Of a stretch of DNA of 64,000 nt, positions 1 to 64,000 are shown one piece after another. The stretch is from Natrinema amylolyticum (GTDB lineage Archaea > Halobacteriota > Halobacteria > Halobacteriales > Natrialbaceae): assembly GCF_020515625.1 (NCBI RefSeq), contig NZ_JAIWPJ010000001.1, forward strand, positions 1,488,001-1,552,000, given 5' to 3'. The notes beneath the pieces are model-generated. The model did not search any database. It was given only the letters and a program-made list of their open reading frames with translations, and had not been told where the DNA came from. Every line of letters starts with the position of its first letter. Within the stretch, counting starts at the first letter, position 1. The position numbers were made by a program, and so were the translations under genes.

Positions 1-387
1 CGACGCGAGCGCGGCCTCGAGCCGCCCGAACTCGTCGTCCCGCTCAGTCGAAAAGGAGACGTCGTACTCCTCGTCCTCGAGGCGGGCCGTCCGCTCGGTC
101 ACGTCGGCGATCCCCTCGCGCAGTTCGTCGCGCTGGCGCGGTGCGGCCCGAACGTCCGAGACCGCGGCGATCGCAGCCGCCGCTCCACCGGTGGTGACGA
201 CGCCGGCGACGCCGACGCCGAGGACGGCGACGGTCAGTTCGCCGAGCGCGACCGCGGCGACGCCGACGACGAGCAGTCCCGCCACCGCTGCCGCGACGCC
301 GAATCCGACCGGCCGCTCGGACTGAATCGCCGTCGGGAGCGACGACGCGCCGGCCTCTGTCGCAGCGGTCTCGGTGGGCTCAGTCAT
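1..387 (-). CDS. HAMP-domain membrane transducer, 5' part (runs off the left edge)
   Basis: About 129 N-terminal residues are visible. After a polar start come two hydrophobic Ala/Val/Gly segments (about residues 26-49 and 52-76) separated by only a few residues, so there is no extracellular sensing domain. Then comes a HAMP-like stretch (REGIADVTERTARLEDEE, followed by an acidic DDEFGRLEAAL). This layout fits a haloarchaeal methyl-accepting transducer (Htr) or another HAMP signalling protein; the signalling tail lies outside the window. The ATG overlaps the last 8 nt of the H-NOX gene, so the two are almost certainly co-translated and the soluble heme protein is the likely input. A histidine kinase cannot be excluded because the output domain is missing. 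Confidence 0.72.
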   Translation of the reverse strand, partial: MTEPTETAATEAGASSLPTAIQSERPVGFGVAAAVAGLLVVGVAAVALGELTVAVLGVGVAGVVTTGGAAAAIAAVSDVRAAPRQRDELREGIADVTERTARLEDEEYDVSFSTERDDEFGRLEAALAS

Positions 388-1051
388 TCGTGCCCCCGTT
401 CGGGGCGTCGGCCGTCGCGTCGGATTCGAACTCGAACCCGGACGTCGATTCGGCGTCGCCATCAGACCGGGAGTCGACCGCGACCGCAGCGTCGGCATCG
501 GCGTCGGCTGCCACCGTCCGCCGGATGTCGAACACGCACGCGTCGTCTCCCTCGTGCATACAGGTCCACTCCTCGGCGACCAACTCCTCGTCGAAGCGCT
601 CGGCGACCCCCTGAATCGCGCCGCGAGCGACGTCACACAGCCTCCGGTCCGAGTCGTAGGTGATCCGCACCCGGTTCTCGTCGATTCGCTCCGAGCGAAT
701 TCGGGGCGTCGTCAGCGTCGTCATGTCTCGCGTCCGCAGCGAGGTGTGGAACCGCTGGATGTTCGCGATGAGTTCCAGCCCGTTCCACTCGTCGTCGATG
801 TGGAGATCGTAGGTCTCGAGCAGCGCCGGAACGACCCAGGTCCCGTACTGGGTGAGGATCGTTCGCGGGCTCTGATCCGTGAGTTCGCCGGCGGTCCGTG
901 CGATCTCGTAGACGTCGCCGTCCGGATAGACGGTGACTGGCACGTAGACCTTCTCTTCGATGTCGGCCTCCTCCTGGATCGCGAGCCAGGCGTCCTCGCC
1001 GTAGGTGTCGACGACGAACGCCTGCAGCGTCTTCAGGATTATTCCGTGCAT
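380..1051 (-). CDS. H-NOX (heme NO/O2-binding) sensor protein
   Basis: A 223-residue soluble protein. It opens with the H-NOX hallmark MHGIILKTLQAFVVDTYGED and has the proximal heme ligand histidine at residue 102 (IQRFH). It also has the heme-propionate motif YxSxR at Y132-S134-R136 (TYDSDR) and a proline at 116, all at nearly the same numbers as in bacterial H-NOX domains. The end of the fold (WTCMHEGDDACVFDI, about 162-176) is followed by an acidic, low-complexity tail of about 45 residues. H-NOX proteins bind NO or O2 through heme and signal to a partner encoded next door; here that is the HAMP transducer overlapping by 8 nt. The C-terminal C-x5-C pattern is also reminiscent of V4R domains, but the H102 and YxSxR signature argues for H-NOX. 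Inferred role: gas or redox taxis input. Confidence 0.85.
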   Translation of the reverse strand: MHGIILKTLQAFVVDTYGEDAWLAIQEEADIEEKVYVPVTVYPDGDVYEIARTAGELTDQSPRTILTQYGTWVVPALLETYDLHIDDEWNGLELIANIQRFHTSLRTRDMTTLTTPRIRSERIDENRVRITYDSDRRLCDVARGAIQGVAERFDEELVAEEWTCMHEGDDACVFDIRRTVAADADADAAVAVDSRSDGDAESTSGFEFESDATADAPNGGTND

Positions 1052-1093
1052 GATCCCCCGCTGTGTCCCGCCGGCCTGACGGTCACTGGTTCG

Positions 1094-1101
1094 GATATAT
1101 C
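1094..1101 (-). promoter_or_regulatory. TATA-like box for the H-NOX/transducer operon
   Basis: GATATATC lies about 43 nt upstream of the H-NOX ATG on the minus strand, in an AT-richer patch of the 246-nt divergent intergenic region. It would leave a short leader of about 15-20 nt. Assigned on position and sequence only. Confidence 0.4.
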
Positions 1102-1297
1102 AGATTTCACGAGTAGTAACCCACCTTATGACTGTATTCGGTTACCCGTTCACCCTGCATTGTTGGGTACGGGATCGATCGTGCGAACGCCTGTCGCGGC
1201 CGCTCTCGAGGCGATCGAGCGGGAGTTCGTCACCGCCCGCTCGTGATTGCATCGACGAACCATCACGGATAAGGTCGCCGACTAGCATCGATCGATC

Positions 1298-2326
1298 GTG
1301 AGCGACCTCGGAAAAATCGATCGCGCGTTCTTCGACCGGCATATCGCCCCGAACCTCGGTGCAGACCGCGACGACGTCGCCGTCGGGCCCGCCCATGGTG
1401 TCGACTTCGGCGTCCTCGATATCGGCGGGCGAGCGCTGGTCACCGCCACCGATCCGCTGTCGATCCTTCCAGCAATCGGCCTCGAGCGGGCCGCACGGTT
1501 CGCCCTCGACCTCGTCCTCGCGGACGTAGCCGTCAGCGGCGTGGCCCCGTCGCATCTCTCGATCTGTTTCACGCTCCCCGAGGGGATGACCGACGACGAG
1601 TTCGCGACGGTCTGGGAGACGATCCACGCGGAGTGTACGGATCTCGGGGTCGCCGTCGTAACGGGCCACACGGCTCGTTACGGAGATATTTCGCATCCGT
1701 GGGTCGGCGCTGCTACCGCGATGGGCGTCGGCGACCACGACGATATCGTCAGGCCCGACGGTGCCCGTCCCGGCGACCGACTGCTCCTGACGAACGGCCC
1801 CGCCGTGGAATCGGTCGGCCTGCTGAGCACCCTCTTCGGCGATCGCATCGACCTTCCGGACGACGTGATCGCAGACGCACAGGAGCGCCTCGAGGAGGTC
1901 TTTTCGGTCCGCGACGCCCTCACGGCGGCCGCAGCGGGACCGGTGCGGGCGATGCACGACGTGACCGAGGGCGGCCTCGCCGGCGCGCTGAACGAGATGG
2001 CCGACGGCGCGGGCGTCCGATTCGCGGTCGACCGCGCGGCCGTCCCGATGCGCCCCGGCGTCCGCGCGGTCTGTGAGCACCTCGAGTTCGACCCCTGGGC
2101 CGCGACCAGTTGCGGTTCGCTCCTGCTCGCGGTCGATCCGAACGGCGTCGAGGACGTGCGCGCGGCGCTCGAGGACCGGGGCACGCCGGTCGCCGAAATC
2201 GGCCGCGTCGAGGCCGCCGGGGACGGAGGTGGTGAGGTGCTCGTCGACGGGGACCGGCTCGAGCATCCGACCGTCGATCCGTCGTGGGAGGCCTACGCTG
2301 CACTGGCGGACGAAGCGGCCGAATAG
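1298..2326 (+). CDS. AIR synthase-related protein, HypE-like
   Basis: 342 residues with a GTG start. The protein has the PurM/SelD/HypE/ThiL fold order: an N-terminal AIR-synthase domain (about 20-145, with DDVAVGPAHG and ATDPLSI) and a C-terminal AIR-synthase C domain (about 150-330, with GDRLLLTNG, MHDVTEGGLAGALNEMA and SCGSLLLAV). DVTEGGLAGAL is typical of the HypE and archaeal HypE-like branch. True HypE dehydrates a carbamoyl group on a C-terminal cysteine during NiFe-hydrogenase cyanide-ligand assembly. This protein lacks such a C-terminal Cys (it ends ADEAAE), and no hydrogenase or other hyp gene is nearby. The actual substrate is therefore unknown; an ATP-dependent activation of a small molecule is the safest family-level statement. 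Confidence 0.75.
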   Translation: MSDLGKIDRAFFDRHIAPNLGADRDDVAVGPAHGVDFGVLDIGGRALVTATDPLSILPAIGLERAARFALDLVLADVAVSGVAPSHLSICFTLPEGMTDDEFATVWETIHAECTDLGVAVVTGHTARYGDISHPWVGAATAMGVGDHDDIVRPDGARPGDRLLLTNGPAVESVGLLSTLFGDRIDLPDDVIADAQERLEEVFSVRDALTAAAAGPVRAMHDVTEGGLAGALNEMADGAGVRFAVDRAAVPMRPGVRAVCEHLEFDPWAATSCGSLLLAVDPNGVEDVRAALEDRGTPVAEIGRVEAAGDGGGEVLVDGDRLEHPTVDPSWEAYAALADEAAE

Positions 2327-2515
2327 CGCGGTTCGCGACCGGTCCGGCGGTTCGCACTCGACAGCCTCGAGTGACCGCGCCCGGTCGTGAGCGGGAGCGC
2401 GTCGCGGAGGCACGCGACCGAACTGCTCGAGCGGCGAGACTCGCCGCCACAGAGACGGGGGACGACGATGTGGGCAAGCGATACCCGTCTCGAGGGAGTA
2501 GCAGCGTCGAGAGCG

Positions 2516-2716
2516 ATGCGCGACCTCGAACCCCTGAAGGAGACGATCGTCGACGAACTCGAGCGGGAGCGACACACCCACAAGTCGCTCAGAAAGCGGG
2601 TCGCGGACGAGCACGAGTGCAGCGAAGAGGCCGCCAGTCGGGCGATATCGGCGCTCCACGACGCGGGCGTGATCAAACATGAACACGGGTTCTTCGAACT
2701 CACTACAGACCACTGA
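2516..2716 (+). CDS. Small winged-helix-like protein
   Basis: 66 residues from the ATG at 2516 (MRDLEPLKETIVDELERERH). The frame stays open upstream to 2387, but that extension is Arg/Ser-rich and looks non-coding. The sequence reads as a helix, a recognition-helix-like segment (KSLRKRVADEHECSEEAASR), a second helix (AISALHDAGVIK) and a short wing (HEHGFFEL). This fits a compact winged helix similar to those in haloarchaeal regulators. It sits between the HypE-like gene and thiD and may be a small DNA-binding protein; no target can be inferred. Confidence 0.6.
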   Translation: MRDLEPLKETIVDELERERHTHKSLRKRVADEHECSEEAASRAISALHDAGVIKHEHGFFELTTDH

Positions 2717-2774
2717 CTGACTCTGCGTGCGCCGCTCCCCTGCAGGCGATTCTCAGCTTCGCTGACCATCATCG

Positions 2775-2785
2775 CTTAGTATAAC
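2775..2785 (+). promoter_or_regulatory. Promoter of the thiD/N-LLM operon
   Basis: CTTAGTATAAC is centred about 25 nt before the ATG at 2804, the spacing expected for a leaderless haloarchaeal transcript. There is no room for a TPP riboswitch between this box and the start codon. Confidence 0.5.
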
Positions 2786-2803
2786 CCGGGAATACGGTTC
2801 CGT

Positions 2804-4165
2804 ATGCGAACACCAACACCCGATAGCCGGCCGGTCGCACTGACGATCGCGGGCAGCGACTCCGGCGGCGGCGCGGGAATCCAGGCCGACCTCGCGACGA
2901 TGGCTGCACACGGCGTCTTCGGCACGTCGGCGATCACCGCCGTCACCGCCCAGAACACCCGCGGCGTCGAGTCCTCGCACGTCCTACCGACCGACGAGAT
3001 CGAGGCCCAGATCGAGGCCGTCACGGACGACTTCGCGGTCGGCGCGGCGAAGACCGGGATGCTCGCGACGACCGACGTCATCGAGACCGTCACCGAGTAC
3101 GCCCGCGAGTTCGAGTTCCCGCTGGTCGTCGACCCCGTGATGGTTGCGACCTCGGGCGACCGGCTGCTCGAGCCCGAAGCCGAGCGCGCCTACGAGGAGT
3201 TACTGGCCGGAGCGACGTTGGCGACGCCCAACGCCGACGAGGCGGAGGTGCTGACGGACATCGCGGTCACGGACGACGAGAGCGCGATCGAGGCAGGCGA
3301 GGCGATCCTCGAGACCGGCGTCGACGCCGTCCTCGTCAAGGGCGGCCACGTCCCCGGCGAGACGGTTCGCGACACGCTCGTCACCGGGGAGAGCGTCCGG
3401 ACGTTCGAGCACCCGCGGGTCGGCACCGAGGCGACCCACGGCTCGGGCTGTACGCTCGGCTCGGCGATCGCGGCCCGACTCGCGAAGGGCGAACCGCTCG
3501 AGACGGCCGTCGAGGGTGCCACGGAGTTCCTCGCCCGCGCAGTCCGGTACTACTACGACGTCGGCGAGGGCCACGGCGCGGTCAATCACATGGTCTCGCT
3601 GCGAAACGAGGCCACCCGGGAGCTGACGGCCGAGGAAGTGCAAGCGGTCGTCGACCGGTTCGTCGACGCCGACGTCTCGGCGCTGGTCCCCGAGGTCGGG
3701 ATGAACGTCGTCGGCGCGACGCCCTACGCCGAATCCGTCGCCGAGACCGCCGCCGTCGAGGGCCGAATCACGCGCACGCTCTCGGGTGTCCAGCCGAACC
3801 GCGGCGTTCGGTTCGGAGCCTCGAGCCACGTTGCCCGCTTCCTCCTCTCGGCGCGAGAGTTCGTCCCCGAGCTTCGGTTCGCGGTCAACTGTCGGTTCGA
3901 CGCGGACATCGAGGCGGCGCTCGAAGCCCTCGAGTGGCCGGTCGCGGAGTACGACCGCGGCGAACAGCCCGACGAAGTCAAGGAGACGGAGGGGAGCACG
4001 ATGGGCTGGGGTGCCCGGCAGGCGTTTGAGGGCCGCGACGAACCCCCCGTCGCCGTCGTCGACCGCGGGGAGGTCGGCAAGGAGGCGCTCGTCAAAATCG
4101 TCGCGAGCGATCCCGAGACGCTCGCCGATCGAACGCTGGCCCTCGACCGAGAGGTGACCGAATGA
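2804..4165 (+). CDS. thiD: Bifunctional HMP kinase / HMP-phosphate kinase fused to ThiN thiamine-phosphate synthase
   Basis: 453 residues. The N-terminal ThiD domain (about 10-265) shows the ribokinase-like substrate loop [15 protein letters not shown], the mid-domain [10 protein letters not shown], and the anion-hole motif [14 protein letters not shown] near residue 213. The C-terminal domain (about 275-450) carries ThiN signatures ([25 protein letters not shown] and a closing [12 protein letters not shown]). ThiD phosphorylates hydroxymethylpyrimidine twice; archaeal ThiN condenses HMP-PP with thiazole phosphate to thiamine phosphate, replacing ThiE. The fusion thus covers two steps of thiamine synthesis. 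The stop overlaps the next ATG (ATGA), so the following oxidoreductase is co-translated. It starts at the first ATG after a well-placed TATA box. Confidence 0.93.
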
Positions 4166-5157
4166 GCGCCGACGAGTCGGGATCGGCGACCGACCTCGAC
4201 GTCGGCTACATCCTCCCGCAGTACGGCACCGAGATGGGAACGGTCCGGGACGCCGCGCGCGAGGCCGAATCGCTCGGCTACGACGCGGTCTGGCTCGAGG
4301 ACCACTTCCAGTCGTGGATCGGCGACCCACGACAGGGGGTCCACGAGTGCTGGACGACGTTGAGCGCGGTCGCCGAGGCGACGGACCGCATTCGGCTCGG
4401 CACGCTGGTCACGAGTCAGTCCTACCGCCATCCCGCGCTGCTGGCGAAGATGGCGGCGCAGGTCGACCGCATCAGCGACGGCCGGCTCGAGCTCGGACTC
4501 GGCGGCGGCTGGTACGCGGACGAGTACGACCGCTTCGGCTACGAGTTCCGAGAGCCGCCGGCCGAGCGACTCCGTCGGCTCGCCGAGACCGTCGAAATCC
4601 TACAGGGACTGTGGACCGAGGAGACCTACAGCCACGACGGCGAGCACCTCGAGATCGATCTCGAGGAGGCGTTCTGCGAACCGCAGCCCGTACAGGAGCC
4701 TCATCCGCCGATCTGGATCGGGGGCGGCGGTGAGGAGTTCACCCTGCGCTACACCGCCGACCTGGCCGACGGCTGGAACTACGGCACCCTCGAGCCGGCG
4801 GGCTTCGCCGACAAACTCGACGTGCTCCGAGAGCACTGCGAGAGCGAGGATCGATACGAGGAGATCCGCAAGTCGGCCGAGCTGTTCGTCTTCGTCGGCG
4901 AGACGAGCGAGGCGGCCGAGGACAAGCGCGAGGCCTTCCGGAGCGAGTTCCTGCCCGCCGACGGGCCGAGCGAGCCCCGCGAGTTCTTCCTCTCGGGCTA
5001 CCTCGAGACGGCCCCGACGGGGACGCCGACCGACGTGCGAGAGCGTCTCGCGGACTACGCCGATGCCGGCATCGAGGAGGTCATGCTCGCGGTTCCGGAC
5101 GCGGCCGCCGACGGGGACGAGAGCCTGTCACTGCTGGCCGAGGAACTGCTCGCGTAG
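4162..5157 (+). CDS. LLM-class (luciferase-like) F420-dependent oxidoreductase
   Basis: 331 residues with a (beta/alpha)8 LLM layout: N-terminal VGYILPQYGTEM, then the flavin/F420-binding core WLEDHFQSWIG, TDRIRLGTLVTSQSYRHP and LELGLGGGWYADEYDRFG. A later conserved segment is PPIWIGGGGEEFTLR (about 183-197), and the C-terminal GIEEVMLAVPD closes the barrel. Such proteins in haloarchaea use reduced F420 or FMN for hydride transfer on unknown substrates. It is translationally coupled to thiD-thiN by a 4-nt ATGA overlap, which raises the possibility of a role connected with thiamine precursor metabolism; this is inference from position only. Confidence 0.85.
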   Translation: MSADESGSATDLDVGYILPQYGTEMGTVRDAAREAESLGYDAVWLEDHFQSWIGDPRQGVHECWTTLSAVAEATDRIRLGTLVTSQSYRHPALLAKMAAQVDRISDGRLELGLGGGWYADEYDRFGYEFREPPAERLRRLAETVEILQGLWTEETYSHDGEHLEIDLEEAFCEPQPVQEPHPPIWIGGGGEEFTLRYTADLADGWNYGTLEPAGFADKLDVLREHCESEDRYEEIRKSAELFVFVGETSEAAEDKREAFRSEFLPADGPSEPREFFLSGYLETAPTGTPTDVRERLADYADAGIEEVMLAVPDAAADGDESLSLLAEELLA

Positions 5158-5193
5158 CCGGCTCGAGAACCGGCGGCTGTCTCGGCGACGGGT

Positions 5194-5237
5194 CTCTCGA
5201 CGACACTCGTCTCTCGGCGACACTCATCTCTCGGCGG
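5194..5237 (+). repeat. 17-bp tandem repeat, about 2.6 copies
   Basis: CTCTCGACGACACTCGT at 5194 is followed directly by CTCTCGGCGACACTCAT and a partial third copy CTCTCGGCGG. It lies in the 214-nt gap between the LLM oxidoreductase and the permease, with no coding signal. It is probably slippage-generated. Confidence 0.6.
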
Positions 5238-5371
5238 CCGCTTGAGGACCCGTTCGACGCGGCACGTGCGGTCGGTGAAGACGGCGGACCCGCCAGTCGC
5301 GGTATCGTTCCGACGACAGTCACCCGAACGTGACAGTAGTACTAACTCTCTGGCGTGAGTCGTGGTACCGT

Positions 5372-6796
5372 ATGGGTAGCCCGCCGTCGTCGGCCGGTGG
5401 AACCAACGTCGAGGGAGAATCGCCGCGGATCGAGCCGACGGTCGAGACCGACGACGCGACGATCACCGACGACGCCGAACTCGAGCGGACGCTCGGGCTC
5501 TCCGGCGGGCTCGCCATCGGAATCGGGACGATGATCGGGGCCGGCATCTTCGTCTTTCCGGGGCTGGCGGCCGGGCAGGCCGGTCCCGCGGCGGCGGTAT
5601 CGTTCGCCATCGGTGCGCTCGTCGCCCTGCTCGTCGCGTTGCCGACCTCCGAACTCGCGACGGCGATGCCGAAGAGCGGGGGCGGCTACTACTACATCTC
5701 TCGCGCGCTGGGCACGCTCGCGGGGACCGTCGTCGGGCTGTCGCTGTGGTTCGGGCTGGTGTTCGCGACGGCGTTTTACCTCGTCGGCTTCGGTTACTAC
5801 GCCGTCGACACGCTCGCCGAACTCGGTGTCGCGGTCGGCGACGGCCTCGTCATCCCGCTGGCGCTGCTGTTCGGTGCGGGCTTTACCGTGTTGAACGTCA
5901 CGGGGACGGAAAACGCGGCGAAACTGCAGAACGGTATCGTCGCGTTGCTGCTCTCGATTTTGACGTTCTTTCTCGCGTACGGCGGCCTCGACGCGGTGGG
6001 GCTCCTCGGCGAGCCGAGCGCCCCCGAGCGGTTCGCGCCGTTCGGCCCGATGCCCGTGCTGACGACCGCCGCGCTGGTGTTCACTTCGTATCTCGGCTTC
6101 GCCCAGGTGGCGACCGTCGCCGGGGAGATGAACGATCCCGGACGGAACCTGCCGCGTGCGATGGTCGGTTCCGTGCTCGTCGTCGGACTCCTCTACGTGG
6201 TGACCATCTTCATCGCGACGAGCGCGTTCGGGAGCGAGCGGCTGGCCGAATTCGGCGAGACGGCGATGGTCGAGGTCGGCCGCCACTATCTCGGCGCGGC
6301 CGGGGCGTTCGCGATCGTCTTCGGCGGCCTGCTCGCGACGATGTCGAGCGCCAACGCGTCGGTCCTCAGCACGTCTCGAGCCATCTACGCCGTCTCGAAG
6401 GACGCCCTGTTACCGCGGCGGGCGAGCCGCATCAACCTCCGGTACGGCACGCCGCACGTCGCGCTGGGGATGGCCGGCGGACCGATTCTCGTGCTGGTCG
6501 CGACCGGCCGCGTGGAACTGCTCGCGGAGGTCGCCTCGTTCCTCCATCTCGTCATGTACGGACTGATCTGCGTGGTGCTGCTCGTCCTGCGCCGAAACGA
6601 ACCGGAGTGGTACGATCCCGACTTCCGGATCCCCGGCTACCCCGTCGTCCCGATACTCGGCGCGCTCACCAGTTTCGCCCTGATCGGCTTCATGCAACCC
6701 ATCTCACAGCTCACCGGCATCGCGCTCATGGTCGCGGCCGCCGGGTGGTACGCCTATTACGCCCGGGACGTGAGCCTGAAGGGAGGGATCCAATGA
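5372..6796 (+). CDS. APC-family amino acid permease
   Basis: 474 residues from the ATG at 5372; an in-frame GTG at 5330 would add an unconvincing 14 residues. A 45-residue acidic cytoplasmic N-terminus leads into the first helix with the APC signature [18 protein letters not shown]. About twelve hydrophobic segments follow, with [12 protein letters not shown] after helix 2 and [27 protein letters not shown] in the centre (quoted here as two adjoining parts). It should import amino acids or a related cation-coupled substrate across the membrane. The stop overlaps the start of a universal stress protein gene (ATGA). Haloarchaeal APC permeases are often paired with, or fused to, USP domains that may regulate transport; here the USP is a separate co-translated subunit. 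Confidence 0.88.
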
Positions 6797-7542
6797 CACG
6801 CGTCCTCGTCCCGCTGGCGATCCTCGAGGGAGAATCGGTCTCTGCCGGACTGCCGACGCTGCTCGCGCCCGTGGACGTGACCGTGCTCGGATATCACGTT
6901 CTGCCCGAACAGACGCCGCCGGACCAGGCGCGATTGCAGTACGAAGACAGAGCGACGGACGCCCTCACCGACCTCGCGGCGGAGTTCGAGGCGGCCGGCG
7001 GGCGCGCCGATCATCGCCTCGTGTTCACCCACGACCGGGAGCGAACGATCGACCGAGTCGCCGCGGAGACCGGAGCGGACGCCTACGCCATCACGGGCGT
7101 CACCGGGCCGGTCGATCGGCTCCTCGTGACCCTGACAGGCGAGGTCGCCGCCGACCGGCTCTGCTCGGTCGTCGCCGAACTGGTCGGCGACCGCGGGATC
7201 GACGTCACGCTCTTTCTCGCGACCGACGACGAAGCCGGTGGCCGGGAATCGCTCGAGGCGGCCGCCGCGAGCCTCGCCGAACGCGGTATCGATGTCGAGA
7301 CCGAACCCGCGGTCGGTGACCCCTCGCTCGAGGCGCTCGTCGAGGCCGCGGCCGGTCACGACGTGATCGTGATGGGTGATCAAGCTCCGTCGCTTCGGTC
7401 TCTCGTCTTCGGCGAGGCGGCCGACCGCGTCGCCGCCGAGTCGGTCGGCCCGGTGCTCGTCGTTCGATCCCTCGAGGAACGCGACGACGGGGCGGAACGC
7501 GGTGATCGTCTCTCAGACGCCGACCATAGCACGTCGCCATGA
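6793..7542 (+). CDS. Tandem universal stress protein (UspA-like), permease partner
   Basis: 249 residues starting [16 protein letters not shown], with two USP-like halves. The second half ends with the usual [20 protein letters not shown] and VGPVLVVRS strand-helix-strand. A strict GX2GX9G(S/T) ATP motif is not obvious, so it may belong to a non-ATP-binding branch. It overlaps the permease stop by 4 nt and is its likely regulatory or accessory subunit at the cytoplasmic membrane face. A close paralogue with the same two-domain plan is encoded on the other strand at 8341-9108 (compare [52 protein letters not shown]). Confidence 0.83.
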
Positions 7543-7700
7543 CCAGTGACGGGACTCGCGATTGCTCTCTATAATTCGGTGGCGCTGTTCGGCAATGGAA
7601 TCGAACTCTGACTGGTATTTCGCTACCTACTCCTGCGTACTTACCGCGATTTTCATGCCTAACTCTGAATAATGGAACTGGAGCATCAATTGCTGAGAAC

Positions 7701-8189
7701 TTAACTCCGTTCGCTATTGAACGTTCTATCCGTTCCAAAGGGATAGTTCTGGAATTCAGTCTGTTGTGTCGTATTATTCGTTATCCTGTAGGTGACCGAG
7801 TAAGTGAACTCCTCCGATTCAGTCAGTTGCGATGAGTCGGTAACACCGCCACGACACTCTAACTGGACGTGAAACTCGTCTGTGCTACCGTTCGAGAGGG
7901 AAGTACAGTTGGTTATCACGTTTTCATCGTCATAGAGCCTGTGGTTATGGCTTGCAACGAGGTCGTTGTAGAACAGGCGCTCTTCGTACGTAGTAGTGTA
8001 GTCCACGACATTCGAGGAATTCAACGGAATCGGTTTCTCGGGACCAACGGGATAACTCTCAACATCCGAAACACCCCCACCCGGCGTATCAGGCTGAATC
8101 TGGAACACGGTGAACATCCCCGCTCCGACGAGAAGTACGACGGCAAGAAACCCGAATGAGATAACAAGCGACTCGCGTCCGGAGGCCAT
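7701..8189 (-). CDS. Hypothetical membrane-anchored protein
   Basis: 162 residues from the ATG at 8189 (MASGRESLVISFGFLAVVLL); the frame is open a further 23 codons upstream, without a better start. There is one N-terminal transmembrane helix (about 8-29), then an exposed domain rich in Thr, Asn and Tyr (YTTTYEERLFYNDLVASHNH, NNTTQQTEFQNYPF) with two cysteines (NCTSLSN and LECRGG) that could form a disulfide. The stretch from about 7550 to 8300 is clearly AT-richer and less acidic than its neighbours, which suggests recent acquisition. Function not recognised. Confidence 0.6.
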   Translation of the reverse strand: MASGRESLVISFGFLAVVLLVGAGMFTVFQIQPDTPGGGVSDVESYPVGPEKPIPLNSSNVVDYTTTYEERLFYNDLVASHNHRLYDDENVITNCTSLSNGSTDEFHVQLECRGGVTDSSQLTESEEFTYSVTYRITNNTTQQTEFQNYPFGTDRTFNSERS

Positions 8190-8340
8190 TTCGTAAACGA
8201 AAGAAGTCAATACACATATTATTTCTCCCCTCTCCCTAATTGCTTTTGGTAATTCCACATCTCACCTGTCTGAACGAGCCTTTCAAAGACAGTCCGAACG
8301 GAGACAGTCGTGCGACCAACCGCAGCGACGACTCGATCAG

Positions 8341-9108
8341 TTATTCACTGTTTTCTCCGTCGTCCGTCTCCTCGTCATCTGTTGACTCGAGGTACTCCCC
8401 GCGGATCACGAGGACCGGATCGACCGTTCGCTCGGCGAGCCGTTCGGCGCGGTCCCGGAAGACGAAGCGGCGGACCGACGGTCGGCTCTCGCCCGCGACG
8501 AGGAGGTCGTGCTCGGCCGCGGCCTCGAGGATGGCGTCCGTCGGCGAGCCGTCGACGACCACCGTGCGATCGATCCGATCCGCATCGACTCCCGCACCCA
8601 CCAGTTCCGAGCGCGCCCGCTCGAGCAGTTCCGCGCCGTCATCCCGGCCCGCCTCGGCCGAGGCGACGTGAAAGAGGGTCACCTCGAGGTCCGTCCCGGC
8701 GAGGACCGTCGCGAGCAGTCGGGCGATGTGTTCGACGTTGACGTCACTCCGAAGGGCGACGAGCACCGTCTCGAGGACGGGCGCGGGATTGAGCAGCAGG
8801 ACGGCGTCGCACGATTCGTCGACGGCGACACGTTCGAACGTCTTCAGCCGATCGTGGGTGAACGCGAGCCGCGACGTGACGTCACAGCCGGCGTCTTCGA
8901 ACACCGTCCGGAGTTCGTCGAGTTCGGCCTGCGCGCGGTCACCGTACTGGTCGCGTGCCTGATCGGTCCCGGTCTGGTCGGGAAGCTCTCGATAGCCGAG
9001 CAGGACGACTGGAATCGAGGCGAACGCGTCGACGATCGTCCGCGGAACGGACTGGCCCTCGAGGACGTCGACCGGAATCAGCACGCGATGATCGCGAGGG
9101 TCTGGCAT
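8341..9108 (-). CDS. Tandem universal stress protein (UspA-like)
   Basis: 255 residues from MPDPRDHRVLIPVDVLEGQS; the upstream extension to 9183 is Arg-rich and rejected. It has two USP-type alpha/beta halves ending DLLVAGESRPSVRRFVFRDR and VDPVLVIRGEYLES, followed by a short acidic tail (STDDEETDDGENSE). It is paralogous along its whole length to the permease-linked USP at 6793-7542. It has no transporter next to it. Likely a cytosolic stress or transport-regulating protein. Confidence 0.82.
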   Translation of the reverse strand: MPDPRDHRVLIPVDVLEGQSVPRTIVDAFASIPVVLLGYRELPDQTGTDQARDQYGDRAQAELDELRTVFEDAGCDVTSRLAFTHDRLKTFERVAVDESCDAVLLLNPAPVLETVLVALRSDVNVEHIARLLATVLAGTDLEVTLFHVASAEAGRDDGAELLERARSELVGAGVDADRIDRTVVVDGSPTDAILEAAAEHDLLVAGESRPSVRRFVFRDRAERLAERTVDPVLVIRGEYLESTDDEETDDGENSE

Positions 9109-9213
9109 GGCTGTGGTCCGGTCGGTCCTCCCACGGGACGCGTGATATACCCCCGCCGGACGCGTCGGTTCGAGAACCGACACCTAATTTTCGGTGCGGC
9201 GATATCACGGCAC

Positions 9214-9537
9214 ATGGTCGAGAGTCCGTTCGACGTAGAAATCGAGGTCGGCGAAGTGATCGAAGCCGAACCGTTCCCCGAGGCCGAGAAGCCGGAGATG
9301 ACGAAACTCTGGATCGACCTCGGCGACGAGGAGATCCAGTCCGCCGGCCAACTCGAGTACCACTACGACGCCGACGAACTCGTCGGTCGACAGGTGCTCT
9401 GTGCGACGACCCTCGGCTCGGTGCGGATCGCGGGCTTCAAATCCGAGGCGCTGACGGTCGGCGTCCCCAGCGAGGAGGGGTATCCCGTGCTGGTGTCGCC
9501 GGACGAAGACGTGCCGCTGGGCGGGACGTTGTACTAA
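9214..9537 (+). CDS. tRNA-binding (EMAP/CsaA-like) domain protein
   Basis: 107 residues that form a single OB fold of the CsaA/Trbp111 type: FDVEIEVGEVIEAEPFPEA, then KPEMTKLWIDLGDEEIQSAG, the signature VGRQVLCATTLGSVRIAGFK, SEALTVG and a terminal VLVSPDEDVPLGGTLY. In the family the fold binds tRNA or acts as a chaperone-like protein. The final PDEDVPLGG.. segment matches the C-terminus of CsaA and of MetRS EMAP domains. A single-gene unit between a USP gene and mutS; cytosolic. Confidence 0.85.
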   Translation: MVESPFDVEIEVGEVIEAEPFPEAEKPEMTKLWIDLGDEEIQSAGQLEYHYDADELVGRQVLCATTLGSVRIAGFKSEALTVGVPSEEGYPVLVSPDEDVPLGGTLY

Positions 9538-9626
9538 TATCGGGGTCGACCGACTCCCGCTCGGGCCGACCAATGACGGTCCCGAGTAGGGCTGCAGGGT
9601 CGATCCGATCCCGGCGTCGGCCGACC

Positions 9627-9656
9627 ACTTTCACCGCGGATCCCGCAGGGTTTTTG
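9627..9656 (+). promoter_or_regulatory. mutS promoter: ACTTTCACCGCGG element plus T-rich TATA region
   Basis: ACTTTCACCGCGG (9627-9639) is followed about 10 nt later by GGTTTTTG (9650-9657). The same 13-mer occurs upstream of the threonine deaminase gene (46385), again just before a TATA-like GTTTTATA. A one-mismatch form lies before the DUF5806 gene (about 12612). With the TATA-like run at 9650-9656, transcription would start near 9678, which favours the mutS start at 9680. Confidence 0.45.
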
Positions 9657-9679
9657 TGATGGAAAGCCAGGCTCCGAGT

Positions 9680-12373
9680 ATGACAGAGGCGACGGGGATC
9701 GTCGGAGAGTTCTTCTCCCTCAAAGAGGAAACCGACGCCGAGTTACTGGCGATGCAGTGTGGCGATTTCTACGAATTCTTCGGCGAGGACGCCGAGACCG
9801 TCAGTGACGAGCTCGATCTCAAGGTCTCCCAGAAGTCCTCTCACGGCTCGTCCTATCCCATGGCCGGCGTGCCGCTCGACGATCTGACGCCCTATCTCAA
9901 GGCCTTAGTCGAACGCGGCTACCGCGTCGCCGTCGCCGACCAGTACGAGACCGACTCCGGTCACGCCCGAGAGATCGTCCGCGTCGTGACGCCCGGCACG
10001 CTGCTCGAGACCAGCGACGCCGACGCGCAGTACCTCGCGGCGGTCGTCGACGGCGGGAGCGCCGGCGGCTCGAGCGGCGGTGACGCCGGGTACGGGCTCG
10101 CATTCGCCGACGTGACGACCGGTCGGTTCCTCGTCGCGGACGCCGACGATGCCGACGACGCACTGACGGAACTCTACCGGTTCGATCCGGTCGAAGTCCT
10201 GCCGGGGCCCGACGCGCGGACCGACGACGACCTATTGAACACCGTCCGCGAGCGGATCGACGCGACGCTGACGCTCCACGAGACCGAATCGTTCGCGCCC
10301 AAACGGGCGACACACGAGGTCCGCGAGCAGTTCGGCACCGAGACCGTCGACCGGCTCTCGGTCGGCGAGCCGACGCTCGCGGCGGCCGGCGCGATCCTCT
10401 CGTACGTCGCGGAGACCGGCGCGGGCGTGCTCGCCTCGATGACCCGCATCCAAGCCCACCACGGCGACGATCACGTCACGCTGGACGCGACCACTCAGCG
10501 AAACCTCGAGCTCACTGAGACGATGCAGGGCGAGCGCGACGGCTCGCTGTTCGCGACGATCGACCACACCGAGACCAGCGCCGGCGGCCGCCTCTTGAAG
10601 GAGTGGCTCCAGCGCCCGCGGCGCTCGCTCGAGACGCTCGAGCGGCGCCAGGAGAGCGTCGCCGCGCTCTCGACGGCGGCGCTCGCCCGCGACGAGATGC
10701 AGGACTCGCTCGGCGAGACCTACGATCTGGCGCGACTCGCGTCGAAGGCGACCCACGGCAGCGCGGACGCGCGGGACCTGCTCGCGGTCGGAGAGACACT
10801 CTCGGTCCTGCCCGCGCTGGCCGAGACGATCGAATCGAATCCGGATCTGGCCGACTCGCCGCTCTCCGAGATCGTCGACCGACCGGACCGGGACGCCGCA
10901 CGAGAGTTACGGGAGACGCTCGAGGAAGCCATCGCCGAGGATCCGCCGTCGACCGTGACGCAGGGGGAACTCCTCCAGCGGGGGTACGACGACGAACTCG
11001 ACGAGGTGATCGAGCGCCACGAGGCGATCAAGGAGTGGCTCGACACGCTCGCCGAGCGCGAGAAGGGGCAGTACGGGCTCTCGCACGTCACGGTCGACCG
11101 GAACAAGACCGACGGCTACTACATTCAGGTCGGCAAGTCCGCCGCCGACGGCGTTCCGGATCACTACGAGGAGATCAAGACGCTCAAGAACTCCAAGCGC
11201 TTCACCACCGACGAACTCGAGGAGAAGGAACGCGAAATCCTCCGGCTCGAGGAACGGCGCGGCGACCTCGAGTACGAACTCTTCGAGGAACTCCGCGACG
11301 AGGTCGCCGCGCGGGCCGAACTGCTGCAGGACGTCGGACGGGCGCTGGCGACGGTCGACGCGCTCGCGAGTCTGGCGACTCACGCGGCCGAAAACCGCTG
11401 GGTTCAGCCCGATCTCCATCGGGACGACCGCCTCGAGATCGAGCAGGGTCGGCACCCGGTCGTCGAGCAGACGACGGAGTTCGTGCCGAACGACGTCCGG
11501 ATGAACGAGGATCGCAACTTTCTGGTCGTCACCGGACCCAACATGTCCGGGAAGTCGACCTACATGCGTCAGGTCGCCTGTATCGTCCTGTTGGCTCAGG
11601 TCGGCAGCTTCGTCCCCGCGAAGGAGGCCGAGATCGGGCTGGTCGACGGCATCTTCACCCGCGTCGGCGCACTCGACGAACTCGCACAGGGGCGCTCGAC
11701 GTTCATGGTCGAGATGAGCGAACTCTCGAACATCCTCCACACCGCGACCGAGGAGTCGCTGGTCATCTTAGACGAGGTGGGCCGCGGAACGGCGACCTAC
11801 GACGGGATTTCGATCGCCTGGGCCGCGACGGAGTACCTCCACAACGAGGTCAAGGCGAAGACCCTCTTCGCGACGCACTACCACGAACTGACCGGGCTCG
11901 CGGAGAACCTCCCCCGCGTCGCCAACGTCCACGTCGCGGCGGACGAACGCGACGGCGAGGTCACCTTTCTCCGGACCGTTCGCGACGGGCCGACGGATCG
12001 CTCCTACGGGATCCACGTCGCCGACCTCGCCGGCGTTCCCGACCCCGTCGTCGATCGCTCGAGAGATGTCTTAGAGCGCCTACGCGAGGAGAAGGCCATC
12101 GAGGCGAAGGGCGGGGGCTCGAGCGAGCCCGTTCAGGCCACGTTCGATCTGGGCAGCGGAACGATGCAGACACGAACGGCGGACCAGGGACAGTCCCAGA
12201 CTCAGACGGCGTCGACCGACGGCGGTCCGACGGAGGCCGACTCCGACGGGCAGTCGATCGATCCCGAGACCGAGGCCGTCCTCGAGGACTTCGAGTCGAT
12301 CGACGTGAACACGACGCCGCCGATCGAACTCGTCTCGAAAGTCCAGGAGCTCCAGGAGCGACTCGAGGAGTGA
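9680..12373 (+). CDS. mutS: DNA mismatch repair protein MutS
   Basis: About 897 residues of MutS1 type. The mismatch-reading motif is GDFYEFF at residues 28-34 (Phe30/Glu32). Connector, core and clamp domains follow, including RFTTDELEEKEREILRLEER. The ATPase domain shows Walker A GPNMSGKST near 618, then GRSTFMVEMSELSNIL, Walker B LDEVGRGTATYDG near 698, and FATHYHEL. The C-terminus has a disordered Gln/Thr/Ser linker and a short helical tail. The protein recognises mismatches and loops and recruits MutL. Upstream starts exist at 9656 (GTG) and 9659 (ATG); the ATG at 9680 is preferred because the promoter then gives a leaderless transcript. mutL lies 4.4 kb downstream, not in the same operon. 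Confidence 0.95.
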   Translation: MTEATGIVGEFFSLKEETDAELLAMQCGDFYEFFGEDAETVSDELDLKVSQKSSHGSSYPMAGVPLDDLTPYLKALVERGYRVAVADQYETDSGHAREIVRVVTPGTLLETSDADAQYLAAVVDGGSAGGSSGGDAGYGLAFADVTTGRFLVADADDADDALTELYRFDPVEVLPGPDARTDDDLLNTVRERIDATLTLHETESFAPKRATHEVREQFGTETVDRLSVGEPTLAAAGAILSYVAETGAGVLASMTRIQAHHGDDHVTLDATTQRNLELTETMQGERDGSLFATIDHTETSAGGRLLKEWLQRPRRSLETLERRQESVAALSTAALARDEMQDSLGETYDLARLASKATHGSADARDLLAVGETLSVLPALAETIESNPDLADSPLSEIVDRPDRDAARELRETLEEAIAEDPPSTVTQGELLQRGYDDELDEVIERHEAIKEWLDTLAEREKGQYGLSHVTVDRNKTDGYYIQVGKSAADGVPDHYEEIKTLKNSKRFTTDELEEKEREILRLEERRGDLEYELFEELRDEVAARAELLQDVGRALATVDALASLATHAAENRWVQPDLHRDDRLEIEQGRHPVVEQTTEFVPNDVRMNEDRNFLVVTGPNMSGKSTYMRQVACIVLLAQVGSFVPAKEAEIGLVDGIFTRVGALDELAQGRSTFMVEMSELSNILHTATEESLVILDEVGRGTATYDGISIAWAATEYLHNEVKAKTLFATHYHELTGLAENLPRVANVHVAADERDGEVTFLRTVRDGPTDRSYGIHVADLAGVPDPVVDRSRDVLERLREEKAIEAKGGGSSEPVQATFDLGSGTMQTRTADQGQSQTQTASTDGGPTEADSDGQSIDPETEAVLEDFESIDVNTTPPIELVSKVQELQERLEE

Positions 12374-12772
12374 CCGCGTGCGACGGCGGTCAGCTCACCG
12401 CTCGAACCCGCCGAACCCGCGGCATCGGTAACGAACGGTAGTGTCTCGCCGCCCACTTAGCTACCGGTTGACACACCACGTTTCCGGTGAACGCTGACCG
12501 CTGATGCCGGAACGGCCCGGTCGCCGTGATCCAACGTCAGCCCGCGGTTTCGCTGCGTCGACCGCGGAGATCCGTCCGCTCGGTCGGACGCGAATCCGGC
12601 GGCGGCCACCTTCACTTTCACTGCGCTTGGCTCCCCCTTACGTTCGAGCCGTGCGTTTCAGAGATACGGCGATCGCGTCGCGCACGAGGACCGTACCGCG
12701 ACGGGAGACCCCGGTCGGCGTACCACGGATCGTTCCCGTGGCGGGGCTTCGGGCGACCGGCTGATACACACC
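12374..12772 (+). other. 399-nt intergenic region with no convincing gene
   Basis: No coding signal is seen in either strand. It holds TTCACTTTCACTGCG at about 12610-12624, a near copy of the promoter element before mutS and ilvA, followed by CCCCTTACG. It lies about 150 nt before the next start codon. A small hairpin (CCACGG/CCGTGG) lies just before the DUF5806 gene. The spacing leaves room for a long leader or a small RNA. Confidence 0.4.
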
Positions 12773-13402
12773 ATGTCCGACGAAACCACCACCACGAACG
12801 ACGGATCGGCGAGCAAGTACGCCGGCAATCCGGACGGCGAGCGATTCACGAAGATCCACGGGGCCGAGTACGATCGCGTCAACGAGTTCCTCAGGGAGCG
12901 GACCGCGTTTACCGCGCGCGAGTGGGCGATCGCCCGCGCCTGTCAGGACTTCCGCACGCCGACCGGCGTGCCGATGCAAACGGTCGGCGAGAACCTCCCC
13001 GATCTGATCCCGTTCATGGAGGACACGTACTCGGGGCAGTCCGTCAGCAGCGCGAAGCATCGGTTCAACGAAAAGGTACAGAAAGCGGCGAACACGATGA
13101 TGTACGGCGCACTCTCCGGGTTCTATACGGCCGACGAACTCGACGCGATCCTCTACGAGGCCGTCGAGACCGCAAAGCTCCTGATCGAAACCGAGGGCGG
13201 CACGATCGACCTCGAGACCGAACAGCGCGTCGAGACCCAACTCGCCGAGTACATGAACGAGGTTCGCGAGACGAGCCGAGCGGTCTCGGCCGAGCTCGCC
13301 CACGAGACCGACGAGAGCGACACTGACGAGAGCGAGTCCGAAGACCGCGGAGCCGAAGCGGGCGAGACCCGAGACGGAGCGGGCGAAGCGAGCGAGGACT
13401 GA
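12773..13402 (+). CDS. Conserved haloarchaeal protein, DUF5806-like
   Basis: 209 residues. A helical core (about 20-165) contains RFTKIHGAEYDRVNEFLRER, FTAREWAIARACQDFRTPTG, VGENLPDLIPFM and AANTMMYGALSGFYTADELD, which I recognise as the haloarchaeal DUF5806 pattern. Residues after about 170 are a disordered Glu/Asp/Ser/Gly tail (DESDTDESESEDRGAEAGE). There are no membrane segments or catalytic motifs. Function is unknown; the helical, acidic-tailed layout would fit a soluble adaptor or nucleic-acid-associated protein. A monocistronic unit behind a long upstream region. Confidence 0.72.
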   Translation: MSDETTTTNDGSASKYAGNPDGERFTKIHGAEYDRVNEFLRERTAFTAREWAIARACQDFRTPTGVPMQTVGENLPDLIPFMEDTYSGQSVSSAKHRFNEKVQKAANTMMYGALSGFYTADELDAILYEAVETAKLLIETEGGTIDLETEQRVETQLAEYMNEVRETSRAVSAELAHETDESDTDESESEDRGAEAGETRDGAGEASED

Positions 13403-13497
13403 GCGACTGCTCGAGCGACGAACTTGAGAGTGAGACCGCGCGTAGCCGTGCCCTCGGCCCCCTCTCGGTCAGGAGATCGTCCGGGACCCGACCGCGA

Positions 13498-13692
13498 TCA
13501 GCACCGCTCGCCCAAGTCCCGCCAGTCGTACCAATCGCGGAGATCGAGTTCGATCTCGAGGCCACAGCCCTCGCAGTAGAACGCGACGGTTCGATACCCC
13601 GGTTGGAACTCCTCCCATTCGCCGTGGTCGTCGCACTCGATTCGAATTCCGCGTTCCGCCCCGTCGGGGACGTCGACAGTGTAGGTGCTCAT
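13498..13692 (-). CDS. Small zinc-binding-like protein
   Basis: 64 residues (MSTYTVDVPDGAERGIRIEC...). Cysteine and histidine ligands are arranged as C20-x2-H23, then C40-x2-C43, with a last Cys at the C-terminus (residue 64), on a background rich in Trp, Tyr and Asp. This looks like one of the many haloarchaeal single zinc-finger micro-proteins. The coding strand is supported by GC-rich third positions and the acidic composition. Function unknown; it is divergent from, and close to, the YihY gene region. Confidence 0.72.
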   Translation of the reverse strand: MSTYTVDVPDGAERGIRIECDDHGEWEEFQPGYRTVAFYCEGCGLEIELDLRDWYDWRDLGERC

Positions 13693-13825
13693 GGTTGGGG
13701 GAAACTCCGTCTCCGAATTCGACGGTGGTCTCGACTATCGGACGGTCCTTAGCTCTTTCACCGATTCGCGGGACGAATCGGATCGGCGCAGGTCGATCCG
13801 AACGGGACGGGTCGGCCGCGTCCGG

Positions 13826-14656
13826 CTACCCGTGAACGGAGCCGGTCGACTCCCGGTCGTTGCTGTCGGCGGGGCCCGCTTCGGGGTGGTACTCCCCGAT
13901 CACGACGTTCACCGCTACGCCGACGAGGAGGACGAACGAGGTCCCGTAGAGCCAGATGAGCAGGAGGATGACCGCACCGAACGTGTCGAACGTTCCGACG
14001 GTGTTCACGAGGTCCGCGTAGACGCCGAACAGCGCCTCGAGGACGACCCAGCCCGCGGCGGCGATGAGGGTCCCGGGAAGGGCCTCTCGAGCCGAGACGT
14101 CCGGTTCGGGGAAGACGTAGTAGATGGGGAAGAACGCGACGACCAGGCCACAGAACAGGACGAGCGGAGTCACCGCGACGACGACAGGATGGTTCACCGT
14201 CGCCAGCGTCGCCGTCGCGAAACTGACGCCGGTGGTGGCGATCACGATGGCGAGGAAGACCACGATACCGTCGGCGAACTTGCCCGAAACGGAGCGCTCT
14301 CCCTCGCCGTACAGTTCGTCGAACGCGGTGTTCAACCCCCGGAAGATGCGCAGCATTCCCCACAGCAGCGAGACGATCCCGATGAGCGACGCCCCGGCCC
14401 GCTTGGACGCGTGGGTCAACGCCTCGTAGACGAGCCCCTGGCCGGCGGGACTGAGGTGGTCTCGGGCCACCGCGACGATCTGCTCGGTCAGGTACTCGTT
14501 GCCGACCGCGCCGGCGACGATAAAGAGGAGGAGCAAGAGCGGCAGCAGGGAGAGGAACGCGGCGTGGGCGATGCTCCCCGCCATGAACGTCACGTTGTGC
14601 TCATCGACGACGGCCACCACGTCTCGAGCGACGGATCGGATCCGTCGCGAGTCCAT
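13826..14656 (-). CDS. YihY/BrkB-family inner membrane protein
   Basis: 276 residues from MDSRRIRSVARDVVAVVDEHN; the longer frame to 14764 adds an Arg-rich stretch that is not credible. The YihY/BrkB pattern is clear: NVTFMAGSIAHAAFLSLLPL in the first helix, about six membrane helices, SLLWGMLRIFRGLNTAFDEL in a conserved loop, FPIYYVFPEPDVSAREALPG, and FDTFGAVILLLIWLYGTSFV near the end. The family was once misnamed ribonuclease BN; its members are integral membrane proteins of uncertain, possibly transport, function. It is divergent from the SDR gene at 14776. Confidence 0.9.
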   Translation of the reverse strand: MDSRRIRSVARDVVAVVDEHNVTFMAGSIAHAAFLSLLPLLLLLFIVAGAVGNEYLTEQIVAVARDHLSPAGQGLVYEALTHASKRAGASLIGIVSLLWGMLRIFRGLNTAFDELYGEGERSVSGKFADGIVVFLAIVIATTGVSFATATLATVNHPVVVAVTPLVLFCGLVVAFFPIYYVFPEPDVSAREALPGTLIAAAGWVVLEALFGVYADLVNTVGTFDTFGAVILLLIWLYGTSFVLLVGVAVNVVIGEYHPEAGPADSNDRESTGSVHG

Positions 14657-14775
14657 ACCGTCCGGACGGCTGCGGTCACGAAAAGGGCGGCGCTGGCAGT
14701 CGCCGTCATCGGCGACGGCGGTCCGATCGACCGCCACCGGTAGAATTTTGAGTCGATAGGGCACTCGTTAGCACG

Positions 14776-15576
14776 ATGCACGAAGCAGACTTCGACGTCG
14801 CGGGGCAGACCGCGATCGTCACCGGCGCGAGCCAGGGAATCGGACAGGCGATCGCGGAGACGCTCGCGGCGAACGGCGCGAACGTCGCGATCTGTTCGCG
14901 GTCGATGGACCGCGTGGGACCGGTCGCCGAGGGGATCGACGAGGCCGACGACGCGGGCGACGCCATCGCCGTCGAGTGCAACGTCCGCGAGCGCGAGCAG
15001 GTCCAGGCCCTCGTCGACGAGACCGTCGACGAGTTCGGCGATATCGACATCCTCGTGAACAACGCCGGCGGGGAGTTCGTCGCGCCGTTCGAGGACATCT
15101 CCGAAAACGGCTGGAAGACCATCGTCGACCTCAACCTCAACAGCACCGTTCACTGCACGCAACTCGCCGGCGAAGTCATGCGCGAGGGATCGGGCGGCGT
15201 CATCATCAATCTCTCGAGCGTGAACGGCCAGCACGCCGCGCCCGGCGAGAGCCACTACGGCGCGTCGAAGGCGGCGATCATCCGACTCACCGAAACGCTG
15301 GCCGTCGAATGGGCCGAGGACGGCATCCGCGTCAACTGCATCGCGCCCGGCCTGATCCAGACGCCCGGCGTGGCAGAGACGCTCGGCATCGACAGCGAGG
15401 ACATGCCGCCCCGCGAGGAGACCGATCGCCGCATCGGCCACGCCGAGGAGATCGCCGACGCCGTCCAGTTCCTCTCGAGCCCCGCCGCCTCGTTCATGAA
15501 CGGCGAGACGATCACCGTCAAGGGCGTCCCGCGGGCCGGCAACTCGATGTCGCAGGACCTCGGCCTCGAGGACTGA
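14776..15576 (+). CDS. Short-chain dehydrogenase/reductase (SDR)
   Basis: 266 residues of the classical SDR type. The cofactor motif TGASQGIG is at about 17-24, and NNAGG follows at about 94. The catalytic Ser is in LSSVNGQ (about 148), and the YxxxK pair is in SHYGASKAAI (Y about 161, K about 165). The C-terminus carries the usual IAPGLIQTPG and SPAASFMNGETITVKGV. It oxidises or reduces an unidentified alcohol/ketone with NAD(P)H. The closest family pattern is the 3-oxoacyl-ACP reductase/glucose dehydrogenase-like group, but haloarchaeal substrates cannot be read from sequence. Monocistronic. Confidence 0.88.
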   Translation: MHEADFDVAGQTAIVTGASQGIGQAIAETLAANGANVAICSRSMDRVGPVAEGIDEADDAGDAIAVECNVREREQVQALVDETVDEFGDIDILVNNAGGEFVAPFEDISENGWKTIVDLNLNSTVHCTQLAGEVMREGSGGVIINLSSVNGQHAAPGESHYGASKAAIIRLTETLAVEWAEDGIRVNCIAPGLIQTPGVAETLGIDSEDMPPREETDRRIGHAEEIADAVQFLSSPAASFMNGETITVKGVPRAGNSMSQDLGLED

Positions 15577-15664
15577 GGGCTTCGGGATTTCAGCCTCTGT
15601 TCAGGTGTCAGCCGCCGGCGGATCGGTCCGGGCGTCACGCCGGTAGCACGAACGGGCAACGAAT

Positions 15665-16594
15665 ATGTCGACCGCCTACCAAGTACGGCCGATGGCGACT
15701 CCTGCGAAACCCGGCATCGACGTGGTTGCAGCCGTCGGCCTGTACGTCGCGGCGGTCGCGGTCGGCCTCGTCGCGCTCGGTGGGGTCGCTGCGGGGGCCT
15801 CGAGCGACGGTCTCGTGGCGCTGCTCCCGACCGCGTTCACCGCCGGCTTGCTCTGTGGGACCACCGTTGCGCGCCTCACCGCCGACGCCGTGGTCCGACT
15901 CGGTGTCTGGCGGTGGCGGACCATCGCTTGCTGGGTACCCGCGTCGCTCGTCGCGGGCGGTGCCGTCGTCCTCTCGGCGACCAACGCGGTCTCACGGGAC
16001 TGGCGGCTGCTATTGCTCGGTGTCGCGTCGGGCGCGGTCGTCCTCTCGGGCTGGCTACTGTCGCGGACGACACACGACGCCTACGTCGGCGCGGCGATCG
16101 ACGACCGCGACGACGCGCTCGCGAGCTGGACGTGGTATCAGTCCGGGACCCACGCGTTCCTGATCGCGCTCGGCGTCGTCCTGTTCGGGGTCGGGACGGG
16201 GGCCTCGATCGTCGTCGGCACGCCCTCGTACCGGTTCTTCCTCCCCTCGATCGTACTGGTCGTCCTCGGGTGGGCACCGACGCTCTCAGTCCCGAACCCG
16301 GGCGGCGACGACCTGACGCTGTTCTCGGTATCCGGGCTCGAACACGCCCGCGCCGACGTTCGCGCCTATCCCGACGGCATCGTCGTCGAACCCCGACTGC
16401 TCCCGTCGTACAGGCAGTTCGTTCCGTGGGACCGGATCGCCGACGTGCGAACGACCGAGGATCGGCTCGTCCTCGAGCACCGGTGGCGACCGGCCATTCG
16501 CTGTGATCGGTCGGCGATCGAGGACGTCGAGACCGTTCGCGACGCGATCGAGCGGGCGCGGCGGGGGACGGCCGATTCCCAAACCACAATTTAA
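15665..16594 (+). CDS. Conserved integral membrane protein with a PH-like C-terminal domain
   Basis: 309 residues. Six hydrophobic segments occupy about residues 18-45, 53-75, 87-105, 114-132, 158-182 and 190-207. A soluble C-terminal part (about 215-300) has alternating strands (VRAYPDGIVVEPRLLPSYRQ, FVPWDRIADVRTTEDRLVLE) typical of bacterial/archaeal PH-like domains, where a W-x-x-I motif is common. No enzyme or transporter signature is seen. It may also start at M10 (15692). Located before mutL, but the spacing (136 nt) argues for separate transcription. Confidence 0.65.
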   Translation: MSTAYQVRPMATPAKPGIDVVAAVGLYVAAVAVGLVALGGVAAGASSDGLVALLPTAFTAGLLCGTTVARLTADAVVRLGVWRWRTIACWVPASLVAGGAVVLSATNAVSRDWRLLLLGVASGAVVLSGWLLSRTTHDAYVGAAIDDRDDALASWTWYQSGTHAFLIALGVVLFGVGTGASIVVGTPSYRFFLPSIVLVVLGWAPTLSVPNPGGDDLTLFSVSGLEHARADVRAYPDGIVVEPRLLPSYRQFVPWDRIADVRTTEDRLVLEHRWRPAIRCDRSAIEDVETVRDAIERARRGTADSQTTI

Positions 16595-16619
16595 CACCGC
16601 TCGAACTCGAGCGAACACC

Positions 16620-16718
16620 ATGTACGGACCACGGACGACGACCGACGGGAGCGCAACCCGGACGCCATCGAGTACGCACGACGGGGCCGGAAGCCGACCG
16701 GTACCGACGCCGCCGTGA
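16620..16718 (+). CDS. Possible 32-residue leader ORF before mutL
   Basis: An ATG at 16620 lies about 30 nt after an AT-rich ACAATTTAACAC, the spacing of a leaderless start, and opens a 32-codon frame ending at 16718, just before the mutL ATG. The product (MYGPRTTTDGSATRTPSSTH then DGAGSRPVPTPP) is basic and Pro/Thr-rich, unlike halophile proteins. It may only mark the mutL leader. Confidence 0.22.
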   Translation: MYGPRTTTDGSATRTPSSTHDGAGSRPVPTPP

Positions 16719-16730
16719 TCGAATCCAGCA

Positions 16731-18959
16731 ATGACTACCGACCTACCCCAGGACGACACCGATATTCACCAGTTAGACGAGGACACCGTCACCCGCATCG
16801 CCGCCGGCGAGGTCGTCGAGCGACCCGCGAGCGCGGTGAAGGAACTCGTTGAGAACAGCTTAGATGCCGACGCCGACAGCGTCGACGTCACCGTCGAGGA
16901 GGGCGGGAGGGAACTGATCCGGGTCGCGGACGACGGGCGGGGCATGTCCGAGGCCGACATCCGCGCGGCCGTCCGCGAACACACGACCAGCAAGATCGAC
17001 GGGCTCGAGGACCTCGAGTCGGGCGTCGCGACGCTGGGATTCCGCGGCGAGGCGCTGCACACCATCGGGTCGGTGTCGCGAATGACCATCCGCTCGCGGC
17101 CCCGCGACGGGGACGGCGCGGGGACGGAACTCGTCTACGAGGGCGGCGACGTCGTCTCGGTCGAGCCGACGGGCTGTCCGGCGGGGACGACCGTCGAAAT
17201 CGAGGATCTGTTCTACAACACGCCCGCTCGCCGGAAGTTCCTCAAGACGACCGCGACCGAGTTCGCCCACGTCAATCGCGTCGTCACGCGCTACGCGCTC
17301 GCGAACCCCGATGTGGCGGTCACGCTGACCCACGACGGCCGCGAAGTGTTTTCGACGACGGGCCAGGGCGACCTCCAAGCCGCCGTCCTGTCGGTCTACG
17401 GCCGCGAGGTCGCCTCGGCGATGATCCCCGTCGAGGCCGACGGCGACGAACTCCCGCCGGGGCCGCTCGACGCCGTCTCGGGGCTGGTCTCCCACCCCGA
17501 GACCAACCGCTCGAGCCGAGACTATCTCGCGACCTACGTCAACGGCCGCGCCGTGACCGCCGACGCCGTCCGCGAGGGGATCATGGGTGCCTACGGCACG
17601 CAACTGGGCGGCGACCGCTACCCGTTCGTCACCCTCTTCCTCGAGGTTCCCGGCGACGCGGTAGACGTGAACGTCCACCCGCGCAAGCGGGAGGTCCGCT
17701 TCGACGACGACGACGCGGTCCGGCGACAGGTCGACGCCGCGGTCGAGAGCGCCCTGCTCGAGCACGGTCTGCTCCGATCGCGCGCGCCCCGCGGTCGGTC
17801 GGCACCGGGCGAGGCGCGAGTCGAGCCCGGGGATCGCGGGATCGAGGATGAGTCGTCCGGGGAGTCCGCGACCCTCGAAACCGGCGTCGAGGCGGCGTCG
17901 ACCGCCGACGAATCGAGCGACTCGGAGGACGCGGTCACGGCCTCGGAGTCGGACCGCGAGACGGGCGATCGGCCACCGGCTGAGAGTACTGCGAACGCGG
18001 GTTCGGGGGCCGACTCGGGCGGCTCGGACGCCGCCGTCGACGAGCGATCCGCGAGCCCGCACGGCTCCTCGAGTCGCCCGGACGAACCGTCGACGAACGC
18101 GACGGCGGCAAGCGCCGAGCCGGAACCGGAGGCGGCCAGTGACGTCACGACCGATTCGACGGCGACCAGTAGTGACGTCGCGGCCGAGTCGACGGGAGGG
18201 GGAGCCGGCTCGAGTCGGGCCGATTCGGAGCGAAACGCCGACTCGACCGTAGGCCGGGATCGTGATTCGGGTTCCGGGCGCAAGTTCGACGCCGCGACCG
18301 ACCAGCGGACGCTGACCGGCGAGACCGCGACGGGCGAAGAGACCGAGTTCGACTCGCTGCCCGCCCTGCGGGTGCTCGGCCAGCTCCGCGACACCTATCT
18401 GGTCTGCGAGGCCCCCGACGGCCTCGTCCTGATCGACCAGCACGCCGCCGACGAGCGGGTCAACTACGAGCGCCTGCAGGCGGCGTTCGCGGACGACCCG
18501 ACCGCACAGGCGCTCGCCGACCCCGTCGAACTCGAGCTGACCGCGGCCGAGGCGGAGGCCTTCGAACACTACAGCGAGGCGCTCTCGCGGCTCGGCTTCT
18601 ACGCCGACCGCGTCGACGACCGGACCGTCGCGGTGACCACCGTGCCCGCGGTGCTCGAGGAGACGCTCGAGCCCGAACGGTTGCGGGACGTGCTCGCCTC
18701 CTTCGTCGAGGGCGACCGCGAGGCCGGTGCCGAGACGGTCGACGCGCTGGCCGACGAGTTCCTCGGCGATCTGGCCTGTTACCCGTCGATCACTGGGAAC
18801 ACGTCGCTGACGGAGGGGTCGGTCGTCGACCTGCTGGCGGCGTTAGACGACTGCGAGAATCCCTACTCCTGCCCGCACGGGCGACCGGTGATCGTCCGGT
18901 TCGACGAGGGGGAGATCGAGGATCGCTTCGAGCGGGACTATCCCGGCCACGGCGGGTAG
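16731..18959 (+). CDS. mutL: DNA mismatch repair protein MutL (endonuclease type)
   Basis: 742 residues. The N-terminal GHKL ATPase has VVERPASAVKELVENSLDAD, DDGRGMSEAD and GFRGEALHTIGSVS. The transducer domain includes YVNGRAV and VNVHPRKREVRF. A disordered linker of about 200 residues (about 345-545), very rich in Ser, Glu, Asp and Ala, is longer than usual. The C-terminal domain starts at LPALRVLGQLRDTYLVCEAP and carries the metal-binding nuclease motif DQHAADERVNYE (D569), followed by SCPHGRPVIVRF. MutL couples MutS recognition to strand incision; the DQHA-x2-E-x4-E motif indicates intrinsic nickase activity, as in organisms without MutH. The ATG at 16731 is well supported by the conserved IHQLDEDTVTRIAAGEVVER start. 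Confidence 0.95.
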   Translation: MTTDLPQDDTDIHQLDEDTVTRIAAGEVVERPASAVKELVENSLDADADSVDVTVEEGGRELIRVADDGRGMSEADIRAAVREHTTSKIDGLEDLESGVATLGFRGEALHTIGSVSRMTIRSRPRDGDGAGTELVYEGGDVVSVEPTGCPAGTTVEIEDLFYNTPARRKFLKTTATEFAHVNRVVTRYALANPDVAVTLTHDGREVFSTTGQGDLQAAVLSVYGREVASAMIPVEADGDELPPGPLDAVSGLVSHPETNRSSRDYLATYVNGRAVTADAVREGIMGAYGTQLGGDRYPFVTLFLEVPGDAVDVNVHPRKREVRFDDDDAVRRQVDAAVESALLEHGLLRSRAPRGRSAPGEARVEPGDRGIEDESSGESATLETGVEAASTADESSDSEDAVTASESDRETGDRPPAESTANAGSGADSGGSDAAVDERSASPHGSSSRPDEPSTNATAASAEPEPEAASDVTTDSTATSSDVAAESTGGGAGSSRADSERNADSTVGRDRDSGSGRKFDAATDQRTLTGETATGEETEFDSLPALRVLGQLRDTYLVCEAPDGLVLIDQHAADERVNYERLQAAFADDPTAQALADPVELELTAAEAEAFEHYSEALSRLGFYADRVDDRTVAVTTVPAVLEETLEPERLRDVLASFVEGDREAGAETVDALADEFLGDLACYPSITGNTSLTEGSVVDLLAALDDCENPYSCPHGRPVIVRFDEGEIEDRFERDYPGHGG

Positions 18960-19023
18960 GCCGCCGCTCGAGGACCGTTGCCGTTCTCGGGACTGACGGT
19001 TCCCCTGTCTCTCTCGCCGTCCG

Positions 19024-20346
19024 TTACTCGCTGCTCGCGCCCTCGAGGCTCGGCCCGTCCGGGTCCGGAGTCGTCGCGCGATCGCGCCTGTAGAGCCAGA
19101 TCGTACAGCCGAAGGCGATCACGCCGGCGACGGTGGCGATCCCGAACGCGATCCGGTAGCCGGTCTCCGAGTACACCCGGACGCCGCCGACGAGGTCGCC
19201 GGTCCAGTGGGCGTCCAGCGCCCGCCCCATCAGCGTCGGGAGGATCGCCGCGCCGAAGAAGGCCGCGGCGTTGGCCGTCCCGGTCGAGATCCCGCTCGCG
19301 CTGCTGGGGTGTCGCTCTTGTACGACCGAGTAGCCTAAGACGAACGCCCCCAGCATGATCCCGGCGAGCAGGAACACCGCACCGACGACCGGCAGCGGCG
19401 GGTTCCCGACGATCGCGATCAGGGCGAGACAGCAGACGTAACACGCGCCGCCGGCGACCATCAGCTCGATTCTGGCCTCGAGGCGGTCCGACAGCCAGCC
19501 GACCGCGGGCGGGCCGATCATCAGGCCGACGCCGCCTAGCAGCGTGAGCGTCGAGGCCGCGGTCACCGAGACGTCGTAGGTCTGGACGACGTAGGGCACG
19601 CCCCACAGGCCGAAGAGCGTGATGTTCACGCCGGTCGCGCAGAACAGCATGACGCTGACGACCCAGATCCAGCGGTCGCCGAGGACGGTCGAGAGGTGCC
19701 CCTTCAGCTGGGCGTTCGTGAGTATCTCCTGGCCCGGCACGCCCTCGATGCGGTCGAATCCGGCGTCGACGGGGGAGTTCCGGACGAGCGCGAACACGAC
19801 GACGGCCATCGCGAGACCGGCGACCCCGAGTCCGGCGACCGTCGATCGCCAGCCGAACGCATCGACCGCGAGCGCGAGCGGCGTCGTCGCGAAGACGCCG
19901 CCGAAGCCGGCGACGGCGAAGGTCGCGCCGCTCATCGTCGCGAACTCGTCGTCGCGGTACCAGTTGGCACAGAAGCGGAGGATACAGACGAAGATCACGC
20001 TCCCGCCGAGGCCGACCAGCCCGCGGGCGAGCGTCGCCGCGAGGTAGCCGTCGGCGAACGCGAACCAGACGACGCCGACGTTCATCACCGCCGCCCCGAC
20101 CGTGGCCGTCAGCCGGGGCCCGATTCGATCGGCGAGGACGCCCGACGGGATCTGCATCACCGCATAGACCCAGAAGAAGACGGCATGCAGCGTGCCGAGC
20201 TGTGCGCCGGTCGTCCCGAACGCCGCCATGAGGTGCTCGGAGAGCACCGCCGTCGAGAGGCGATTGACGTTGACCAGCAGGAAGAGGACCCCCATCACCG
20301 CCCACAGGATCCACCGCCGCCGGAGCGGATCGCGCCACAGTCGCAT
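19024..20346 (-). CDS. MFS transporter
   Basis: 440 residues from MRLWRDPLRRRWILWAVMGV. Twelve membrane segments are apparent, with the MFS motif A region GVLADRIGPRLTATVGA between helices 2 and 3 and its repeat VGWLSDRLEARIEL in the second half. PSSASGISTGTANAAAFFGA is a typical helix 10-11 region. The frame continues upstream to 20517 but that part is Arg-rich and non-hydrophobic. A permease of anion:cation-symporter or OFA-like type; the substrate cannot be inferred. Divergently oriented to rtcA with a 173-nt gap. Confidence 0.87.
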   Translation of the reverse strand: MRLWRDPLRRRWILWAVMGVLFLLVNVNRLSTAVLSEHLMAAFGTTGAQLGTLHAVFFWVYAVMQIPSGVLADRIGPRLTATVGAAVMNVGVVWFAFADGYLAATLARGLVGLGGSVIFVCILRFCANWYRDDEFATMSGATFAVAGFGGVFATTPLALAVDAFGWRSTVAGLGVAGLAMAVVVFALVRNSPVDAGFDRIEGVPGQEILTNAQLKGHLSTVLGDRWIWVVSVMLFCATGVNITLFGLWGVPYVVQTYDVSVTAASTLTLLGGVGLMIGPPAVGWLSDRLEARIELMVAGGACYVCCLALIAIVGNPPLPVVGAVFLLAGIMLGAFVLGYSVVQERHPSSASGISTGTANAAAFFGAAILPTLMGRALDAHWTGDLVGGVRVYSETGYRIAFGIATVAGVIAFGCTIWLYRRDRATTPDPDGPSLEGASSE

Positions 20347-20519
20347 GGTAACACGACTCTTCCGCGGAGCACCGAAAAGCTTCACCAACCGGAAAGAGCG
20401 GGGTCGATGCACGAGGGCGTCTCGTCGGTGCAAGCCGTCGCTTGGCAGTACAGGTGATGATACCCTCGAGACGAACCGGTGTCGGCACTGGTAGGTGACT
20501 CGAGGTCCACCGTCCACCC

Positions 20520-21593
20520 ATGACGAGCCTGCGAGAACTCGACGGCTCGAGCGCCGGCGGCCAGTTCCTTCGGACCGCGCTCGCGCTGTCGGTCCTCGAG
20601 AACGAGTCGGTTCGCCTCGAGAACGTCCGCGGCGACCGGTCGACGCCCGGGCTCCGCCATCAACATCTGGCGGTCCTCGAGACGATGGCGGAGCTCTGTG
20701 ACGCCGACGTGTCGGGTGCCGAACTGGGTGCGGAGACGGTCGAATTCGAGCCGGGACTCGAGTCCGCCGACGGACCGGAGCGCGGCACGCTCGAGGGCGG
20801 AGCGTACGCCGTCGACATCGGAACCGCCGGCAGCGCGACGCTGCTGTGCAACGCCTTGCTTCCGCTGGCGACGGTCCTCGAGTCCCCGCTGTCGGTGACG
20901 GTTACCGGGGGGACTGACGTGGCGTGGTCGCCGCCGCTGGACTACCTCCGCCACGTGAAGTTCCCGCTACTTCGCCGCTTCGGCATCGAAGCCACTTGCG
21001 AGGTCGATCGTCGCGGGTTCTATCCCGACGGCGGCGGCGAGCTTACACTTCGGCTCGAGCCCTCGCGCCTCGAGCGGATCGAGATCGTCGAGCGGGGACC
21101 GCTCGAGGGGCTCCGACTCTACTCGACCGAATCGGAGTCGCTGGCGGACCGCGACGTCGCATACCGACAGGCCGAGGGAGCGCTCGAGCGGCTGGATCGG
21201 GAGCCGTCGCTCGAACTCGCGGAGCGGCGCGAAATCACGGCGGACAGTCCCTCTCCGGGCTCCGCGCTGGTGCTTCGCATCGATCACGGAACCGGCATCG
21301 CCGGCTTCTCCGCCCTCGGCGAGCGCGGCACGCCCGCGGAGCGCGTCGGCGAAGACGCCGCGGACGCCGCGAACCGGTTTCTCGAGGGAGCGGCCCCGGT
21401 CGACCGGCACATGGCCGACCAGTTGCTCGTGTTCCTCGCGCTCGCTGGCGGTCGCATACGCGTCCCCACCGTGACTGAGCACGTCGAAACGCGGTGTGAA
21501 CTACTCGAGGACTTCGGAGCGAAAATCGAACTCGAAGCCGACGGCGAGACGACGATCGTCTCGATCCCGTCACCGCTCCGCGGTGGCGAGTAG
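20520..21593 (+). CDS. rtcA: RNA 3'-terminal phosphate cyclase
   Basis: 357 residues with the family signatures ELDGSSAGGQFLRTALALSV at the N-terminus, GDRSTPGLRHQHL, GTAGSATLLCNALLPLA, the DGGGELTL turn, and the C-terminal block PVDRHMADQLLVFLALAGG containing the nucleotidyl-accepting histidine. RtcA adenylates RNA 3'-phosphates and converts them to 2',3'-cyclic phosphates. No RtcB or archease gene is nearby. The gene's final codons lie within the first unit of a 41-bp tandem repeat (see 21580-21672), so its extreme C-terminus (LRGGE) may have been set by that repeat. Confidence 0.92.
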   Translation: MTSLRELDGSSAGGQFLRTALALSVLENESVRLENVRGDRSTPGLRHQHLAVLETMAELCDADVSGAELGAETVEFEPGLESADGPERGTLEGGAYAVDIGTAGSATLLCNALLPLATVLESPLSVTVTGGTDVAWSPPLDYLRHVKFPLLRRFGIEATCEVDRRGFYPDGGGELTLRLEPSRLERIEIVERGPLEGLRLYSTESESLADRDVAYRQAEGALERLDREPSLELAERREITADSPSPGSALVLRIDHGTGIAGFSALGERGTPAERVGEDAADAANRFLEGAAPVDRHMADQLLVFLALAGGRIRVPTVTEHVETRCELLEDFGAKIELEADGETTIVSIPSPLRGGE

Positions 21594-21672
21594 CGTCTCG
21601 GAAGCGGTCGGACGGATTTCGCGGTGACGAGTAGCGTCTCGGAAGCGGTCGGACGGATTTCGCGGTGACGAG
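21580..21672 (+). repeat. 41-bp tandem direct repeat, about 2.3 copies, over the rtcA stop codon
   Basis: Unit 1 starts at 21580 (GCGGTGGCGAGTAGCGTCTC...), unit 2 at 21621 and a partial third at 21662. Units 1 and 2 differ by one base (GGCGAG versus GACGAG). The rtcA stop codon TAG lies within unit 1, and the duplication therefore does not change the protein. Probably a recent slippage or recombination product. Confidence 0.85.
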
Positions 21673-21819
21673 AGCGAGTCCGGTTCCGCTCCGTCTCCAG
21701 TACTGGATCGGGTCGGCGCAATAGGCCACGGGGGCGGCTCCGCTAACGAGTACTCGCTGGCGATTTCTCCCCATCACCGCGGCCCGTCGGGCGCTGTCGG
21801 GCGGCGGTAACCGCCACAA

Positions 21820-21826
21820 CTTATAG
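21820..21826 (+). promoter_or_regulatory. TATA-like box before the kdgK transcript
   Basis: CTTATAG lies 27-30 nt before the ATG at 21850, not before the kdgK GTG at 21903. This places the expected leaderless 5' end at the micro-ORF described in the next entry. Confidence 0.5.
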
Positions 21827-21849
21827 CAGCGCCGTCCGTTGGCTCGAGT

Positions 21850-21906
21850 ATGGCCGACAGAGTGACTGCCGTACACCGCAGATCGATCCGGGGTGTCGAA
21901 CCGTGA
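21850..21906 (+). CDS. 18-residue leaderless micro-ORF coupled to the sugar kinase
   Basis: The frame encodes MADRVTAVHRRSIRGVEP and its TGA overlaps the downstream GTG start (GTGA at 21903-21906). The ATG is at the expected transcription start from the TATA box at 21820, so ribosomes would enter here and reinitiate on the kinase. The peptide is basic and unlike a folded halophile protein, so its role is likely regulatory coupling. Assigned on geometry alone. Confidence 0.4.
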   Translation: MADRVTAVHRRSIRGVEP

Positions 21907-22862
21907 GTCAGAGCGACATCGTCACCTTCGGAGAGACGATGCTCCGGTTGTCGCCGCCGGACAGCGAACGGCTCGAGAACGCCGACGAGTTCGAGGTTCG
22001 GGCCGCCGGAGCCGAGAGCAACGTCGCCATCGCGGCGAGTCGGCTGGGCGCGTCGGCGACCTGGATGTCGAAAGTACCCGAGACGGCGCTCGGACGCCGG
22101 ATCGTCGGCGAGCTCCGCGGATACGGCATCGAGACCGACATCGTCTGGAGCCACCGGGGCCGACAGGGGACCTACTACCTCGAGCACGCGGGCAAACCGC
22201 GCGGGACGAACGTGATCTACGACCGGGACGACACCGCCGTCTCGACGGCGGAGGCCCGCGAGTTCGACATCGATCGGATTCAGGACGCGCAGGTCTTCTT
22301 TACCACCGGAATCACGCCTGCGCTCTCCTCCACGCTCCGGGATACGACGTTGAATCTGCTCAAGGCGGCCCGCAAGGGCGGGACGACGACCGCCTTCGAC
22401 TTCAACTACCGGCGAAAGCTCTGGTCGCCCGACGAGGCCAAAGAGACGCTGACGAAGCTGTTCCCCGGGATCGACGTTCTCATCATCGCCGCTCGCGACG
22501 CGCGAACGGTCCTCGGCTTCGAGGGCGACCCGCGACAGCTCGCCCACAAGCTCGGCTCGCAGTACGATTTCACGACCGTCGTCGTCACCCGCGGCTCGGA
22601 GGGCGCGGTCGGCTGGCACGACAGCATCGTCCACGATCACGACGCCTACGAGACCGATACCGTCGATCCGATCGGCACCGGGGACGCCTTCTCCGGCGCG
22701 TTCATCGCTCGCCGACTCGACGGCGACGACGTACCGACCGCCCTCGAGTACGCCGCGGCGACCGCGTCGCTCAAGCGGACGATCCCCGGCGACATCGCGC
22801 TCGTCACCGCGGACGAGGTCGAGAGCGTCGTCAAAGATCAGGGCGAAGAGATCTCGCGGTAA
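21903..22862 (+). CDS. kdgK: 2-keto-3-deoxygluconate kinase (PfkB family)
   Basis: 319 residues with a GTG start. PfkB features: DIVTFGETMLRLSPP at the N-terminus, the sugar-binding region AAGAESNVAIAASRLG, and the C-terminal signature DPIGTGDAFSGAFIARRL containing the catalytic Asp and anion hole (about 257-274). RGTNVIYDRDDTAVS in the lid region and FDFNYRRKLWSP are typical of archaeal KDG kinases in the semi-phosphorylative Entner-Doudoroff pathway, which phosphorylate 2-keto-3-deoxygluconate (or the galactonate analogue). A fructokinase cannot be fully excluded. Start chosen at the GTG that overlaps the upstream micro-ORF stop; no ATG lies in frame upstream. Confidence 0.85.
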   Translation: MSQSDIVTFGETMLRLSPPDSERLENADEFEVRAAGAESNVAIAASRLGASATWMSKVPETALGRRIVGELRGYGIETDIVWSHRGRQGTYYLEHAGKPRGTNVIYDRDDTAVSTAEAREFDIDRIQDAQVFFTTGITPALSSTLRDTTLNLLKAARKGGTTTAFDFNYRRKLWSPDEAKETLTKLFPGIDVLIIAARDARTVLGFEGDPRQLAHKLGSQYDFTTVVVTRGSEGAVGWHDSIVHDHDAYETDTVDPIGTGDAFSGAFIARRLDGDDVPTALEYAAATASLKRTIPGDIALVTADEVESVVKDQGEEISR

Positions 22863-22915
22863 TTCCCGCGAGTCGTCTCAACTAGTAGACGCGTTCCGAG
22901 GCGGTCGCGGCGACG

Positions 22916-22970
22916 ATTGGACGGGTTTGCCAGAAGCTGTTTTATAGACCAGTCAAAAGCAGTGAGTGTA
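22916..22970 (+). promoter_or_regulatory. Promoter block shared by the two PGF-CTERM paralogues (copy 1)
   Basis: ATTGGACGGG (22916) and CCAGAAG are followed by the TATA-like TTTTATAG (about 22940-22947). GAGTGTAATGAA runs into the start codon at 22971. The distance from ATTGG to ATG is exactly 55 nt, as in copy 2 (24996-25050). The TATA-to-ATG spacing indicates a nearly leaderless transcript. Confidence 0.55.
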
Positions 22971-24620
22971 ATGAAGCGTGGAACCACACTACTGGTCGCA
23001 CTGCTCGTGGTCATGAGTACGGTGACGATGGCCGCGGCCGCCGGTGCGACGACGACGCAGGTAGAATCGGAGACGACCACCCAGACCGAAACCGAGGCGA
23101 ATACGACCGCCGACAGCGACTCGAGCGGCGAACTCGACTCCAGTACGCAGGTCGACTCGGAGACGAGCACTGAATCGAACACGTCGAGCGAAACGGAGTC
23201 GACCACTCAATCAGAGTCGGAAACGAGCGCCGACGGCGAGTCCGACTCGAGTCTCGAGGGCGAGGCGGAAGCCGAGACCTCCGTCGACGGGGAATCCGAG
23301 ACGACCGTCGACGACGGCTCGAACACGACCGCGGACGTGGAGTCGGAAACGTCCGTCGAGGCCGAGGCTGAGGCTGAGGTCGACGCCGAGACCGATACCA
23401 CGAGTGAGTCCGAATCGGACGAGACGACTGACGACGAGTCGAACGAAACGAGCGAATCGGACTCGGACGAGACGACTGACGACGAGTCGAACGAAACGAG
23501 CGAATCGGACTCGGACGAGACGACCGACGACGAGTCGAACGGGACCGCGGAGGGTGACGCCTACGCGGGCACTCACGTCGGGTTCGACGTGCAGGGCGAC
23601 GCGATCACCGACTACCGCGTCGACGGCGACCGGCCGTTCGCGTCCGTCACCGTCCGGTCCCAGAGCGAGGCCGAATCCGAGGCGACGCTCGAGACCGGCG
23701 CGGAACTGTCAGTGGCGACGCAGACGGAGACGAGCGCGCAGGCCCGGACCGAGAGCAACGCGACGGTATCGGCCCACGATACGCGACACGGGACGCTGGT
23801 CGTCGAGAGCGGCAACGAGTCCCAGTCCGTCGAGGCCGAGCTCGGGGCCAGCGCCGAGGCCCGCGACGAGGGCGACCGCGTCGTCGTCGAGACCGAGGAC
23901 CGCGAGGGCGTCTTCCTCGTCGCCGGCGACGGCGACGTGACCGTCACCGCCGAGGGCAACGTGTCGGCGTCGCTGAGCGAGAACGCGACGCTCGCGTTCC
24001 GCTCCTACGAGGCGGGCGAACGCGACGAGAGCGACGAATACGAGGAGTCGCTGATCGCCGAGGGCGACGCCGCCGTCGAAGCGACCGCCGAGCACCGCAA
24101 CGGCGAGAGTGTCACGAGCGCCGTCACGTACGGCCAGGAGACCGCCGCGAACGCGAGCCAGAGCGCCGAAAATCGGGTCAACATCACCGTCGACCGCGCC
24201 ACCCACGAGGGCACGGTCGTGATGACGACCGTCTCCGACGAAGCCGTCGGGAGCCTCGAGGACCTGTCGGTGACGATCGACGGCGAGGCCGCGGTCGAAG
24301 TCGACTCGAAGAGCGAGGTCGAAGGCGCGATCGGCAGCGACGAGACCCGATACACGGTCGTCCAGAACGCGCAGGCAGAAGGGCAGGCGACCGTTTACAT
24401 CGGCGTCAACCACTTCTCCGAGCGGACGATGACGATCGCGGGTGCGACCGCCGATGACGGCAGTACGAGCGACGGCGACGATTCCGAGAGCAGTGAGGAG
24501 GACAGCGAGATCACCAGCGAGGACGCCGACGACGCGAGCGACAGCGTTCCCGGCTTCGGTGCCGGCGTCAGCGTCGTCGCGATCTCGACCGCCGGACTAC
24601 TCGCTCGCGTCCGGAACTAG
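22971..24620 (+). CDS. PGF-CTERM surface protein with long Ser/Thr/Glu/Asp-rich N-terminal region
   Basis: 549 residues. A Sec signal (MKRGTTLLVALLVVMSTVTM, then AAAAGA) precedes about 165 residues of low-complexity Thr/Ser/Glu/Asp with many N-x-S/T and Thr sites, including three copies of a 16-residue repeat (DETTDDESNETSESDS). From GDAYAGTHVGFDVQGDAITD onward it is a beta-rich domain homologous to the next gene. The C-terminus SVPGFGAGVSVVAISTAGLL plus basic RVRN is a PGF-CTERM signal, processed by archaeosortase A and lipid-anchored to the outer face of the membrane. Probably a heavily glycosylated cell-surface protein. The start is fixed by the signal peptide; the frame open to 22917 is ignored. 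Confidence 0.85.
   Translation: MKRGTTLLVALLVVMSTVTMAAAAGATTTQVESETTTQTETEANTTADSDSSGELDSSTQVDSETSTESNTSSETESTTQSESETSADGESDSSLEGEAEAETSVDGESETTVDDGSNTTADVESETSVEAEAEAEVDAETDTTSESESDETTDDESNETSESDSDETTDDESNETSESDSDETTDDESNGTAEGDAYAGTHVGFDVQGDAITDYRVDGDRPFASVTVRSQSEAESEATLETGAELSVATQTETSAQARTESNATVSAHDTRHGTLVVESGNESQSVEAELGASAEARDEGDRVVVETEDREGVFLVAGDGDVTVTAEGNVSASLSENATLAFRSYEAGERDESDEYEESLIAEGDAAVEATAEHRNGESVTSAVTYGQETAANASQSAENRVNITVDRATHEGTVVMTTVSDEAVGSLEDLSVTIDGEAAVEVDSKSEVEGAIGSDETRYTVVQNAQAEGQATVYIGVNHFSERTMTIAGATADDGSTSDGDDSESSEEDSEITSEDADDASDSVPGFGAGVSVVAISTAGLLARVRN
23418..23540 (+). repeat. 48-bp in-frame tandem repeat (2.6 copies) inside the PGF-CTERM gene
   Basis: Units begin at 23418, 23466 and 23514. 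The first two are identical, and the third diverges after about 27 nt. Each codes for a 16-residue block DETTDDESNETSESDS. Expansion or contraction would lengthen or shorten the exposed stalk without a frameshift. Confidence 0.85.
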
Positions 24621-24863
24621 TCGGTAGCACCAGTTTCCGATCACTGCTCGGTTCCACTTTTCGACGGCACTCGACGCGAGCGCAGCGACGGAGAACGGCA
24701 GGAAAGGATCTCCGGCTGTCGGTGGGCCGTGTACCGTAATTGTGGTTTTCGGGGAATCGTCATAGAGACACCACTTCTCGCTGTACTGTACCGTTCTCTC
24801 ACTCTCGTTCGTTGCGTAGTCGCGTGTCCGCTGACGGTGCGTGAGTGAACTGAGCGCTGTCAC
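24597..24863 (-). CDS. Possible small protein or gene remnant between the paralogues
   Basis: An 88-codon frame (MTALSSLTHRQRTRDYATNE...) whose composition (W, C, K, Y present, not Arg/Ser-dominated) differs from antisense shadows. Examples are VQYSEKWCLYDDSPKTTITV and VEKWNRAVIGNWCYRL. Its 3' end overlaps the surface-protein gene by 24 nt, and the region is AT-richer than its surroundings. No family recognised; it might be a decayed fragment. The rest of the 24621-25050 gap shows no other gene. Confidence 0.3.
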   Translation of the reverse strand: MTALSSLTHRQRTRDYATNESERTVQYSEKWCLYDDSPKTTITVHGPPTAGDPFLPFSVAALASSAVEKWNRAVIGNWCYRLVPDASE

Positions 24864-24995
24864 ACCATCGAGACAGCGGTCCGACCGGCCGAGACTATCC
24901 GATGCAGCGATAGACTATGCGTGTCGTTGGGACCTCACGAAACCGGAGACGGGGCCGCGCGATCGCTCCGGTCGCGTACGTGATTCGCACGCACA

Positions 24996-25050
24996 ATTGG
25001 ACGGCTCTGTCAGAAGGGCCTTTATGTCCCACTGTCACCGGACGAGTGCA
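24996..25050 (+). promoter_or_regulatory. Promoter block shared by the two PGF-CTERM paralogues (copy 2)
   Basis: ATTGGACGGC (24996), TCAGAAG and CTTTATG (about 25019-25025), then GAGTGCAATGAA at the start codon. These match copy 1 (22916-22970) in order and in exact spacing. The conserved upstream part lies in the BRE/activator position, so both genes are probably controlled by the same factor. Confidence 0.55.
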
Positions 25051-26235
25051 ATGAATCGAATCACAGTCGTTGCACTCGCCTTCCTCGTCACGACGGCGGC
25101 CCTCCCGGCCGCCGCGGTCGGCGCGGGTGCGAGCGCAGCATCGCCCTCCCAACAGAGCGACGGCAGCGCCGACGCGAGCGCCTACGCGGGCACTCACGTC
25201 GCCTTCGACGCCTCGAGCAACGCCCTCGTCGACTACCGCGTCGACGGCGAGCAGGTGTTCGAGAACGTGACCGTCGCGTCCCAGAGCGACCACCACAGTC
25301 GAACCGATCTCGGTTCGAACGTCGGGCTCGACGCCGTGGCGAACCTCTCCGGACTCGGACTCGACCTCCGAGCCCAGTCCGAGACGCGCGCCGAGATCGC
25401 AACTGAGGGATCCGCGTCGATGACCGCTCACGACAGTGAGCGCGGGATCCTGACCGTCGACGCCGGAACCGAGGCCCAGTACGTCGAAGTGGACCTCGCC
25501 GATAACAGTACGGCCACCGCCGAAAGCGACGACCGCGTCGTCGTCAACGGCAGCGAACGCACCGGTGCGTTCGTCGTGGTCGGCGACGGCGAGGTGGCCG
25601 TCACCGAGAACAGAACCGTGACCGCGGACCTCGAGAGCGACTCGACGCTGGTCTTCCGCTCGTACGCCGAGGGCGAGCGCGACGAGAACGCCGCCGAACA
25701 GGAGCGACTGATCGCCAACGGGACGGCGACCGCCGAACTCTACGCCGAGGAGCGCGACGGCGAGCGCGTCGCCGACGTCGCGACCTACGGCCAGGACATC
25801 GCGGTGAACGCGTCCGAAGAGAGCCGAGACCGCCTCGAGATGTCGATCGAACGCGCCCAGCACGAGGGAACGGTCGTCATCACGAGCGTCTCCGAGGCCG
25901 CCGTCGCCGGTGCCGAGAGCGCCGACGATCTCGCGGTGACCGTCGACGGCGAGGCCGCCGCACGGGCCTCGTCCTACAGCGAACTCGAGGGCGGTATCGG
26001 CGAGGAACCCCGCTACATGGTGACCCAATCGAGCGACGCGGCGGCCGCCGCCGACGTGCTCGTGGCGATCGACCACTTCTCGGAGCGAGACGTGGTCGTC
26101 CAGAGCGCCGACGGGAGCGGTGACGACGGCGGGAGCGACGGTGACGGCGAGGGCGAAGACAGCGTCCCCGGCTTCGGCGTCGGCGCGTCGCTGGTCGCCC
26201 TGCTGATCGGTACCGCCGCCCGCCTCCGACGGTAA
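25051..26235 (+). CDS. PGF-CTERM surface protein, short paralogue
   Basis: 394 residues from MNRITVVALAFLVTTAALPA (Sec signal). The mature part is about 25 residues of linker and then the same beta-rich domain as the upstream gene (SAYAGTHVAFDASSNALVDY, VDGEQVFENVTVASQS, LVFRSYAEGERDENAAEQER, HEGTVVITSVSEAAV). An acidic-Gly linker and the PGF-CTERM tail (SVPGFGVGASLVALLIG, then RLRR) close it. It therefore differs from its neighbour chiefly by lacking the long repetitive N-terminal stalk. Expected to be archaeosortase-processed and exposed on the cell surface; binding partner unknown. The upstream in-frame extension to 24841 lacks coding character. Confidence 0.85.
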   Translation: MNRITVVALAFLVTTAALPAAAVGAGASAASPSQQSDGSADASAYAGTHVAFDASSNALVDYRVDGEQVFENVTVASQSDHHSRTDLGSNVGLDAVANLSGLGLDLRAQSETRAEIATEGSASMTAHDSERGILTVDAGTEAQYVEVDLADNSTATAESDDRVVVNGSERTGAFVVVGDGEVAVTENRTVTADLESDSTLVFRSYAEGERDENAAEQERLIANGTATAELYAEERDGERVADVATYGQDIAVNASEESRDRLEMSIERAQHEGTVVITSVSEAAVAGAESADDLAVTVDGEAAARASSYSELEGGIGEEPRYMVTQSSDAAAAADVLVAIDHFSERDVVVQSADGSGDDGGSDGDGEGEDSVPGFGVGASLVALLIGTAARLRR

Positions 26236-26750
26236 CGAACCGCCCTTCGGTCTTTCCGCGTTTTCGATCGCCGTCGGATAGCCGCACCGAATGACCGTCT
26301 TTTCGCGTTACTATCGCGTTTTTGCGTCAGTATCGAGCCCCGCACTCCGAGAGGCGTTGCGATCGTTGAGTTCGTGGACCGAGCACGGTATACGGGTGAC
26401 TCGAGTCCAGTGGCCCAGTCGTCAGTGTCCTGACGACACGTCATCGGTACCGTCGCGGTCCGAACACGAGCGACGACGAAAGGGAACGGAAGCGAGAGAA
26501 TTACGGCAGGCGGACTGTGGTGGAGTCCCGTTCGGGAAAACGGTGTGGGTGGGTGGACGGGTCCGCTCGCCGTCGAATCGTTCGGTGATCTAACCCATAA
26601 TACTACTCATAAATTCGTCCAAAGGAGGCCGTCCCGGCACGAGACCCGCGACGCTACGGCCGCTCCGCGCCGAATTCATCGCACAGCGAACGTACCGGAT
26701 CGATGACGGTCGGCCGTCGCTTTTTGAGGGGCGCTGTGATACCATCTACT
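26236..26750 (+). other. Intergenic region, 515 nt, no gene seen
   Basis: One 100-codon frame (26291-26593) has the Arg/Ser-rich look of non-coding sequence. An AT-rich patch (CCCATAATACTACTCATAAA, about 26594-26613) could be a promoter or a relic. No RNA gene or clear repeat was found. Confidence 0.4.
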
Positions 26751-27293
26751 GTGACTCGAGACGTCCGACGAGCGACGGTCGACGACGTCTGGGCCGTCCA
26801 TCAGGTCGCACGCGAGAGCTGGCACGCCGTCTACGACGACGTTCTCGGCCCGCAGACAGTTGACGACGTCGTCGACGAGTGGTACGCGATCGGCGACCTC
26901 GAGTCGTCGATTACGGAGGCGAGCGGCCGCGACGACGCGGCGTTCCTCGTCTCGACGGAGTCGCCCGCGAACGGCTCCGGGATCGGAACGAAGTATTACG
27001 GCTTCGGACACGCCGTCCCCTGGCCGGAGGATCCGTCGGTCGCGTTTCTCGCCCGGCTCTACGTCCGACCCGACGACTGGAACGACGGGGTCGGAACCGC
27101 GCTGCTCGATACCCTCGAGCGACAGTTCGCGACGGAGTTCGATCGCCTCCGGTTGGCCGTCCTCGCCGCCAACGACGTCGGCATCTCGTTCTACGAATCT
27201 CGGGGATTCGACCGCGTCGGGACTCGAGAGTCAGATCTGGCGGCGGGGCTCGAGGAACACGTCTACGAGAAACCGGTTTCGGGCGGAGACTAA
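26751..27293 (+). CDS. GNAT-family N-acetyltransferase
   Basis: 180 residues if started at the GTG at 26751 (VTRDVRRATVDDVWAVHQVA), which is the usual GNAT N-terminus; an upstream ATG at 26703 would add 16 basic residues. The acetyl-CoA region shows VAFLARLYVRPDDWNDGVGT with the variant pyrophosphate loop (W-N-D-G-V-G-T), then the C-terminal LAVLAANDVGISFYESRGFD strand-helix. It acetylates an unidentified amine substrate. A single gene before the alpha/beta hydrolase, 69 nt apart. Confidence 0.85.
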   Translation: MTRDVRRATVDDVWAVHQVARESWHAVYDDVLGPQTVDDVVDEWYAIGDLESSITEASGRDDAAFLVSTESPANGSGIGTKYYGFGHAVPWPEDPSVAFLARLYVRPDDWNDGVGTALLDTLERQFATEFDRLRLAVLAANDVGISFYESRGFDRVGTRESDLAAGLEEHVYEKPVSGGD

Positions 27294-27362
27294 CCCGATC
27301 GGACGGAGGGGCGGCCGAACCGGTCCAAACCGTTACCCGTCCGGTCATTGTATTGGTCTCAC

Positions 27363-28142
27363 ATGACAACCGGAGCGACGTTCGATTCCGCCGGCGTTCG
27401 TCTCGCGTACGACGATCTGGTTCCCGACGGCGACGGGACGGCCGCGCCGATCGTTCTCGTCCACGGCTTCGCCTCGAGTCGGTACGGCAACTGGCACGAC
27501 CGAGGCTGGGACGACGCGCTGCTCGAGGCCGGCCGGCGCGTCATCGCGCTCGACTGTCGAGGCCACGGCGAGAGCGAGCGACCGCACGACCCCGCCGCCT
27601 ACGAGACCGACGTGATGGCAGCGGACGTGGTCCGCCTCTTGGACCACCTCGAGATCGAGCGGGCCGACCTACTGGGGTACTCGATGGGGGGTCGGATCGG
27701 TACCGAGGCACTGTATCGCCACCCGGAGCGGTTCAACGCCGGCGTCCTGGCCGGTATCGGCACGGCGACGCTCGAGCCGAGCGACGCCGGCGACCGGATC
27801 GCGGACGGACTGCTGGCCGACGATCCGGACGACGTCACCGATCCGGTCGGGAAGCGGTTCCGAACCTTCGCGGAGACGACCGACAACGACCTCGCAGCGC
27901 TCGCGGCCTGCGCCCGGACGCGAACGGTGCCCGCCGGCTGGGACGAGATCGCACAGGTCGAGCACCCGGTGCTGATCGTCGCGGGCGAACGCGACGATAT
28001 CGCGGGCGATCCGAACGAACTCGCGGCCGGCTTTCCGAACGGCGAGGCCGTCGTCGTCGACGACGCCGACCACCTGACGACCGTCCCGGACGAGCAGTTT
28101 ACCGACGCAGTGCTCGAGTTTCTCAAGCGAGAAGGGTTGTAG
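27363..28142 (+). CDS. Alpha/beta hydrolase
   Basis: 259 residues. The oxyanion HG motif is in VLVHGFASSRYGNW (about 31-44), DCRGHGESERP follows, and the nucleophile elbow is GYSMGG (Ser about 105). The acid Asp is in AGERDDIAGDP and the catalytic His in DDADHLTTVPD. A small lid of helices lies in the middle. The arrangement matches 3-oxoadipate enol-lactonase/haloperoxidase-type hydrolases, but the substrate is not inferable. It starts at the ATG at 27363 rather than the TTG at 27348. Confidence 0.88.
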   Translation: MTTGATFDSAGVRLAYDDLVPDGDGTAAPIVLVHGFASSRYGNWHDRGWDDALLEAGRRVIALDCRGHGESERPHDPAAYETDVMAADVVRLLDHLEIERADLLGYSMGGRIGTEALYRHPERFNAGVLAGIGTATLEPSDAGDRIADGLLADDPDDVTDPVGKRFRTFAETTDNDLAALAACARTRTVPAGWDEIAQVEHPVLIVAGERDDIAGDPNELAAGFPNGEAVVVDDADHLTTVPDEQFTDAVLEFLKREGL

Positions 28143-28272
28143 CTCGAGTGCGCTCTACTTGCCCTCTTCCATACGGGATGGATGGTCCATTTGTAGCGGT
28201 GGCCGATGACTCGAGTTCGCTGCTCACACTGGCAACAGTGATTTCCATTCCCTCCCCAGCCGATTTCTACTC

Positions 28273-28445
28273 ACGGGCCTTCGGCCCGTTCGTATGGTTC
28301 GCGGGACCGTCGGTCCCGCGCTAACGCTCGCACTGCTCGCTCATCCACAGGAAGACGCTTCGCGTCTTCCACGCCTTCGTTCACTCCGTTCACGAAGACC
28401 TCGTACGGCTTCGGATCACGGTTCCCTTCGCGGTCACCGTGATCC
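28273..28445. repeat. Cluster of five inverted repeats between convergent genes
   Basis: Back-to-back hairpins: ACGGGCC/GGCCCGT (28273-28289), CGCGGGACCG/CGGTCCCGCG with a 1-nt loop (28300-28320), GGAAGACGC/GCGTCTTCC with loop TTC (28350-28370), CTTCGT/ACGAAG (28375-28397), and GGATCACGGT/ACCGTGATCC (28413-28445). They lie in the 360-nt gap between the hydrolase and the RNB gene, which point toward each other. Some may serve as terminators, but five in 173 nt is more than termination needs. No gene is seen here. Confidence 0.75.
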
Positions 28446-28502
28446 AGCGCGCGCCACCGCACGTGGTTCGATCGAGCAGAAAAATCGGACGATTACCGGC
28501 CG

Positions 28503-29801
28503 CTATAGCGTTTTCTCGGCTTCGCTCTCGTCAACGACTTCGATTCCGCGGTTGTTGACCGCCATCGGATCGAGGCCGACCTCCTGCAGGAAGTTCTTGT
28601 ACTCGCGCTCGCACTGCTCTGCGTCTTTCTGCTTGTCGCTGGCGCGATCGCAGAGTTCGACGAGGTTCTCGGGAACGTCGTTCTGGTAGACGATCCAGTG
28701 GTTGATCAGGTCGGAGAGCCGCCGAATGGGGCTCGTGAAGTGGCCATAGATCTCGAAGTTCAGCGCGTGGTGGCCGCCGAAGGGGTCGTTCATGTACCGC
28801 GCTCGGGGCATCACCTTCATCACCGCCCACTGGATCTTGTCCAGCTGGCGGCCGGGCGCTTCCTCGAGCGTCGCGTTGACGGCCTTCCGCGGGTCGTCCC
28901 AGGTGCTGCCGGGGATCGAGACGCCGTCTAAGTCCTGAATCTCCCGCAGCGCTTCGGACCACTCGTCGGGGCTGGGCTGGGGGTGCACTCGGTACATGGC
29001 CGAGACGCCGCGGTTCCACATGAGCTCGTGCGTGACGGCCTTGTTGGCCTTCAGCATGCACTCCTCGATGATGGTGTGGGCGCGGTCGCGACTCGGGTTC
29101 AGGACGAGCGAGCCGTCCTCCTTGCGCTGTTCGTGCATCTGCTCGGCGAGGTCGTAGACCAGCGCGTTCTCGTCGTGGAGCGGCGCGTCGGGGTCCTCGA
29201 GGCGGCTCTCGGCCTCCGCGTAGGTGAGTCGCTCGTCGGACTCGATGACCGACTTGTAGATCTCGATGTTCTCGTAGCCCAAATTCTCCTTGTCGAGGTG
29301 CATCTCGACGGTGTGGGCCAGTCGGTCCTCGTTGGGAACCAGCGAGCAGACCGTCTCGGCGAGCACCGGCGGCAGCATGTGGACCGTGTAGCCGGGGAGA
29401 TAGACCGTGTTGCCCCGTTCGACGGCCTCGTCCCACATCGCCGTGTCCGGGTTGACGTAGTGGGTCACGTCGGCGATGTGGACCCAGAGGACGTACTCGT
29501 CGTCGCGTTCCTCGATCGAGAGCGCGTCGTCGAAGTCCTGGGCGTCGATCGGGTCCGTCGTCCACGTCGTCAGATCCCGCAGATCCTGCCGCTCGTCGAT
29601 CTCGTCTTCGATTTCGGCCGTCACACCCTCCGTTCGGGCCTCGGCCTCCTCCAAGACTTCCGGCGGGAACTCGTCGCGGAGCTCGAACTTCTCGAATAAC
29701 TCCTCGCGCTTGTTCTCGAGATGGCGCGCGAGATCCTCCGAGACCTCGACGGGTCCCTGACCTTCCACGGTCCCGGCTTCGGCCTGTGCGTCGTCACTCA
29801 T
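28503..29801 (-). CDS. rnr: Ribonuclease R-type RNB-domain exoribonuclease
   Basis: 432 residues that consist almost only of the RNB catalytic domain. The active-site acidic cluster is in DPIDAQDFDDALSI (about 84-97), followed by VLWVHIADVTHYV, ERGNTVYLPGYTVHMLPPVL, and ALNFEIYGHFTSPIRRLSDL (about 347-366). Bacterial RNase R/RNase II are 640-810 residues with N-terminal cold-shock and C-terminal S1 domains; both are absent here, as is usual for the haloarchaeal form. It should degrade RNA 3' to 5' in the cytosol. Archaeal exosome genes are elsewhere. Divergent from the neighbouring 29853-30149 gene only by a short gap; both are on the minus strand. Confidence 0.92.
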   Translation of the reverse strand: MSDDAQAEAGTVEGQGPVEVSEDLARHLENKREELFEKFELRDEFPPEVLEEAEARTEGVTAEIEDEIDERQDLRDLTTWTTDPIDAQDFDDALSIEERDDEYVLWVHIADVTHYVNPDTAMWDEAVERGNTVYLPGYTVHMLPPVLAETVCSLVPNEDRLAHTVEMHLDKENLGYENIEIYKSVIESDERLTYAEAESRLEDPDAPLHDENALVYDLAEQMHEQRKEDGSLVLNPSRDRAHTIIEECMLKANKAVTHELMWNRGVSAMYRVHPQPSPDEWSEALREIQDLDGVSIPGSTWDDPRKAVNATLEEAPGRQLDKIQWAVMKVMPRARYMNDPFGGHHALNFEIYGHFTSPIRRLSDLINHWIVYQNDVPENLVELCDRASDKQKDAEQCEREYKNFLQEVGLDPMAVNNRGIEVVDESEAEKTL

Positions 29802-29852
29802 GACGAGGGCTACGCACGTGAGAGTGAAAGTCGTGTCGGGATGGGAACCAGG

Positions 29853-30149
29853 CTATCGCTCGCGTTCCTCGAGCGGACCGTAACGCTCCTCGACCGTCGA
29901 GAGATAGCTCTCGAGAAAGACGTCTCGGTCCCGTTCGCCGGCCTCGAGCTCGACAAGCAGCCCCTCGAGTTCGTCGCGAGGGTGATGACAGAGGTCGCTG
30001 TGGCAGGACTTACAGAGGTGTTCGAAGGTCTTGCCGTCGCGATCCCAGCGGTCACCGTGCTTGTCGTACTCGCGGGCCTCGTCGCGCGGGCGCTCGGTGC
30101 CACAGGCCAGACAGGTGACCGTCTCCGTCCGGTTCCGAGAGGGCCACAT
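29853..30149 (-). CDS. Zinc-ribbon-like small protein
   Basis: 98 residues from MWPSRNRTETVTCLACGTER; the longer frame to 30188 (MPIAKCDHAVGPC..) is possible. Two ligand clusters are visible, C-L-A-C near residue 13 and CKSCHSDLCHH near residue 45, so a single zinc ribbon or HNH-like finger is likely. A Glu/Leu-rich helix (DELEGLLVELEAGERDRDVF) follows. The family is not recognised beyond a haloarchaeal zinc-binding protein. Upstream of, and in the same orientation as, rnr with 51 nt between, so co-transcription is possible. Confidence 0.65.
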   Translation of the reverse strand: MWPSRNRTETVTCLACGTERPRDEAREYDKHGDRWDRDGKTFEHLCKSCHSDLCHHPRDELEGLLVELEAGERDRDVFLESYLSTVEERYGPLEERER

Positions 30150-30286
30150 ACACGGTCCGACGGCGTGGTCACACTTAGCGATTGGCACACGTTTCCCCCG
30201 TCCTGACGGTCAGGCCAACCGATTCACCGGGGCCGACCGGTCGCCGGAACGGGCCTTTTAACTCCGGACCGCGCGTTGCCCCGGAC

Positions 30287-30766
30287 ATGCAGGTCAAGTC
30301 TCGACATCACCTCCGTAGCGACGCGGTGTCCGATCTCGAGGAGACGCTCGAGGACCAACTCGGCGTCTCGCCCGAGGGCGACGCCTACGAGCGCGTCGAG
30401 TTCGAGGACACCGACTGGGAGGTCGTCCTCATCGACGGCGAGCCACGGGTCGCGTACTTCGACGAGGATCCGTTCCTGACGGTCCGCGGCGCGAACGCCT
30501 ACGAGCCCGAGAAGCGACTGGTCACCGTCGACGCGGGGGCCGTCTCGTTCGTCAGCGACGGGGCCGACGTGATGCGTCCGGGGATCACCGAGGCGACCGA
30601 GGACATCTCGCCGGACGATCTGGTCGTCATCGCGGAGGAATCGCACGGCAAAGTGCTCGCGGTCGGCCGCGCCCGCGTCGACGGCGCGGAGATGGCCGGC
30701 GACGAGGGGAAGGTCGTCGATTCGCTCCACCACGTCGGCGACGAACTCTACGAGTTCACGGGATAA
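30287..30766 (+). CDS. PUA-domain RNA-binding protein (MCT-1/Tma20-like)
   Basis: 159 residues from MQVKSRHHLRSDAVSDLEET. The N-terminal half (about 1-75) matches the pre-PUA domain of archaeal MCT-1-like proteins (WEVVLIDGEPRVAYFDEDPF). The PUA domain (about 78-158) has RLVTVDAGAVSFVSDGADVM, RPGITEATEDISPDDLVVIA and KVLAVGRARVDGAEM. Such proteins bind RNA, in eukaryotes at the small ribosomal subunit during reinitiation/recycling. The frame opens at 30182, but the added residues have non-coding composition. Confidence 0.88.
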   Translation: MQVKSRHHLRSDAVSDLEETLEDQLGVSPEGDAYERVEFEDTDWEVVLIDGEPRVAYFDEDPFLTVRGANAYEPEKRLVTVDAGAVSFVSDGADVMRPGITEATEDISPDDLVVIAEESHGKVLAVGRARVDGAEMAGDEGKVVDSLHHVGDELYEFTG

Positions 30767-30886
30767 TTCGTCCGCGACCGTCGAATCGATCGCTGCTGAT
30801 CGATCGCTTCTGCCGAGTCGCACTCGCTCGAGCGACCGCGCCGTCGGAGTCCGAGTCGTGCGGGCCGTGCGAGTCGATCGAACGCC

Positions 30887-31651
30887 TCACTCCGAGGCCG
30901 CGTCGAGCGAATCAGCTTCGAACGCGCCTTCGTACTGCGCGAGGGTGTCCCTGTAGCCCCGTTCCGCGAGCTCGTAGGTCTCTCGGAGGTCCGCGATCGG
31001 CGTCTCGGTCGCGTCGAGCCGCAGGTCGTTGTACGGCGGTTCGACGGCGTGTGACTCCGTCGTCTCGACGACCACCGCCGCGCTCTGGACCGACAGCTCC
31101 TCGCGTTTGTCTCCGCCCTCGAGGTCGCCGGCCGCCAGCGCATCGATCAGCCGCTTCGCGAGCGGATCAGTCTCGACGTCTTCCGTGACGGCGCTCGGGC
31201 CCGTCGAGGGGTCCGTCTCGTCGTGGACCGCGTTCGCCGCGTAGGCGTCGGCGGCCGCCTCGAGGACGGCCTCGCCGGTCAGCATGTTCCCCGCGACGGT
31301 GTAGTGATCGCCCTCGCGGTGGCCGTATTCCTCGACGCACTCGTCGCCGGAGAACGCGAAGGTCGTCTCGCTGTCGACGCCGTGTAGCTGGCGCTGGGGC
31401 GCGCCGTCGTCGGCGTTGAGCAGGGCCTGCAGGGCGTCGTCGATCGCGAGGCCATCGTCGACGTACTCGATTCCGCGCTCGCCGAGTTCGACGTTGACGA
31501 GACTCTGAGTCGCGACGGCGCCCCGATCGCTGACGAACGGACAGAGCGTCCCCACGCCCGGCAACCGCGTCGTGACCGCGACGCCGAACCGGCGGTGTCG
31601 GTCACCGCTCTCGGTCTCGTACTCCTCGCGAACGCAGATGCTGAACGTCAT
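30887..31651 (-). CDS. DUF1028 family protein (Ntn-hydrolase-like)
   Basis: 254 residues. The DUF1028 pattern is clear: MTFSICVREEYETESGDRHR, RFGVAVTTRLPGVGTLCPFV, GAVATQSLVNVELGERGIEY, GLAIDDALQALLNADDGAPQ, RQLHGVD and HYTVAGNMLTGEAVLEA. The family is predicted to be an Ntn-hydrolase fold with no established substrate; in bacteria it is often linked to peptide catabolism. The C-terminal third (PPYNDLRLDATETPIADLRE) is the usual accessory region. Monocistronic, divergent from sepF by 188 nt. Confidence 0.87.
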   Translation of the reverse strand: MTFSICVREEYETESGDRHRRFGVAVTTRLPGVGTLCPFVSDRGAVATQSLVNVELGERGIEYVDDGLAIDDALQALLNADDGAPQRQLHGVDSETTFAFSGDECVEEYGHREGDHYTVAGNMLTGEAVLEAAADAYAANAVHDETDPSTGPSAVTEDVETDPLAKRLIDALAAGDLEGGDKREELSVQSAAVVVETTESHAVEPPYNDLRLDATETPIADLRETYELAERGYRDTLAQYEGAFEADSLDAASE

Positions 31652-31839
31652 AGTTTCCGCGTTAGATGTGGCGGATTAAAAATCTATGGACGACCGGTGC
31701 CGTCTCGGTCGTCGGACCGATCCCGTCGACCGTCGATCGCACTCTCGGCGGGTTCGACCCGTCGCCGTCCCGGACAGTCCAGCCGACGGGACCGTGTCTG
31801 ACGTAAGAACTATACTGACGGCGGCGGTGGATACCGCCA

Positions 31840-32202
31840 ATGGGACTCATGAGCAAAATTCTCGGCGGCAACCAGTCCAGGTCCGTCGAGGACTACTCGG
31901 AACTGAACCTCGAGGACGTCTCGACGGGCTCCGCCGAGGCGGCGATGCAGGTACACATCGCGGAGGTCGGCAGTCAAGCTGACGCGATCGACATCAAAGA
32001 CGCCGTCTACGACGGTGACATCGTCATCGCTGACATCACGCGCCTGCGGACCGAGGACAGTACCGTCGAACACATCGTCGACGAACTCCGGCAGGTCGCC
32101 GAGGAGGTCGACGGCGACATCGTCCGAAAGGGCGAGGATCAGATGATCATCACGCCGACCGGCGTCCACATCAGCCGCGAAAAGCTGGGTCAGAAATTAT
32201 AG
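31840..32202 (+). CDS. sepF: Cell division protein SepF
   Basis: 120 residues. The N-terminus MGLMSKILGGNQSRS is the amphipathic membrane-binding helix of archaeal SepF. The rest is the SepF (DUF552) domain with DAIDIKDAVYDGDIVIADIT, VEHIVDELRQVAEEVDGDIV and IITPTGVHISREKLG. In haloarchaea SepF anchors FtsZ to the membrane and is essential for division. A short inverted repeat GGCGGT/ACCGCC straddles the region just before the ATG. The transcript unit appears to be the single gene. Confidence 0.93.
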   Translation: MGLMSKILGGNQSRSVEDYSELNLEDVSTGSAEAAMQVHIAEVGSQADAIDIKDAVYDGDIVIADITRLRTEDSTVEHIVDELRQVAEEVDGDIVRKGEDQMIITPTGVHISREKLGQKL

Positions 32203-32410
32203 CGGTCGTCATCGGCCGGTCGTTCGCTCCGCGGTCGACGCCGAATTGATTGCCGCGGCAGCCGCTTCTCGACAGTCAGACAGCCTCCGAATAGCGGCCG
32301 GATCCGCTGTTCTCGTTGGTAGTCACCGCTCCCGGCCGGCTTGCGGCGAACCGAACTAATGACGTCGCTCCCGCTGTCCGTTCGATCTGCATAAAATAAA
32401 CCGATACTCT

Positions 32411-32431
32411 CGCGTCGCGTTCAGCGACGCG
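32411..32431 (-). terminator. Hairpin terminator after the cold-shock gene
   Basis: CGCGTCGC/GCGACGCG with loop GTTCA is a perfect 8-bp stem 12 nt after the csp stop codon. On the minus strand it is followed by a T-rich run (GGTTTATTTTATGC, about 32387-32400). The intergenic stretch between it and sepF (32203-32410) holds no other recognisable feature. Confidence 0.6.
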
Positions 32432-32443
32432 TTGAACTCGAAT

Positions 32444-32638
32444 TTACGTGCGCTTGACGTTCGTCGCGCGCGGGCCCTTGGGAGCCTGTTCGATATCGAA
32501 TTCGATGTCTGTGCCTTCTTCGAGATCCGGACCGCCAACATCTTCCATGTGGAAGAAAACGTCATCGTCCGCGTCGTCCGTCTCAATGAAACCGTAGCCG
32601 CCTGTGTCGTTGAAGAAATCAACGCTTCCTTTCGCCAT
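32444..32638 (-). CDS. cspA: Cold-shock domain protein
   Basis: 64 residues (MAKGSVDFFNDTGGYGFIET...) covering a complete cold-shock OB fold. The RNP1-like motif is GGYGFIET and the RNP2-like motif is DVFFHMEDV; it ends QAPKGPRATNVKRT. It binds single-stranded RNA/DNA and is the typical short haloarchaeal Csp. The ATG at 32638 is chosen because MAKG starts are universal in the family; another ATG lies 9 nt upstream. A TATA-like CTTATCC lies about 30 nt upstream. Confidence 0.94.
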   Translation of the reverse strand: MAKGSVDFFNDTGGYGFIETDDADDDVFFHMEDVGGPDLEEGTDIEFDIEQAPKGPRATNVKRT

Positions 32639-33057
32639 TACAAACATACGTAGGGTCGATCGGGGGATAAGGCTTCCGAGAGTCACGCTATCACGACCGT
32701 CGGAGCCGTTCGTTCGATGTATGGAGCCAGCCATTCTTGCCGCGTTCTGTGACGATCCCGGCCGGCCGCGACTCCCGCTCGAGCGGCTTCGAACAGTCCG
32801 GTCCGTCTCGAGGGGCGAATAAAGGCGGGCCATATCAAGGGTAACGATACTGTCAGGAACGCCGACGCCTCACTGCCGCCGTTCGGGAGCGACGGTATCG
32901 CTTACCCGTACGCGTAGCTGAAAGGGGTTCCGAGCGCTACCGCCACTTACACAATGAGAACGGCAGTATCGAATCTTCGACAAGCGGGGCGAGCGACGAT
33001 TCCGCATCCGCCTCGAGCGGAGGGGGAGACCGACCGCGAGTGTGCGGGTGATCGCTC
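32639..33057 (+). other. 419-nt intergenic region, no gene seen
   Basis: It holds the divergent promoters of csp (minus) and the rhodanese-reductase gene (plus). AATAAAGG and CCATATCAAGG (about 32819-32841) are the only AT-rich elements, and they are more than 200 nt before the next start. One frame antisense to the csp upstream region (32604-32822) is judged non-coding. Confidence 0.35.
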
Positions 33058-35463
33058 GTGACTCCCGATCTCGGAATCGTCTCGCCGTCGTGGCTCGCGG
33101 CCCACCGCGACGCGGATTCGGTGGTCGTCGTCGACGTCCGCGAGGAGCGAGACTACGGGCGACTGGGTCACGTTCCGGGCGCGGTCAGCGTCCCGGCCGA
33201 CCGGTTTCGCGATCCGAGCAGCGTCGCCGACGGGAAGCTCCCGGCCCCCGACGACTTCGCCGATCTGGTACGCGAGGCCGGAATCAATCGCACGGACACC
33301 GTCGTCGCGTACGGGGACGACGGCGGCGCGCTCGCGGCCCGGTTCCTGCTCACCGCCGCCGTCTACGGCCACGAGGGAGACCTCTTCTTGCTCGACGGCG
33401 GTCTCGAGGGGTGGCGCGAGGCCGAGGACCGGGCGCTCACCACTGCTGTCACCGACTCAGAGCCGAGCGCGTACGAGGCGACGCTGCGGGACGACGCGCC
33501 GATCGTCGACCGCGAGGGCGTCGAAGCCGCCGTCGAGGGCGACGCGGTCGTCGTCGACACCCGGACCGCCGCCGAGTACGAGCAGTCGCGGGTTCCCGGA
33601 GCCGTCCACCTCGACTGGGTAGACCTGCTCGAGGACGGGCGGCTCAGAGACGAGGACGAACTCGAGGACCTGCTCGCCGAGAACGGCATCACGCCGGACG
33701 AGCGGATCGTCCTCTACTGTAACACGGCGCGGCGGCTCAGCCACACCTTCGTCGCGCTCCGACACCTGGGTTACGAGGACGTCTCGTTCTACGAGGGGAG
33801 CCTGACCGATTGGGTGCGCGCCGAAGCACCGGAGTGGGACCCAGTCGAGTTACAGGAACAGGTCCGATACTACGCCGACAACGGCGGCTTCGAGGCGATG
33901 GTCGACGAACTGGGCGAGGACGTGCTCGGCCGTCTGAAGCTGATCGGGCTCTACCACCAGAAACAGCGTGGCTACTTCATGCTCCGGACGCGGGCTCCCG
34001 GCGGCGTGTTGACCGCCGAGCAGGCCCGCGCGGTCGGCGAGGTCGCCGACGAGTTCGCGAGGGCCCCCGAGGAGTATGGCGGCCCCGACCAGAACCCGGT
34101 CTTCGGCGACGGCTACCTCGACGTGACGACGCGCCAAGACGTCCAGATGCACTGGATCGAGATCGAGGACGTCGCCGAGATCTGGGACCGCTACGACGCG
34201 GTCGGCCTCTCGACGATGCAGGCCTGCGGGAACTCCGTGCGCAACGTCGTCGGCTGTCCCGCGGCCGGACTCGATCCCGACGAGACCGTCGATATCCGAC
34301 CCGTCGTCGAGCGGGTGAGTCAGCGATTCCTCGGCGACCATCACTACGCCAACCTGCCCCGGAAGTTCAAGGTCAGCGTCACCGGCTGTCACGAGGACTG
34401 CGCCCGGTCGGGGATCCAGGACCTCGGGCTGACGCCGGCCCGCAAGGACGGCCGCGAGGGGTTCGTCGCGCGGGTCGGCGGCGGCCTCTCGGACGGCCCG
34501 CGGGTCGCCAGCGACATCGACCTCTTCGTCGAACCCGAGCAGGTCGACGACCTCGTCGCCGCGATGGCCGACCTGTTCGTAGATCACGGCAGCTACCTCG
34601 ACACCGCGGTCAACCGCCTGCGATTCCTCGTCGCCGAGTTCGGCCCCGAGGAGTTCCGCGACGAACTCGAGACATACGCCGACTTCGAGTTCGTCGAGCC
34701 CGACGAGACCCTGACGATGGAGTACCGGGGCGACCACGTCGGCGTTCACGAACAGGTGGACGGCCGCTCGTACGTCGGCCTGAACGTCCCGACGGGTCGC
34801 ATGGGCGGCGACGAGTTCGCAGATCTCGCCCGCCTGAGCGGCGAATTGGGCGACGGCGAACTCCGCCTGACGCCCAACCAGAACGTCCTCGTTCCCCACC
34901 TGGACGACACGGAACTCGAGGCGCTGCTCGAGGAACCGCTCCTCGAGCGATACAGCCCGGATCCGGGGCCGTTCACGCGCGGGATCGTCACCTGCACGGG
35001 CCGGGAGTTCTGTAACTACGGGATCATCGAGACGAAAAACCGGGCGATCAGGTGGGCACGCGAGTTAGACGACTGGGCCGAGGAGGCCGGGATCGCCGAC
35101 GACCACGAGGCGATCCGGATCCACATGTCTGGCTGTTCGGCCTCCTGTGCTCAGCCTCAACTCGGCGATTTCGGGCTGCGAGGTGAGGTCTACCGCGACG
35201 ACTACGAGTCCGGGCGGGCGGCCGACCTCGGCCTCGGCGGCGACCTCGGGAACGACGAGTTCATCGACTGGCTCGTCGGGAAGATCCCGATCGACGACGT
35301 TCCCGGGGTCGTCAAAGCGACGATGCGGGCCTACGACGCCGACAGCGGGCCCGACGAGTCCTTCACCGAGTGGACGCGCCGGACCGCGAACGCGGACCTG
35401 CGGGAGATCGTCACGGATCCGCCGGCGCGCGAGCCGCCAGCCATCGGGACGGAGGTGAGCTGA
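33058..35463 (+). CDS. Double rhodanese fused to a siroheme nitrite/sulfite reductase
   Basis: 801 residues with a GTG start. Residues about 5-135 form a rhodanese domain whose active-site cysteine is absent (VVAYGDDGG). Residues about 145-262 form a second one with the catalytic Cys at 221 (LYCNTARRLSHTF). From about 280 the protein is a ferredoxin-type nitrite/sulfite reductase: QDVQMHWIEIEDVAEIWD, GNSVRNVVGCPAAG, VSVTGCHEDCARSGIQDLGL, and the 4Fe-4S/siroheme cysteines C646-x5-C652 (CTGREFC) and C693-x3-C697 (CSASC). Rhodaneses carry sulfane sulfur, so a substrate such as sulfite, or sulfur released from a persulfide, is as likely as nitrite. One nucleotide separates its stop from the FrhB-like gene, the presumed electron donor. 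Confidence 0.88.
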   Translation: MTPDLGIVSPSWLAAHRDADSVVVVDVREERDYGRLGHVPGAVSVPADRFRDPSSVADGKLPAPDDFADLVREAGINRTDTVVAYGDDGGALAARFLLTAAVYGHEGDLFLLDGGLEGWREAEDRALTTAVTDSEPSAYEATLRDDAPIVDREGVEAAVEGDAVVVDTRTAAEYEQSRVPGAVHLDWVDLLEDGRLRDEDELEDLLAENGITPDERIVLYCNTARRLSHTFVALRHLGYEDVSFYEGSLTDWVRAEAPEWDPVELQEQVRYYADNGGFEAMVDELGEDVLGRLKLIGLYHQKQRGYFMLRTRAPGGVLTAEQARAVGEVADEFARAPEEYGGPDQNPVFGDGYLDVTTRQDVQMHWIEIEDVAEIWDRYDAVGLSTMQACGNSVRNVVGCPAAGLDPDETVDIRPVVERVSQRFLGDHHYANLPRKFKVSVTGCHEDCARSGIQDLGLTPARKDGREGFVARVGGGLSDGPRVASDIDLFVEPEQVDDLVAAMADLFVDHGSYLDTAVNRLRFLVAEFGPEEFRDELETYADFEFVEPDETLTMEYRGDHVGVHEQVDGRSYVGLNVPTGRMGGDEFADLARLSGELGDGELRLTPNQNVLVPHLDDTELEALLEEPLLERYSPDPGPFTRGIVTCTGREFCNYGIIETKNRAIRWARELDDWAEEAGIADDHEAIRIHMSGCSASCAQPQLGDFGLRGEVYRDDYESGRAADLGLGGDLGNDEFIDWLVGKIPIDDVPGVVKATMRAYDADSGPDESFTEWTRRTANADLREIVTDPPAREPPAIGTEVS

Positions 35464-36765
35464 ATGAGCGGCACGCACCGGCCGAGCGTTCCCCGGCAGG
35501 GCGTCAAGGGGGTCGGCAGCGACCCGCGCGAACGTGACCGCGACGTCGCCGAGGCCCCCGGCAAGATCTGGTTCCGGGACCTGGACGAGGCCGTCATCGA
35601 GGCCGACCGCTGTATCCAGTGTGCCTCCTGTGTCGCCGCCTGCCCCTCCGACTCCATCGGTATCGACGAGGACGAGGGCAGACCGACCCTCGTCAAGATG
35701 TGCACCGGCTGCTCGCGCTGCTGGGACTTCTGTCCCCGCAGCGGCCTGCGCTACGAGCGCCACCTCGAGCTCGCGCGCGAGGAACGTCACCTCGATGAGC
35801 CGGCGACCTACGCCGCGCGGGCGGACGCCGACGCCGCCGACGCCGGCCAGGACGGCGGCGTCGTGACCGCGCTCCTCGCGGAACTGATCGAGGCCGGCGA
35901 ACTGGACGGGGCGATCGTCGCCCGCGAGCGCGACGACGAACCGCTCCGCGGCGAGGCGTTCCTGGCGACCTCGCGCGAGGACCTGCTCGACGCCGGCGGC
36001 AGCATCTACAATCAGACGATGGGGCTGGGGCAGATCGAGGAGTTGCTCGCCGATGCCGATCTCGAGAGCGAGGCGCACAGTGCCTCGGACAGTCGAGCGG
36101 GGAGTGAAACGACCCGCGAGACGGACGATCCGGACCTCGCGCTCGTCGGGACGCCGTGCGTGATTCAGGGCGCGACCGCGCTCGATCGCTACGATCACGC
36201 ACCGGCCGATCCGATCGCGCTCACGATCGCTCTGATGTGTACCCGCAGCTTCGAGCACGGCCGTCTGGTCTCGCGTCTCGAGGCCTTCGACGTCGATCCC
36301 GCGGCCGTCGAGTCGCTCGACATCAGCGACGGACGGCTGCACGCAGTCGACGAGAACGGCGAGACCCTCCTCGAGGAAGACGTCGCGGCGTTCGACGCGG
36401 CGGGGCTACGCGGCTGCGACGAGTGCGCCGATTTCGTCGGCGACGCGGCCGACATCAGCGTCGGCAACGTCGGCAGCGAGGAGGGCTACACGACCGCGAT
36501 CGTTCGGACTGAAACCGGCGACTCCGCATGGGAGCGAGCCGCGGCGACCGGGCTCGAGACGACGGAAATCGACCGGCCGTCGACCCTGGAGAAACTGGCC
36601 GACTGGAACCGGCGACGTGCGGAATCGATCCTCCCGCGGGAGTTCGACCCCGAAGGGAGCATCGGGATCCCCTACGAACGCCACCGCGAGGCCTACGACG
36701 GGACCGATCGCGAGCCGGAGCCGCTGAATCCGGCCCGCGTCCACCAGTACGAGGAGTGGTGTTGA
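35464..36765 (+). CDS. FrhB-type coenzyme F420 hydrogenase/dehydrogenase beta-subunit protein
   Basis: 433 residues. Two 4Fe-4S ferredoxin motifs lie at C50-x2-C53-x2-C56-x3-C60 (CIQCASCVAAC) and C80-x2-C83-x2-C86-x3-C90 (CTGCSRCWDFC). The FrhB/FdhB domains follow: GQDGGVVTALLAELIEAGEL, AGGSIYNQTMGLGQIEELLA, ALVGTPCVIQGATAL, and a C-terminal GCDECADFVGDAADISVGN binding FAD, an Fe-S cluster and F420. The family transfers electrons between F420H2, flavin and Fe-S centres. It follows the rhodanese-siroheme reductase directly and would supply it with electrons, a two-gene counterpart of the single-chain F420-dependent sulfite reductase of methanogens. A Ser/Glu-rich insert (about 201-222) precedes LALVGTPC. 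Confidence 0.88.
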   Translation: MSGTHRPSVPRQGVKGVGSDPRERDRDVAEAPGKIWFRDLDEAVIEADRCIQCASCVAACPSDSIGIDEDEGRPTLVKMCTGCSRCWDFCPRSGLRYERHLELAREERHLDEPATYAARADADAADAGQDGGVVTALLAELIEAGELDGAIVARERDDEPLRGEAFLATSREDLLDAGGSIYNQTMGLGQIEELLADADLESEAHSASDSRAGSETTRETDDPDLALVGTPCVIQGATALDRYDHAPADPIALTIALMCTRSFEHGRLVSRLEAFDVDPAAVESLDISDGRLHAVDENGETLLEEDVAAFDAAGLRGCDECADFVGDAADISVGNVGSEEGYTTAIVRTETGDSAWERAAATGLETTEIDRPSTLEKLADWNRRRAESILPREFDPEGSIGIPYERHREAYDGTDREPEPLNPARVHQYEEWC

Positions 36766-36794
36766 GACGGCGGTGCGACACCGGGGCGAGCGTT

Positions 36795-36852
36795 GTCGAC
36801 GGCAGCACTGAGCGGGCGCTGTCGACGACAGCACTGAGCGAGCGCTGTCGGC
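36795..36852 (+). repeat. 26-bp tandem repeat, about 2.2 copies
   Basis: GTCGACGGCAGCACTGAGCG... at 36795 repeats at 36821 with a single change, and a fragment follows at 36847. It lies 30 nt after the FrhB-like stop codon. No function is evident. Confidence 0.6.
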
Positions 36853-36880
36853 GGCGGCGATTCGCCGACCCCCCGCCAGT

Positions 36881-36911
36881 GTGAAGAATTTTCACCCGGC
36901 GGGAATTCCCG
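36881..36911 (+). promoter_or_regulatory. Two adjacent inverted repeats before the HTH regulator
   Basis: GTGAA-GAATT-TTCAC (36881-36895) is followed by the perfect 12-bp palindrome CGGGAATTCCCG (36900-36911), ending 36 nt before the ATG at 36948. Their position at the promoter of an HTH gene makes them candidate operators, possibly autoregulatory. Confidence 0.45.
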
Positions 36912-36947
36912 TTCGCCGTTATCCCGCGTGCGGCCGTACGAACCGAT

Positions 36948-37610
36948 ATGACGGGCTTTCGTGCAACGGTCGTCGTCGACGAACCGGCGGACTGTCCGGT
37001 GGCCGACGTCTCCGCCTCCCTCGAGGAACCGGTCGACTCGGTCTCTCGGTCGTCTCAGTCGACGGCCGAGGGAACGGTCGTCGAGGAGTTCGGCGTCGAC
37101 GCCGACGCCTCGGTCGAGGGGGATCACGACGTCGAACTGACGCCGGTCCAATCCAACGACAGAGAGGCGATCTATCGGTTCGAGCGCGACGGCACCGCCG
37201 ACTGCGCCTGCGAAGTCATCGAGGGGACGGGAACGCTGGTCTCGTCGGTCCGCGCCCAGAACGGAGCGTTGCTCCTCTCCTTTCGAACCCTCGAACTGGC
37301 CGAGATCGCCGAGATCGTCGACGAACTGCGCGCGTACTTCGACGGCGTCGTCGTCGAGGAACTCACGCAGGACCACGAGGGGGTCTCCGCCGATCCGGTC
37401 GTCGTCGACCGCGAGGAACTCACGACGAGACAGCGGGAGATCATCGAGACGGCCCACGAGATGGGCTACTTCGACTATCCGAAGGGCGCGAACGCGACGG
37501 ACGTGGCCGAGGAACTCGGCGTCGCCCGGTCGACGTTTACCGAGCATCTGGCGGCGGCCCAGACGAAGCTGATGGACGCGATCCTCGAGGCGGAGGGGGA
37601 GCAGCAGTAA
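36948..37610 (+). CDS. HTH-10 (bacterio-opsin activator-like) transcriptional regulator
   Basis: 220 residues. The C-terminal HTH-10 domain (about 160-215) is typical: LTTRQREIIETAHEMGYFDY, PKGANATDVAEELGVARSTF, TEHLAAAQTKLMDAIL. The N-terminal part has a beta-rich sensor-like region (FRATVVVDEPADCPVADVSA) with cysteines at about residues 15, 86 and 88 (DCPVADV, ADCACEV); those could sense redox or bind a ligand. Placed directly after the siroheme reductase/FrhB pair, it may regulate it; this rests on position. Confidence 0.85.
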   Translation: MTGFRATVVVDEPADCPVADVSASLEEPVDSVSRSSQSTAEGTVVEEFGVDADASVEGDHDVELTPVQSNDREAIYRFERDGTADCACEVIEGTGTLVSSVRAQNGALLLSFRTLELAEIAEIVDELRAYFDGVVVEELTQDHEGVSADPVVVDREELTTRQREIIETAHEMGYFDYPKGANATDVAEELGVARSTFTEHLAAAQTKLMDAILEAEGEQQ

Positions 37611-37662
37611 TTCGCCGCGCTGTCCCAGTAACCCTTTGACGGACGCCTCCCTTCTCGAGGAC

Positions 37663-38037
37663 ATGGACGTCATTCACACGGCCCTGTGGGTATCGGACAT
37701 CGAGCGGACGCGCGAGTTCTATATCGACGGCCTCGGACTGGAAGAGAACTGGTCGTTCACCGCCGACGACGGCGTCGAAAACGTCTATATCGGCGGCGAG
37801 AACGGCGAGTTTCAGTTCAAATACGATCCCGATGGCGGTCCGGAAATCGATTCGGGGACGATGGCCCACGTCGCGGTCGGCGTCGATAGCACCGACGAGA
37901 CCTTCGAGCAGTTGAGAGAGCGAGAAGATCCGCCGGTGCAGACGGAGCCGACGACGATGGCCGACATCGACGTCCGCGTCGCGTTCGTCGAGGACCCGGA
38001 CGGCTACGTCGTCGAACTGGTCGAAGAACTCGAGTAG
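37663..38037 (+). CDS. VOC-family protein (glyoxalase/dioxygenase fold)
   Basis: 124 residues from MDVIHTALWVSDIERTREFY; a TTG nine codons upstream is less likely. It has the two beta-alpha-beta3 units of the vicinal oxygen chelate fold, with the metal-ligand His in VIHTALWV (H5), GLGLEENWSF, MAHVAVGVDSTDETFEQL (second-half His) and FVEDPDGYVVELVEEL with the closing Glu. Lactoylglutathione lyase-like; the actual substrate is unknown. Single gene. Confidence 0.86.
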   Translation: MDVIHTALWVSDIERTREFYIDGLGLEENWSFTADDGVENVYIGGENGEFQFKYDPDGGPEIDSGTMAHVAVGVDSTDETFEQLREREDPPVQTEPTTMADIDVRVAFVEDPDGYVVELVEELE

Positions 38038-38075
38038 GTGCCGACGGAGCGACGGAGAGCGCGCCTCGCGATCGG

Positions 38076-39284
38076 CTACGTCTCGGAGGACTCGGCCGCG
38101 GCGGGTTCCGCGACGGTCGGCTGCGTTCGAACGACCTGAACGAGGAGGCCGGCCGCGACCGTGACGACGGCGGCCAGGAAGAGCCACGAGGTTCGGTAGC
38201 CGACCGTGTCGGCGAGGTAGCCGAACGCGGGTGGCGCGACGAGCGCGCCGCTGGTGAGCGCGAGCTGGCCGCCGGCGGTCGCGCCGCCCATCTCGTCGGC
38301 GCGGACGAGCGTCGCCATGACGGAGTAGTAGACGCCGGTGTAGCCGAGGACGAAGAAGCCGAGCACGGAGAACGCGACCGCGGCTCCGAGTTCGGTGGTC
38401 GTCGACGCGACGACGACGAACATGACGGCACTGCCCAGCGACTGGGCGACGAGCAATAGTCCGATCCTGACGCGGGGTTCGCCGGGGAGCACGTCGCTCA
38501 GCCAGCCCGTTAGCACGCGGCCGACGCTGCCGAACAACTGGACGAGCGCGAGGACGATACCGCCGAACGCGACCGACGCGCCGATCGATTCCTCGACGTA
38601 GAGGACGGTGTACCCGGTCGTCGTGAACAGTGCCGCGCCGAGGAATAGTCCCGCAGTCGTCAGAACGAGGTAGGGCCGGTTCGAGAGCAGCGCCCGAAAG
38701 TCGGGGTAGTCCGCCGCTTTCCCGCCGCTGTCGCTCGCGTAGCTGTGAGAGAAGAGGACGGCGACGACCAGACCGACCGCCGCGGCGACGAGGAATCCGG
38801 CCTGCCAGAAGAGCGCCCCCGCGAGGCCGGTAATGAGGAGCGCGCTGATACCGCTGCCGCCGGTGACGCCGACCTGCTTGATCCCCATCGCGAGGTTCTG
38901 GCGGCCCGGCTCGATGTTGTCGAAGACGGCCTTATTCGTTCCGGGAATCGCGGTTCCGTACATCGATCCGAGGACGAACACCGCCGCGAGCAACAGTGCA
39001 TACGTCGGCGCTCCCGCGACGAGAAGCGTGCCCGCTGCGAGTCCGACGAGACCGAGCGTCAGCGTCAGTCGTTCGCCGAATCGGTCCGTCAGCGCGCCCA
39101 GCGGCAACAGGAAGACGGCGTAACCGAGGGTGAGCGTGGTGACGACGACGCCGACCGAGAACCGAGAGAGACCGAACGCGTCGCGAAAAAACGGCGTCGC
39201 CGCAAAGATCGTGTAATAACAGATGCTCGCGGAGATCTGCCACGTCGTGACGAGAAGCACCGTCTTCCAGTACGACCGATCCAT
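38076..39284 (-). CDS. MFS transporter
   Basis: 402 residues with twelve membrane segments. The first is KTVLLVTTWQISASICYYTI; the MFS motif A is GALTDRFGERLTLTLG after helix 2, with the second-half equivalent GWLSDVLPGEPRVRIG. NLAMGIKQVGVTGGSGISAL and DEMGGATAGGQLALTSGALV lie in the motif C/helix 11 positions. Short acidic tail (ESSET). Substrate unknown. Divergent from the TRAP transporter, with a shared 271-nt AT-rich regulatory region. Confidence 0.88.
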   Translation of the reverse strand: MDRSYWKTVLLVTTWQISASICYYTIFAATPFFRDAFGLSRFSVGVVVTTLTLGYAVFLLPLGALTDRFGERLTLTLGLVGLAAGTLLVAGAPTYALLLAAVFVLGSMYGTAIPGTNKAVFDNIEPGRQNLAMGIKQVGVTGGSGISALLITGLAGALFWQAGFLVAAAVGLVVAVLFSHSYASDSGGKAADYPDFRALLSNRPYLVLTTAGLFLGAALFTTTGYTVLYVEESIGASVAFGGIVLALVQLFGSVGRVLTGWLSDVLPGEPRVRIGLLLVAQSLGSAVMFVVVASTTTELGAAVAFSVLGFFVLGYTGVYYSVMATLVRADEMGGATAGGQLALTSGALVAPPAFGYLADTVGYRTSWLFLAAVVTVAAGLLVQVVRTQPTVAEPAAAESSET

Positions 39285-39432
39285 TGCGCAGTACTGATCG
39301 AGAACAAGTTAAAAAAGATGCTATTATGCTCGTCTATGGATAGAGAATAGACCCTAAGTTCAAGAATTATTATAGTATAGATTGAAACAACATAGATTCA
39401 TCACATGTGTATTTTAACTACTTTCAGGGCCT

Positions 39433-39531
39433 CTAAACCATGTTCTGGTATGTGTGCCCATAACTAGGGCACAATAAGTGTCAGTTTCAGAAAGTCATGG
39501 TTGTTTAGACCATAACAACAGTTATTTATAG
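39433..39531 (+). promoter_or_regulatory. AT-rich regulatory region of the TRAP operon with inverted repeats
   Basis: TGTGCCC-ATAACTA-GGGCACA (39453-39473) is a perfect 7-bp inverted repeat. CTAAACCATG (39433-39442) has an imperfect inverse copy CATGGTTGTTTAG (39496-39508), and ATGGT/ACCAT (39497-39513) is nested within it. TTATTTATAG (39522-39531) is a TATA box about 27 nt before the ATG at 39556. The remaining part of the 39285-39555 gap is AT-rich without a gene. Confidence 0.5.
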
Positions 39532-39555
39532 TGTTATTCGAAACTGAGGGGCCGT

Positions 39556-40611
39556 ATGTGTGCCAACAGCGGTCAGCGCAGGCGAGACGTTCTAAAAGGC
39601 GCAGCGACGGCCGGCGTTATCAGTATGGCCGGCTGTCTCAGCGGCGACAGCGGCGACAAGATCACCGTTACGATCGGTGGGACATCCCAGAACAGTTCGA
39701 CGCAAGCGGCGGGGCAGGCGCTCGCACGTGCCGCCAGCCAGCACAGCGACACGGTCAACGTCTCCGTACAGGTAACGGACGGCTGGATCGCGAACCTCCA
39801 GGAGTACGACAGCGACAACATTCCCGCGATGGGCGTCGATAACAACTCGATCGCGAAGGCGATGGCGGACGAGGGGCCGTTCGCGGACAACCCCGTCGAG
39901 ACGCTCCCCCACCAGGGCTTCATGTTCACGTCGCTGCAGATCCACATGCTCGGTCTCGAGGACAGCGGCCTCGAGTCGACGGCGGATCTCAAAGAGGGCG
40001 GCTACACCATCTATCCCATCCAACCCGGCTTCGGGACGCGACAGCTGACGAAGGAAATCCTCGAGGACGCCGGCGTCTGGGAACAGAACGATATCAACAA
40101 GGCCGACACCAGCGACATTCCCGGCCAGGTCGAGGAAGGGAACATCGACGCAATCTGTATGTACGGCGCGAACGGCGTCGAACTCTCCGGCTGGTGTCAG
40201 GAGGTCGACGTTCGAAGCGGCGACGGCCTCTACCTGCTCGAGGTCGACGACGAGTTCCGACAGGCCATCGAGGACCACCCCGGCGCGCTGCTCGAGGAGT
40301 TCGAGCCCTACGGCTACGAGCAGGACGTGACCGATATCACGGACACGGTCACCTCGTGGTCGCTCGCGGCGCAGTGGGCGTTCGGTCCCGACGTCCCCGC
40401 CGAAGCGACCAAGGAGATCGCCCGGCTCTCGCTCGAGCACGAGGACACGCTCCGCGAGGCGGACAAGACGACGCTCGATTTCACGCCCGAAAAGATGACG
40501 GAGACGGTCATGGAGGACCTCGAGGTCCACGAGGGCGTCGCCGAATTCTTCGAAGAGAACGACGTCTGGGACGACGCCTGGACGCGCGGTGAAGCCGAGT
40601 CCGGCGAGTAA
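39556..40611 (+). CDS. TAXI-family TRAP transporter solute-binding lipoprotein
   Basis: 351 residues. The signal MCANSGQRRRDVLKGAATAG carries a twin-arginine motif, and the lipobox follows (SMAGC, Cys 27), so the protein is exported folded and lipid-anchored outside the membrane. The mature part follows the TAXI pattern (ITVTIGGTSQNSSTQAAGQA, ADLKEGGYTIYPIQPGFGTR, VEEGNIDAICMYGANG and a helical end). It captures a carboxylate-type ligand for the permease encoded 46 nt downstream. Ligand not identifiable; the neighbouring citrate synthase gene fits organic acids but is not proof. Confidence 0.9.
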   Translation: MCANSGQRRRDVLKGAATAGVISMAGCLSGDSGDKITVTIGGTSQNSSTQAAGQALARAASQHSDTVNVSVQVTDGWIANLQEYDSDNIPAMGVDNNSIAKAMADEGPFADNPVETLPHQGFMFTSLQIHMLGLEDSGLESTADLKEGGYTIYPIQPGFGTRQLTKEILEDAGVWEQNDINKADTSDIPGQVEEGNIDAICMYGANGVELSGWCQEVDVRSGDGLYLLEVDDEFRQAIEDHPGALLEEFEPYGYEQDVTDITDTVTSWSLAAQWAFGPDVPAEATKEIARLSLEHEDTLREADKTTLDFTPEKMTETVMEDLEVHEGVAEFFEENDVWDDAWTRGEAESGE

Positions 40612-40657
40612 TCGACGCGCCGAATCGCCCGGTTCCCCCTTTCGGTAATCCTGACCA

Positions 40658-42730
40658 ATGGTAGCAAACGACGATAACAGCACTGACGATACCCGAGACG
40701 GCGACGACGGAGACGTACCGGCTCCCGACGAGAGTATCCTCGAGACCGACGACCCCCTCTCGGTCGCTGACGGGCTCCGAGGCAAGTTCGAATGGGCGGT
40801 GATCCTCGGGTCGATCCCGTTCTGGTTGGTGGTCTTCTGGTACTCCAAGACGCAGATGATGGATCGGGGGCGCTACGCGACCCTCTTCCTCGGCGGCGTC
40901 CTCATCCTGTATCTGCTGATCGAGCTTCCCGATACGATCGAAGAGAAAAACTGGCTCGAAACGGCGCTGATGACCGTTTCGGGCGGAATCGTACTGACCG
41001 GGACGGTGTATCTATTCGCGTCCTATCAGGAGATCGTCAACGTTCGCGCCGGCCACGCCTACGACTACGAGATCGCACTCGCGCTCGCGCTCTCGTTGAT
41101 GATGATCTACCTCACGTGGCGATCGTTCGGCGTCACCTTCCTGGCCGTCGTACTCGGCGGTATCGGGTACGGGTTCGCCGGCCCGTATCTGGCGGGGACG
41201 CTCAGCCACGGCGGGCTCACTATCGAACGAACGCTCCGAATCCTCGCGATCAGCGGCGACGGGTTCTACGGCTTCCTGACGCAGCTCGTCGCGGCGTGGA
41301 TCGCGCTGTTCCTGCTGTACGCCGGGCTGTTGAAGGCGTACGGCGCGTTCGACCTCATCCTCCGGATCGCCGTCCGATCCGCGAAGTACATCGACTCCGG
41401 GATCGCACAGACCGCGGTCCTCGCGAGCGCAATTATCGGCTCGGTCAACGGGAGCCAGACCGCAAACGCCGGCATGACTGGTTCGTTCACGATCCCGCTG
41501 ATGAAAAAGAGCGGCGTCAAACCCGAGACCGCCGGCGGGATCGAAGCGGTCGCCTCGACGTCCGGACAGGTGCTGCCGCCCGTCATGGGTGCCGGTGCCT
41601 TCATCATGGCCTCGCTGATCACGGGCATCACGTACGGGGACGTCATCGTCGCGGGCCTCATTCCCGCGGTAATCCTCGTCGTCTCGATCTTCATCGCCGT
41701 CCACTACGTGGCGGCTCCGCAGATCGACAACCCCTCGATGACCGGTCTGTTCGACGACGCACTCAGTCGGCAGGACGTGTTCCTCGAGTCCATCAAGTAC
41801 GGCGTGCCGTTGCTCCTGTTGGTCTACCAGCTCGGCATCGTGCAGGTGACGGTGATGACGGCGGCGCTGCAGACGGCCGTCGCCATGATCGTACTCGGAC
41901 TCCTGATCCCGCTCGTCGACGCGGCGCTCGAAGGAGACAGTCTCGGTGCGACGCTGCTCCACACGCTCAAACAGACGCTCGAGGGCTTCCGGCAGGGCGT
42001 CATCGTGGTCGCACCGATCGCGATCATTCTGGCAGCGATCAACGGCATCGTCGACATTCTGATGGCGACCGGTGTCCCAACCGCGATCTCGCTCACGCTG
42101 ATGGACCTCTCCGGCGGCGTCCCGCTGATCGCGTTCTTCCTCGCGATGGTCATCTGTATCCTGCTCGGGCTCGGGATGCCGACGACCGCGTCGTACACCG
42201 TCGTCGCCTTGCTGATCGCGCCGACGCTGATCAACCAGTTCCTCATTCCGGACCTCGCGGCTCACTACTTCGTCTTCTACGCGGCCATCCTGGCGGGACT
42301 GACGCCGCCGATCGCGACGTGCGTCGCGGTCGCGACGGGGATCGCCGGCGGTGACTTCTGGCGGACCTGCATCGAGGCGATCAAGATCTCCGCACCGCTG
42401 TTCGTCCTCCCGTTCGTCTTCGTCTACCATCCGGCGGTCGTCTCCGGCGAGTTCTCCGCGGCCGCGCTGAGCGCGGGCGCGATCGCACTGCTGGGAGCGA
42501 TCGCGATCATCCACGGTATCAACTATCGCTTCACGTTCGCCCGCGGCGCGACGTTCGGTCTCAGAGTCGTGTTCGCCGTGGCCGGTATCGTCGCCATGGT
42601 TCACCCCGAACAGATGATCCAACTCGGTGCGCTCGCCCTCGTCCTCGTCCTCTACGGCGTTCAGACGACGCTCGGACAGTCGGAGCCGACCGGTGCAGTT
42701 TCCGGTGCCGGTCGCGGCGGACAGCCCTGA
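40658..42730 (+). CDS. TRAP transporter fused permease (DctQM type)
   Basis: 690 residues. A charged N-terminus of about 45 residues is followed by a small-subunit-like four-helix part (about 45-180) and a DctM-like large subunit. The latter shows AAWIALFLLYAGLLKAYGAF, SANAGMT-type motif GSQTANAGMTGSFTIPLMKK, EAVASTSGQVLPPVMGAGAF, and GLGMPTTASYTVVALLIAPT plus AILAGLTPPIATCVAVATGI. It couples uptake to a cation gradient, Na+ in known cases. Such fused permeases are the partners of TAXI binding proteins; one is encoded directly upstream. Confidence 0.93.
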   Translation: MVANDDNSTDDTRDGDDGDVPAPDESILETDDPLSVADGLRGKFEWAVILGSIPFWLVVFWYSKTQMMDRGRYATLFLGGVLILYLLIELPDTIEEKNWLETALMTVSGGIVLTGTVYLFASYQEIVNVRAGHAYDYEIALALALSLMMIYLTWRSFGVTFLAVVLGGIGYGFAGPYLAGTLSHGGLTIERTLRILAISGDGFYGFLTQLVAAWIALFLLYAGLLKAYGAFDLILRIAVRSAKYIDSGIAQTAVLASAIIGSVNGSQTANAGMTGSFTIPLMKKSGVKPETAGGIEAVASTSGQVLPPVMGAGAFIMASLITGITYGDVIVAGLIPAVILVVSIFIAVHYVAAPQIDNPSMTGLFDDALSRQDVFLESIKYGVPLLLLVYQLGIVQVTVMTAALQTAVAMIVLGLLIPLVDAALEGDSLGATLLHTLKQTLEGFRQGVIVVAPIAIILAAINGIVDILMATGVPTAISLTLMDLSGGVPLIAFFLAMVICILLGLGMPTTASYTVVALLIAPTLINQFLIPDLAAHYFVFYAAILAGLTPPIATCVAVATGIAGGDFWRTCIEAIKISAPLFVLPFVFVYHPAVVSGEFSAAALSAGAIALLGAIAIIHGINYRFTFARGATFGLRVVFAVAGIVAMVHPEQMIQLGALALVLVLYGVQTTLGQSEPTGAVSGAGRGGQP

Positions 42731-42975
42731 CCGCCTTCGACGCACCGTCCTTCAGTACCGTTTCGGATCGCTCTCGTACCAGTAGCTTCCGTCACGTTTC
42801 GATTTCGCGACCGATTCCACCGTGGGAGACGACTCTAACGAAAAACGATTATAGTAATCGGGTCGGGTATCGACTGACTATCTGTTCGTTTGATCACGAA
42901 AGTACCGTTCGTCTGTAGTCGTAAAAGCGGCAAAACCAGAACATCCGGGGTATCGATCGCCGGCACCGGGCAAAC

Positions 42976-42987
42976 GATAATACTTTT
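42976..42987 (+). promoter_or_regulatory. Citrate synthase promoter
   Basis: GATAATACTTTT is centred about 30 nt before the ATG at 43013. The rest of the 42731-43012 gap, including ACGATTATAGTAATCGG (about 42846-42862), shows no gene. Confidence 0.45.
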
Positions 42988-43012
42988 CCATTGGCGTCCG
43001 AAATCCCTGACT

Positions 43013-44161
43013 ATGTCTGACGACCTCAAGAAAGGGCTCGAGGGTGTGTTGGTTGCCGAATCGGAGCTCAGCTCGATCGACGGTGATGCCGGTCGACTGA
43101 TCTATCGCGGCTACACGATCGAAGACCTCGCTCGCGGTGCGAGCTACGAAGAGGTGCTGTACCTGCTCTGGAACGGTCATCTCCCGACCGAAGACGAACT
43201 CGAGCCGTTCGCGGACGCGCTCATGGACGAACGAGAGGTCGACGACGACGTCCTCGCGACGATGAAGACGCTCGCCGAGGCTGACGAACAGCCCATGGCC
43301 GCGCTGCGGACCGCGGTCTCGATGTTCTCGGCCTACGAACCCGAAGACGACGCCGATCCTGAAGACCTCGAGGCGACGCTTCGAAAGGGTCGTCGGATCA
43401 CGGCCAAGATCCCGACCGCGCTCGCGGCCTTCGAGCGCTACCGCCTCGGCGAGGAGCCCGTCGACCCCCACCCCGACCTGGGTCTCGCCGCGAACTTCCT
43501 CTACATGCTGGCCGGCGAGGAGCCCGACGATATCGCCGCCGAGACCTTCGATCAAGCGCTCATCCTCCACGCCGACCACGGTTTGAACGCCTCGACGTTC
43601 ACCTCGATGGTCATCGGCTCGACGATGGCCGACATCTACAGTGCCGTCACCGGCGGCATCAGCGCCCTCTCGGGGCCGCTCCACGGCGGCGCGAATCAGG
43701 ACGTCATGGAGGTCCTCATCGAGATCGACGAGAGCGATCTCGACCACCGTGAGTGGGTCGAGCAGGCGACCGCGGAGGGGCGTCGCATCCCCGGCTTCGG
43801 TCACCGCGTCTACAACGTCAAGGACCCCCGCGCGAAGATCCTTCAGGAACGCAGCAAGGAACTCGCCGAAAACGGCGAGGACAAGTGGTATAACTACACC
43901 ACCACCATCGAGCAGTACCTCACCGAGGAGAAAGGTCTCGGCGAGAAGGGAATCGCCCCGAACGTCGACTTCTATTCCGGCTCGGTCTACTACCAGCTCG
44001 GCATCCCGATCGACATGTACACGCCCATCTTCGCCATGAGCCGCGCCGGCGGCTGGATCGCCCACGTCCTCGAGTACCAGGACGACAACCGCCTCATCCG
44101 TCCCCGCGCTCGCTACACTGGCCCGCAGGATCAGGAGTTCGTCCCGCTCGCGGACCGGTAA
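43013..44161 (+). CDS. gltA: Citrate synthase
   Basis: 382 residues from MSDDLKKGLEGVLVAESELS; the in-frame extension to 42890 is discarded because it crosses the promoter. Conserved blocks: RLIYRGYTIEDLARGASYEE, the oxaloacetate-binding His in LILHADHGLNASTFTS (about 184-199), SGPLHGGANQDVMEVL (His about 223), GFGHRVYNVKDPRAKIL (His about 263), catalytic Asp in PNVDFYSGSVYYQLGIP, and ARYTGPQDQEFVPL at the end. It condenses oxaloacetate and acetyl-CoA to citrate, the entry step of the TCA cycle. The length and motifs fit the archaeal/Gram-positive-type dimeric enzyme. 2-methylcitrate synthase activity cannot be excluded. Confidence 0.94.
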   Translation: MSDDLKKGLEGVLVAESELSSIDGDAGRLIYRGYTIEDLARGASYEEVLYLLWNGHLPTEDELEPFADALMDEREVDDDVLATMKTLAEADEQPMAALRTAVSMFSAYEPEDDADPEDLEATLRKGRRITAKIPTALAAFERYRLGEEPVDPHPDLGLAANFLYMLAGEEPDDIAAETFDQALILHADHGLNASTFTSMVIGSTMADIYSAVTGGISALSGPLHGGANQDVMEVLIEIDESDLDHREWVEQATAEGRRIPGFGHRVYNVKDPRAKILQERSKELAENGEDKWYNYTTTIEQYLTEEKGLGEKGIAPNVDFYSGSVYYQLGIPIDMYTPIFAMSRAGGWIAHVLEYQDDNRLIRPRARYTGPQDQEFVPLADR

Positions 44162-44307
44162 CCGGACTCGTTCCCGGCCCGTCGCCCGTTTTTTGCCGCT
44201 CGCCACACCGATCGAGAGCGACGGAACGATCGCTGCCGGGTCGCGTCGCCGTGGACCGTCCTACGCGGGACCGATTCGAATCGAGACACGTCTCGGGTCC
44301 GCACGAG

Positions 44308-44329
44308 GGCCACCGTCACGGCGGTGGCC
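44308..44329 (+). terminator. Hairpin in the convergent gap after citrate synthase
   Basis: GGCCACCG/CGGTGGCC with loop TCACGG, a perfect 8-bp stem. It may end transcripts from one or both sides; a clear T-run follows neither side, so its assignment is by position. A T6 run at 44189-44194, closer to the citrate synthase stop, could also end that transcript. Confidence 0.4.
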
Positions 44330-44360
44330 TCGCTCTCGAGACGATTGCACGTCTCGTCTC

Positions 44361-44374
44361 CGCCCGAACGGGCG
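44361..44374 (-). terminator. Hairpin after the 113-residue membrane protein gene
   Basis: CGCCCG-AA-CGGGCG is a perfect stem 8 nt after that gene's stop codon on the minus strand. An adjacent GAGACG/CGTCTC stem (44337-44354) reinforces it. Confidence 0.4.
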
Positions 44375-44382
44375 TCTTGCGG

Positions 44383-44724
44383 TCAGTCGTCCCCGTCGCT
44401 CAGTTCTCGAACCAGCAGCGACACGCCGATCAGAGACGTGAGCAGGACGGCGAGATTGAACGCGGCCCGTATCAGGGGCTGGTACTTGGGATCGACCCAG
44501 AGGTCGATCGCGTCGGCGACGCTCCCGTAGAACTGGATCAGCGCGAAGACTGCCAGGAGCGAACAGACGGCGAGTCCGCCCCAGGCGAGAGAGCGTCGAA
44601 TTCGGTCGGAGCCGGGATCGAACCCGGTGGTGTCGGCCGGTTCAGACGTCGGATCCGTCTCCGTTCCCCGGTCCGGTCGATCGGTCTCGGCGTCGGTCTG
44701 CGTTCGTGTCGATGTCTCAGTCAT
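44383..44724 (-). CDS. Small two-helix membrane protein
   Basis: 113 residues. A polar Thr/Asp/Glu-rich N-terminus of about 45 residues precedes two transmembrane helices (SLAWGGLAVCSLLAVFALIQ and LIRAAFNLAVLLTSLIGVSL) joined by a short loop (DAIDLWVDPKYQP). The start codon overlaps the stop of the upstream PGF-CTERM gene (ATGA), so the two are translated together. No family assigned; it could be a membrane partner of that surface protein. Confidence 0.65.
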   Translation of the reverse strand: MTETSTRTQTDAETDRPDRGTETDPTSEPADTTGFDPGSDRIRRSLAWGGLAVCSLLAVFALIQFYGSVADAIDLWVDPKYQPLIRAAFNLAVLLTSLIGVSLLVRELSDGDD

Positions 44725-45773
44725 TGGAACCTCCGTGCGAGCGTGATCGTCGCGAGCAGTGCGGCGGCGGTGACGGCGACGCCGAAACCGGGCGTTCCGT
44801 CGGCACCACCGTCACTCGCGTCGTGTCCGCCGGATTCGGAGCGTCCGTCGGCCGCACTGGCGTCGGAGCCACCGGTGAAGTCGCTCACCTCGAGTCCCGC
44901 GTCACCGGCCGTCTCGTTGACGGACAGCGATCCCGGGCCGAGATTGGCGACCGATCGATCCGTCCCGACGATGGTGCCGTCGCGCCAGAGGACCGCATCG
45001 AGGTAGTAGTCGTACTCCTGTGGCACCTCGAGGTCGACGGTCGGCGACGCGGTCTTCCCCGGCTCGATCGCCGATAGCTCGACGGTCGCGGAGTCGGCGA
45101 CGACGTTCGAATCCGCCTGTCGAGCGTTCACTTCGAGTTCGAGGTCGGCTTCGGTGTCGTCGCCCGTATTGGTGAGATAGCTGGCGACCTCGAGGGTAGC
45201 CGCGTCGTCGGTCGTCGACGCGATGGAATACCCGATCGCGGGGACGTCCGCGAGGCTCCCGCCGGCGTCGCCGCCGAAGCGGTGGAACTCCACGTCGGTG
45301 TCGGCGTAGGCCGGGGTCAGCGCGTCGACGCCCTCGACCGTCTGGCTGGCCGATTCGGTACGCCGTCCGTCCCGGTAGACGAGCGTCTCGATCTCGTAGC
45401 TGCTCTCCCGAGGGACCGTTACCGCACTCGAGACGACGACTTCGGACTCGTCTTCCAGCGGCTCGACGTCCCGTTCAGTGGTGTCCTCGACGAGTCCGGT
45501 CTCCGTATCGGTCGCTCGGTGGACGACGGTGACGTTCGTGACGGGGTCGCCGCGGTGTTCGAGGTGCGTGTCGACGGCGAGCGTGGCGGTGCCGCCAGTG
45601 ACCTCGTCGGCACTGATCGTGATCTCCGCCAGCGACGCGTGGCCGGCGTTCTCGACGTCGCCGGCCGTCTCCGGTCGGTCGGGAGCGGACACCGCGCCGG
45701 CGAGAGCGAGCGTCGTGAGCGTCCCGATCACGACCGCGACCGTCGCGACGGCCAGGAGGGACTCGCGATTCAT
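44721..45773 (-). CDS. PGF-CTERM surface protein with tandem beta domains
   Basis: 350 residues from MNRESLLAVATVAVVIGTLT; an ATG five codons upstream is possible. After the signal helix come two similar beta-sandwich-like domains (about 45-160 and 165-275), with repeated LEHRGDPVTNVTVVHRATDT / YLTNTGDDTEADLELEV and paired SSYEIETLVYRDGRRTES / YDYYLDAVLWRDGTIVGTD elements. An Asp/Gly/Ser linker and the tail DGTPGFGVAVTAAALLATIT plus ARR give a PGF-CTERM signal. The fold is like that of archaeal surface proteins of the DUF7490 kind (recalled, not checked). Expected on the outer membrane face after archaeosortase processing. Confidence 0.8.
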   Translation of the reverse strand: MNRESLLAVATVAVVIGTLTTLALAGAVSAPDRPETAGDVENAGHASLAEITISADEVTGGTATLAVDTHLEHRGDPVTNVTVVHRATDTETGLVEDTTERDVEPLEDESEVVVSSAVTVPRESSYEIETLVYRDGRRTESASQTVEGVDALTPAYADTDVEFHRFGGDAGGSLADVPAIGYSIASTTDDAATLEVASYLTNTGDDTEADLELEVNARQADSNVVADSATVELSAIEPGKTASPTVDLEVPQEYDYYLDAVLWRDGTIVGTDRSVANLGPGSLSVNETAGDAGLEVSDFTGGSDASAADGRSESGGHDASDGGADGTPGFGVAVTAAALLATITLARRFQ

Positions 45774-45881
45774 ATCAAGTTCCTTCAATTAGTCGCATAA
45801 GTGCTTTGTGTACCTCGCGCGAAACGACTCGCCACGACGTCGAGCGATACGAGCAAGAGGACGGAGCCGGAACCATCCGCC

Positions 45882-46328
45882 GTGCTCGTCTTCGTCTACG
45901 GGACGCTGACCGATCCGGAGCGGGTCGCGACCGTCCTCGAGATAGATCCACCGGACGCGGCGGCGGCGTTCGCCGGCCGAGCGACGCTCGAGGGACTCCA
46001 CCGAGTCGACGGCCGGTACCCGACGCTCGCACCCGGCGGCAGCGTCGACGGACGACTGCTCGCGGTCGACGACGCGGGCCTCGAGCGACTCGACCGATAC
46101 GAGGGCGTCGAGAGTGGGCTCTACGTCCGAGTCGCAGTGCCGGTAGTGAGCCGGAGCGATGACCGGCGAGGGGAGTCAAGCAGGACGGCCGACGACCGGT
46201 GTTGGGTGTACGTCGGTGAGCCGGATCGGCTCGGCGTCGACGCGACCTGGCCCGGAACCGAACCGTTCCGCGACCGCGTAGACGGTGTCGTTTCGCGAAC
46301 GGATATCGCGGTTCGACGCCTCGAATGA
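45882..46328 (+). CDS. Gamma-glutamylcyclotransferase-fold protein
   Basis: 148 residues from the GTG at 45882 (read as MLVFVYGTLTDPERVATVLE). The family substrate-binding loop is VYGTL (Y6-G7-T8-L9). PTLAPGGSVDGRLLAVDDAG is followed by the catalytic Glu region LERLDRYEGVESGLYVRVAV. A Ser/Asp/Arg-rich insertion (SRSDDRRGESSRTADD) breaks the domain before CWVYVGEP. An upstream in-frame GTG at 45801 would add 27 atypical residues. The family acts on gamma-glutamyl peptides or gamma-glutamylamines; haloarchaea use gamma-glutamylcysteine as a thiol, so a role in its turnover is plausible but unproven. Confidence 0.82.
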   Translation: MLVFVYGTLTDPERVATVLEIDPPDAAAAFAGRATLEGLHRVDGRYPTLAPGGSVDGRLLAVDDAGLERLDRYEGVESGLYVRVAVPVVSRSDDRRGESSRTADDRCWVYVGEPDRLGVDATWPGTEPFRDRVDGVVSRTDIAVRRLE

Positions 46329-46384
46329 CGTCCGTCCGTCCCGCGTCTGACGCCGATATTTTCCCGCCGCCCGCTTGCGATTTC

Positions 46385-46416
46385 ACTTTCACCGCGGGTG
46401 CATGAGTTTTATATGG
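46385..46416 (+). promoter_or_regulatory. Upstream promoter of ilvA: ACTTTCACCGCGG element and TATA box
   Basis: The 13-mer ACTTTCACCGCGG (46385-46397) is identical to the one at mutS. GTTTTATATGG (46406-46416) is a good TATA box. The implied transcript starts near 46440 and would have a leader of about 145 nt before the ATG at 46584. A second, weaker promoter (CCTTACACC, about 46555) sits 29 nt before the ATG. Confidence 0.45.
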
Positions 46417-46474
46417 TCGCGGGCCACTTCTCCACTCGCACGTCACACGCCGTGCATTCCCTGTATTCCCTGTC

Positions 46475-46497
46475 GTGCCGTCCAGGTTTGACGGCAC
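46475..46497 (+). promoter_or_regulatory. Hairpin in the ilvA leader
   Basis: GTGCCGTC-CAGGTTT-GACGGCAC forms a perfect 8-bp stem with a 7-nt loop, 30-40 nt after the expected transcription start. It is preceded by a direct repeat TTCCCTGT (46457-46474 region). It could be a regulatory RNA structure; no known riboswitch class is recognised. Confidence 0.35.
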
Positions 46498-46583
46498 ATC
46501 CCTGTCGGGGTCTGCGAGTTCGGCGACGGGCCCGCTCGGTCTCCGACAGTAATCCTTACACCCCACGCCGAGTAGACGGGCGT

Positions 46584-47795
46584 ATGCTGGAACTCGACGC
46601 CATTCTCGAGGCGCGCGAGCGAGTCCGAGAGACCTCTCGGCACACGCCGCTCGAGCACTCCCACACCTATTCGGCGATGACCGGGGCCGATGTCCGTCTG
46701 AAACTGGAGAACTTCCAGCGGACGGGCGCGTTCAAGATCCGCGGAGCGACGAACCGAATCGCGACGCTCTCCGAGGCACAGAAGGACGCCGGCGTCGTCA
46801 CCGCGAGCGCCGGCAACCACGCCCAGGGGGTCGCACTCGCGGCCACGCGGTCCGGCGTCGACTCGAAGATCGTCATGCCCGAGCACGCGCCGATCTCGAA
46901 GGTCAAGGCGACCAAGAGCTACGGCGCTGAAGTCGTCCTCTCCGGGCGAGACTACAACGAGGCCGCCGAGCGCGCCCACGAGATCGAACGCGAGGAGGGC
47001 CGTACCTACGTCCACGCCTTCGATGACGAGTACATCATGGCCGGCCAGGGAACGATCGGCCTCGAGATCCTCGAGGACTGTCCCGACGTCGAAACGGTCG
47101 TCGTTCCGATCGGCGGCGGCGGGCTCATCAGCGGCATCGCGACCGCGATCAAGGAGCAAAAACCCGACACGCGCGTCATCGGCGTGCAAGCCGAGGGAGC
47201 CTCGAGCGCCGCGAAATCCCTCGAGAAGGGCGAGCGCATCTCCCTCGACGGCGTCGACACCATCGCGGACGGCATCGCGACCCGCAGCGTCGGCGAACGG
47301 ACCTTTCCCTACATTCAGGAGTACGTGGACGAGGTCGTCACCGTCTCGGATCCCGAGATCGCAGTCGCCCTGGTCTACCTGCTCGAGCGCTCGAAGACCC
47401 TCGTCGAGGGGGCCGGCGCGGTCGCGCTCGCCGCCGTCCTCTTCGAGAAATTCGACTACGCGGAGGACGAGATCATCGTCCCCGCGCTCTGTGGCGGCAA
47501 CATCGATCTGAACACGCTGACCAACGTCATCGTCCGCGGTCTCGTCGAGACCGGCCGCTACCTGAAGATCAGGACCGTTCTCAAGGACCGACCCGGCGCG
47601 CTCGAGGACCTCCTAGACATCTTTACCGCCCACCGGGCCAACATCTACGCGATCCACCACGACCGGACCTCCCGCGAGGTCGAGATGAGCGACACCGAAG
47701 TCGAGATCGAACTCGAGATGCGCGGCCCCGACCACGTCGATAGCTTCCTCACGGATCTGCGCGACGCGGGCTACGAGGTCGACGTGCTGGCCTGA
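46584..47795 (+). CDS. ilvA: Threonine ammonia-lyase (threonine deaminase)
   Basis: 403 residues. The PLP lysine is K51 in NFQRTGAFKIRGATNRI, the Ser/Thr region is SAGNHAQGVALAAT, and the phosphate-binding glycine loop is PIGGGGLISG. The C-terminal part (about 325-403) is an ACT domain (LKIRTVLKDRPGALEDLLDI) that usually senses an amino acid. It converts threonine to 2-oxobutanoate and ammonia, the first step of isoleucine synthesis from threonine, or a catabolic route. The ATG at 46584 is chosen because conserved sequence starts there; the open frame continues upstream to 46398 with non-conserved, Arg/Cys-rich residues. Confidence 0.92.
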   Translation: MLELDAILEARERVRETSRHTPLEHSHTYSAMTGADVRLKLENFQRTGAFKIRGATNRIATLSEAQKDAGVVTASAGNHAQGVALAATRSGVDSKIVMPEHAPISKVKATKSYGAEVVLSGRDYNEAAERAHEIEREEGRTYVHAFDDEYIMAGQGTIGLEILEDCPDVETVVVPIGGGGLISGIATAIKEQKPDTRVIGVQAEGASSAAKSLEKGERISLDGVDTIADGIATRSVGERTFPYIQEYVDEVVTVSDPEIAVALVYLLERSKTLVEGAGAVALAAVLFEKFDYAEDEIIVPALCGGNIDLNTLTNVIVRGLVETGRYLKIRTVLKDRPGALEDLLDIFTAHRANIYAIHHDRTSREVEMSDTEVEIELEMRGPDHVDSFLTDLRDAGYEVDVLA

Positions 47796-47980
47796 AAAAA
47801 TCGAGGAGCCGTCTCGGAGCGGTCGAATCGAATCGCTTCTCCCGCTGATGTCGCTTCGTACCACATCGATCTCGAGACAGACGGAAACGGTCGAAAACAG
47901 ATCGTATACGGACCATATCGCCACTCTCCATTTCTGTATCACCTCATTGTTAATTATCTATCGCCAGAGATACCGCGTCC

Positions 47981-49204
47981 ATGCAGCGTCGAAAGCTCCT
48001 CGGCAGTATCGCAGCCGCAGCGATCGGATCGACGGTATCGACATCGGCATCGGCATCGGCGTCGAAGGGTTCGGCGGACGGAACCGCTTCGAGTTCGGCA
48101 CGAAACTCCGATATTCTCCCGACGGGGACCGAGCGAATCGCGGAAACGTTCTCCGATCAGCTCGAGCAGGAACTCCATCACGGCGCACAGCTCGCCGTCT
48201 ACCACGACGACGAGCTCGTGGTAAATCTCGCGGGCGGCACGACCGGCCCCGATGGAGGCGCGGAGCGGACCGATACCCGTCACATCCTGTTCTCGACGAC
48301 GAAGCCGTACACGGCGGCCGTCGTCCACCACTTGGTCGATAAGGGCCTCGTCGACTACGACGACTACGTCGTCGAGCACTGGCCGGCGTTCGCGAGGGGA
48401 GACAAGCGGAAGAAGAACGTGACGATCCGCCACGTCCTCTCGCACCAGTCCGGCCTTCACTCGATTCCGGCGATCGACGATAATCCCGAAGTGTGGGGAA
48501 TGCCCGACAGGAAAGAGAAACTCGTCGAGGAGGCCGAGCTCCTGTATCCGCCGGGGACGCGCACGGATTACCACCTGCTGAGTTACGGATGGATTATCGA
48601 CGGTCTCACCCGAAACGTCGTCGGCAGACAGATCGACGAGATCGCAGAGGACGCCATCTTCGAGCCGCTCGGGATGGACGACACGGGAATCGGACTCGAG
48701 GGGGACCATGGCGACGTCGCGACCCTCGTCGGGTTCGAACCGTACAGCCAGATCACCGAGCCCGAATCACCGGGGTACAATGCCTACGTCGCCGATCTGT
48801 TCAACAGTCCGGGCGTCCAGCACAGCGTCGTCGGTGCTGCCACCGGTATCGGGACGGCCCGTGATCTGGCACGGTTCTACAACTGCCTGCTGAACGACGG
48901 CGAAGACGTCCTCAGCGAGCGCGTGACGCGTGCGTTCACCTCGGTGGAGGTCGAACAAGTGGAGGACGGCGAGTACACCCGTCGCGGCCTCGGCGTTCGC
49001 TTCGGCGGCAACCCCGGCGACGACTTCGGCGTGACCGCGTCTCACGGCGTCTACGGACACGGCGGACTCGGCAGCATCATGACGTGGGGCGATCCCGACA
49101 ACGACATCGCGTTCGCATACGTCACGAACGGAATCCGCGACGGCTACGAACACAGCCAGCGCGTCGCCCGGCTCGGTGACACGGTCCGTCACGAACTCTC
49201 GTAA
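47981..49204 (+). CDS. Exported class C beta-lactamase-like serine hydrolase
   Basis: 407 residues. The N-terminus MQRRKLLGSIAAAAIGSTVS is a twin-arginine-like signal followed by Ala/Ser. The penicillin-binding fold motif SxxK is STTK in ILFSTTKPYTAAV (about 107-110). YHLLSYGW is in the Y-x-N position with Ser replacing Asn, and HGG in GVYGHGGLGSIM takes the KTG place. This is the family VIII esterase/EstB pattern rather than a true lactamase. It acts outside the membrane on an unidentified ester or peptide. Its 3' end overlaps the convergent HalOD1 gene by 16 nt. Confidence 0.85.
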   Translation: MQRRKLLGSIAAAAIGSTVSTSASASASKGSADGTASSSARNSDILPTGTERIAETFSDQLEQELHHGAQLAVYHDDELVVNLAGGTTGPDGGAERTDTRHILFSTTKPYTAAVVHHLVDKGLVDYDDYVVEHWPAFARGDKRKKNVTIRHVLSHQSGLHSIPAIDDNPEVWGMPDRKEKLVEEAELLYPPGTRTDYHLLSYGWIIDGLTRNVVGRQIDEIAEDAIFEPLGMDDTGIGLEGDHGDVATLVGFEPYSQITEPESPGYNAYVADLFNSPGVQHSVVGAATGIGTARDLARFYNCLLNDGEDVLSERVTRAFTSVEVEQVEDGEYTRRGLGVRFGGNPGDDFGVTASHGVYGHGGLGSIMTWGDPDNDIAFAYVTNGIRDGYEHSQRVARLGDTVRHELS

Positions 49205-49476
49205 CGGCGACCGTCGGCGTTACTTCTCGCGAAGATCACTGGTTCGACAGTAATGTACTTGCCGTGCCTGATCGTCACGCGCGAGTCGCTGAAAACGAAC
49301 GAGACGCGGCCGTGTCGATCGGTGTTCCCATCGCTATCGAACGCGGCCTCTAACGCGTCCGAATCGACCGTTTCGGAGAGTGGCGGAAGCGAATCAACTG
49401 GCTTGTTTTCGTAATCACTCACCGCGCGGATAACCGCGATAGTGAGTGAGTTCTTAGCGTCCACCTCGCGCTCCAT
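49189..49476 (-). CDS. HalOD1 output-domain protein
   Basis: 95 residues from MEREVDAKNSLTIAVIRAVS (the upstream ATG at 49521 adds 15 residues). It matches the haloarchaeal HalOD1 domain: SLTIAVIRAVSDYENKPVDS, LPPLSETVDSDALEAAFD, and HGRVSFVFSDSRVTIRHGKY before the closing ITVEPV. HalOD1 occurs alone or at the end of signalling proteins; its function is unknown. The region is AT-richer than average. Confidence 0.85.
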   Translation of the reverse strand: MEREVDAKNSLTIAVIRAVSDYENKPVDSLPPLSETVDSDALEAAFDSDGNTDRHGRVSFVFSDSRVTIRHGKYITVEPVIFARSNADGRRYESS

Positions 49477-49799
49477 ATCACTAGTTATGGTTCGAAACGG
49501 ATAACACGGAACGGTTTTCACGAACGGGGACTTTTCGATTGATGGAGTTACAAACAGACACTTTTTCTGGAATTTCGTTTAGTGACTGTGGTGATGTAGT
49601 ATTCTGTCGGCGACTGGGTTGTGTTACTCCGGCCGAGATGATGAACGAGTGACCCCGATAGTTCTGGGCAATTGATAGCGACTCAATCCCTCATTTCGCC
49701 GGCGGTACGTTCTCTCGTCCGGCGTCTCGACATCCCGCGGACGGTACCGCGGATGCGAGTCCGCCTGCTTTTAAGCCGCCGCGCCGCGAGGAATCGAGC
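49477..49799 (+). other. Intergenic region with the ridA promoter
   Basis: About 200 nt of AT-richer sequence with no gene, then CTGCTTTTAAGCC (49768-49780), a TATA box about 25 nt before the GTG at 49800, consistent with a leaderless ridA transcript. Confidence 0.5.
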
Positions 49800-50186
49800 G
49801 TGAAACGAATCATCGAGACCGACGACGCGCCCGCCGCGGTCGGTGCGTACAGTCAGGCGACCAGTAACGGCTCGCTGGTGTTCACCGCCGGCCAGATTCC
49901 CATGACGAACGACGGCGAGGTGCTCGCCGACGAGTCCATCGAGAACCAGACCGATCAGGCCCTCTACAACCTCGACGCCGTCCTCGACGAAGCGGGCGCG
50001 TCCGCCGAGGACATCCTCAAAGTCACCGTCTTCCTTGAGGACATCGACGACTTCGAGGCGATGAACGAGGCCTACGCCGACTACTTCGACGACCAGCCGC
50101 CGGCCCGCAGCGCCGTCGAGGTCGCCGCGCTCCCGAAGGGCGTCGGCGTCGAGATCGAAGCCGTCGCGTCCGTCGAAGCGGAGTGA
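49800..50186 (+). CDS. ridA: RidA family deaminase
   Basis: 128 residues, GTG start. Conserved RidA/YjgF blocks: DDAPAAVGAYSQATSNGSLV, FTAGQIPMTNDGEVL, ALYNLDAVLDEAGASAEDIL, KVTVFLEDIDDFEAMNEAYA, and PPARSAVEVAALPKGVGVEI with the substrate-carboxylate-binding Arg (about 104). RidA hydrolyses reactive 2-aminoacrylate and related enamines made by threonine/serine dehydratases; an IlvA gene is 3.4 kb upstream, so both could belong to the same chemistry. Followed 7 nt later by a small membrane protein. Confidence 0.94.
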   Translation: MKRIIETDDAPAAVGAYSQATSNGSLVFTAGQIPMTNDGEVLADESIENQTDQALYNLDAVLDEAGASAEDILKVTVFLEDIDDFEAMNEAYADYFDDQPPARSAVEVAALPKGVGVEIEAVASVEAE

Positions 50187-50193
50187 GGTCACC

Positions 50194-50457
50194 GTGAGCG
50201 GCTATCCCGCCGGGAAGATGGGGATCGACCCGCGGACCAAATCAGCCGTCCTCTGGGGCGTCATCGGCTGCCTGTCGTTTCTGGTACTCGTTCAGAGCTA
50301 CGCCCTGCTCGCCGAGCCGCTCGTGACGATCGCGCAAGCGCTTGGGCTCGCACTGCCGGTCGGTCTCGGTGCGGGAACCGGGGCGTACCTGCTCGAGCCG
50401 CGGCTCGCGTCGTGGGCGGCCGATCGCGGACCGGGAAACGAATCTCGTAAGCGTTAA
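50194..50457 (+). CDS. Small two-helix membrane protein
   Basis: 87 residues with a GTG start. Two transmembrane helices (AVLWGVIGCLSFLVLVQSYA and TIAQALGLALPVGLGAGTGA) are joined by LLAEPLV, and the tail is charged (EPRLASWAADRGPGNESRKR). 7 nt after ridA, so co-transcribed. Function not recognised. Confidence 0.7.
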   Translation: MSGYPAGKMGIDPRTKSAVLWGVIGCLSFLVLVQSYALLAEPLVTIAQALGLALPVGLGAGTGAYLLEPRLASWAADRGPGNESRKR

Positions 50458-50484
50458 ACGACGGACGCGGCTATGATGACCTGA

Positions 50485-50565
50485 GCCAGGATGGCCGAAT
50501 GGTAAGGCGCACGCCTGGAAAGCGTGTTCCCTTTGGGATTCAGGGTTCAAATCCCTGTCCTGGCG
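50485..50565 (+). tRNA. tRNA-Ser (anticodon GGA)
   Basis: 81 nt. The acceptor stem GCCAGGA pairs with TCCTGGC and the discriminator base is G. The D-arm contains GGCCGAATGGTAAGGC. The anticodon stem CACGC/GCGTG encloses the loop CTGGAAA (anticodon GGA, reading UCC/UCU). A long variable arm (TTCCCTTTGGGATTC) marks a class II serine tRNA, and the T-arm is AGGG-TTCAAAT-CCCT. No intron; CCA is not encoded. T5 follows directly. Its 3' part is copied twice downstream. Confidence 0.95.
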
Positions 50566-50704
50566 TTTTTGCCGAAATCGACCGACGAGCGGAGCGAGTC
50601 GCGATTTCGGTGAAACGCGAACGAAGGAATTTGAATCAGACCAGTCGCAGCGCTGAGCGAAGCGAGGCGATCGTCTGGGCGTGGTTCAAATCCCTGTCCT
50701 GGCG
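50566..50704 (+). repeat. Tandem unit 1: hairpins ending in a copy of the tRNA-Ser 3' end
   Basis: Starts with TTTTT after the tRNA, then an inverted repeat CCGAAATCG/CGATTTCGG (about 50571-50612). It then has GAATTTGAATCAGAC...GTCTG...GTTCAAATCC, where the last part is the tRNA T-arm and acceptor strand (GTTCAAATCCC...TCCTGGCG, 50684-50704), identical over 21 nt to 50545-50565. The 5' arm of the second hairpin is therefore complementary to the tRNA T-arm. No coding sequence. Confidence 0.85.
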
Positions 50705-50828
50705 TTTTCTGTCGCGAGCAATCCGCGAGCGACGAAAACCCAATAAGGGGATTTGAACACGCGAGTCGCACGCGGTCGAACGGAGTGAGGCCGACCGTCT
50801 CGTATCTGTTCAAATCCCTGTCCTGGCG
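50705..50828 (+). repeat. Tandem unit 2: hairpins ending in a second copy of the tRNA-Ser 3' end
   Basis: Same plan as unit 1 with different filler: TTTT, inverted repeat GTCGC/GCGAC (about 50710-50734), then GGGATTTGAAC (about 50747-50757) exactly complementary to GTTCAAATCCC in the final copy (50808-50828, again 21 nt identical to the tRNA end). Units are 139 and 124 nt long. This suggests repeated att-type events at the tRNA or a repeated RNA element. Confidence 0.85.
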
Positions 50829-50829
50829 G

Positions 50830-50907
50830 ATACCGTCACTGTAAGTCAGTGAACACATTCGCCGCGACTGCGCGGCGAATGCGTGTAACCGTTACAGTTG
50901 ACGGTAT
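50830..50907. repeat. 78-bp imperfect palindrome next to the tRNA-end array
   Basis: Left arm ATACCGTCA-CTGTAA...ACAC-ATTCGCCGCG and right arm CGCGGCGAAT-GC-GTGT...TTACAG-TTGACGGTAT meet around a central ACTG. Outer 8 bp (ATACCGTC/GACGGTAT) and inner 10 bp (ATTCGCCGCG/CGCGGCGAAT) are perfect. It begins one base after the last tRNA 3'-end copy. It could be a non-autonomous element end, a recombination site or a strong RNA hairpin. The stretch to 51016 has no gene. Confidence 0.8.
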
Positions 50908-51016
50908 ATTCTGTCGCCAACACCGTGAGCAACGGATAGCTTCCGGATGGCCGACTCGCGACCCAGCATCGGCCACTATCGATCCGACAGGGAGACGGAT
51001 CCTCGAGTGCGCGACA

Positions 51017-51535
51017 TCATCGGCGGTCCTCGGCGTGTTCGGCGACGCGTTCGTCGATCTGCTCGTCGAGATCGCCGATTTCTTCCTCGACCTGCGCTCG
51101 AACTTCATCGCCGATCCGGTCGTCGACCTCGTCGCCGACCTGCTGTTCGACCTCGGCGGCGACTTCATCTTCGACTCGTTCTTCGACTTCCGCCGCGACT
51201 TCGTCCGCGACCTGGTCGTCGAGTTCGGCAGCGACCTCGTCCGCAACTTGGTCATCGACTTCCGCCGCGACCTCGTCTGCGACCTGTTCGTCGACTTCCG
51301 CTGCGACCTGCGTCTCGGCCTCTCGAGAGACCATCTCTTCGAGGAGCCGCTCGTAGATGGTCATTTTCTCCCAGATTCGAAGCAGGTAGCCGACGACGAG
51401 TCCGCCCTCGAACGCCGCGATCCGCGGGTCGACGCGGAACGCGAGGACTGCGAAGCCGGCGATGAAGAGCAATCCGTACACCAACTCGATGTGGAACTGC
51501 GTCTGCTTCCCCTGAAATCGACTTCGAACTGCCAT
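51017..51535 (-). CDS. Membrane-anchored coiled-coil protein with 12-residue repeats
   Basis: 172 residues from MAVRSRFQGKQTQFHIELVY. One or two N-terminal helices (LVYGLLFIAGFAVLAFRVDP and FEGGLVVGYLLRIWEKMT) lead into about 110 residues made of imperfect 12-residue repeats of the type QVADEVAAEVDD (at least six, visible in the DNA as 36-bp repeats). They should form a long, strongly acidic amphipathic helix or coiled coil. The end is DLDEQIDERVAEHAEDRR. No homologue recognised; it may act as a spacer or tether at the membrane. It sits beside the tRNA-end array and the palindrome. Confidence 0.7.
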   Translation of the reverse strand: MAVRSRFQGKQTQFHIELVYGLLFIAGFAVLAFRVDPRIAAFEGGLVVGYLLRIWEKMTIYERLLEEMVSREAETQVAAEVDEQVADEVAAEVDDQVADEVAAELDDQVADEVAAEVEERVEDEVAAEVEQQVGDEVDDRIGDEVRAQVEEEIGDLDEQIDERVAEHAEDRR

Positions 51536-51586
51536 CGAACCACCCCTACTAGCTGTTCTCATCGAGCGGGCAAAAACGTGGCCGCC

Positions 51587-52645
51587 TCACAGGGGGAGCT
51601 GGAACCGCCGCGTGACGCTGAACAGCAGGAACGCGGCCACGCCCGCGACCGTCGGCGTCGCGATCCACGTCGCCACGACCCGCTTGACGGTCGTCGGATC
51701 GAACAGCTCGAGTTGGTCGGCGGCCCACGTCGACTGTTCCTCGGCAGTGAGCCCCTCGGGCCGAGCGATCGCCTCGAGCGGCACCCTGCGACTCGCCCGG
51801 CCCCAGCCGAGACCGATCACGCACGTGGTGAGCATGACGGCAAGGCTCGCCGGGATGCCGGCCCAGCTCAGTCCAGTGATGATCGACGCGGCGATCAGTT
51901 CGACGACGAGCGACGCCTCGAGCGAGAGGTCGGTGATGTCCTCGCCGACGGTTCCCATCGTCCGAGGGCCGAGAACGAACGCGCCCGCACCGATTGCCAC
52001 GCCGCCGAGGGCGACACCGGTGGTCATGTCCATCCGTCCGGATCCCACCAGCGGCGCGACCGCGTTGGCGACGTTCGATGCGCCGGCCGAGAACGCCATA
52101 TAACACCCGATACCGATCACGGCGAGTTCGGCGAGCCGACCGCGATCCTCGGCGTCGAAGTCGAGCCGGGCCACGATATCGTCATAGAGGTAGCGGCCAA
52201 TGAACGCGCAGATCCAGAAGGCGAGAATCGGCGCGATGAGCCACCAGATGAAGACGACGCCGACGGTTCGCCAGTCGAGCACGCCGAGCGCCGCTCCCAT
52301 CCCGACCACCGCGGCGACGGCGGTGATGCTCGTGCTGGTCGATACCTTGAGGACGTTGCCGAGCAGGATGCCGAGGCCGATGAACAGGAGGATACCGATC
52401 GACGCACCGAGGGTGAGAGAGTCCCGGGGCACGAACTCCGTTCCTAACGTGTCGACGACGTTGGTCCCGAGGGTGAAGCCACCGAGCAGTACGAACGCGG
52501 CCATCAGTCCGGACGCCTGCCGCATCGAGAGGACGCCGCTTCCGGTCGCCGGACCGAACGCCGCTCCGGTCGACGAGCCTCCGATGTTGACGCCGACGAA
52601 GACGGCCACGGCTATGCCGACGATGTATATCACCGACAGCGCCAT
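51587..52645 (-). CDS. pitA: Inorganic phosphate transporter (PiT family)
   Basis: 352 residues with about ten membrane segments. The duplicated PiT signature is GTNVVDTLGT in the first half and SAGASNVANAVAPLVGSGRM in the second. STSTSITAVAAVVGMGAALG and WWLIAPILAFWICAFIGRYL follow the family order. It imports phosphate with Na+ or H+. The C-terminus (FDPTTVKRVVATWIATPTVA) contains the typical last helices. No phoU gene is adjacent. Upstream (52646-52845) is a GC-rich region without a gene. Confidence 0.92.
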   Translation of the reverse strand: MALSVIYIVGIAVAVFVGVNIGGSSTGAAFGPATGSGVLSMRQASGLMAAFVLLGGFTLGTNVVDTLGTEFVPRDSLTLGASIGILLFIGLGILLGNVLKVSTSTSITAVAAVVGMGAALGVLDWRTVGVVFIWWLIAPILAFWICAFIGRYLYDDIVARLDFDAEDRGRLAELAVIGIGCYMAFSAGASNVANAVAPLVGSGRMDMTTGVALGGVAIGAGAFVLGPRTMGTVGEDITDLSLEASLVVELIAASIITGLSWAGIPASLAVMLTTCVIGLGWGRASRRVPLEAIARPEGLTAEEQSTWAADQLELFDPTTVKRVVATWIATPTVAGVAAFLLFSVTRRFQLPL

Positions 52646-52845
52646 ACGTCGGTTCTATGACGCTGCATCTGCAAAAGAACGCCGGTCGACGGGTCGGAGC
52701 CGCGATAGTGCGACCGAGTGACGGGCCTATGAACCGGATCCCGTCGACTCGCTGACGACAGCAGACAGCGACGGCTCGTCCGGCGAACGACGGCGAGGAC
52801 GACGAGGACGAGTTTCGAAAGGGAAGGGTACGGAAGTGGAGCGCG

Positions 52846-52959
52846 TTACCGCTCGAGTTCGACAGGGGCGTCGGTCGCGATCCAGCAGTCGGGGTCATCC
52901 GGATCCCTGAGTTCCAGGCTACCGCTTTGACACACCACCATTTCGTATCGGTCGTCCAT
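52846..52959 (-). CDS. 37-residue micro-protein of haloarchaeal type
   Basis: The reading frame MDDRYEMVVCQSGSLELRDP-DDPDCWIATDAPVELER is complete with an ATG and TAA. It has the acidic composition of real halophile proteins and a core DPDDPDCWIATD that recurs, as I recall it (D-P-D/E-N/D-P-x-A/C-W-I), in short haloarchaeal proteins of the DUF7331 kind. It has two cysteines (C10, C25). Function unknown. Located between pitA and the HMCES-like gene, on the opposite strand to the latter. Confidence 0.6.
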   Translation of the reverse strand: MDDRYEMVVCQSGSLELRDPDDPDCWIATDAPVELER

Positions 52960-53172
52960 GCTGACCCCGACGGTGACTCCACCGAGATCGGATATCGTAA
53001 CGGGGGGCGTACCGGCCGCTCGAGTCGGAGTAAGCGCGTCATACTACTGTGTGCGGGCGTCGTCCGGTCTGTTATTTCGAGGCGTCGAGCGAGAGATCCG
53101 CCTCGAGCGACCCCGGTCGTCCGACCGACCGCGACCGGACGAGCCTTTGTGCTGGCGGCCCGACGGTCGGGT

Positions 53173-53925
53173 ATGTGCGGTCGCTACACGCTCGTCGCCG
53201 AGCAGGACGATCTCGAGGCGCGGTTCGACGCCCGGTTTCGGGACGCGGACTTTCCCCCGCGGTACAACATGGCTCCGGGCCAGGAGCTCCCGGTGATCAC
53301 GAACGAGGAACCGGAGACGTTCCAGCGCCTCGAGTGGGGGCTGGTGCCCTCGTGGGCCGATGACGACAGCGGCGGGCTGATCAACGCGCGGGCCGAGTCC
53401 GTCGACGAGAAGCCGAGTTTCGAAGCGGCCTACGAGCGCAGGCGGTGTTCTCGCGAGTCGAGCGAGCGAGAGCGCGACACGCCTTCGGCGGGTCGGTGTC
53501 TGGTTCCCGCGGACGGCTTCTACGAGTGGGTCGAGACCGACGAGGGGAAACGGCCCTATCGGGTCTCCTTCGAGGACGACCGGGTGTTCGCGATGGCCGG
53601 CCTCTGGGAGCGCTGGGAGCCGGAGACGACCCAGACTGGCCTCGACGCGTTCGGCGGCGGCGTCGACGACGAGAGCGAGCGCGGCCCGCTCGAGACGTTT
53701 ACGATCATTACGACCGAACCGAACGACCTCGTCTCGGAGTTACACCATCGGATGGCCGTGATCCTCGCGCCCGATGCCGAGCAGAAGTGGCTCTCCGGCG
53801 ACGCCGGTCGGGAGGTGCTCGAGCCGCGTTCGGCCGACGGGATGCGAGCCGATCCGGTGTCGACGGCGGTGAACGATCCGGCGACGGACGAGCCGTCGCT
53901 GATCGAACCGCTCGAGGGGGCGTGA
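53173..53925 (+). CDS. SOS response-associated peptidase (HMCES/YedK family)
   Basis: 250 residues from MCGRYTLVAEQDDLEARFDA. Cys2 is the nucleophile after Met removal and forms a covalent crosslink with abasic sites in single-stranded DNA. Other conserved parts: PRYNMAPGQELPVIT, ECGL-type WGLVPSWADD, LINARAESVDEKPSFEAAYE, LVPADGFYEW (catalytic Glu), MAGLWERW, and LHHRMAVIL (His). Between YERRRC and LVPADG there is an extra 17-residue segment flanked by a 6-bp direct repeat (see 53443-53499). The start at Cys2 is fixed by the family; the frame opening at 52927 is not used. Confidence 0.9.
   Translation: MCGRYTLVAEQDDLEARFDARFRDADFPPRYNMAPGQELPVITNEEPETFQRLEWGLVPSWADDDSGGLINARAESVDEKPSFEAAYERRRCSRESSERERDTPSAGRCLVPADGFYEWVETDEGKRPYRVSFEDDRVFAMAGLWERWEPETTQTGLDAFGGGVDDESERGPLETFTIITTEPNDLVSELHHRMAVILAPDAEQKWLSGDAGREVLEPRSADGMRADPVSTAVNDPATDEPSLIEPLEGA
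53443..53499 (+). repeat. 45-bp in-frame insert flanked by 6-bp direct repeats in the HMCES-like gene
   Basis: CGGTGT at 53443-53448 and again at 53494-53499 bracket a segment (TCTCGCGAGTCGAGCGAGCG...) with short inverted repeats (TCTCGC/GCGAGA). The net gain is 51 nt, 17 residues (SRESSERERDTPSAGRC), placed in a conserved domain at a site where relatives have none by my recollection. It resembles the palindromic intergenic sequence at 28273-28445 in style. Confidence 0.5.
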
Positions 53926-54031
53926 CTGAGACGGGCTGCCGTATCGAGTTCTCGGCGACCCGTCCGCGGGTTCGCTGGCACTGACTGACAGCGATCCGTC
54001 TGACGGCGCGCGGAAACAGCGGGCGGGCGGC

Positions 54032-55666
54032 TCAGAGTCCCTCGCGCCCGCCTTGGGTGAGGAGGACGAGCAGCGAGAGGCCGGAGACGGCGAGCAACAG
54101 CAGGGCGGGGATGACGGCGTACTGGAAGAACGCCTCGCCCTGTGCCTTCCAGATGATGGTGACGAGGGTTTCGAAGCCGGTCGGCCGCAAGAGGAGGGTC
54201 GCCGGGAGCTCTTTCATCGTGGTCAGGAAGACCAGCGCCGCCCCGGCGGTCACGCCCGGCGCGATGAGCGGAAGGGTCACCTTTCGGAACGTGCGAAGCG
54301 GCGTCTCGCCCAGCGTGTGTGCGGCCTCGACTAGTTTCGCGTCGACCTGGAGCGTCGTGGTTCGGATCGAGCCGACCGCCTGAGGCATGAATCGGATCAC
54401 GTAGGCGAACACCAGCAGCGGGATCGTCTGGTAGAGCGCCGGCAGAGCGGTCAGGCCGTACGTCTGGCGGATACCCTCGTAGGCCGTGGCGAAGGAAACG
54501 AGCGCAAGCCCGAGGACGATCCCCGGCACCGCGAAGCCGACGTAGGTCGATCGCTCGAAGATCGTCGACAGCGGCGAGTCGTGTCTGGCCGCGACGTACG
54601 CGACCGGCAGGGCGACGAGCACGGCCACGAGCGCGGCCGCACCGGCCACGAGCACGGAGTTGACCGCGTACTCGAGTTCGAACGCCAGTGACGGCCGCGC
54701 GTCGGGATCGGCGGTCACGAGCCAGAGCCCGAGGATCCAGAGCGGAACCAACAGCGCGATGCCGGTGACGCCCGCGGGCAGCAGTGTCGCCGGCCACCGC
54801 CACGCGCCGAGTTCGACGACGGGCTCGCTCGCGCCCTCGGAGCCGTCGCCCTGGACCGTCCGGTCGGGGCGAGCCCACCACTCGAGGACGAGGACGACGA
54901 GCACGATGACGAGCAACTGGAGCGAGAGGAAGGCGGCGTAGTCCCGGCCGAAGGAGCGGTATTCGAGGAAGATCTGTTGCGTGAAGACGGGCAGTTGCAT
55001 GATCGCCGGCGTCCCGAAGTCGGAGACGGCGTACAGCGCCGCGAGCAGACTCCCGGCGACGATCGCGGGGCGGACCTGCGGGAGCGTCACGCGGCGGAAG
55101 GCCGTCCACGTGTCGTGGTTCAGGGTTCGAGCGGCGTCGAGGAGCGTCGTGTCGAACGAGAGCAGCGCGGCCCGCACCGTCAGGTAGACGTAGGGATAGG
55201 TGTAGAGCGTGATGACGAGCGTCGCGCCCGGTAACCCGTAGATCTCGGGCAATTCTTGGATGCCCAGCGGCTCGAGAATCGACTGGAACTCGCCCTGCGG
55301 GCCGAACGCGGAGACGAAGGCGAACGCGCCGATGTAGCTCGGGACGACCAGCGGGAGGGCGGCGACGACGGCCCAGAACCGGCGGAAGGGAAGGTCCGTC
55401 TGGACGGTGAGCCACGCCAGCGGGACGCCGATCAGCGCCGACAGCACCGTGACGCCGGTCATGAGCAGGAGGCTGTTCGTGACGACCGTCGCGGTCTGCG
55501 GACGGACGAGCATCTCCCAGAGCCGACCCGTCTCGACGGTCGTCGCCTCGAACACGAGATACGTGAGCGGGAACAGCACGCTCACGGCGATGACGCCGGA
55601 CAGGAGCAGCAGTCCGAGCGGCGGTCCGTCGGTCGTCTCGCGTCGGCGTGAGAGGAGTGATCTCAT
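54032..55666 (-). CDS. Iron-type ABC transporter permease (FbpB-like fused permease)
   Basis: 544 residues with about 12 membrane helices in two homologous halves. Each half has a binding-protein-dependent EAA loop: first DAARTLNHDTWTAFRRVTLP (about 178-197), second EAAHTLGETPLRTFRKVTLP (about 446-465). This double-domain permease is the FbpB/SfuB/ThiP-type. The solute-binding gene with the matching iron-type sequence is 7 kb away (62358-63482), and no ATPase gene is in the window. It starts within 4 nt of a small upstream ORF. Its promoter is likely in the divergent region with the TTAGG-type palindrome at 55875. Confidence 0.88.
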   Translation of the reverse strand: MRSLLSRRRETTDGPPLGLLLLSGVIAVSVLFPLTYLVFEATTVETGRLWEMLVRPQTATVVTNSLLLMTGVTVLSALIGVPLAWLTVQTDLPFRRFWAVVAALPLVVPSYIGAFAFVSAFGPQGEFQSILEPLGIQELPEIYGLPGATLVITLYTYPYVYLTVRAALLSFDTTLLDAARTLNHDTWTAFRRVTLPQVRPAIVAGSLLAALYAVSDFGTPAIMQLPVFTQQIFLEYRSFGRDYAAFLSLQLLVIVLVVLVLEWWARPDRTVQGDGSEGASEPVVELGAWRWPATLLPAGVTGIALLVPLWILGLWLVTADPDARPSLAFELEYAVNSVLVAGAAALVAVLVALPVAYVAARHDSPLSTIFERSTYVGFAVPGIVLGLALVSFATAYEGIRQTYGLTALPALYQTIPLLVFAYVIRFMPQAVGSIRTTTLQVDAKLVEAAHTLGETPLRTFRKVTLPLIAPGVTAGAALVFLTTMKELPATLLLRPTGFETLVTIIWKAQGEAFFQYAVIPALLLLAVSGLSLLVLLTQGGREGL

Positions 55667-55791
55667 AGAGCGCTCGTCTGAAGTGATGTGGTCGTGTGTC
55701 GCGCGTAGTAGGCCAGTCGGTCGGACGCGGCGGAATAGCTGACGGTTCCCGTCCGCTCATCCGGGTATTCTCGGGGATGACGGTCGATCAT
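55663..55791 (-). CDS. Possible 42-residue ORF coupled to the iron permease
   Basis: An open frame MIDRHPREYPDERTGTVSYS... of 42 codons ends with TGA overlapping the permease ATG (ATGA). The overlap is typical for real coupled genes, and the intergenic leader from the expected minus-strand promoter (about 55865) would otherwise be about 175 nt. Third-position GC is moderate and the sequence has Tyr and acidic residues. No homology recognised. Confidence 0.35.
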   Translation of the reverse strand: MIDRHPREYPDERTGTVSYSAASDRLAYYARHTTTSLQTSAL

Positions 55792-55865
55792 GTTCGTCGA
55801 CTCCGGCCGACAGTAGTCGCAGTCCGCGACGGGTCGGGAGTTACTCGAGCGTCTCGTTCCAACGA

Positions 55866-55888
55866 GTATAAGGTTTAGGTTTGCCTAA
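55866..55888. promoter_or_regulatory. Promoter with iron-repressor-like operator (site 1)
   Basis: TATA-like GTATAAG (55866-55872) is followed by TTAGGTTTGCCTAA (55875-55888), which lies between the TATA box and the ATG at 55898. This is the position where a bound repressor would block initiation. The inverted TTAGG-N4-CCTAA matches the palindrome reported for haloarchaeal DtxR-family iron regulators. The reverse complement of this 14-mer occurs at site 2. The same TATA read backwards (CTTATAC) may serve the divergent permease. Confidence 0.75.
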
Positions 55889-55897
55889 TCCCCTTGC

Positions 55898-56449
55898 ATG
55901 GAGCTGACCAGGCGAGACGCGGTCGCCGCGCTGGCGGCGCTCGGCGTCGGCGGGGGGACGCTGTCGGGCTGTGCGGCCCCGACCGGATCCGCCCCCGACG
56001 GGAGCGACGGCGATCCGTCGGCCGATATCGACACCGAGCGGATTCGCGAGACGCTGGTCGCGGTCGCCGAGGTCGTCTACCCCAGCGAGGTCACCGGCAC
56101 GGCGACGTTCGTCGAGGCCTTCCTCGAAGGGCGACTCGAGGATCGGTCCCACGCGGCGAACGTCGACGCCGCCGTCGCGGAACTGAACGAGCGCGCCGAA
56201 CAGTGGTTCGGCGATACGTTTTCGGCCCTGTCACCCGACGACCGGGATCGGTGTCTGCGGGAGGTCGGCGCGGATACCGCGGCGGAAGATCCCGAGGGGC
56301 GGCCCGCCGAACGGATGCGCTACTACGTCGTCAACGAACTGCTGTTGGCACTGTACACCTCGCCGACGGGCGGCGAGTTAGCCGGCATCGAGAACCCGAT
56401 CGGTCACCCGGGCGGACTCGAGAGCTACCAGCGGGGGCCCGGCGCGTGA
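55898..56449 (+). CDS. Tat lipoprotein, gluconate 2-dehydrogenase subunit 3-like
   Basis: 183 residues. MELTRRDAVAALAALGVGGG is a Tat signal with RR at residues 5-6. The lipobox LSGC puts Cys 25 as the lipidated residue. The mature domain matches the small (gamma) subunit of membrane gluconate/alcohol-type dehydrogenases: RIRETLVAVAEVVYPSEVTG, AERMRYYVVNELLLALYTSP and GGLESYQRGP. It overlaps the GMC oxidoreductase by 4 nt (GTGA) and acts as its partner, perhaps carrying it across the membrane. It lies directly behind the iron-type operator. Confidence 0.88.
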   Translation: MELTRRDAVAALAALGVGGGTLSGCAAPTGSAPDGSDGDPSADIDTERIRETLVAVAEVVYPSEVTGTATFVEAFLEGRLEDRSHAANVDAAVAELNERAEQWFGDTFSALSPDDRDRCLREVGADTAAEDPEGRPAERMRYYVVNELLLALYTSPTGGELAGIENPIGHPGGLESYQRGPGA

Positions 56450-58083
56450 GCGACGGTCGACCGCCCGCCGAGTCGGCGGAGCCGATCGCCGACGGGGACG
56501 CGGATCGGACGCCGGTCGCGGACGCCGACATCTGCGTGATCGGTGCGGGTCCCGCCGGCGGAATCGTCGCGGATCGGCTCGCCGAGGCCGGCCGCGAGGT
56601 CGTGATCCTCGAGGCCGGGCCGCGGTTCGATCCGGCCGACAGACTTGCCAGACAGGAGCGGGCGATCAGACCGGCGTACGGCCGGCAGGACGTCTGGGAC
56701 GGCGATCCGGAGCGCGACGCGTACTCGGCGTCGGGCGAGCGACACTACCCGCTGAACCGCGCTCGGGTCAAGGGCGTCGGTGGGTCGACGCTCCACTGGC
56801 AGGGAATGGTGATGCGCCTTCACGAGGCCGATTTCGACTCTCAGAGCGTGCGCGGTGTCGGCGCAGACTGGCCGATCGACTACGAGGACCTCCGACCGTA
56901 CTACGCGCAGGCCGAGCGGGAACTGGGAATCGCCGGTGCCGCCGACAACCCCTTCGCGCCGCCCCGCGAGGAGCCCCATCCGATGCCGGCGTTTCCGCCC
57001 TCCTACAGCGACGGCCTGTTCGCCGAGGCCTGCGACGAACTCGAGATCGCGATGCACTCCGTGCCCAACGCGCGCAACTCCGAGGGCTACGACGACCGCA
57101 GCGCCTGCGTCGGCTACGGCACCTGCCGCCCGGTCTGTCCCTCCGGCGCGAAGTACGACGCGACCGTCCACGTCGAGCGCGCTGAGAGCCAGGGCGCGAC
57201 CGTGATCGATCGCGCGCCCGTCCAGCGACTCGAGCACGACGCCGACTCGATTTCGGCGGCGGTCTACGCCACGCCCGACGACGAGACGCATCGACAGGAG
57301 GCCGACGCCTTCGTCGTCGCCTGCGGCGGCGTCGAGACGCCCCGCCTCCTGTTGCTCTCCGAATCGAGTCGGTACCCCGACGGACTGGCTAACTCGAGCG
57401 GTCTCGTCGGCCGGTACTTCATGGAGCACTGCTTCGCGGGCACGTTCGGCGTCCTCGACGAGCCGACCCGGCAGAACCACGTCGGCTTCCACACCAGCGA
57501 GTCCCACCAGTTCTACGACGACGCCGACGCGGAGTACGCCCCCTTCAAACTCGAGTTCTTCAACTTCGCCGGTCCGTCGCCGGTCGGGATGGCGCTGACC
57601 GGCGACGACTGGGGCGACGACCTGCTCGAGCGAATCCGAGACGGGTACGGCGACCACATCGCGGTGGGCGCGCTGGTCGAACAGCTGCCCCGCGAGGACA
57701 GCTACGTCGGACTCGACCCCGACAGGACCGACGATCGGGACAACCCCGTCCCCGACGTCCACTGGACCGTCGGCGATCGGGCCCTGCGGACGATCGAGCG
57801 AGCGAACGAGATCCAAGAGGACATCTTCGACGAACTGGGGGCCGAAATCACCAGACAGGACGGTCCCGAGCACGTCGTCCCGACCAATCACCACATGGGA
57901 ACGACTCGGATGGGCACCGACCCCGACGAGAGCGTCGTCGATCCCGCGCTGCGAACCCACGACCTCGAGAACTGCTGGATCGCCTCGAGCAGCGTCTTCC
58001 CGACCGCCGGAGCGATGAATCCGACGCTGACGATCGCGGCGCTCGCGCTGAAGGCCGCGGATCACGTCCTCGAAAGTCTGTAA
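56446..58083 (+). CDS. GMC-family FAD dehydrogenase
   Basis: 545 residues, GTG start in the GTGA overlap. FAD-binding Rossmann motif GAGPAGGIVADRLAEAG (33-49), YPLNRARVKGVGGSTLHWQG, a cysteine group CVGYGTCRPVCPSGAKYD near residue 222, AFVVACGGVETPRLLLLSES, and the C-terminal HHMGTTRMG and FPTAGAMNPTLTIAALALKA with catalytic His/Asn. It resembles gluconate 2-dehydrogenase/sorbosone-type GMC large subunits, which usually work with a cytochrome c subunit; none is encoded here. The electron acceptor may be another membrane carrier. No signal of its own: export would depend on the Tat lipoprotein partner. Expressed with the iron-type operator upstream. Confidence 0.9.
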   Translation: MSDGRPPAESAEPIADGDADRTPVADADICVIGAGPAGGIVADRLAEAGREVVILEAGPRFDPADRLARQERAIRPAYGRQDVWDGDPERDAYSASGERHYPLNRARVKGVGGSTLHWQGMVMRLHEADFDSQSVRGVGADWPIDYEDLRPYYAQAERELGIAGAADNPFAPPREEPHPMPAFPPSYSDGLFAEACDELEIAMHSVPNARNSEGYDDRSACVGYGTCRPVCPSGAKYDATVHVERAESQGATVIDRAPVQRLEHDADSISAAVYATPDDETHRQEADAFVVACGGVETPRLLLLSESSRYPDGLANSSGLVGRYFMEHCFAGTFGVLDEPTRQNHVGFHTSESHQFYDDADAEYAPFKLEFFNFAGPSPVGMALTGDDWGDDLLERIRDGYGDHIAVGALVEQLPREDSYVGLDPDRTDDRDNPVPDVHWTVGDRALRTIERANEIQEDIFDELGAEITRQDGPEHVVPTNHHMGTTRMGTDPDESVVDPALRTHDLENCWIASSSVFPTAGAMNPTLTIAALALKAADHVLESL

Positions 58084-58100
58084 TTGCCGCCGCCGATATT

Positions 58101-58125
58101 TTAGGCAAACCTAAACGCATAAATA
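58101..58125 (+). promoter_or_regulatory. Promoter with iron-repressor-like operator (site 2)
   Basis: TTAGGCAAACCTAA (58101-58114), the exact reverse complement of site 1, is followed by CATAAATAC (58118-58126), a TATA box about 25 nt before the ATG at 58148. Here the operator covers the BRE side rather than the start site. Confidence 0.75.
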
Positions 58126-58147
58126 CGGCGGGCAGAGAGTACCGCCA

Positions 58148-58903
58148 ATGAGTAGCGGAGAACGAACCGAGACGGCGGAGAGAAGCGATGAGCTCGACGA
58201 ACAGTACACCTTCGACGACGTCAGCGTCGTCATGGGGACCTACAACGAGGAGGAAGCGATCGGGAAAGTGCTCTCGGATATCGAGGACGTCACCGACGGG
58301 AAGGCGGAGGTCGTCTGCGTCGACGGCTCCTCGGACGGGACCCCTGAAATCGCCCGCGAACACGGTGCGACGGTCATCGAACAGGAACCGCAGGGGTACG
58401 GCGTCGCCGTCCGCGCGGCGATCTTAGCGCCCGATCGGCCGATCGTCGTCACGACCGACTGCGACGACACCTACCCGATGGAGCAACTGCCCGAGTTCCT
58501 CGCCCTGATCAACCGCGGTCACGACGTCGTCAGCGGCGATCGGCTCTACCACGGTGCCGACGCGATGCCCGGGTTCAATCGCTTCGGCAATCAGGTCTTC
58601 GCGGCGATCGCGAGCCTGCTGATGGGCACTCGCGTCCACGACACGACCACCGGAATGCGAGCCTACCGGCGCGACGTCGTCGAATCGATCGAGTGGACCG
58701 AGAACACCGGCCTCTCGGCCGAACTCCTGATCCGCCCGCTGCTTCGGGACTACGACGTTCGGGAACACCCCATCGAGTACCGCGAGCGGGCCGGCCAGAC
58801 GAAACTCGATCCGCTGAAAGGCGGTCTCGAAATCGCGCGCTCGATCGTCAAGGTCTCGCTCGAGGAGCGGCTCCGAGAGCTGCCACACCGGCCGTCGCAG
58901 TAG
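58148..58903 (+). CDS. Family 2 glycosyltransferase, AglJ/dolichyl-phosphate hexosyltransferase-like
   Basis: 251 residues. GT2 core: SVVMGTYNEEEAIGKVLSDI (about 28-47), EVVCVDGSSDGTPEIAREHG, GYGVAVRAAILAPDRPIVVT, the metal-binding DCDDTYPMEQLPEFLALI and, later, GTRVHDTTTGMRAYRRDVVE and TENTGLSAELLIRPLLRDYD. No C-terminal membrane domain. The pattern is that of haloarchaeal AglJ/Dpm1-like enzymes charging dolichol phosphate with a hexose for N-glycosylation. The iron-type operator directly upstream suggests it is expressed when iron is limiting; it may be involved in remodelling S-layer glycans or in glycosylating a secreted iron-uptake component (inference). Confidence 0.83.
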   Translation: MSSGERTETAERSDELDEQYTFDDVSVVMGTYNEEEAIGKVLSDIEDVTDGKAEVVCVDGSSDGTPEIAREHGATVIEQEPQGYGVAVRAAILAPDRPIVVTTDCDDTYPMEQLPEFLALINRGHDVVSGDRLYHGADAMPGFNRFGNQVFAAIASLLMGTRVHDTTTGMRAYRRDVVESIEWTENTGLSAELLIRPLLRDYDVREHPIEYRERAGQTKLDPLKGGLEIARSIVKVSLEERLRELPHRPSQ

Positions 58904-58996
58904 CGATTCCGCGAGCCGACAGATTGCGTATCGTATTCCGGTTCGACCCCCCGATCGACGGCCTCGAGGGACGATTCGGGTCGGGACGCTATCGGT

Positions 58997-60037
58997 CTAG
59001 TAATGGACGCTTCTCGTCAGGACGAACACCAGCAGCGCCATCAGGAGCGATCCCAGCAGGGTCTCGACGCCGGCGATAGTCCGCGCCGCCCCGCCGACCG
59101 GCTGGATGTCACCGTATCCGAGCGTCGCGAAGGTGATGACGCTGAAGTAGAGGCTCGTGAGGAACGCCCGAACGAGGGCGCGGCTGGATGCATCGGTCGG
59201 GTCTTCGATCCGGTACGTGACCGCACTGTCGGCCCCGACCTCCTGAATGCCACCGGTCAGCGGATAGAGTCCTGCGCAGACGAGGATCAGGAGCAGCGAC
59301 GTCGCTACGACCCGCCACGGGCTCGTCCCGTACAGCATGATCCAGCGTGAGCCGGCGAGCTTGAACGCCTGGAGATAGTTTCGGACCCGCCAGGCCTGTC
59401 GTCGGCGGAAGTCCATCTCGCGCAGGTAGTAGGTGTGAACCCGCTCGGGGAACGCGTTCTCGTCGTAGAGTCGCTCCAGTTCGCGGTAGACCCACTGTGC
59501 GGAGTCGGCTCGTTCCGCGAACTGCTCGGTCGACGCCCGTTCGATCCCGTCCTCGTACGCCGTCCGCTCGCCGAACGACGTCTCGAGGTTGATCCGAACG
59601 TCGGTCAGCCCCGCGCGATAGAGTTTCGACCCCCGGAAGTCCGCGCCGCGGAGGTCGGCGAAGACGAACACCGCGTCGTGAAGGTTCGCGTCCCGGAACG
59701 ACGTTCCGTGCGCATCGACGTCCCGAAACGTCGCTCGGCGGAGGTCCGCCTGCGAGAGATCGGCGCCGTCGAGGACGGCGTCCGTGAAGTCCGCTCCGAC
59801 GAGGGACTGGCCGGCGAGAAACGACGCTCCGCTCAGCGACGCTCCTCGAAAGTTCGCCCCGTCAAGCCGCTTGCTCGGCTCCGCCCGCTCCCGTTCGTAC
59901 GCCGCCGTCGGAACGACGGTTTCCGTGTGCCAGATGCACCAATCGGTATCCTCCCACGCGGTTCGCCAACAACAGACCGCGCCGGCGTCGTTCACTCCGC
60001 TACTGTTCGTGACGTAACCGCAACGTCGTTGGGTCAT
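58997..60037 (-). CDS. Pentapeptide-repeat protein fused to a K+ channel pore domain
   Basis: 346 residues. The N-terminal part has a Cys/His cluster (C6, C22-C23, C34-x2-H37) that could bind zinc. Residues about 58-150 are pentapeptide repeats (LDGANFRGASLSGASFLAG, ADLSQADLRRATF, ADLRGADFRGSKL), a square beta-helix. After a helical linker come two membrane helices (WRVVATSLLLILVCAGLYPL and IAGVETLLGSLLMALLVFVL) around a pore helix and the selectivity filter TLGYGD at 305-310. It is a two-helix K+ channel unit (tetramer expected). The pentapeptide domain may sense cytosolic ligands. Possibly the last gene behind 60125-62344 on the minus strand, 87 nt away. Confidence 0.87.
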   Translation of the reverse strand: MTQRRCGYVTNSSGVNDAGAVCCWRTAWEDTDWCIWHTETVVPTAAYERERAEPSKRLDGANFRGASLSGASFLAGQSLVGADFTDAVLDGADLSQADLRRATFRDVDAHGTSFRDANLHDAVFVFADLRGADFRGSKLYRAGLTDVRINLETSFGERTAYEDGIERASTEQFAERADSAQWVYRELERLYDENAFPERVHTYYLREMDFRRRQAWRVRNYLQAFKLAGSRWIMLYGTSPWRVVATSLLLILVCAGLYPLTGGIQEVGADSAVTYRIEDPTDASSRALVRAFLTSLYFSVITFATLGYGDIQPVGGAARTIAGVETLLGSLLMALLVFVLTRSVHY

Positions 60038-60124
60038 ACGGGTTCTGGCGAGAAGTCGGTCCCTAACGTTGGTGCCTGATCGACCCGGCGGACGCTCGCC
60101 GACCCGCCGACGGCCGGAACGCGT

Positions 60125-62344
60125 CTACGACGCCGAGTCTCGCTCCTCGAGTCGCGTCTCGAACGTCTCCCACCGGCTGTGTGTCTCCGGCCGGTCAGGG
60201 AGGTAGGTCCCCTCGGTGCCGCAGTCGGTGACGAGCCGGCAGCCCGCCCGCTCGGGCGGCCAGATCGCTTGGACGCCGTCCTCGGTCGCGCGGACGGTCA
60301 CCTCCTGTCGGTAGGTGTACGTCGCGCCCTCCGGCTGGACCTGCGTGATCGTCAGCACGATCTCGTCGGCCCCGTCGAACGACACGGCCTCGTTCGGCGA
60401 TCGGTTTAGGCGAACGCTGCCGCGGGCGTCGGTAGCGTTCGCCCCTGCGTCGCTTCCGTTCGCCGCGTCGCGCTCGAGGGCCCACCCGACCGACAGTTCG
60501 CTGCCGGGGTCGGCGACGGTGTAGTCGGCGACCTCGCCGTCGTTCTCGAGGCGGACCCGCACCCGATCGATCCGATCGGCGATCCCGACCGTGGTGGCCC
60601 CCTCGAGTCGCTCGCCGGATCGGACCGAGAGCGGTTCGATCTGGGCGACGATCTCGTCGTCGGGTGTGGCCGTCCACTCGCCTTGATAGCTGTACCGGTA
60701 GTGGCTCCGGTTCGGATAGGCGTCGAGGACGGCGAAATCGCGTTCCGGGGACCCTTCGAGCGCGTAGACGACCTCTCCGTCGAGGCCGCCGTCGTTCCGG
60801 AGCGCCTGGAACGGGTGGTTCTGCCACTGGCCGTAGGGAGCCGGCAGGAAGACCAGCGCGTTCTCGAGGTCGCGCTCTTCGAACGGTTCGTAGGCGGACT
60901 CGAAGCGCTCCGTGTGGACGGCGTTGCGCTCGACCGGCTCCGAGAGGAGAGCGGCGTTCGCCGCGCCGGCGACGAGGAGGCTCGCGAGCAGGACTGCGAG
61001 GACGACGGCTCGAGCCGCCCGCGGCGAAGCGACGGTCGCGATCCGGCGTCGGACTGCGGCGTCGCGACACCGTCGAACGGCGGCGACGACGCCGAACCCG
61101 GCGAAGATCGAGAGGGGGACGAGCAGGTCGAAGTGATAGAACGGCCCGAACTTCGAGAGGAGCCCGGTGGTCGGGTCGGCCATCCCCGCGTGGACGTTGT
61201 AGTTGCCCCAGAACGCGAAGTTCCCGAGCGTGACGGAGACGAAGAGTCCGGCCAGCAGCAGGCCCGCGGTTCGGTCGCTCTCCCAGTCGTCCGCTCCGTC
61301 GGCTCCGGGGACGGGGAGCCACCGCCACAGCGCGACGGCCAGTCCGCCCAGCGCGGCGACCGTTCCGAGGAGGCCCGCCGTGAACCAGCGCGTGGCGAAG
61401 TACCAGAGCGCGGCCCCGTTCGCCTCGAGGGCGACGGCCGGCGTGTACTCCAGCGAGTGATCGAGGAGTTCGCGGTGGCCGAACCCGGGTCCGTCGAGGG
61501 GGGCGAACGCGGCGTACGGGAAGGTGAGCGGGGAACCCGTGACGCGAGCGTTGTACGCGAGCGTCAGCCCGACGAAGGCGAGTCCGACCGCGGCGGTGGC
61601 GGCGTTCCGTCGAACGGGGCCCGGAAGGGGTCGAAGTCCCTGTTTCCACCACCGGTCCCGAACCGAGTGCAGCACCGACCGGCCCGCGTGACAGATGAAC
61701 GGCGCGGCGAACAGGACGGCCGTGTACGGCCGCGCGAAGAAGGCCAGTCCGATCGCCGTGCCGGCCGCGACGGCGTCGCGGAGCCGCCCCCTGCGGACGC
61801 CGCGGAGGTACCACACCGCGAAGAGGAGGTTCAACAGCGTCGTCGGCGCGTACGGGAGGAACACCGACGACGTCAGTAACGTCATGGGAGCGGCGGCGAA
61901 GACGGCCGCGGCGACGACGCCGACCCATCGGTCGAACACCATCGATCCGAGGGCGTAGACCAGCGCGGCGTTGCCCACCGCGACGGCGACGAGCGTCACC
62001 CGCGGCTCGCCGAACAGCGCCATCGAGACGGCGTACATCGCGGGGATGACCGGCGAGTACTTCGAGTAGAGCCGGCCGCCGTCCTGCACGAAGAACCACG
62101 GCCGGAACGCGTCGGCGAGCTCGCCGGCCCGGAGCGTGAGCTGTCCCTCGAGCAGCATGGCTGCCTGCAGGAGGTAGACCCCCTCGTCGTCGTTGCTCGA
62201 GTGATGGGGGAAGAGCTCAATCGCGAGGATCGCGACTGTGAGGCCGGCGAGACAGACGACGGCGAACGCTGCGAGGTGAGCGCGGCGCGGTCGCTCGCCG
62301 AGGGCGTCTCCCGATCGAACCTGCCGAATCGGATCACGGATCAC
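60125..62344 (-). CDS. GT-C-type membrane glycosyltransferase-like protein
   Basis: 739 residues. The N-terminal part has about ten to eleven membrane segments; after the first helix an acidic loop SSNDDEGVYLLQAAMLLEGQ carries the D-D-E found in GT-C transferases (PMT/ArnT type). An Arg-rich FFARPYTAVLFAAPFI and WGNYNVHAGMADPTTGLLSK follow. The C-terminal 250 residues form a soluble beta-rich domain (NRSHYRYSYQGEWTATPDDE, VRVRLENDGEVADYTVADPG), similar to the DUF7846 type as recalled. Predicted to transfer sugar from a polyprenyl-phosphate donor outside the membrane. It begins 13 nt after the iron-binding lipoprotein gene and is co-transcribed with it, hence probably iron-controlled. Confidence 0.75.
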   Translation of the reverse strand: MIRDPIRQVRSGDALGERPRRAHLAAFAVVCLAGLTVAILAIELFPHHSSNDDEGVYLLQAAMLLEGQLTLRAGELADAFRPWFFVQDGGRLYSKYSPVIPAMYAVSMALFGEPRVTLVAVAVGNAALVYALGSMVFDRWVGVVAAAVFAAAPMTLLTSSVFLPYAPTTLLNLLFAVWYLRGVRRGRLRDAVAAGTAIGLAFFARPYTAVLFAAPFICHAGRSVLHSVRDRWWKQGLRPLPGPVRRNAATAAVGLAFVGLTLAYNARVTGSPLTFPYAAFAPLDGPGFGHRELLDHSLEYTPAVALEANGAALWYFATRWFTAGLLGTVAALGGLAVALWRWLPVPGADGADDWESDRTAGLLLAGLFVSVTLGNFAFWGNYNVHAGMADPTTGLLSKFGPFYHFDLLVPLSIFAGFGVVAAVRRCRDAAVRRRIATVASPRAARAVVLAVLLASLLVAGAANAALLSEPVERNAVHTERFESAYEPFEERDLENALVFLPAPYGQWQNHPFQALRNDGGLDGEVVYALEGSPERDFAVLDAYPNRSHYRYSYQGEWTATPDDEIVAQIEPLSVRSGERLEGATTVGIADRIDRVRVRLENDGEVADYTVADPGSELSVGWALERDAANGSDAGANATDARGSVRLNRSPNEAVSFDGADEIVLTITQVQPEGATYTYRQEVTVRATEDGVQAIWPPERAGCRLVTDCGTEGTYLPDRPETHSRWETFETRLEERDSAS

Positions 62345-62357
62345 GAGGACTGGCGGG

Positions 62358-63482
62358 TTAGATGCTGATACCGTCGACGCTGCGCATCAGGTCCAGCGTC
62401 GGCTGGAGGTCGGACAGTTCGGACGGGTCGAGATCGGGGACGTTCAGTTCGTTGGTCGGCGGCAGTTCGCCGACGGGTTCGCCCTCCTCGATCAGCGGGT
62501 ATTCGAACGTCTCCACCGCGAAGAACTCCTGGACCTCCGCCGAGAGCAGGTGGCGGACGAAGTTCTCCGCCAGCTCGGCGTTGTCCGTACTCTCGATGAC
62601 GGTCGCGCCCGCGACGTCGAACGTCGCGCCCGCGTCGCCCTCGGTGAACACCGTCTCGATCGGCGCGTCCGGGGACCCCTCGAGGACCCGCTGGATGTAG
62701 TAGTGGTTCGTGAATCCGGCGTCGATTTCGCCGTCCGCGACGGCCTGACAGACCGCCATCTCGTCGCTGTACGCGGTGATACCGTTGTCGACGACGGCTT
62801 GAAGCCACTCGCGAGTCGTCTCCTCGCCCTCGAGCAGACGCATCGCGGTGACGAACGACTGGCAGGAGCCGTAGGACGGGGCCCAGCCGAGGTCGCCCTC
62901 GAAGTCGGTGTAGGCGTCGATGCTCGTGGGCATGTCGCTCTCGGAGAACGCCTCCGAGTTGTAGGGAATCGTCCGGACGCGGCCGGAGGTCCCGACCCAC
63001 TCGTCGGTCCGGAACTCTCCGGGGACCATCTCCAGCACGTCGTCCGAGAGGCTCTTCGACAGCCCCTCGCTTGCGACCTCGCCGAGCGCGGCCGAGTCGA
63101 CCGTGAAGAAGACGTCCGCGTCGGTGCCCGCACCCTCCTCGGCGATCTGGTTCGCGAGGTACGAGGAGTCGGCGTATCGGGGGCCGTCGACCTCGAACCC
63201 GTCGTACTGGTCCTCGAGGCTGCTGATAAGCGTCCCGACGAGGAACTCGTTTCGTCCGGAGTAGATGTGGAGCTCGCCCTCGAGGTCGGGCAGCTCCGCC
63301 ATCGGCGTCCCGCCGGGCTGGCCGCGGCCTGCACGCCCCGAACCGATCTGGCTGAAGACGTTCTCCTCCTCTTCCTCTTGGTTCCCGATCAACCCTGTGC
63401 AACCGGCCAGGCCGGCCATACCGAGCCCGGCCGACCCGGCGAGAAACGTCCGCCGGCCCGTGAAATCGCGTTGCTCCGTCAT
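62358..63482 (-). CDS. Iron-type ABC transporter solute-binding lipoprotein
   Basis: 374 residues. Signal: twin arginine in FTGRRTFLAGSAGLGMAG and lipobox AGC (Cys 28). The mature protein shows the ferric-ion-binding FbpA/FutA pattern: GELHIYSGRNEFLVGTLISS, ADVFFTVDSAALGEVASEGL, GVTSGR-type WVGTSGRVRTIPYN, GEIDAGFTNHYYIQRVLEGS and LLSAEVQEFFAVETFEYPLI. The tyrosine pair in NHYYIQ is in the place of the metal-binding Tyr-Tyr of FbpA. It captures ferric ion outside the cell for the fused permease at 54032-55666. The operator TTTAGGCCGGCCTAAA lies between its TATA box and its ATG. Confidence 0.92.
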   Translation of the reverse strand: MTEQRDFTGRRTFLAGSAGLGMAGLAGCTGLIGNQEEEEENVFSQIGSGRAGRGQPGGTPMAELPDLEGELHIYSGRNEFLVGTLISSLEDQYDGFEVDGPRYADSSYLANQIAEEGAGTDADVFFTVDSAALGEVASEGLSKSLSDDVLEMVPGEFRTDEWVGTSGRVRTIPYNSEAFSESDMPTSIDAYTDFEGDLGWAPSYGSCQSFVTAMRLLEGEETTREWLQAVVDNGITAYSDEMAVCQAVADGEIDAGFTNHYYIQRVLEGSPDAPIETVFTEGDAGATFDVAGATVIESTDNAELAENFVRHLLSAEVQEFFAVETFEYPLIEEGEPVGELPPTNELNVPDLDPSELSDLQPTLDLMRSVDGISI

Positions 63483-63486
63483 GTGG

Positions 63487-63515
63487 TTTAGGCCGGCCTA
63501 AATGTACTTATAGGC
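63487..63515 (-). promoter_or_regulatory. Promoter with iron-repressor-like operator (site 3)
   Basis: The perfect 16-bp palindrome TTTAGGCCGGCCTAAA (63487-63502) starts 5 nt before the ATG (63482) of the iron-binding lipoprotein. CTTATAGG (63508-63515, read CCTATAAG on the minus strand) is the TATA box on the far side. TATA-operator-start is the same order as at site 1. The TATA box overlaps the end of the RGP-like gene. Confidence 0.8.
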
Positions 63516-64000
63516 GTCGATTCCCCGCGACCGGCGTCGCTCGCTCGAGGGCCGAGAGACAGTCGAGCCAGTCGCGCATGTGTTCGCCGACGTAGTTGAA
63601 GAACGCACCGTTGTTGTACGCCTCCCAGTCGCCGTCGGCGAGTTCGTCGGCCATCGCCTCGAAGACGTCGGCGTAGTCGTCCGCGTCGCCGCCGACGTCG
63701 TCGATGATTCGCCAGAGGTGTTCGTTGAGTTCGAGCCCCGGCACCTCGTTGTTCAGGTCGTCGAAGGTGCTGCGGGGAGCCTTGTTGTGCTCGCAGAGCG
63801 GCGCGCCGTTGTAGATCCGCTTGCCGAGCACGTCGCAGGCGCGCTTGAGGAAGACGCCCGACCAGATGTCGTCGAAGCGGCCGACCTCCCACTCGTTGTC
63901 GTCCATCGGGAGCTGGTAGAACGCGGGGATGACCTCGCGTCGGAAGGCGAGATTCATCGAGCAGACGGTGAGGTAGTTATTGCGCGCGGCGACGAAATCG
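63508..64000 (-). CDS. RGP/UDP-arabinopyranose mutase-like protein, C-terminal part (runs off the right edge)
   Basis: The C-terminal 163 residues are visible; the frame is open through the window edge (DFVAARNNYLTVCSMNLAFR...), so the internal ATG at 63957 is not the start. NYLTVCSMNLAFRREVIPAF, EVGRFDDIWSGVFLKRACDV, YNGAPLCEHNKAPRSTFDDL and LNNEVPGLELNEHLW follow the pattern of reversibly glycosylated polypeptides (alpha-1,4-glucan-protein synthase family; in plants UDP-arabinose mutase), which bind UDP-sugars and self-glycosylate. Haloarchaeal members have unknown sugar substrates. It joins the glycosyltransferase genes of this end of the window. Confidence 0.82.
   Translation of the reverse strand, partial: DFVAARNNYLTVCSMNLAFRREVIPAFYQLPMDDNEWEVGRFDDIWSGVFLKRACDVLGKRIYNGAPLCEHNKAPRSTFDDLNNEVPGLELNEHLWRIIDDVGGDADDYADVFEAMADELADGDWEAYNNGAFFNYVGEHMRDWLDCLSALERATPVAGNRRL

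Follow-up and report, generated by a model that had tools for sequence, protein, structure and literature searches.

A tandem array behind haloarchaeal tRNA-Ser(GGA) as one of many tRNA-anchored hairpin cassette arrays that may spread by T-loop recombination

Introduction

Why should the 3′ end of a tRNA gene be repeated directly behind the gene itself? In the window, by which we mean the whole 64,000-nt stretch of DNA analyzed here, the final 21 nt of tRNA-Ser(GGA), GTTCAAATCCCTGTCCTGGCG, recur without a mismatch at 50684-50704 and 50808-50828, exactly as a preliminary description had stated. By simple arithmetic, the chance of even one exact 21-nt match within 300 nt is about 1e-10. That description had offered repeated integration and excision by an integrase as one explanation and had favored a dedicated element that copies, mimics, or targets the tRNA end. 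We therefore asked how the array is built, where else its plan occurs, and which process could have produced it.

Results

Anatomy of the array

The tail copies are spaced by 139 and 124 nt, and folding bore out the earlier reading of each unit as a T-run plus two hairpins: a T-run with hairpin 1 is followed by a short linker and then by hairpin 2 (Table 1). In the predicted fold of hairpin 2, the 3′ arm is the T-loop of the tail copy and the 5′ arm is its complement. The T-arm-complementary segment that had been described before each copy is indeed present, imperfect in unit 1 and, in unit 2, part of an inverted pair that is perfect over 12 nt (50748-50759 and 50807-50818). Only two GAGCGNAGYGAG motifs occur in the 64 kb, both of them inside this array, and the only known RNA family that reaches its gathering score in the array region is the tRNA itself. 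Tail copy 2 is not the last feature here; behind it come a palindrome and what is probably the decayed form of a hairpin 1.

Table 1. Features of the tRNA-Ser(GGA) array in window coordinates
Feature	Position	Strand	Basis
tRNA-Ser(GGA), anchor gene	50485-50565	+	ARAGORN; Rfam RF00005, 63.2 bits
tRNA-Ser(GGA) positions 53-73	50545-50565	+	part of the anchor gene
Unit 1 T-run and hairpin 1, TTTTTGCCGAAATCG...CGATTTCGGTGAAA, apical GAGCGGAGCGAG	50566-50615	+	inverted repeat I12, fold, motif
Unit 1 anti-T arm GGAATTTGAA, imperfect, one extra A	50626-50635	+	sequence
Unit 1 hairpin-2 body, TCAGACCAG...CTGGGCGTG with GAGCGAAGCGAG	50636-50683	+	folds (class hp2c), motif
Tail copy 1, tRNA positions 53-73 repeated with 21/21 identity	50684-50704	+	sequence identity
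Unit 2 T-run and hairpin 1 (TTTTCTGTCGCGAGCAATCCGCGAGCGACGAAAA)	50705-50739	+	fold; type recurs behind other tRNAs
Unit 2 anti-T arm GGGGATTTGAAC	50747-50758	+	inverted repeat I13, 12/12
Unit 2 hairpin-2 body, ACGCGAGTCGCACGCGGTCGAACGGAGTGAGGCCGACCGTCTCGTATCT	50759-50807	+	class hp2b, common to 11 orthologous units
Tail copy 2, tRNA positions 53-73 repeated with 21/21 identity	50808-50828	+	sequence identity
Palindromic MITE-like element after the last tail; marker common to relatives	50829-50909	.	inverted repeat I9; relatives
Hairpin 1, probably decayed, from an older unit (TTCTGTCGCCAACACCGTGAGCAACGG)	50910-50938	+	comparison with relatives; inferred

The MITE-like palindrome reads GATACCGTCACTGTAAGTCAGTG...CAGTTGACGGTATA and lies at the same place in the related loci L009, L015, L024, L026-L028, and L035. 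Farther downstream, an ORF on the minus strand (51017-51562) encodes degenerate 12-residue repeats (EVDDQVADEVAAE-like) that probably form a coiled coil.

Distribution within genomes

As an account of the locus, the preliminary description of an array stood; as a local feature it did not, as the plan is found genome-wide and order-wide. We located tRNA genes with RF00005 and searched the DNA downstream of each for its own tail, so that tail copies were sought near tRNAs and, in addition, in selected stretches of the genome. With up to 6 mismatches and a spacer below 220 nt allowed, about 17 of the 45 tRNA genes in this genome are followed by at least one unit (one or two of them possibly by chance), and a few additional tRNAs have truncated copies. 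The corresponding figure in G115, a genome of a different and distant family, is 22 of 43 (up to 5 mismatches, spacer below 450 nt). In the two haloarchaea that were fully checked, arrays thus follow about 40-50% of the tRNA genes, and elsewhere in the order cassettes were seen at single loci.

In both genomes, a tRNA may be followed by one to five cassettes of about 70-175 nt, a few being longer; tRNA-Val(TAC) of this genome has four clear units and tRNA-Ser(TGA) of G115 has up to five. Each copy is the end of the tRNA that precedes it, beginning at G53 of the T-loop and covering positions 53-73. The hairpin-1 type of unit 2 is also found behind other tRNAs, and the other genomic matches of the tRNA-Ser(GGA) array lie near tRNA genes with one exception, a displaced Gly(TCC) array. 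This recurrence of the plan behind many tRNAs, each unit having its own tRNA's tail and usually a matching anti-T arm, supports the earlier suggestion that a dedicated element is linked to the tRNA end and that ordinary integration does not account for it.

Taxonomic range

The search of other haloarchaea that had been proposed as a check was positive: of about 81 Halobacteriales genomes sampled, 64 contain the strict pattern GGATTTGAAN{25,55}GTTCAAATCC, about 312 other genomes from the phylum gave no match to it, and a reversed-pattern control matched nowhere. A wider scan of 84,980 prokaryote species with the pattern GGGATTCGAAN{25,55}GTTCGAATCCC returned at least 119 stretches. Among the 119 matches listed, 96 lie behind a tRNA in the sense orientation, 10 correspond to tandem tRNA genes of bacteria, and the other 13 lack a tRNA in reach, several of these being at the edge of the fetched stretch; 64 of the copies listed are identical at 20 of 20 positions to the tail of the preceding tRNA. 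Bacterial equivalents were considered and rejected, the listed bacterial matches being either tandem tRNA genes of the Rhodanobacter/Dyella type, in which the pattern contains a tRNA-Pro call, or solitary matches lacking a tRNA.

Carriage by viruses was likewise rejected: 22 viral stretches match the pattern, and a haloarchaeal array was recognized in none of them. Separately, the viral contigs L240, L243, L248, L250, L253, and L255 hold near-perfect palindromes with arms of 17-23 nt that contain tRNA T-arm sequence (GGATTTGAACCGTGGACCTCTGG...CCAGAGGTCCACGGTTCAAATCC), and one palindrome of this L240-L255 set overlaps a tRNA-Gln call. Two haloarchaeal hairpin-2 elements with full T-loop arms, L146:1922-1980 and L144:4736-4797, have no sense tRNA call directly upstream and are possibly orphan or moved units.

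Comparison with integrase att sites

The array could in principle consist of scars left by ordinary tRNA-targeting integrative elements, that is, of simple att sites. The copies span the T-loop to the tRNA 3′ end, as some att sites do; archaeal tyrosine-recombinase att sites also repeat the 3′ portion of a tRNA and leave the tRNA intact, and haloarchaeal elements are known to integrate at tRNA genes (PMC3119063; PMC8371274). This genome offers a direct comparison, as its PF00589 positions place integrases next to tRNA-Gly(TCC), Val(CAC), and Val(GAC). The att repeats at these tRNAs measure 41, 27, and 28 nt, respectively, lie 13.2, 1.8, and 3.0 kb away, all reach upstream of G53, and flank gene-bearing elements. 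Array units, in contrast, are short and tandem and have added inverted arms, whose tRNA specificity is not explained by integrases. No integrase gene was found between the array copies, and spacers of about 70-175 nt are too short to hold one. Moreover, at L094:13350-13500, an array unit of tRNA-Gly(TCC) lies displaced beyond the att repeat of the integrated element, which suggests that the array is older than the element. The integrase explanation put forward at the outset is hence not supported in that form, and we regard simple att scars as highly improbable and nearly excluded.

Arms, bodies, and strand of the hairpins

In 65 of 82 units, the copy has an anti-T-loop 15-75 nt ahead of it; when spacers are shuffled, the figure is 5%. 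The arm tracks base 57 of the tRNA, an A being answered by T in the arm and a G by C (25/2 versus 1/8 with one unit per gene; Fisher P = 1.3e-5), and for His (TTCGATT, TTCAATT) and Val (TTCGAAC) the arms of most units match. The match to the T-stem is weaker, at 2.97 of 5 versus 2.67 in permutations for all units, and for this genome alone it lies inside the permutation range.

The bodies of hairpin 2 share the motif GARC-N3/4-GYGA, which is present in 46 of 91 (1.0 expected; 0 for the reverse complement), and a GNA loop was found in 36 hairpin-2 bodies with this motif. The tRNA-sense strand folds better in 63 of 82 units, compared with 47 of 82 after shuffling. Shuffles and the reversed-pattern controls rule out chance palindromes; bulge-helix-bulge splicing sites and kink-turns were set aside by eye, as their geometry does not fit. 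In its modeled fold, hairpin 2 could accommodate tandem G-A pairs together with a GNA triloop. Such elements are stable in DNA as well as in RNA, so a folded RNA and a folded single-stranded DNA look the same at the level of sequence.

This strand bias is what would be expected if the units were transcribed trailer RNAs with a role in the host, as proposed for the RtT RNA of Escherichia coli. Read-through of the tRNA would give a structured RNA whose anti-T arm may mask the tail copies and leave tRNA folding undisturbed; alternatively, the read-through RNA might titrate or regulate tRNA processing. In addition to the placement of both structure and motif on the tRNA-sense strand, every unit stands behind a tRNA in sense with the T-run repeated, and the E. 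coli tyrT repeats share the plan and are annotated as sRNA. In Haloferax mediterranei, 12 of 88 reported sRNAs adjoin tRNA genes (PMC5852579), a possible lead on transcription. Against a trailer RNA, about half of the tRNAs have no units, and two further objections come from the comparison of relatives.

Gain, loss, and exchange of units

At the orthologous tRNA-Ser loci of the genus there are 0, 1, or 2 units, and among close relatives the units behind a given tRNA vary in number, type, and order. The DNA after the last tail of occupied loci is the DNA found directly after the tRNA of empty loci, a boundary shared by L018 and L023 and by L024 with L015, L027, and L010. Among relatives, whole units are gained or lost at a fixed boundary. 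Hairpin modules are also shared and recombined between units and between tRNAs: in a four-species alignment the same hairpin 2 is preceded by four different hairpins 1, with an extra unit on the tRNA side in two species, and in G115 tRNA-Pro and tRNA-Ser are followed by one and the same 39-nt hairpin-2 body. Among arrays of at least two units, the first copy is nearer to the tRNA sequence than the last in 17, equal in 12, and worse in 3 (P = 0.003). Copies thus tend to decay with distance from the tRNA, and this polarity is moderate.

The helices of orthologous units showed 27 G-T and 22 A-C states and hence no clean excess of G-U over A-C of the kind that would point to selection on RNA; with the two about equal, helix decay after birth seems to favor neither strand. 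Both this result and the variation in unit number, type, and order among close relatives speak against trailer RNAs, a reading that we consider unlikely.

A passive origin would dispense with dedicated machinery altogether. Tandem duplication and template switching at the T-loop would build the array, and hairpin-templated correction would match the arms. The 21-nt direct repeats promote both gain and loss, and repeat-mediated deletions have been reported in Haloquadratum (PMC3119063). Two units of tRNA-Ser(TGA) in G115 are a block duplication, indicating that ordinary tandem duplication contributes, and correction within the palindrome could let the anti-T arms follow the tRNA. A process of this kind does not readily explain the confinement to Halobacteriales, given its absence from about 312 other genomes of the phylum, nor the difference of both hairpins between units of one array, nor the occurrence of the same sense-strand motif in distant families. 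We judge a passive origin unlikely.

Discussion

A cassette model

The reading that we prefer, tentatively and with slightly less than even confidence, treats the array as one instance of a large haloarchaeal set of tRNA-anchored hairpin cassettes, which would spread by recombining at the T-loop. A cassette comprises the T-run with hairpin 1, the linker, and hairpin 2, behind which comes the 3′ end of the tRNA, positions 53-73; of the two arms of hairpin 2, one repeats the tRNA T-loop directly and the other in inverted form. A new cassette would enter beside the tRNA, with recombination joining at the T-loop at about G53/T54; the tRNA would retain an intact 3′ end, and the old end would be pushed downstream as a tail copy. 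The recognized structure may be hairpin 2 of the sense strand, in which the T-loop arm is paired with a guide-like anti-T arm, and a putative recombinase or transposase would be the recognizer. The logic would be that of att or attC sites, minus the genes.

The anatomy, the own-tRNA tails, the tracking arms, the fixed boundary, the exchange of modules, and the moderate polarity are observed parts of this reading, and equal G-T and A-C decay would be expected if structure matters at birth and not later. Several points weigh against the entry of cassettes. We linked no recombinase or transposase to the arrays and saw neither an excised form nor an insertion in progress. Gain is indistinguishable from loss by recombination between the 21-nt direct repeats, the polarity could stem from conversion with the tRNA, the sense-strand structure suits RNA equally well, and the block duplication at Ser(TGA) of G115 shows another route. 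More doubtful still, and rather unlikely, is a class-wide, gene-less cassette system that has the tRNA T-loop as its integration site, in which a candidate recombinase reads folded sense-strand hairpins with a guide-like anti-T arm and polar arrays accumulate. Were this so, essential RNA genes would be the foundation of a system resembling integrons.

Whichever process is at work, the arrays look like a widespread, unnamed system of tRNA-anchored repeats. We found no description of the haloarchaeal arrays in the open-access full-text literature; most subscription journals lie outside this coverage, and an earlier description may exist there. One design is repeated in them many times over in nature, with arms that match and arms that do not, and in organisms amenable to genetics, which makes mechanism and function directly testable. 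They may also confuse tRNA annotation and searches for att sites.

Relation to known systems

Integron attC arrays are made of tandem units with a foldable site whose outer arms pair and with a G-TT junction, and their folding is strand-specific. The haloarchaeal arrays may be likened to them in their tandem, foldable units, pairing arms, G-TT junction, and apparent strand-specific folding. Unlike integron cassettes, they have no genes and are anchored at a tRNA rather than at attI, and where attC has the boxes R′ GTTRRRY and R″ RYYYAAC the haloarchaeal copies read GTTCRAA.

Elements of the IS200/IS605 type have ends in which the 5′ foot of a hairpin bears a short complement to the target or cleavage site; they insert without target duplication and use contacts of 4-5 nt. 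Their ends and non-autonomous derivatives resemble the array units, by analogy, in the complementary 5′ foot and in having two hairpins per unit. The lack of target duplication and the 4-5-nt contacts set them apart from the arrays, to which no transposase is tied.

The closest known system is the RtT repeats of E. coli tyrT (RF00391, rttR), which follow the same plan at one locus. At tyrTV, three distal 178-nt repeats each close with the 19 nt that run from T-loop to CCA in tRNA-Tyr, and carry upstream GGGGAAGGAT, which is complementary to the copied stretch and has a matching feature in the haloarchaeal units. This RtT feature, tandem units ending in a tRNA 3′ end with an upstream complement, is present in the array of the window. 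The RF00391 model gave four matches in E. coli K-12, used as a positive control, the fourth being in the tyrT-tyrV spacer, and none in 50480-50960 of the window at E values up to 1. The two systems differ in that RtT is seen at the single tyrTV locus in K-12, whereas haloarchaeal units occur behind about 40-50% of tRNA genes, encode no CCA, and have tRNA-specific arms. The long-known and unexplained tyrT repeats hence gain a second and far larger example. In the E. coli K-12 tyrTV stretch (L114), the RtT repeats hold an inverted piece of the tRNA end, and they contain a GAGCGCCAGCGAG motif that resembles that of the haloarchaeal hairpins.
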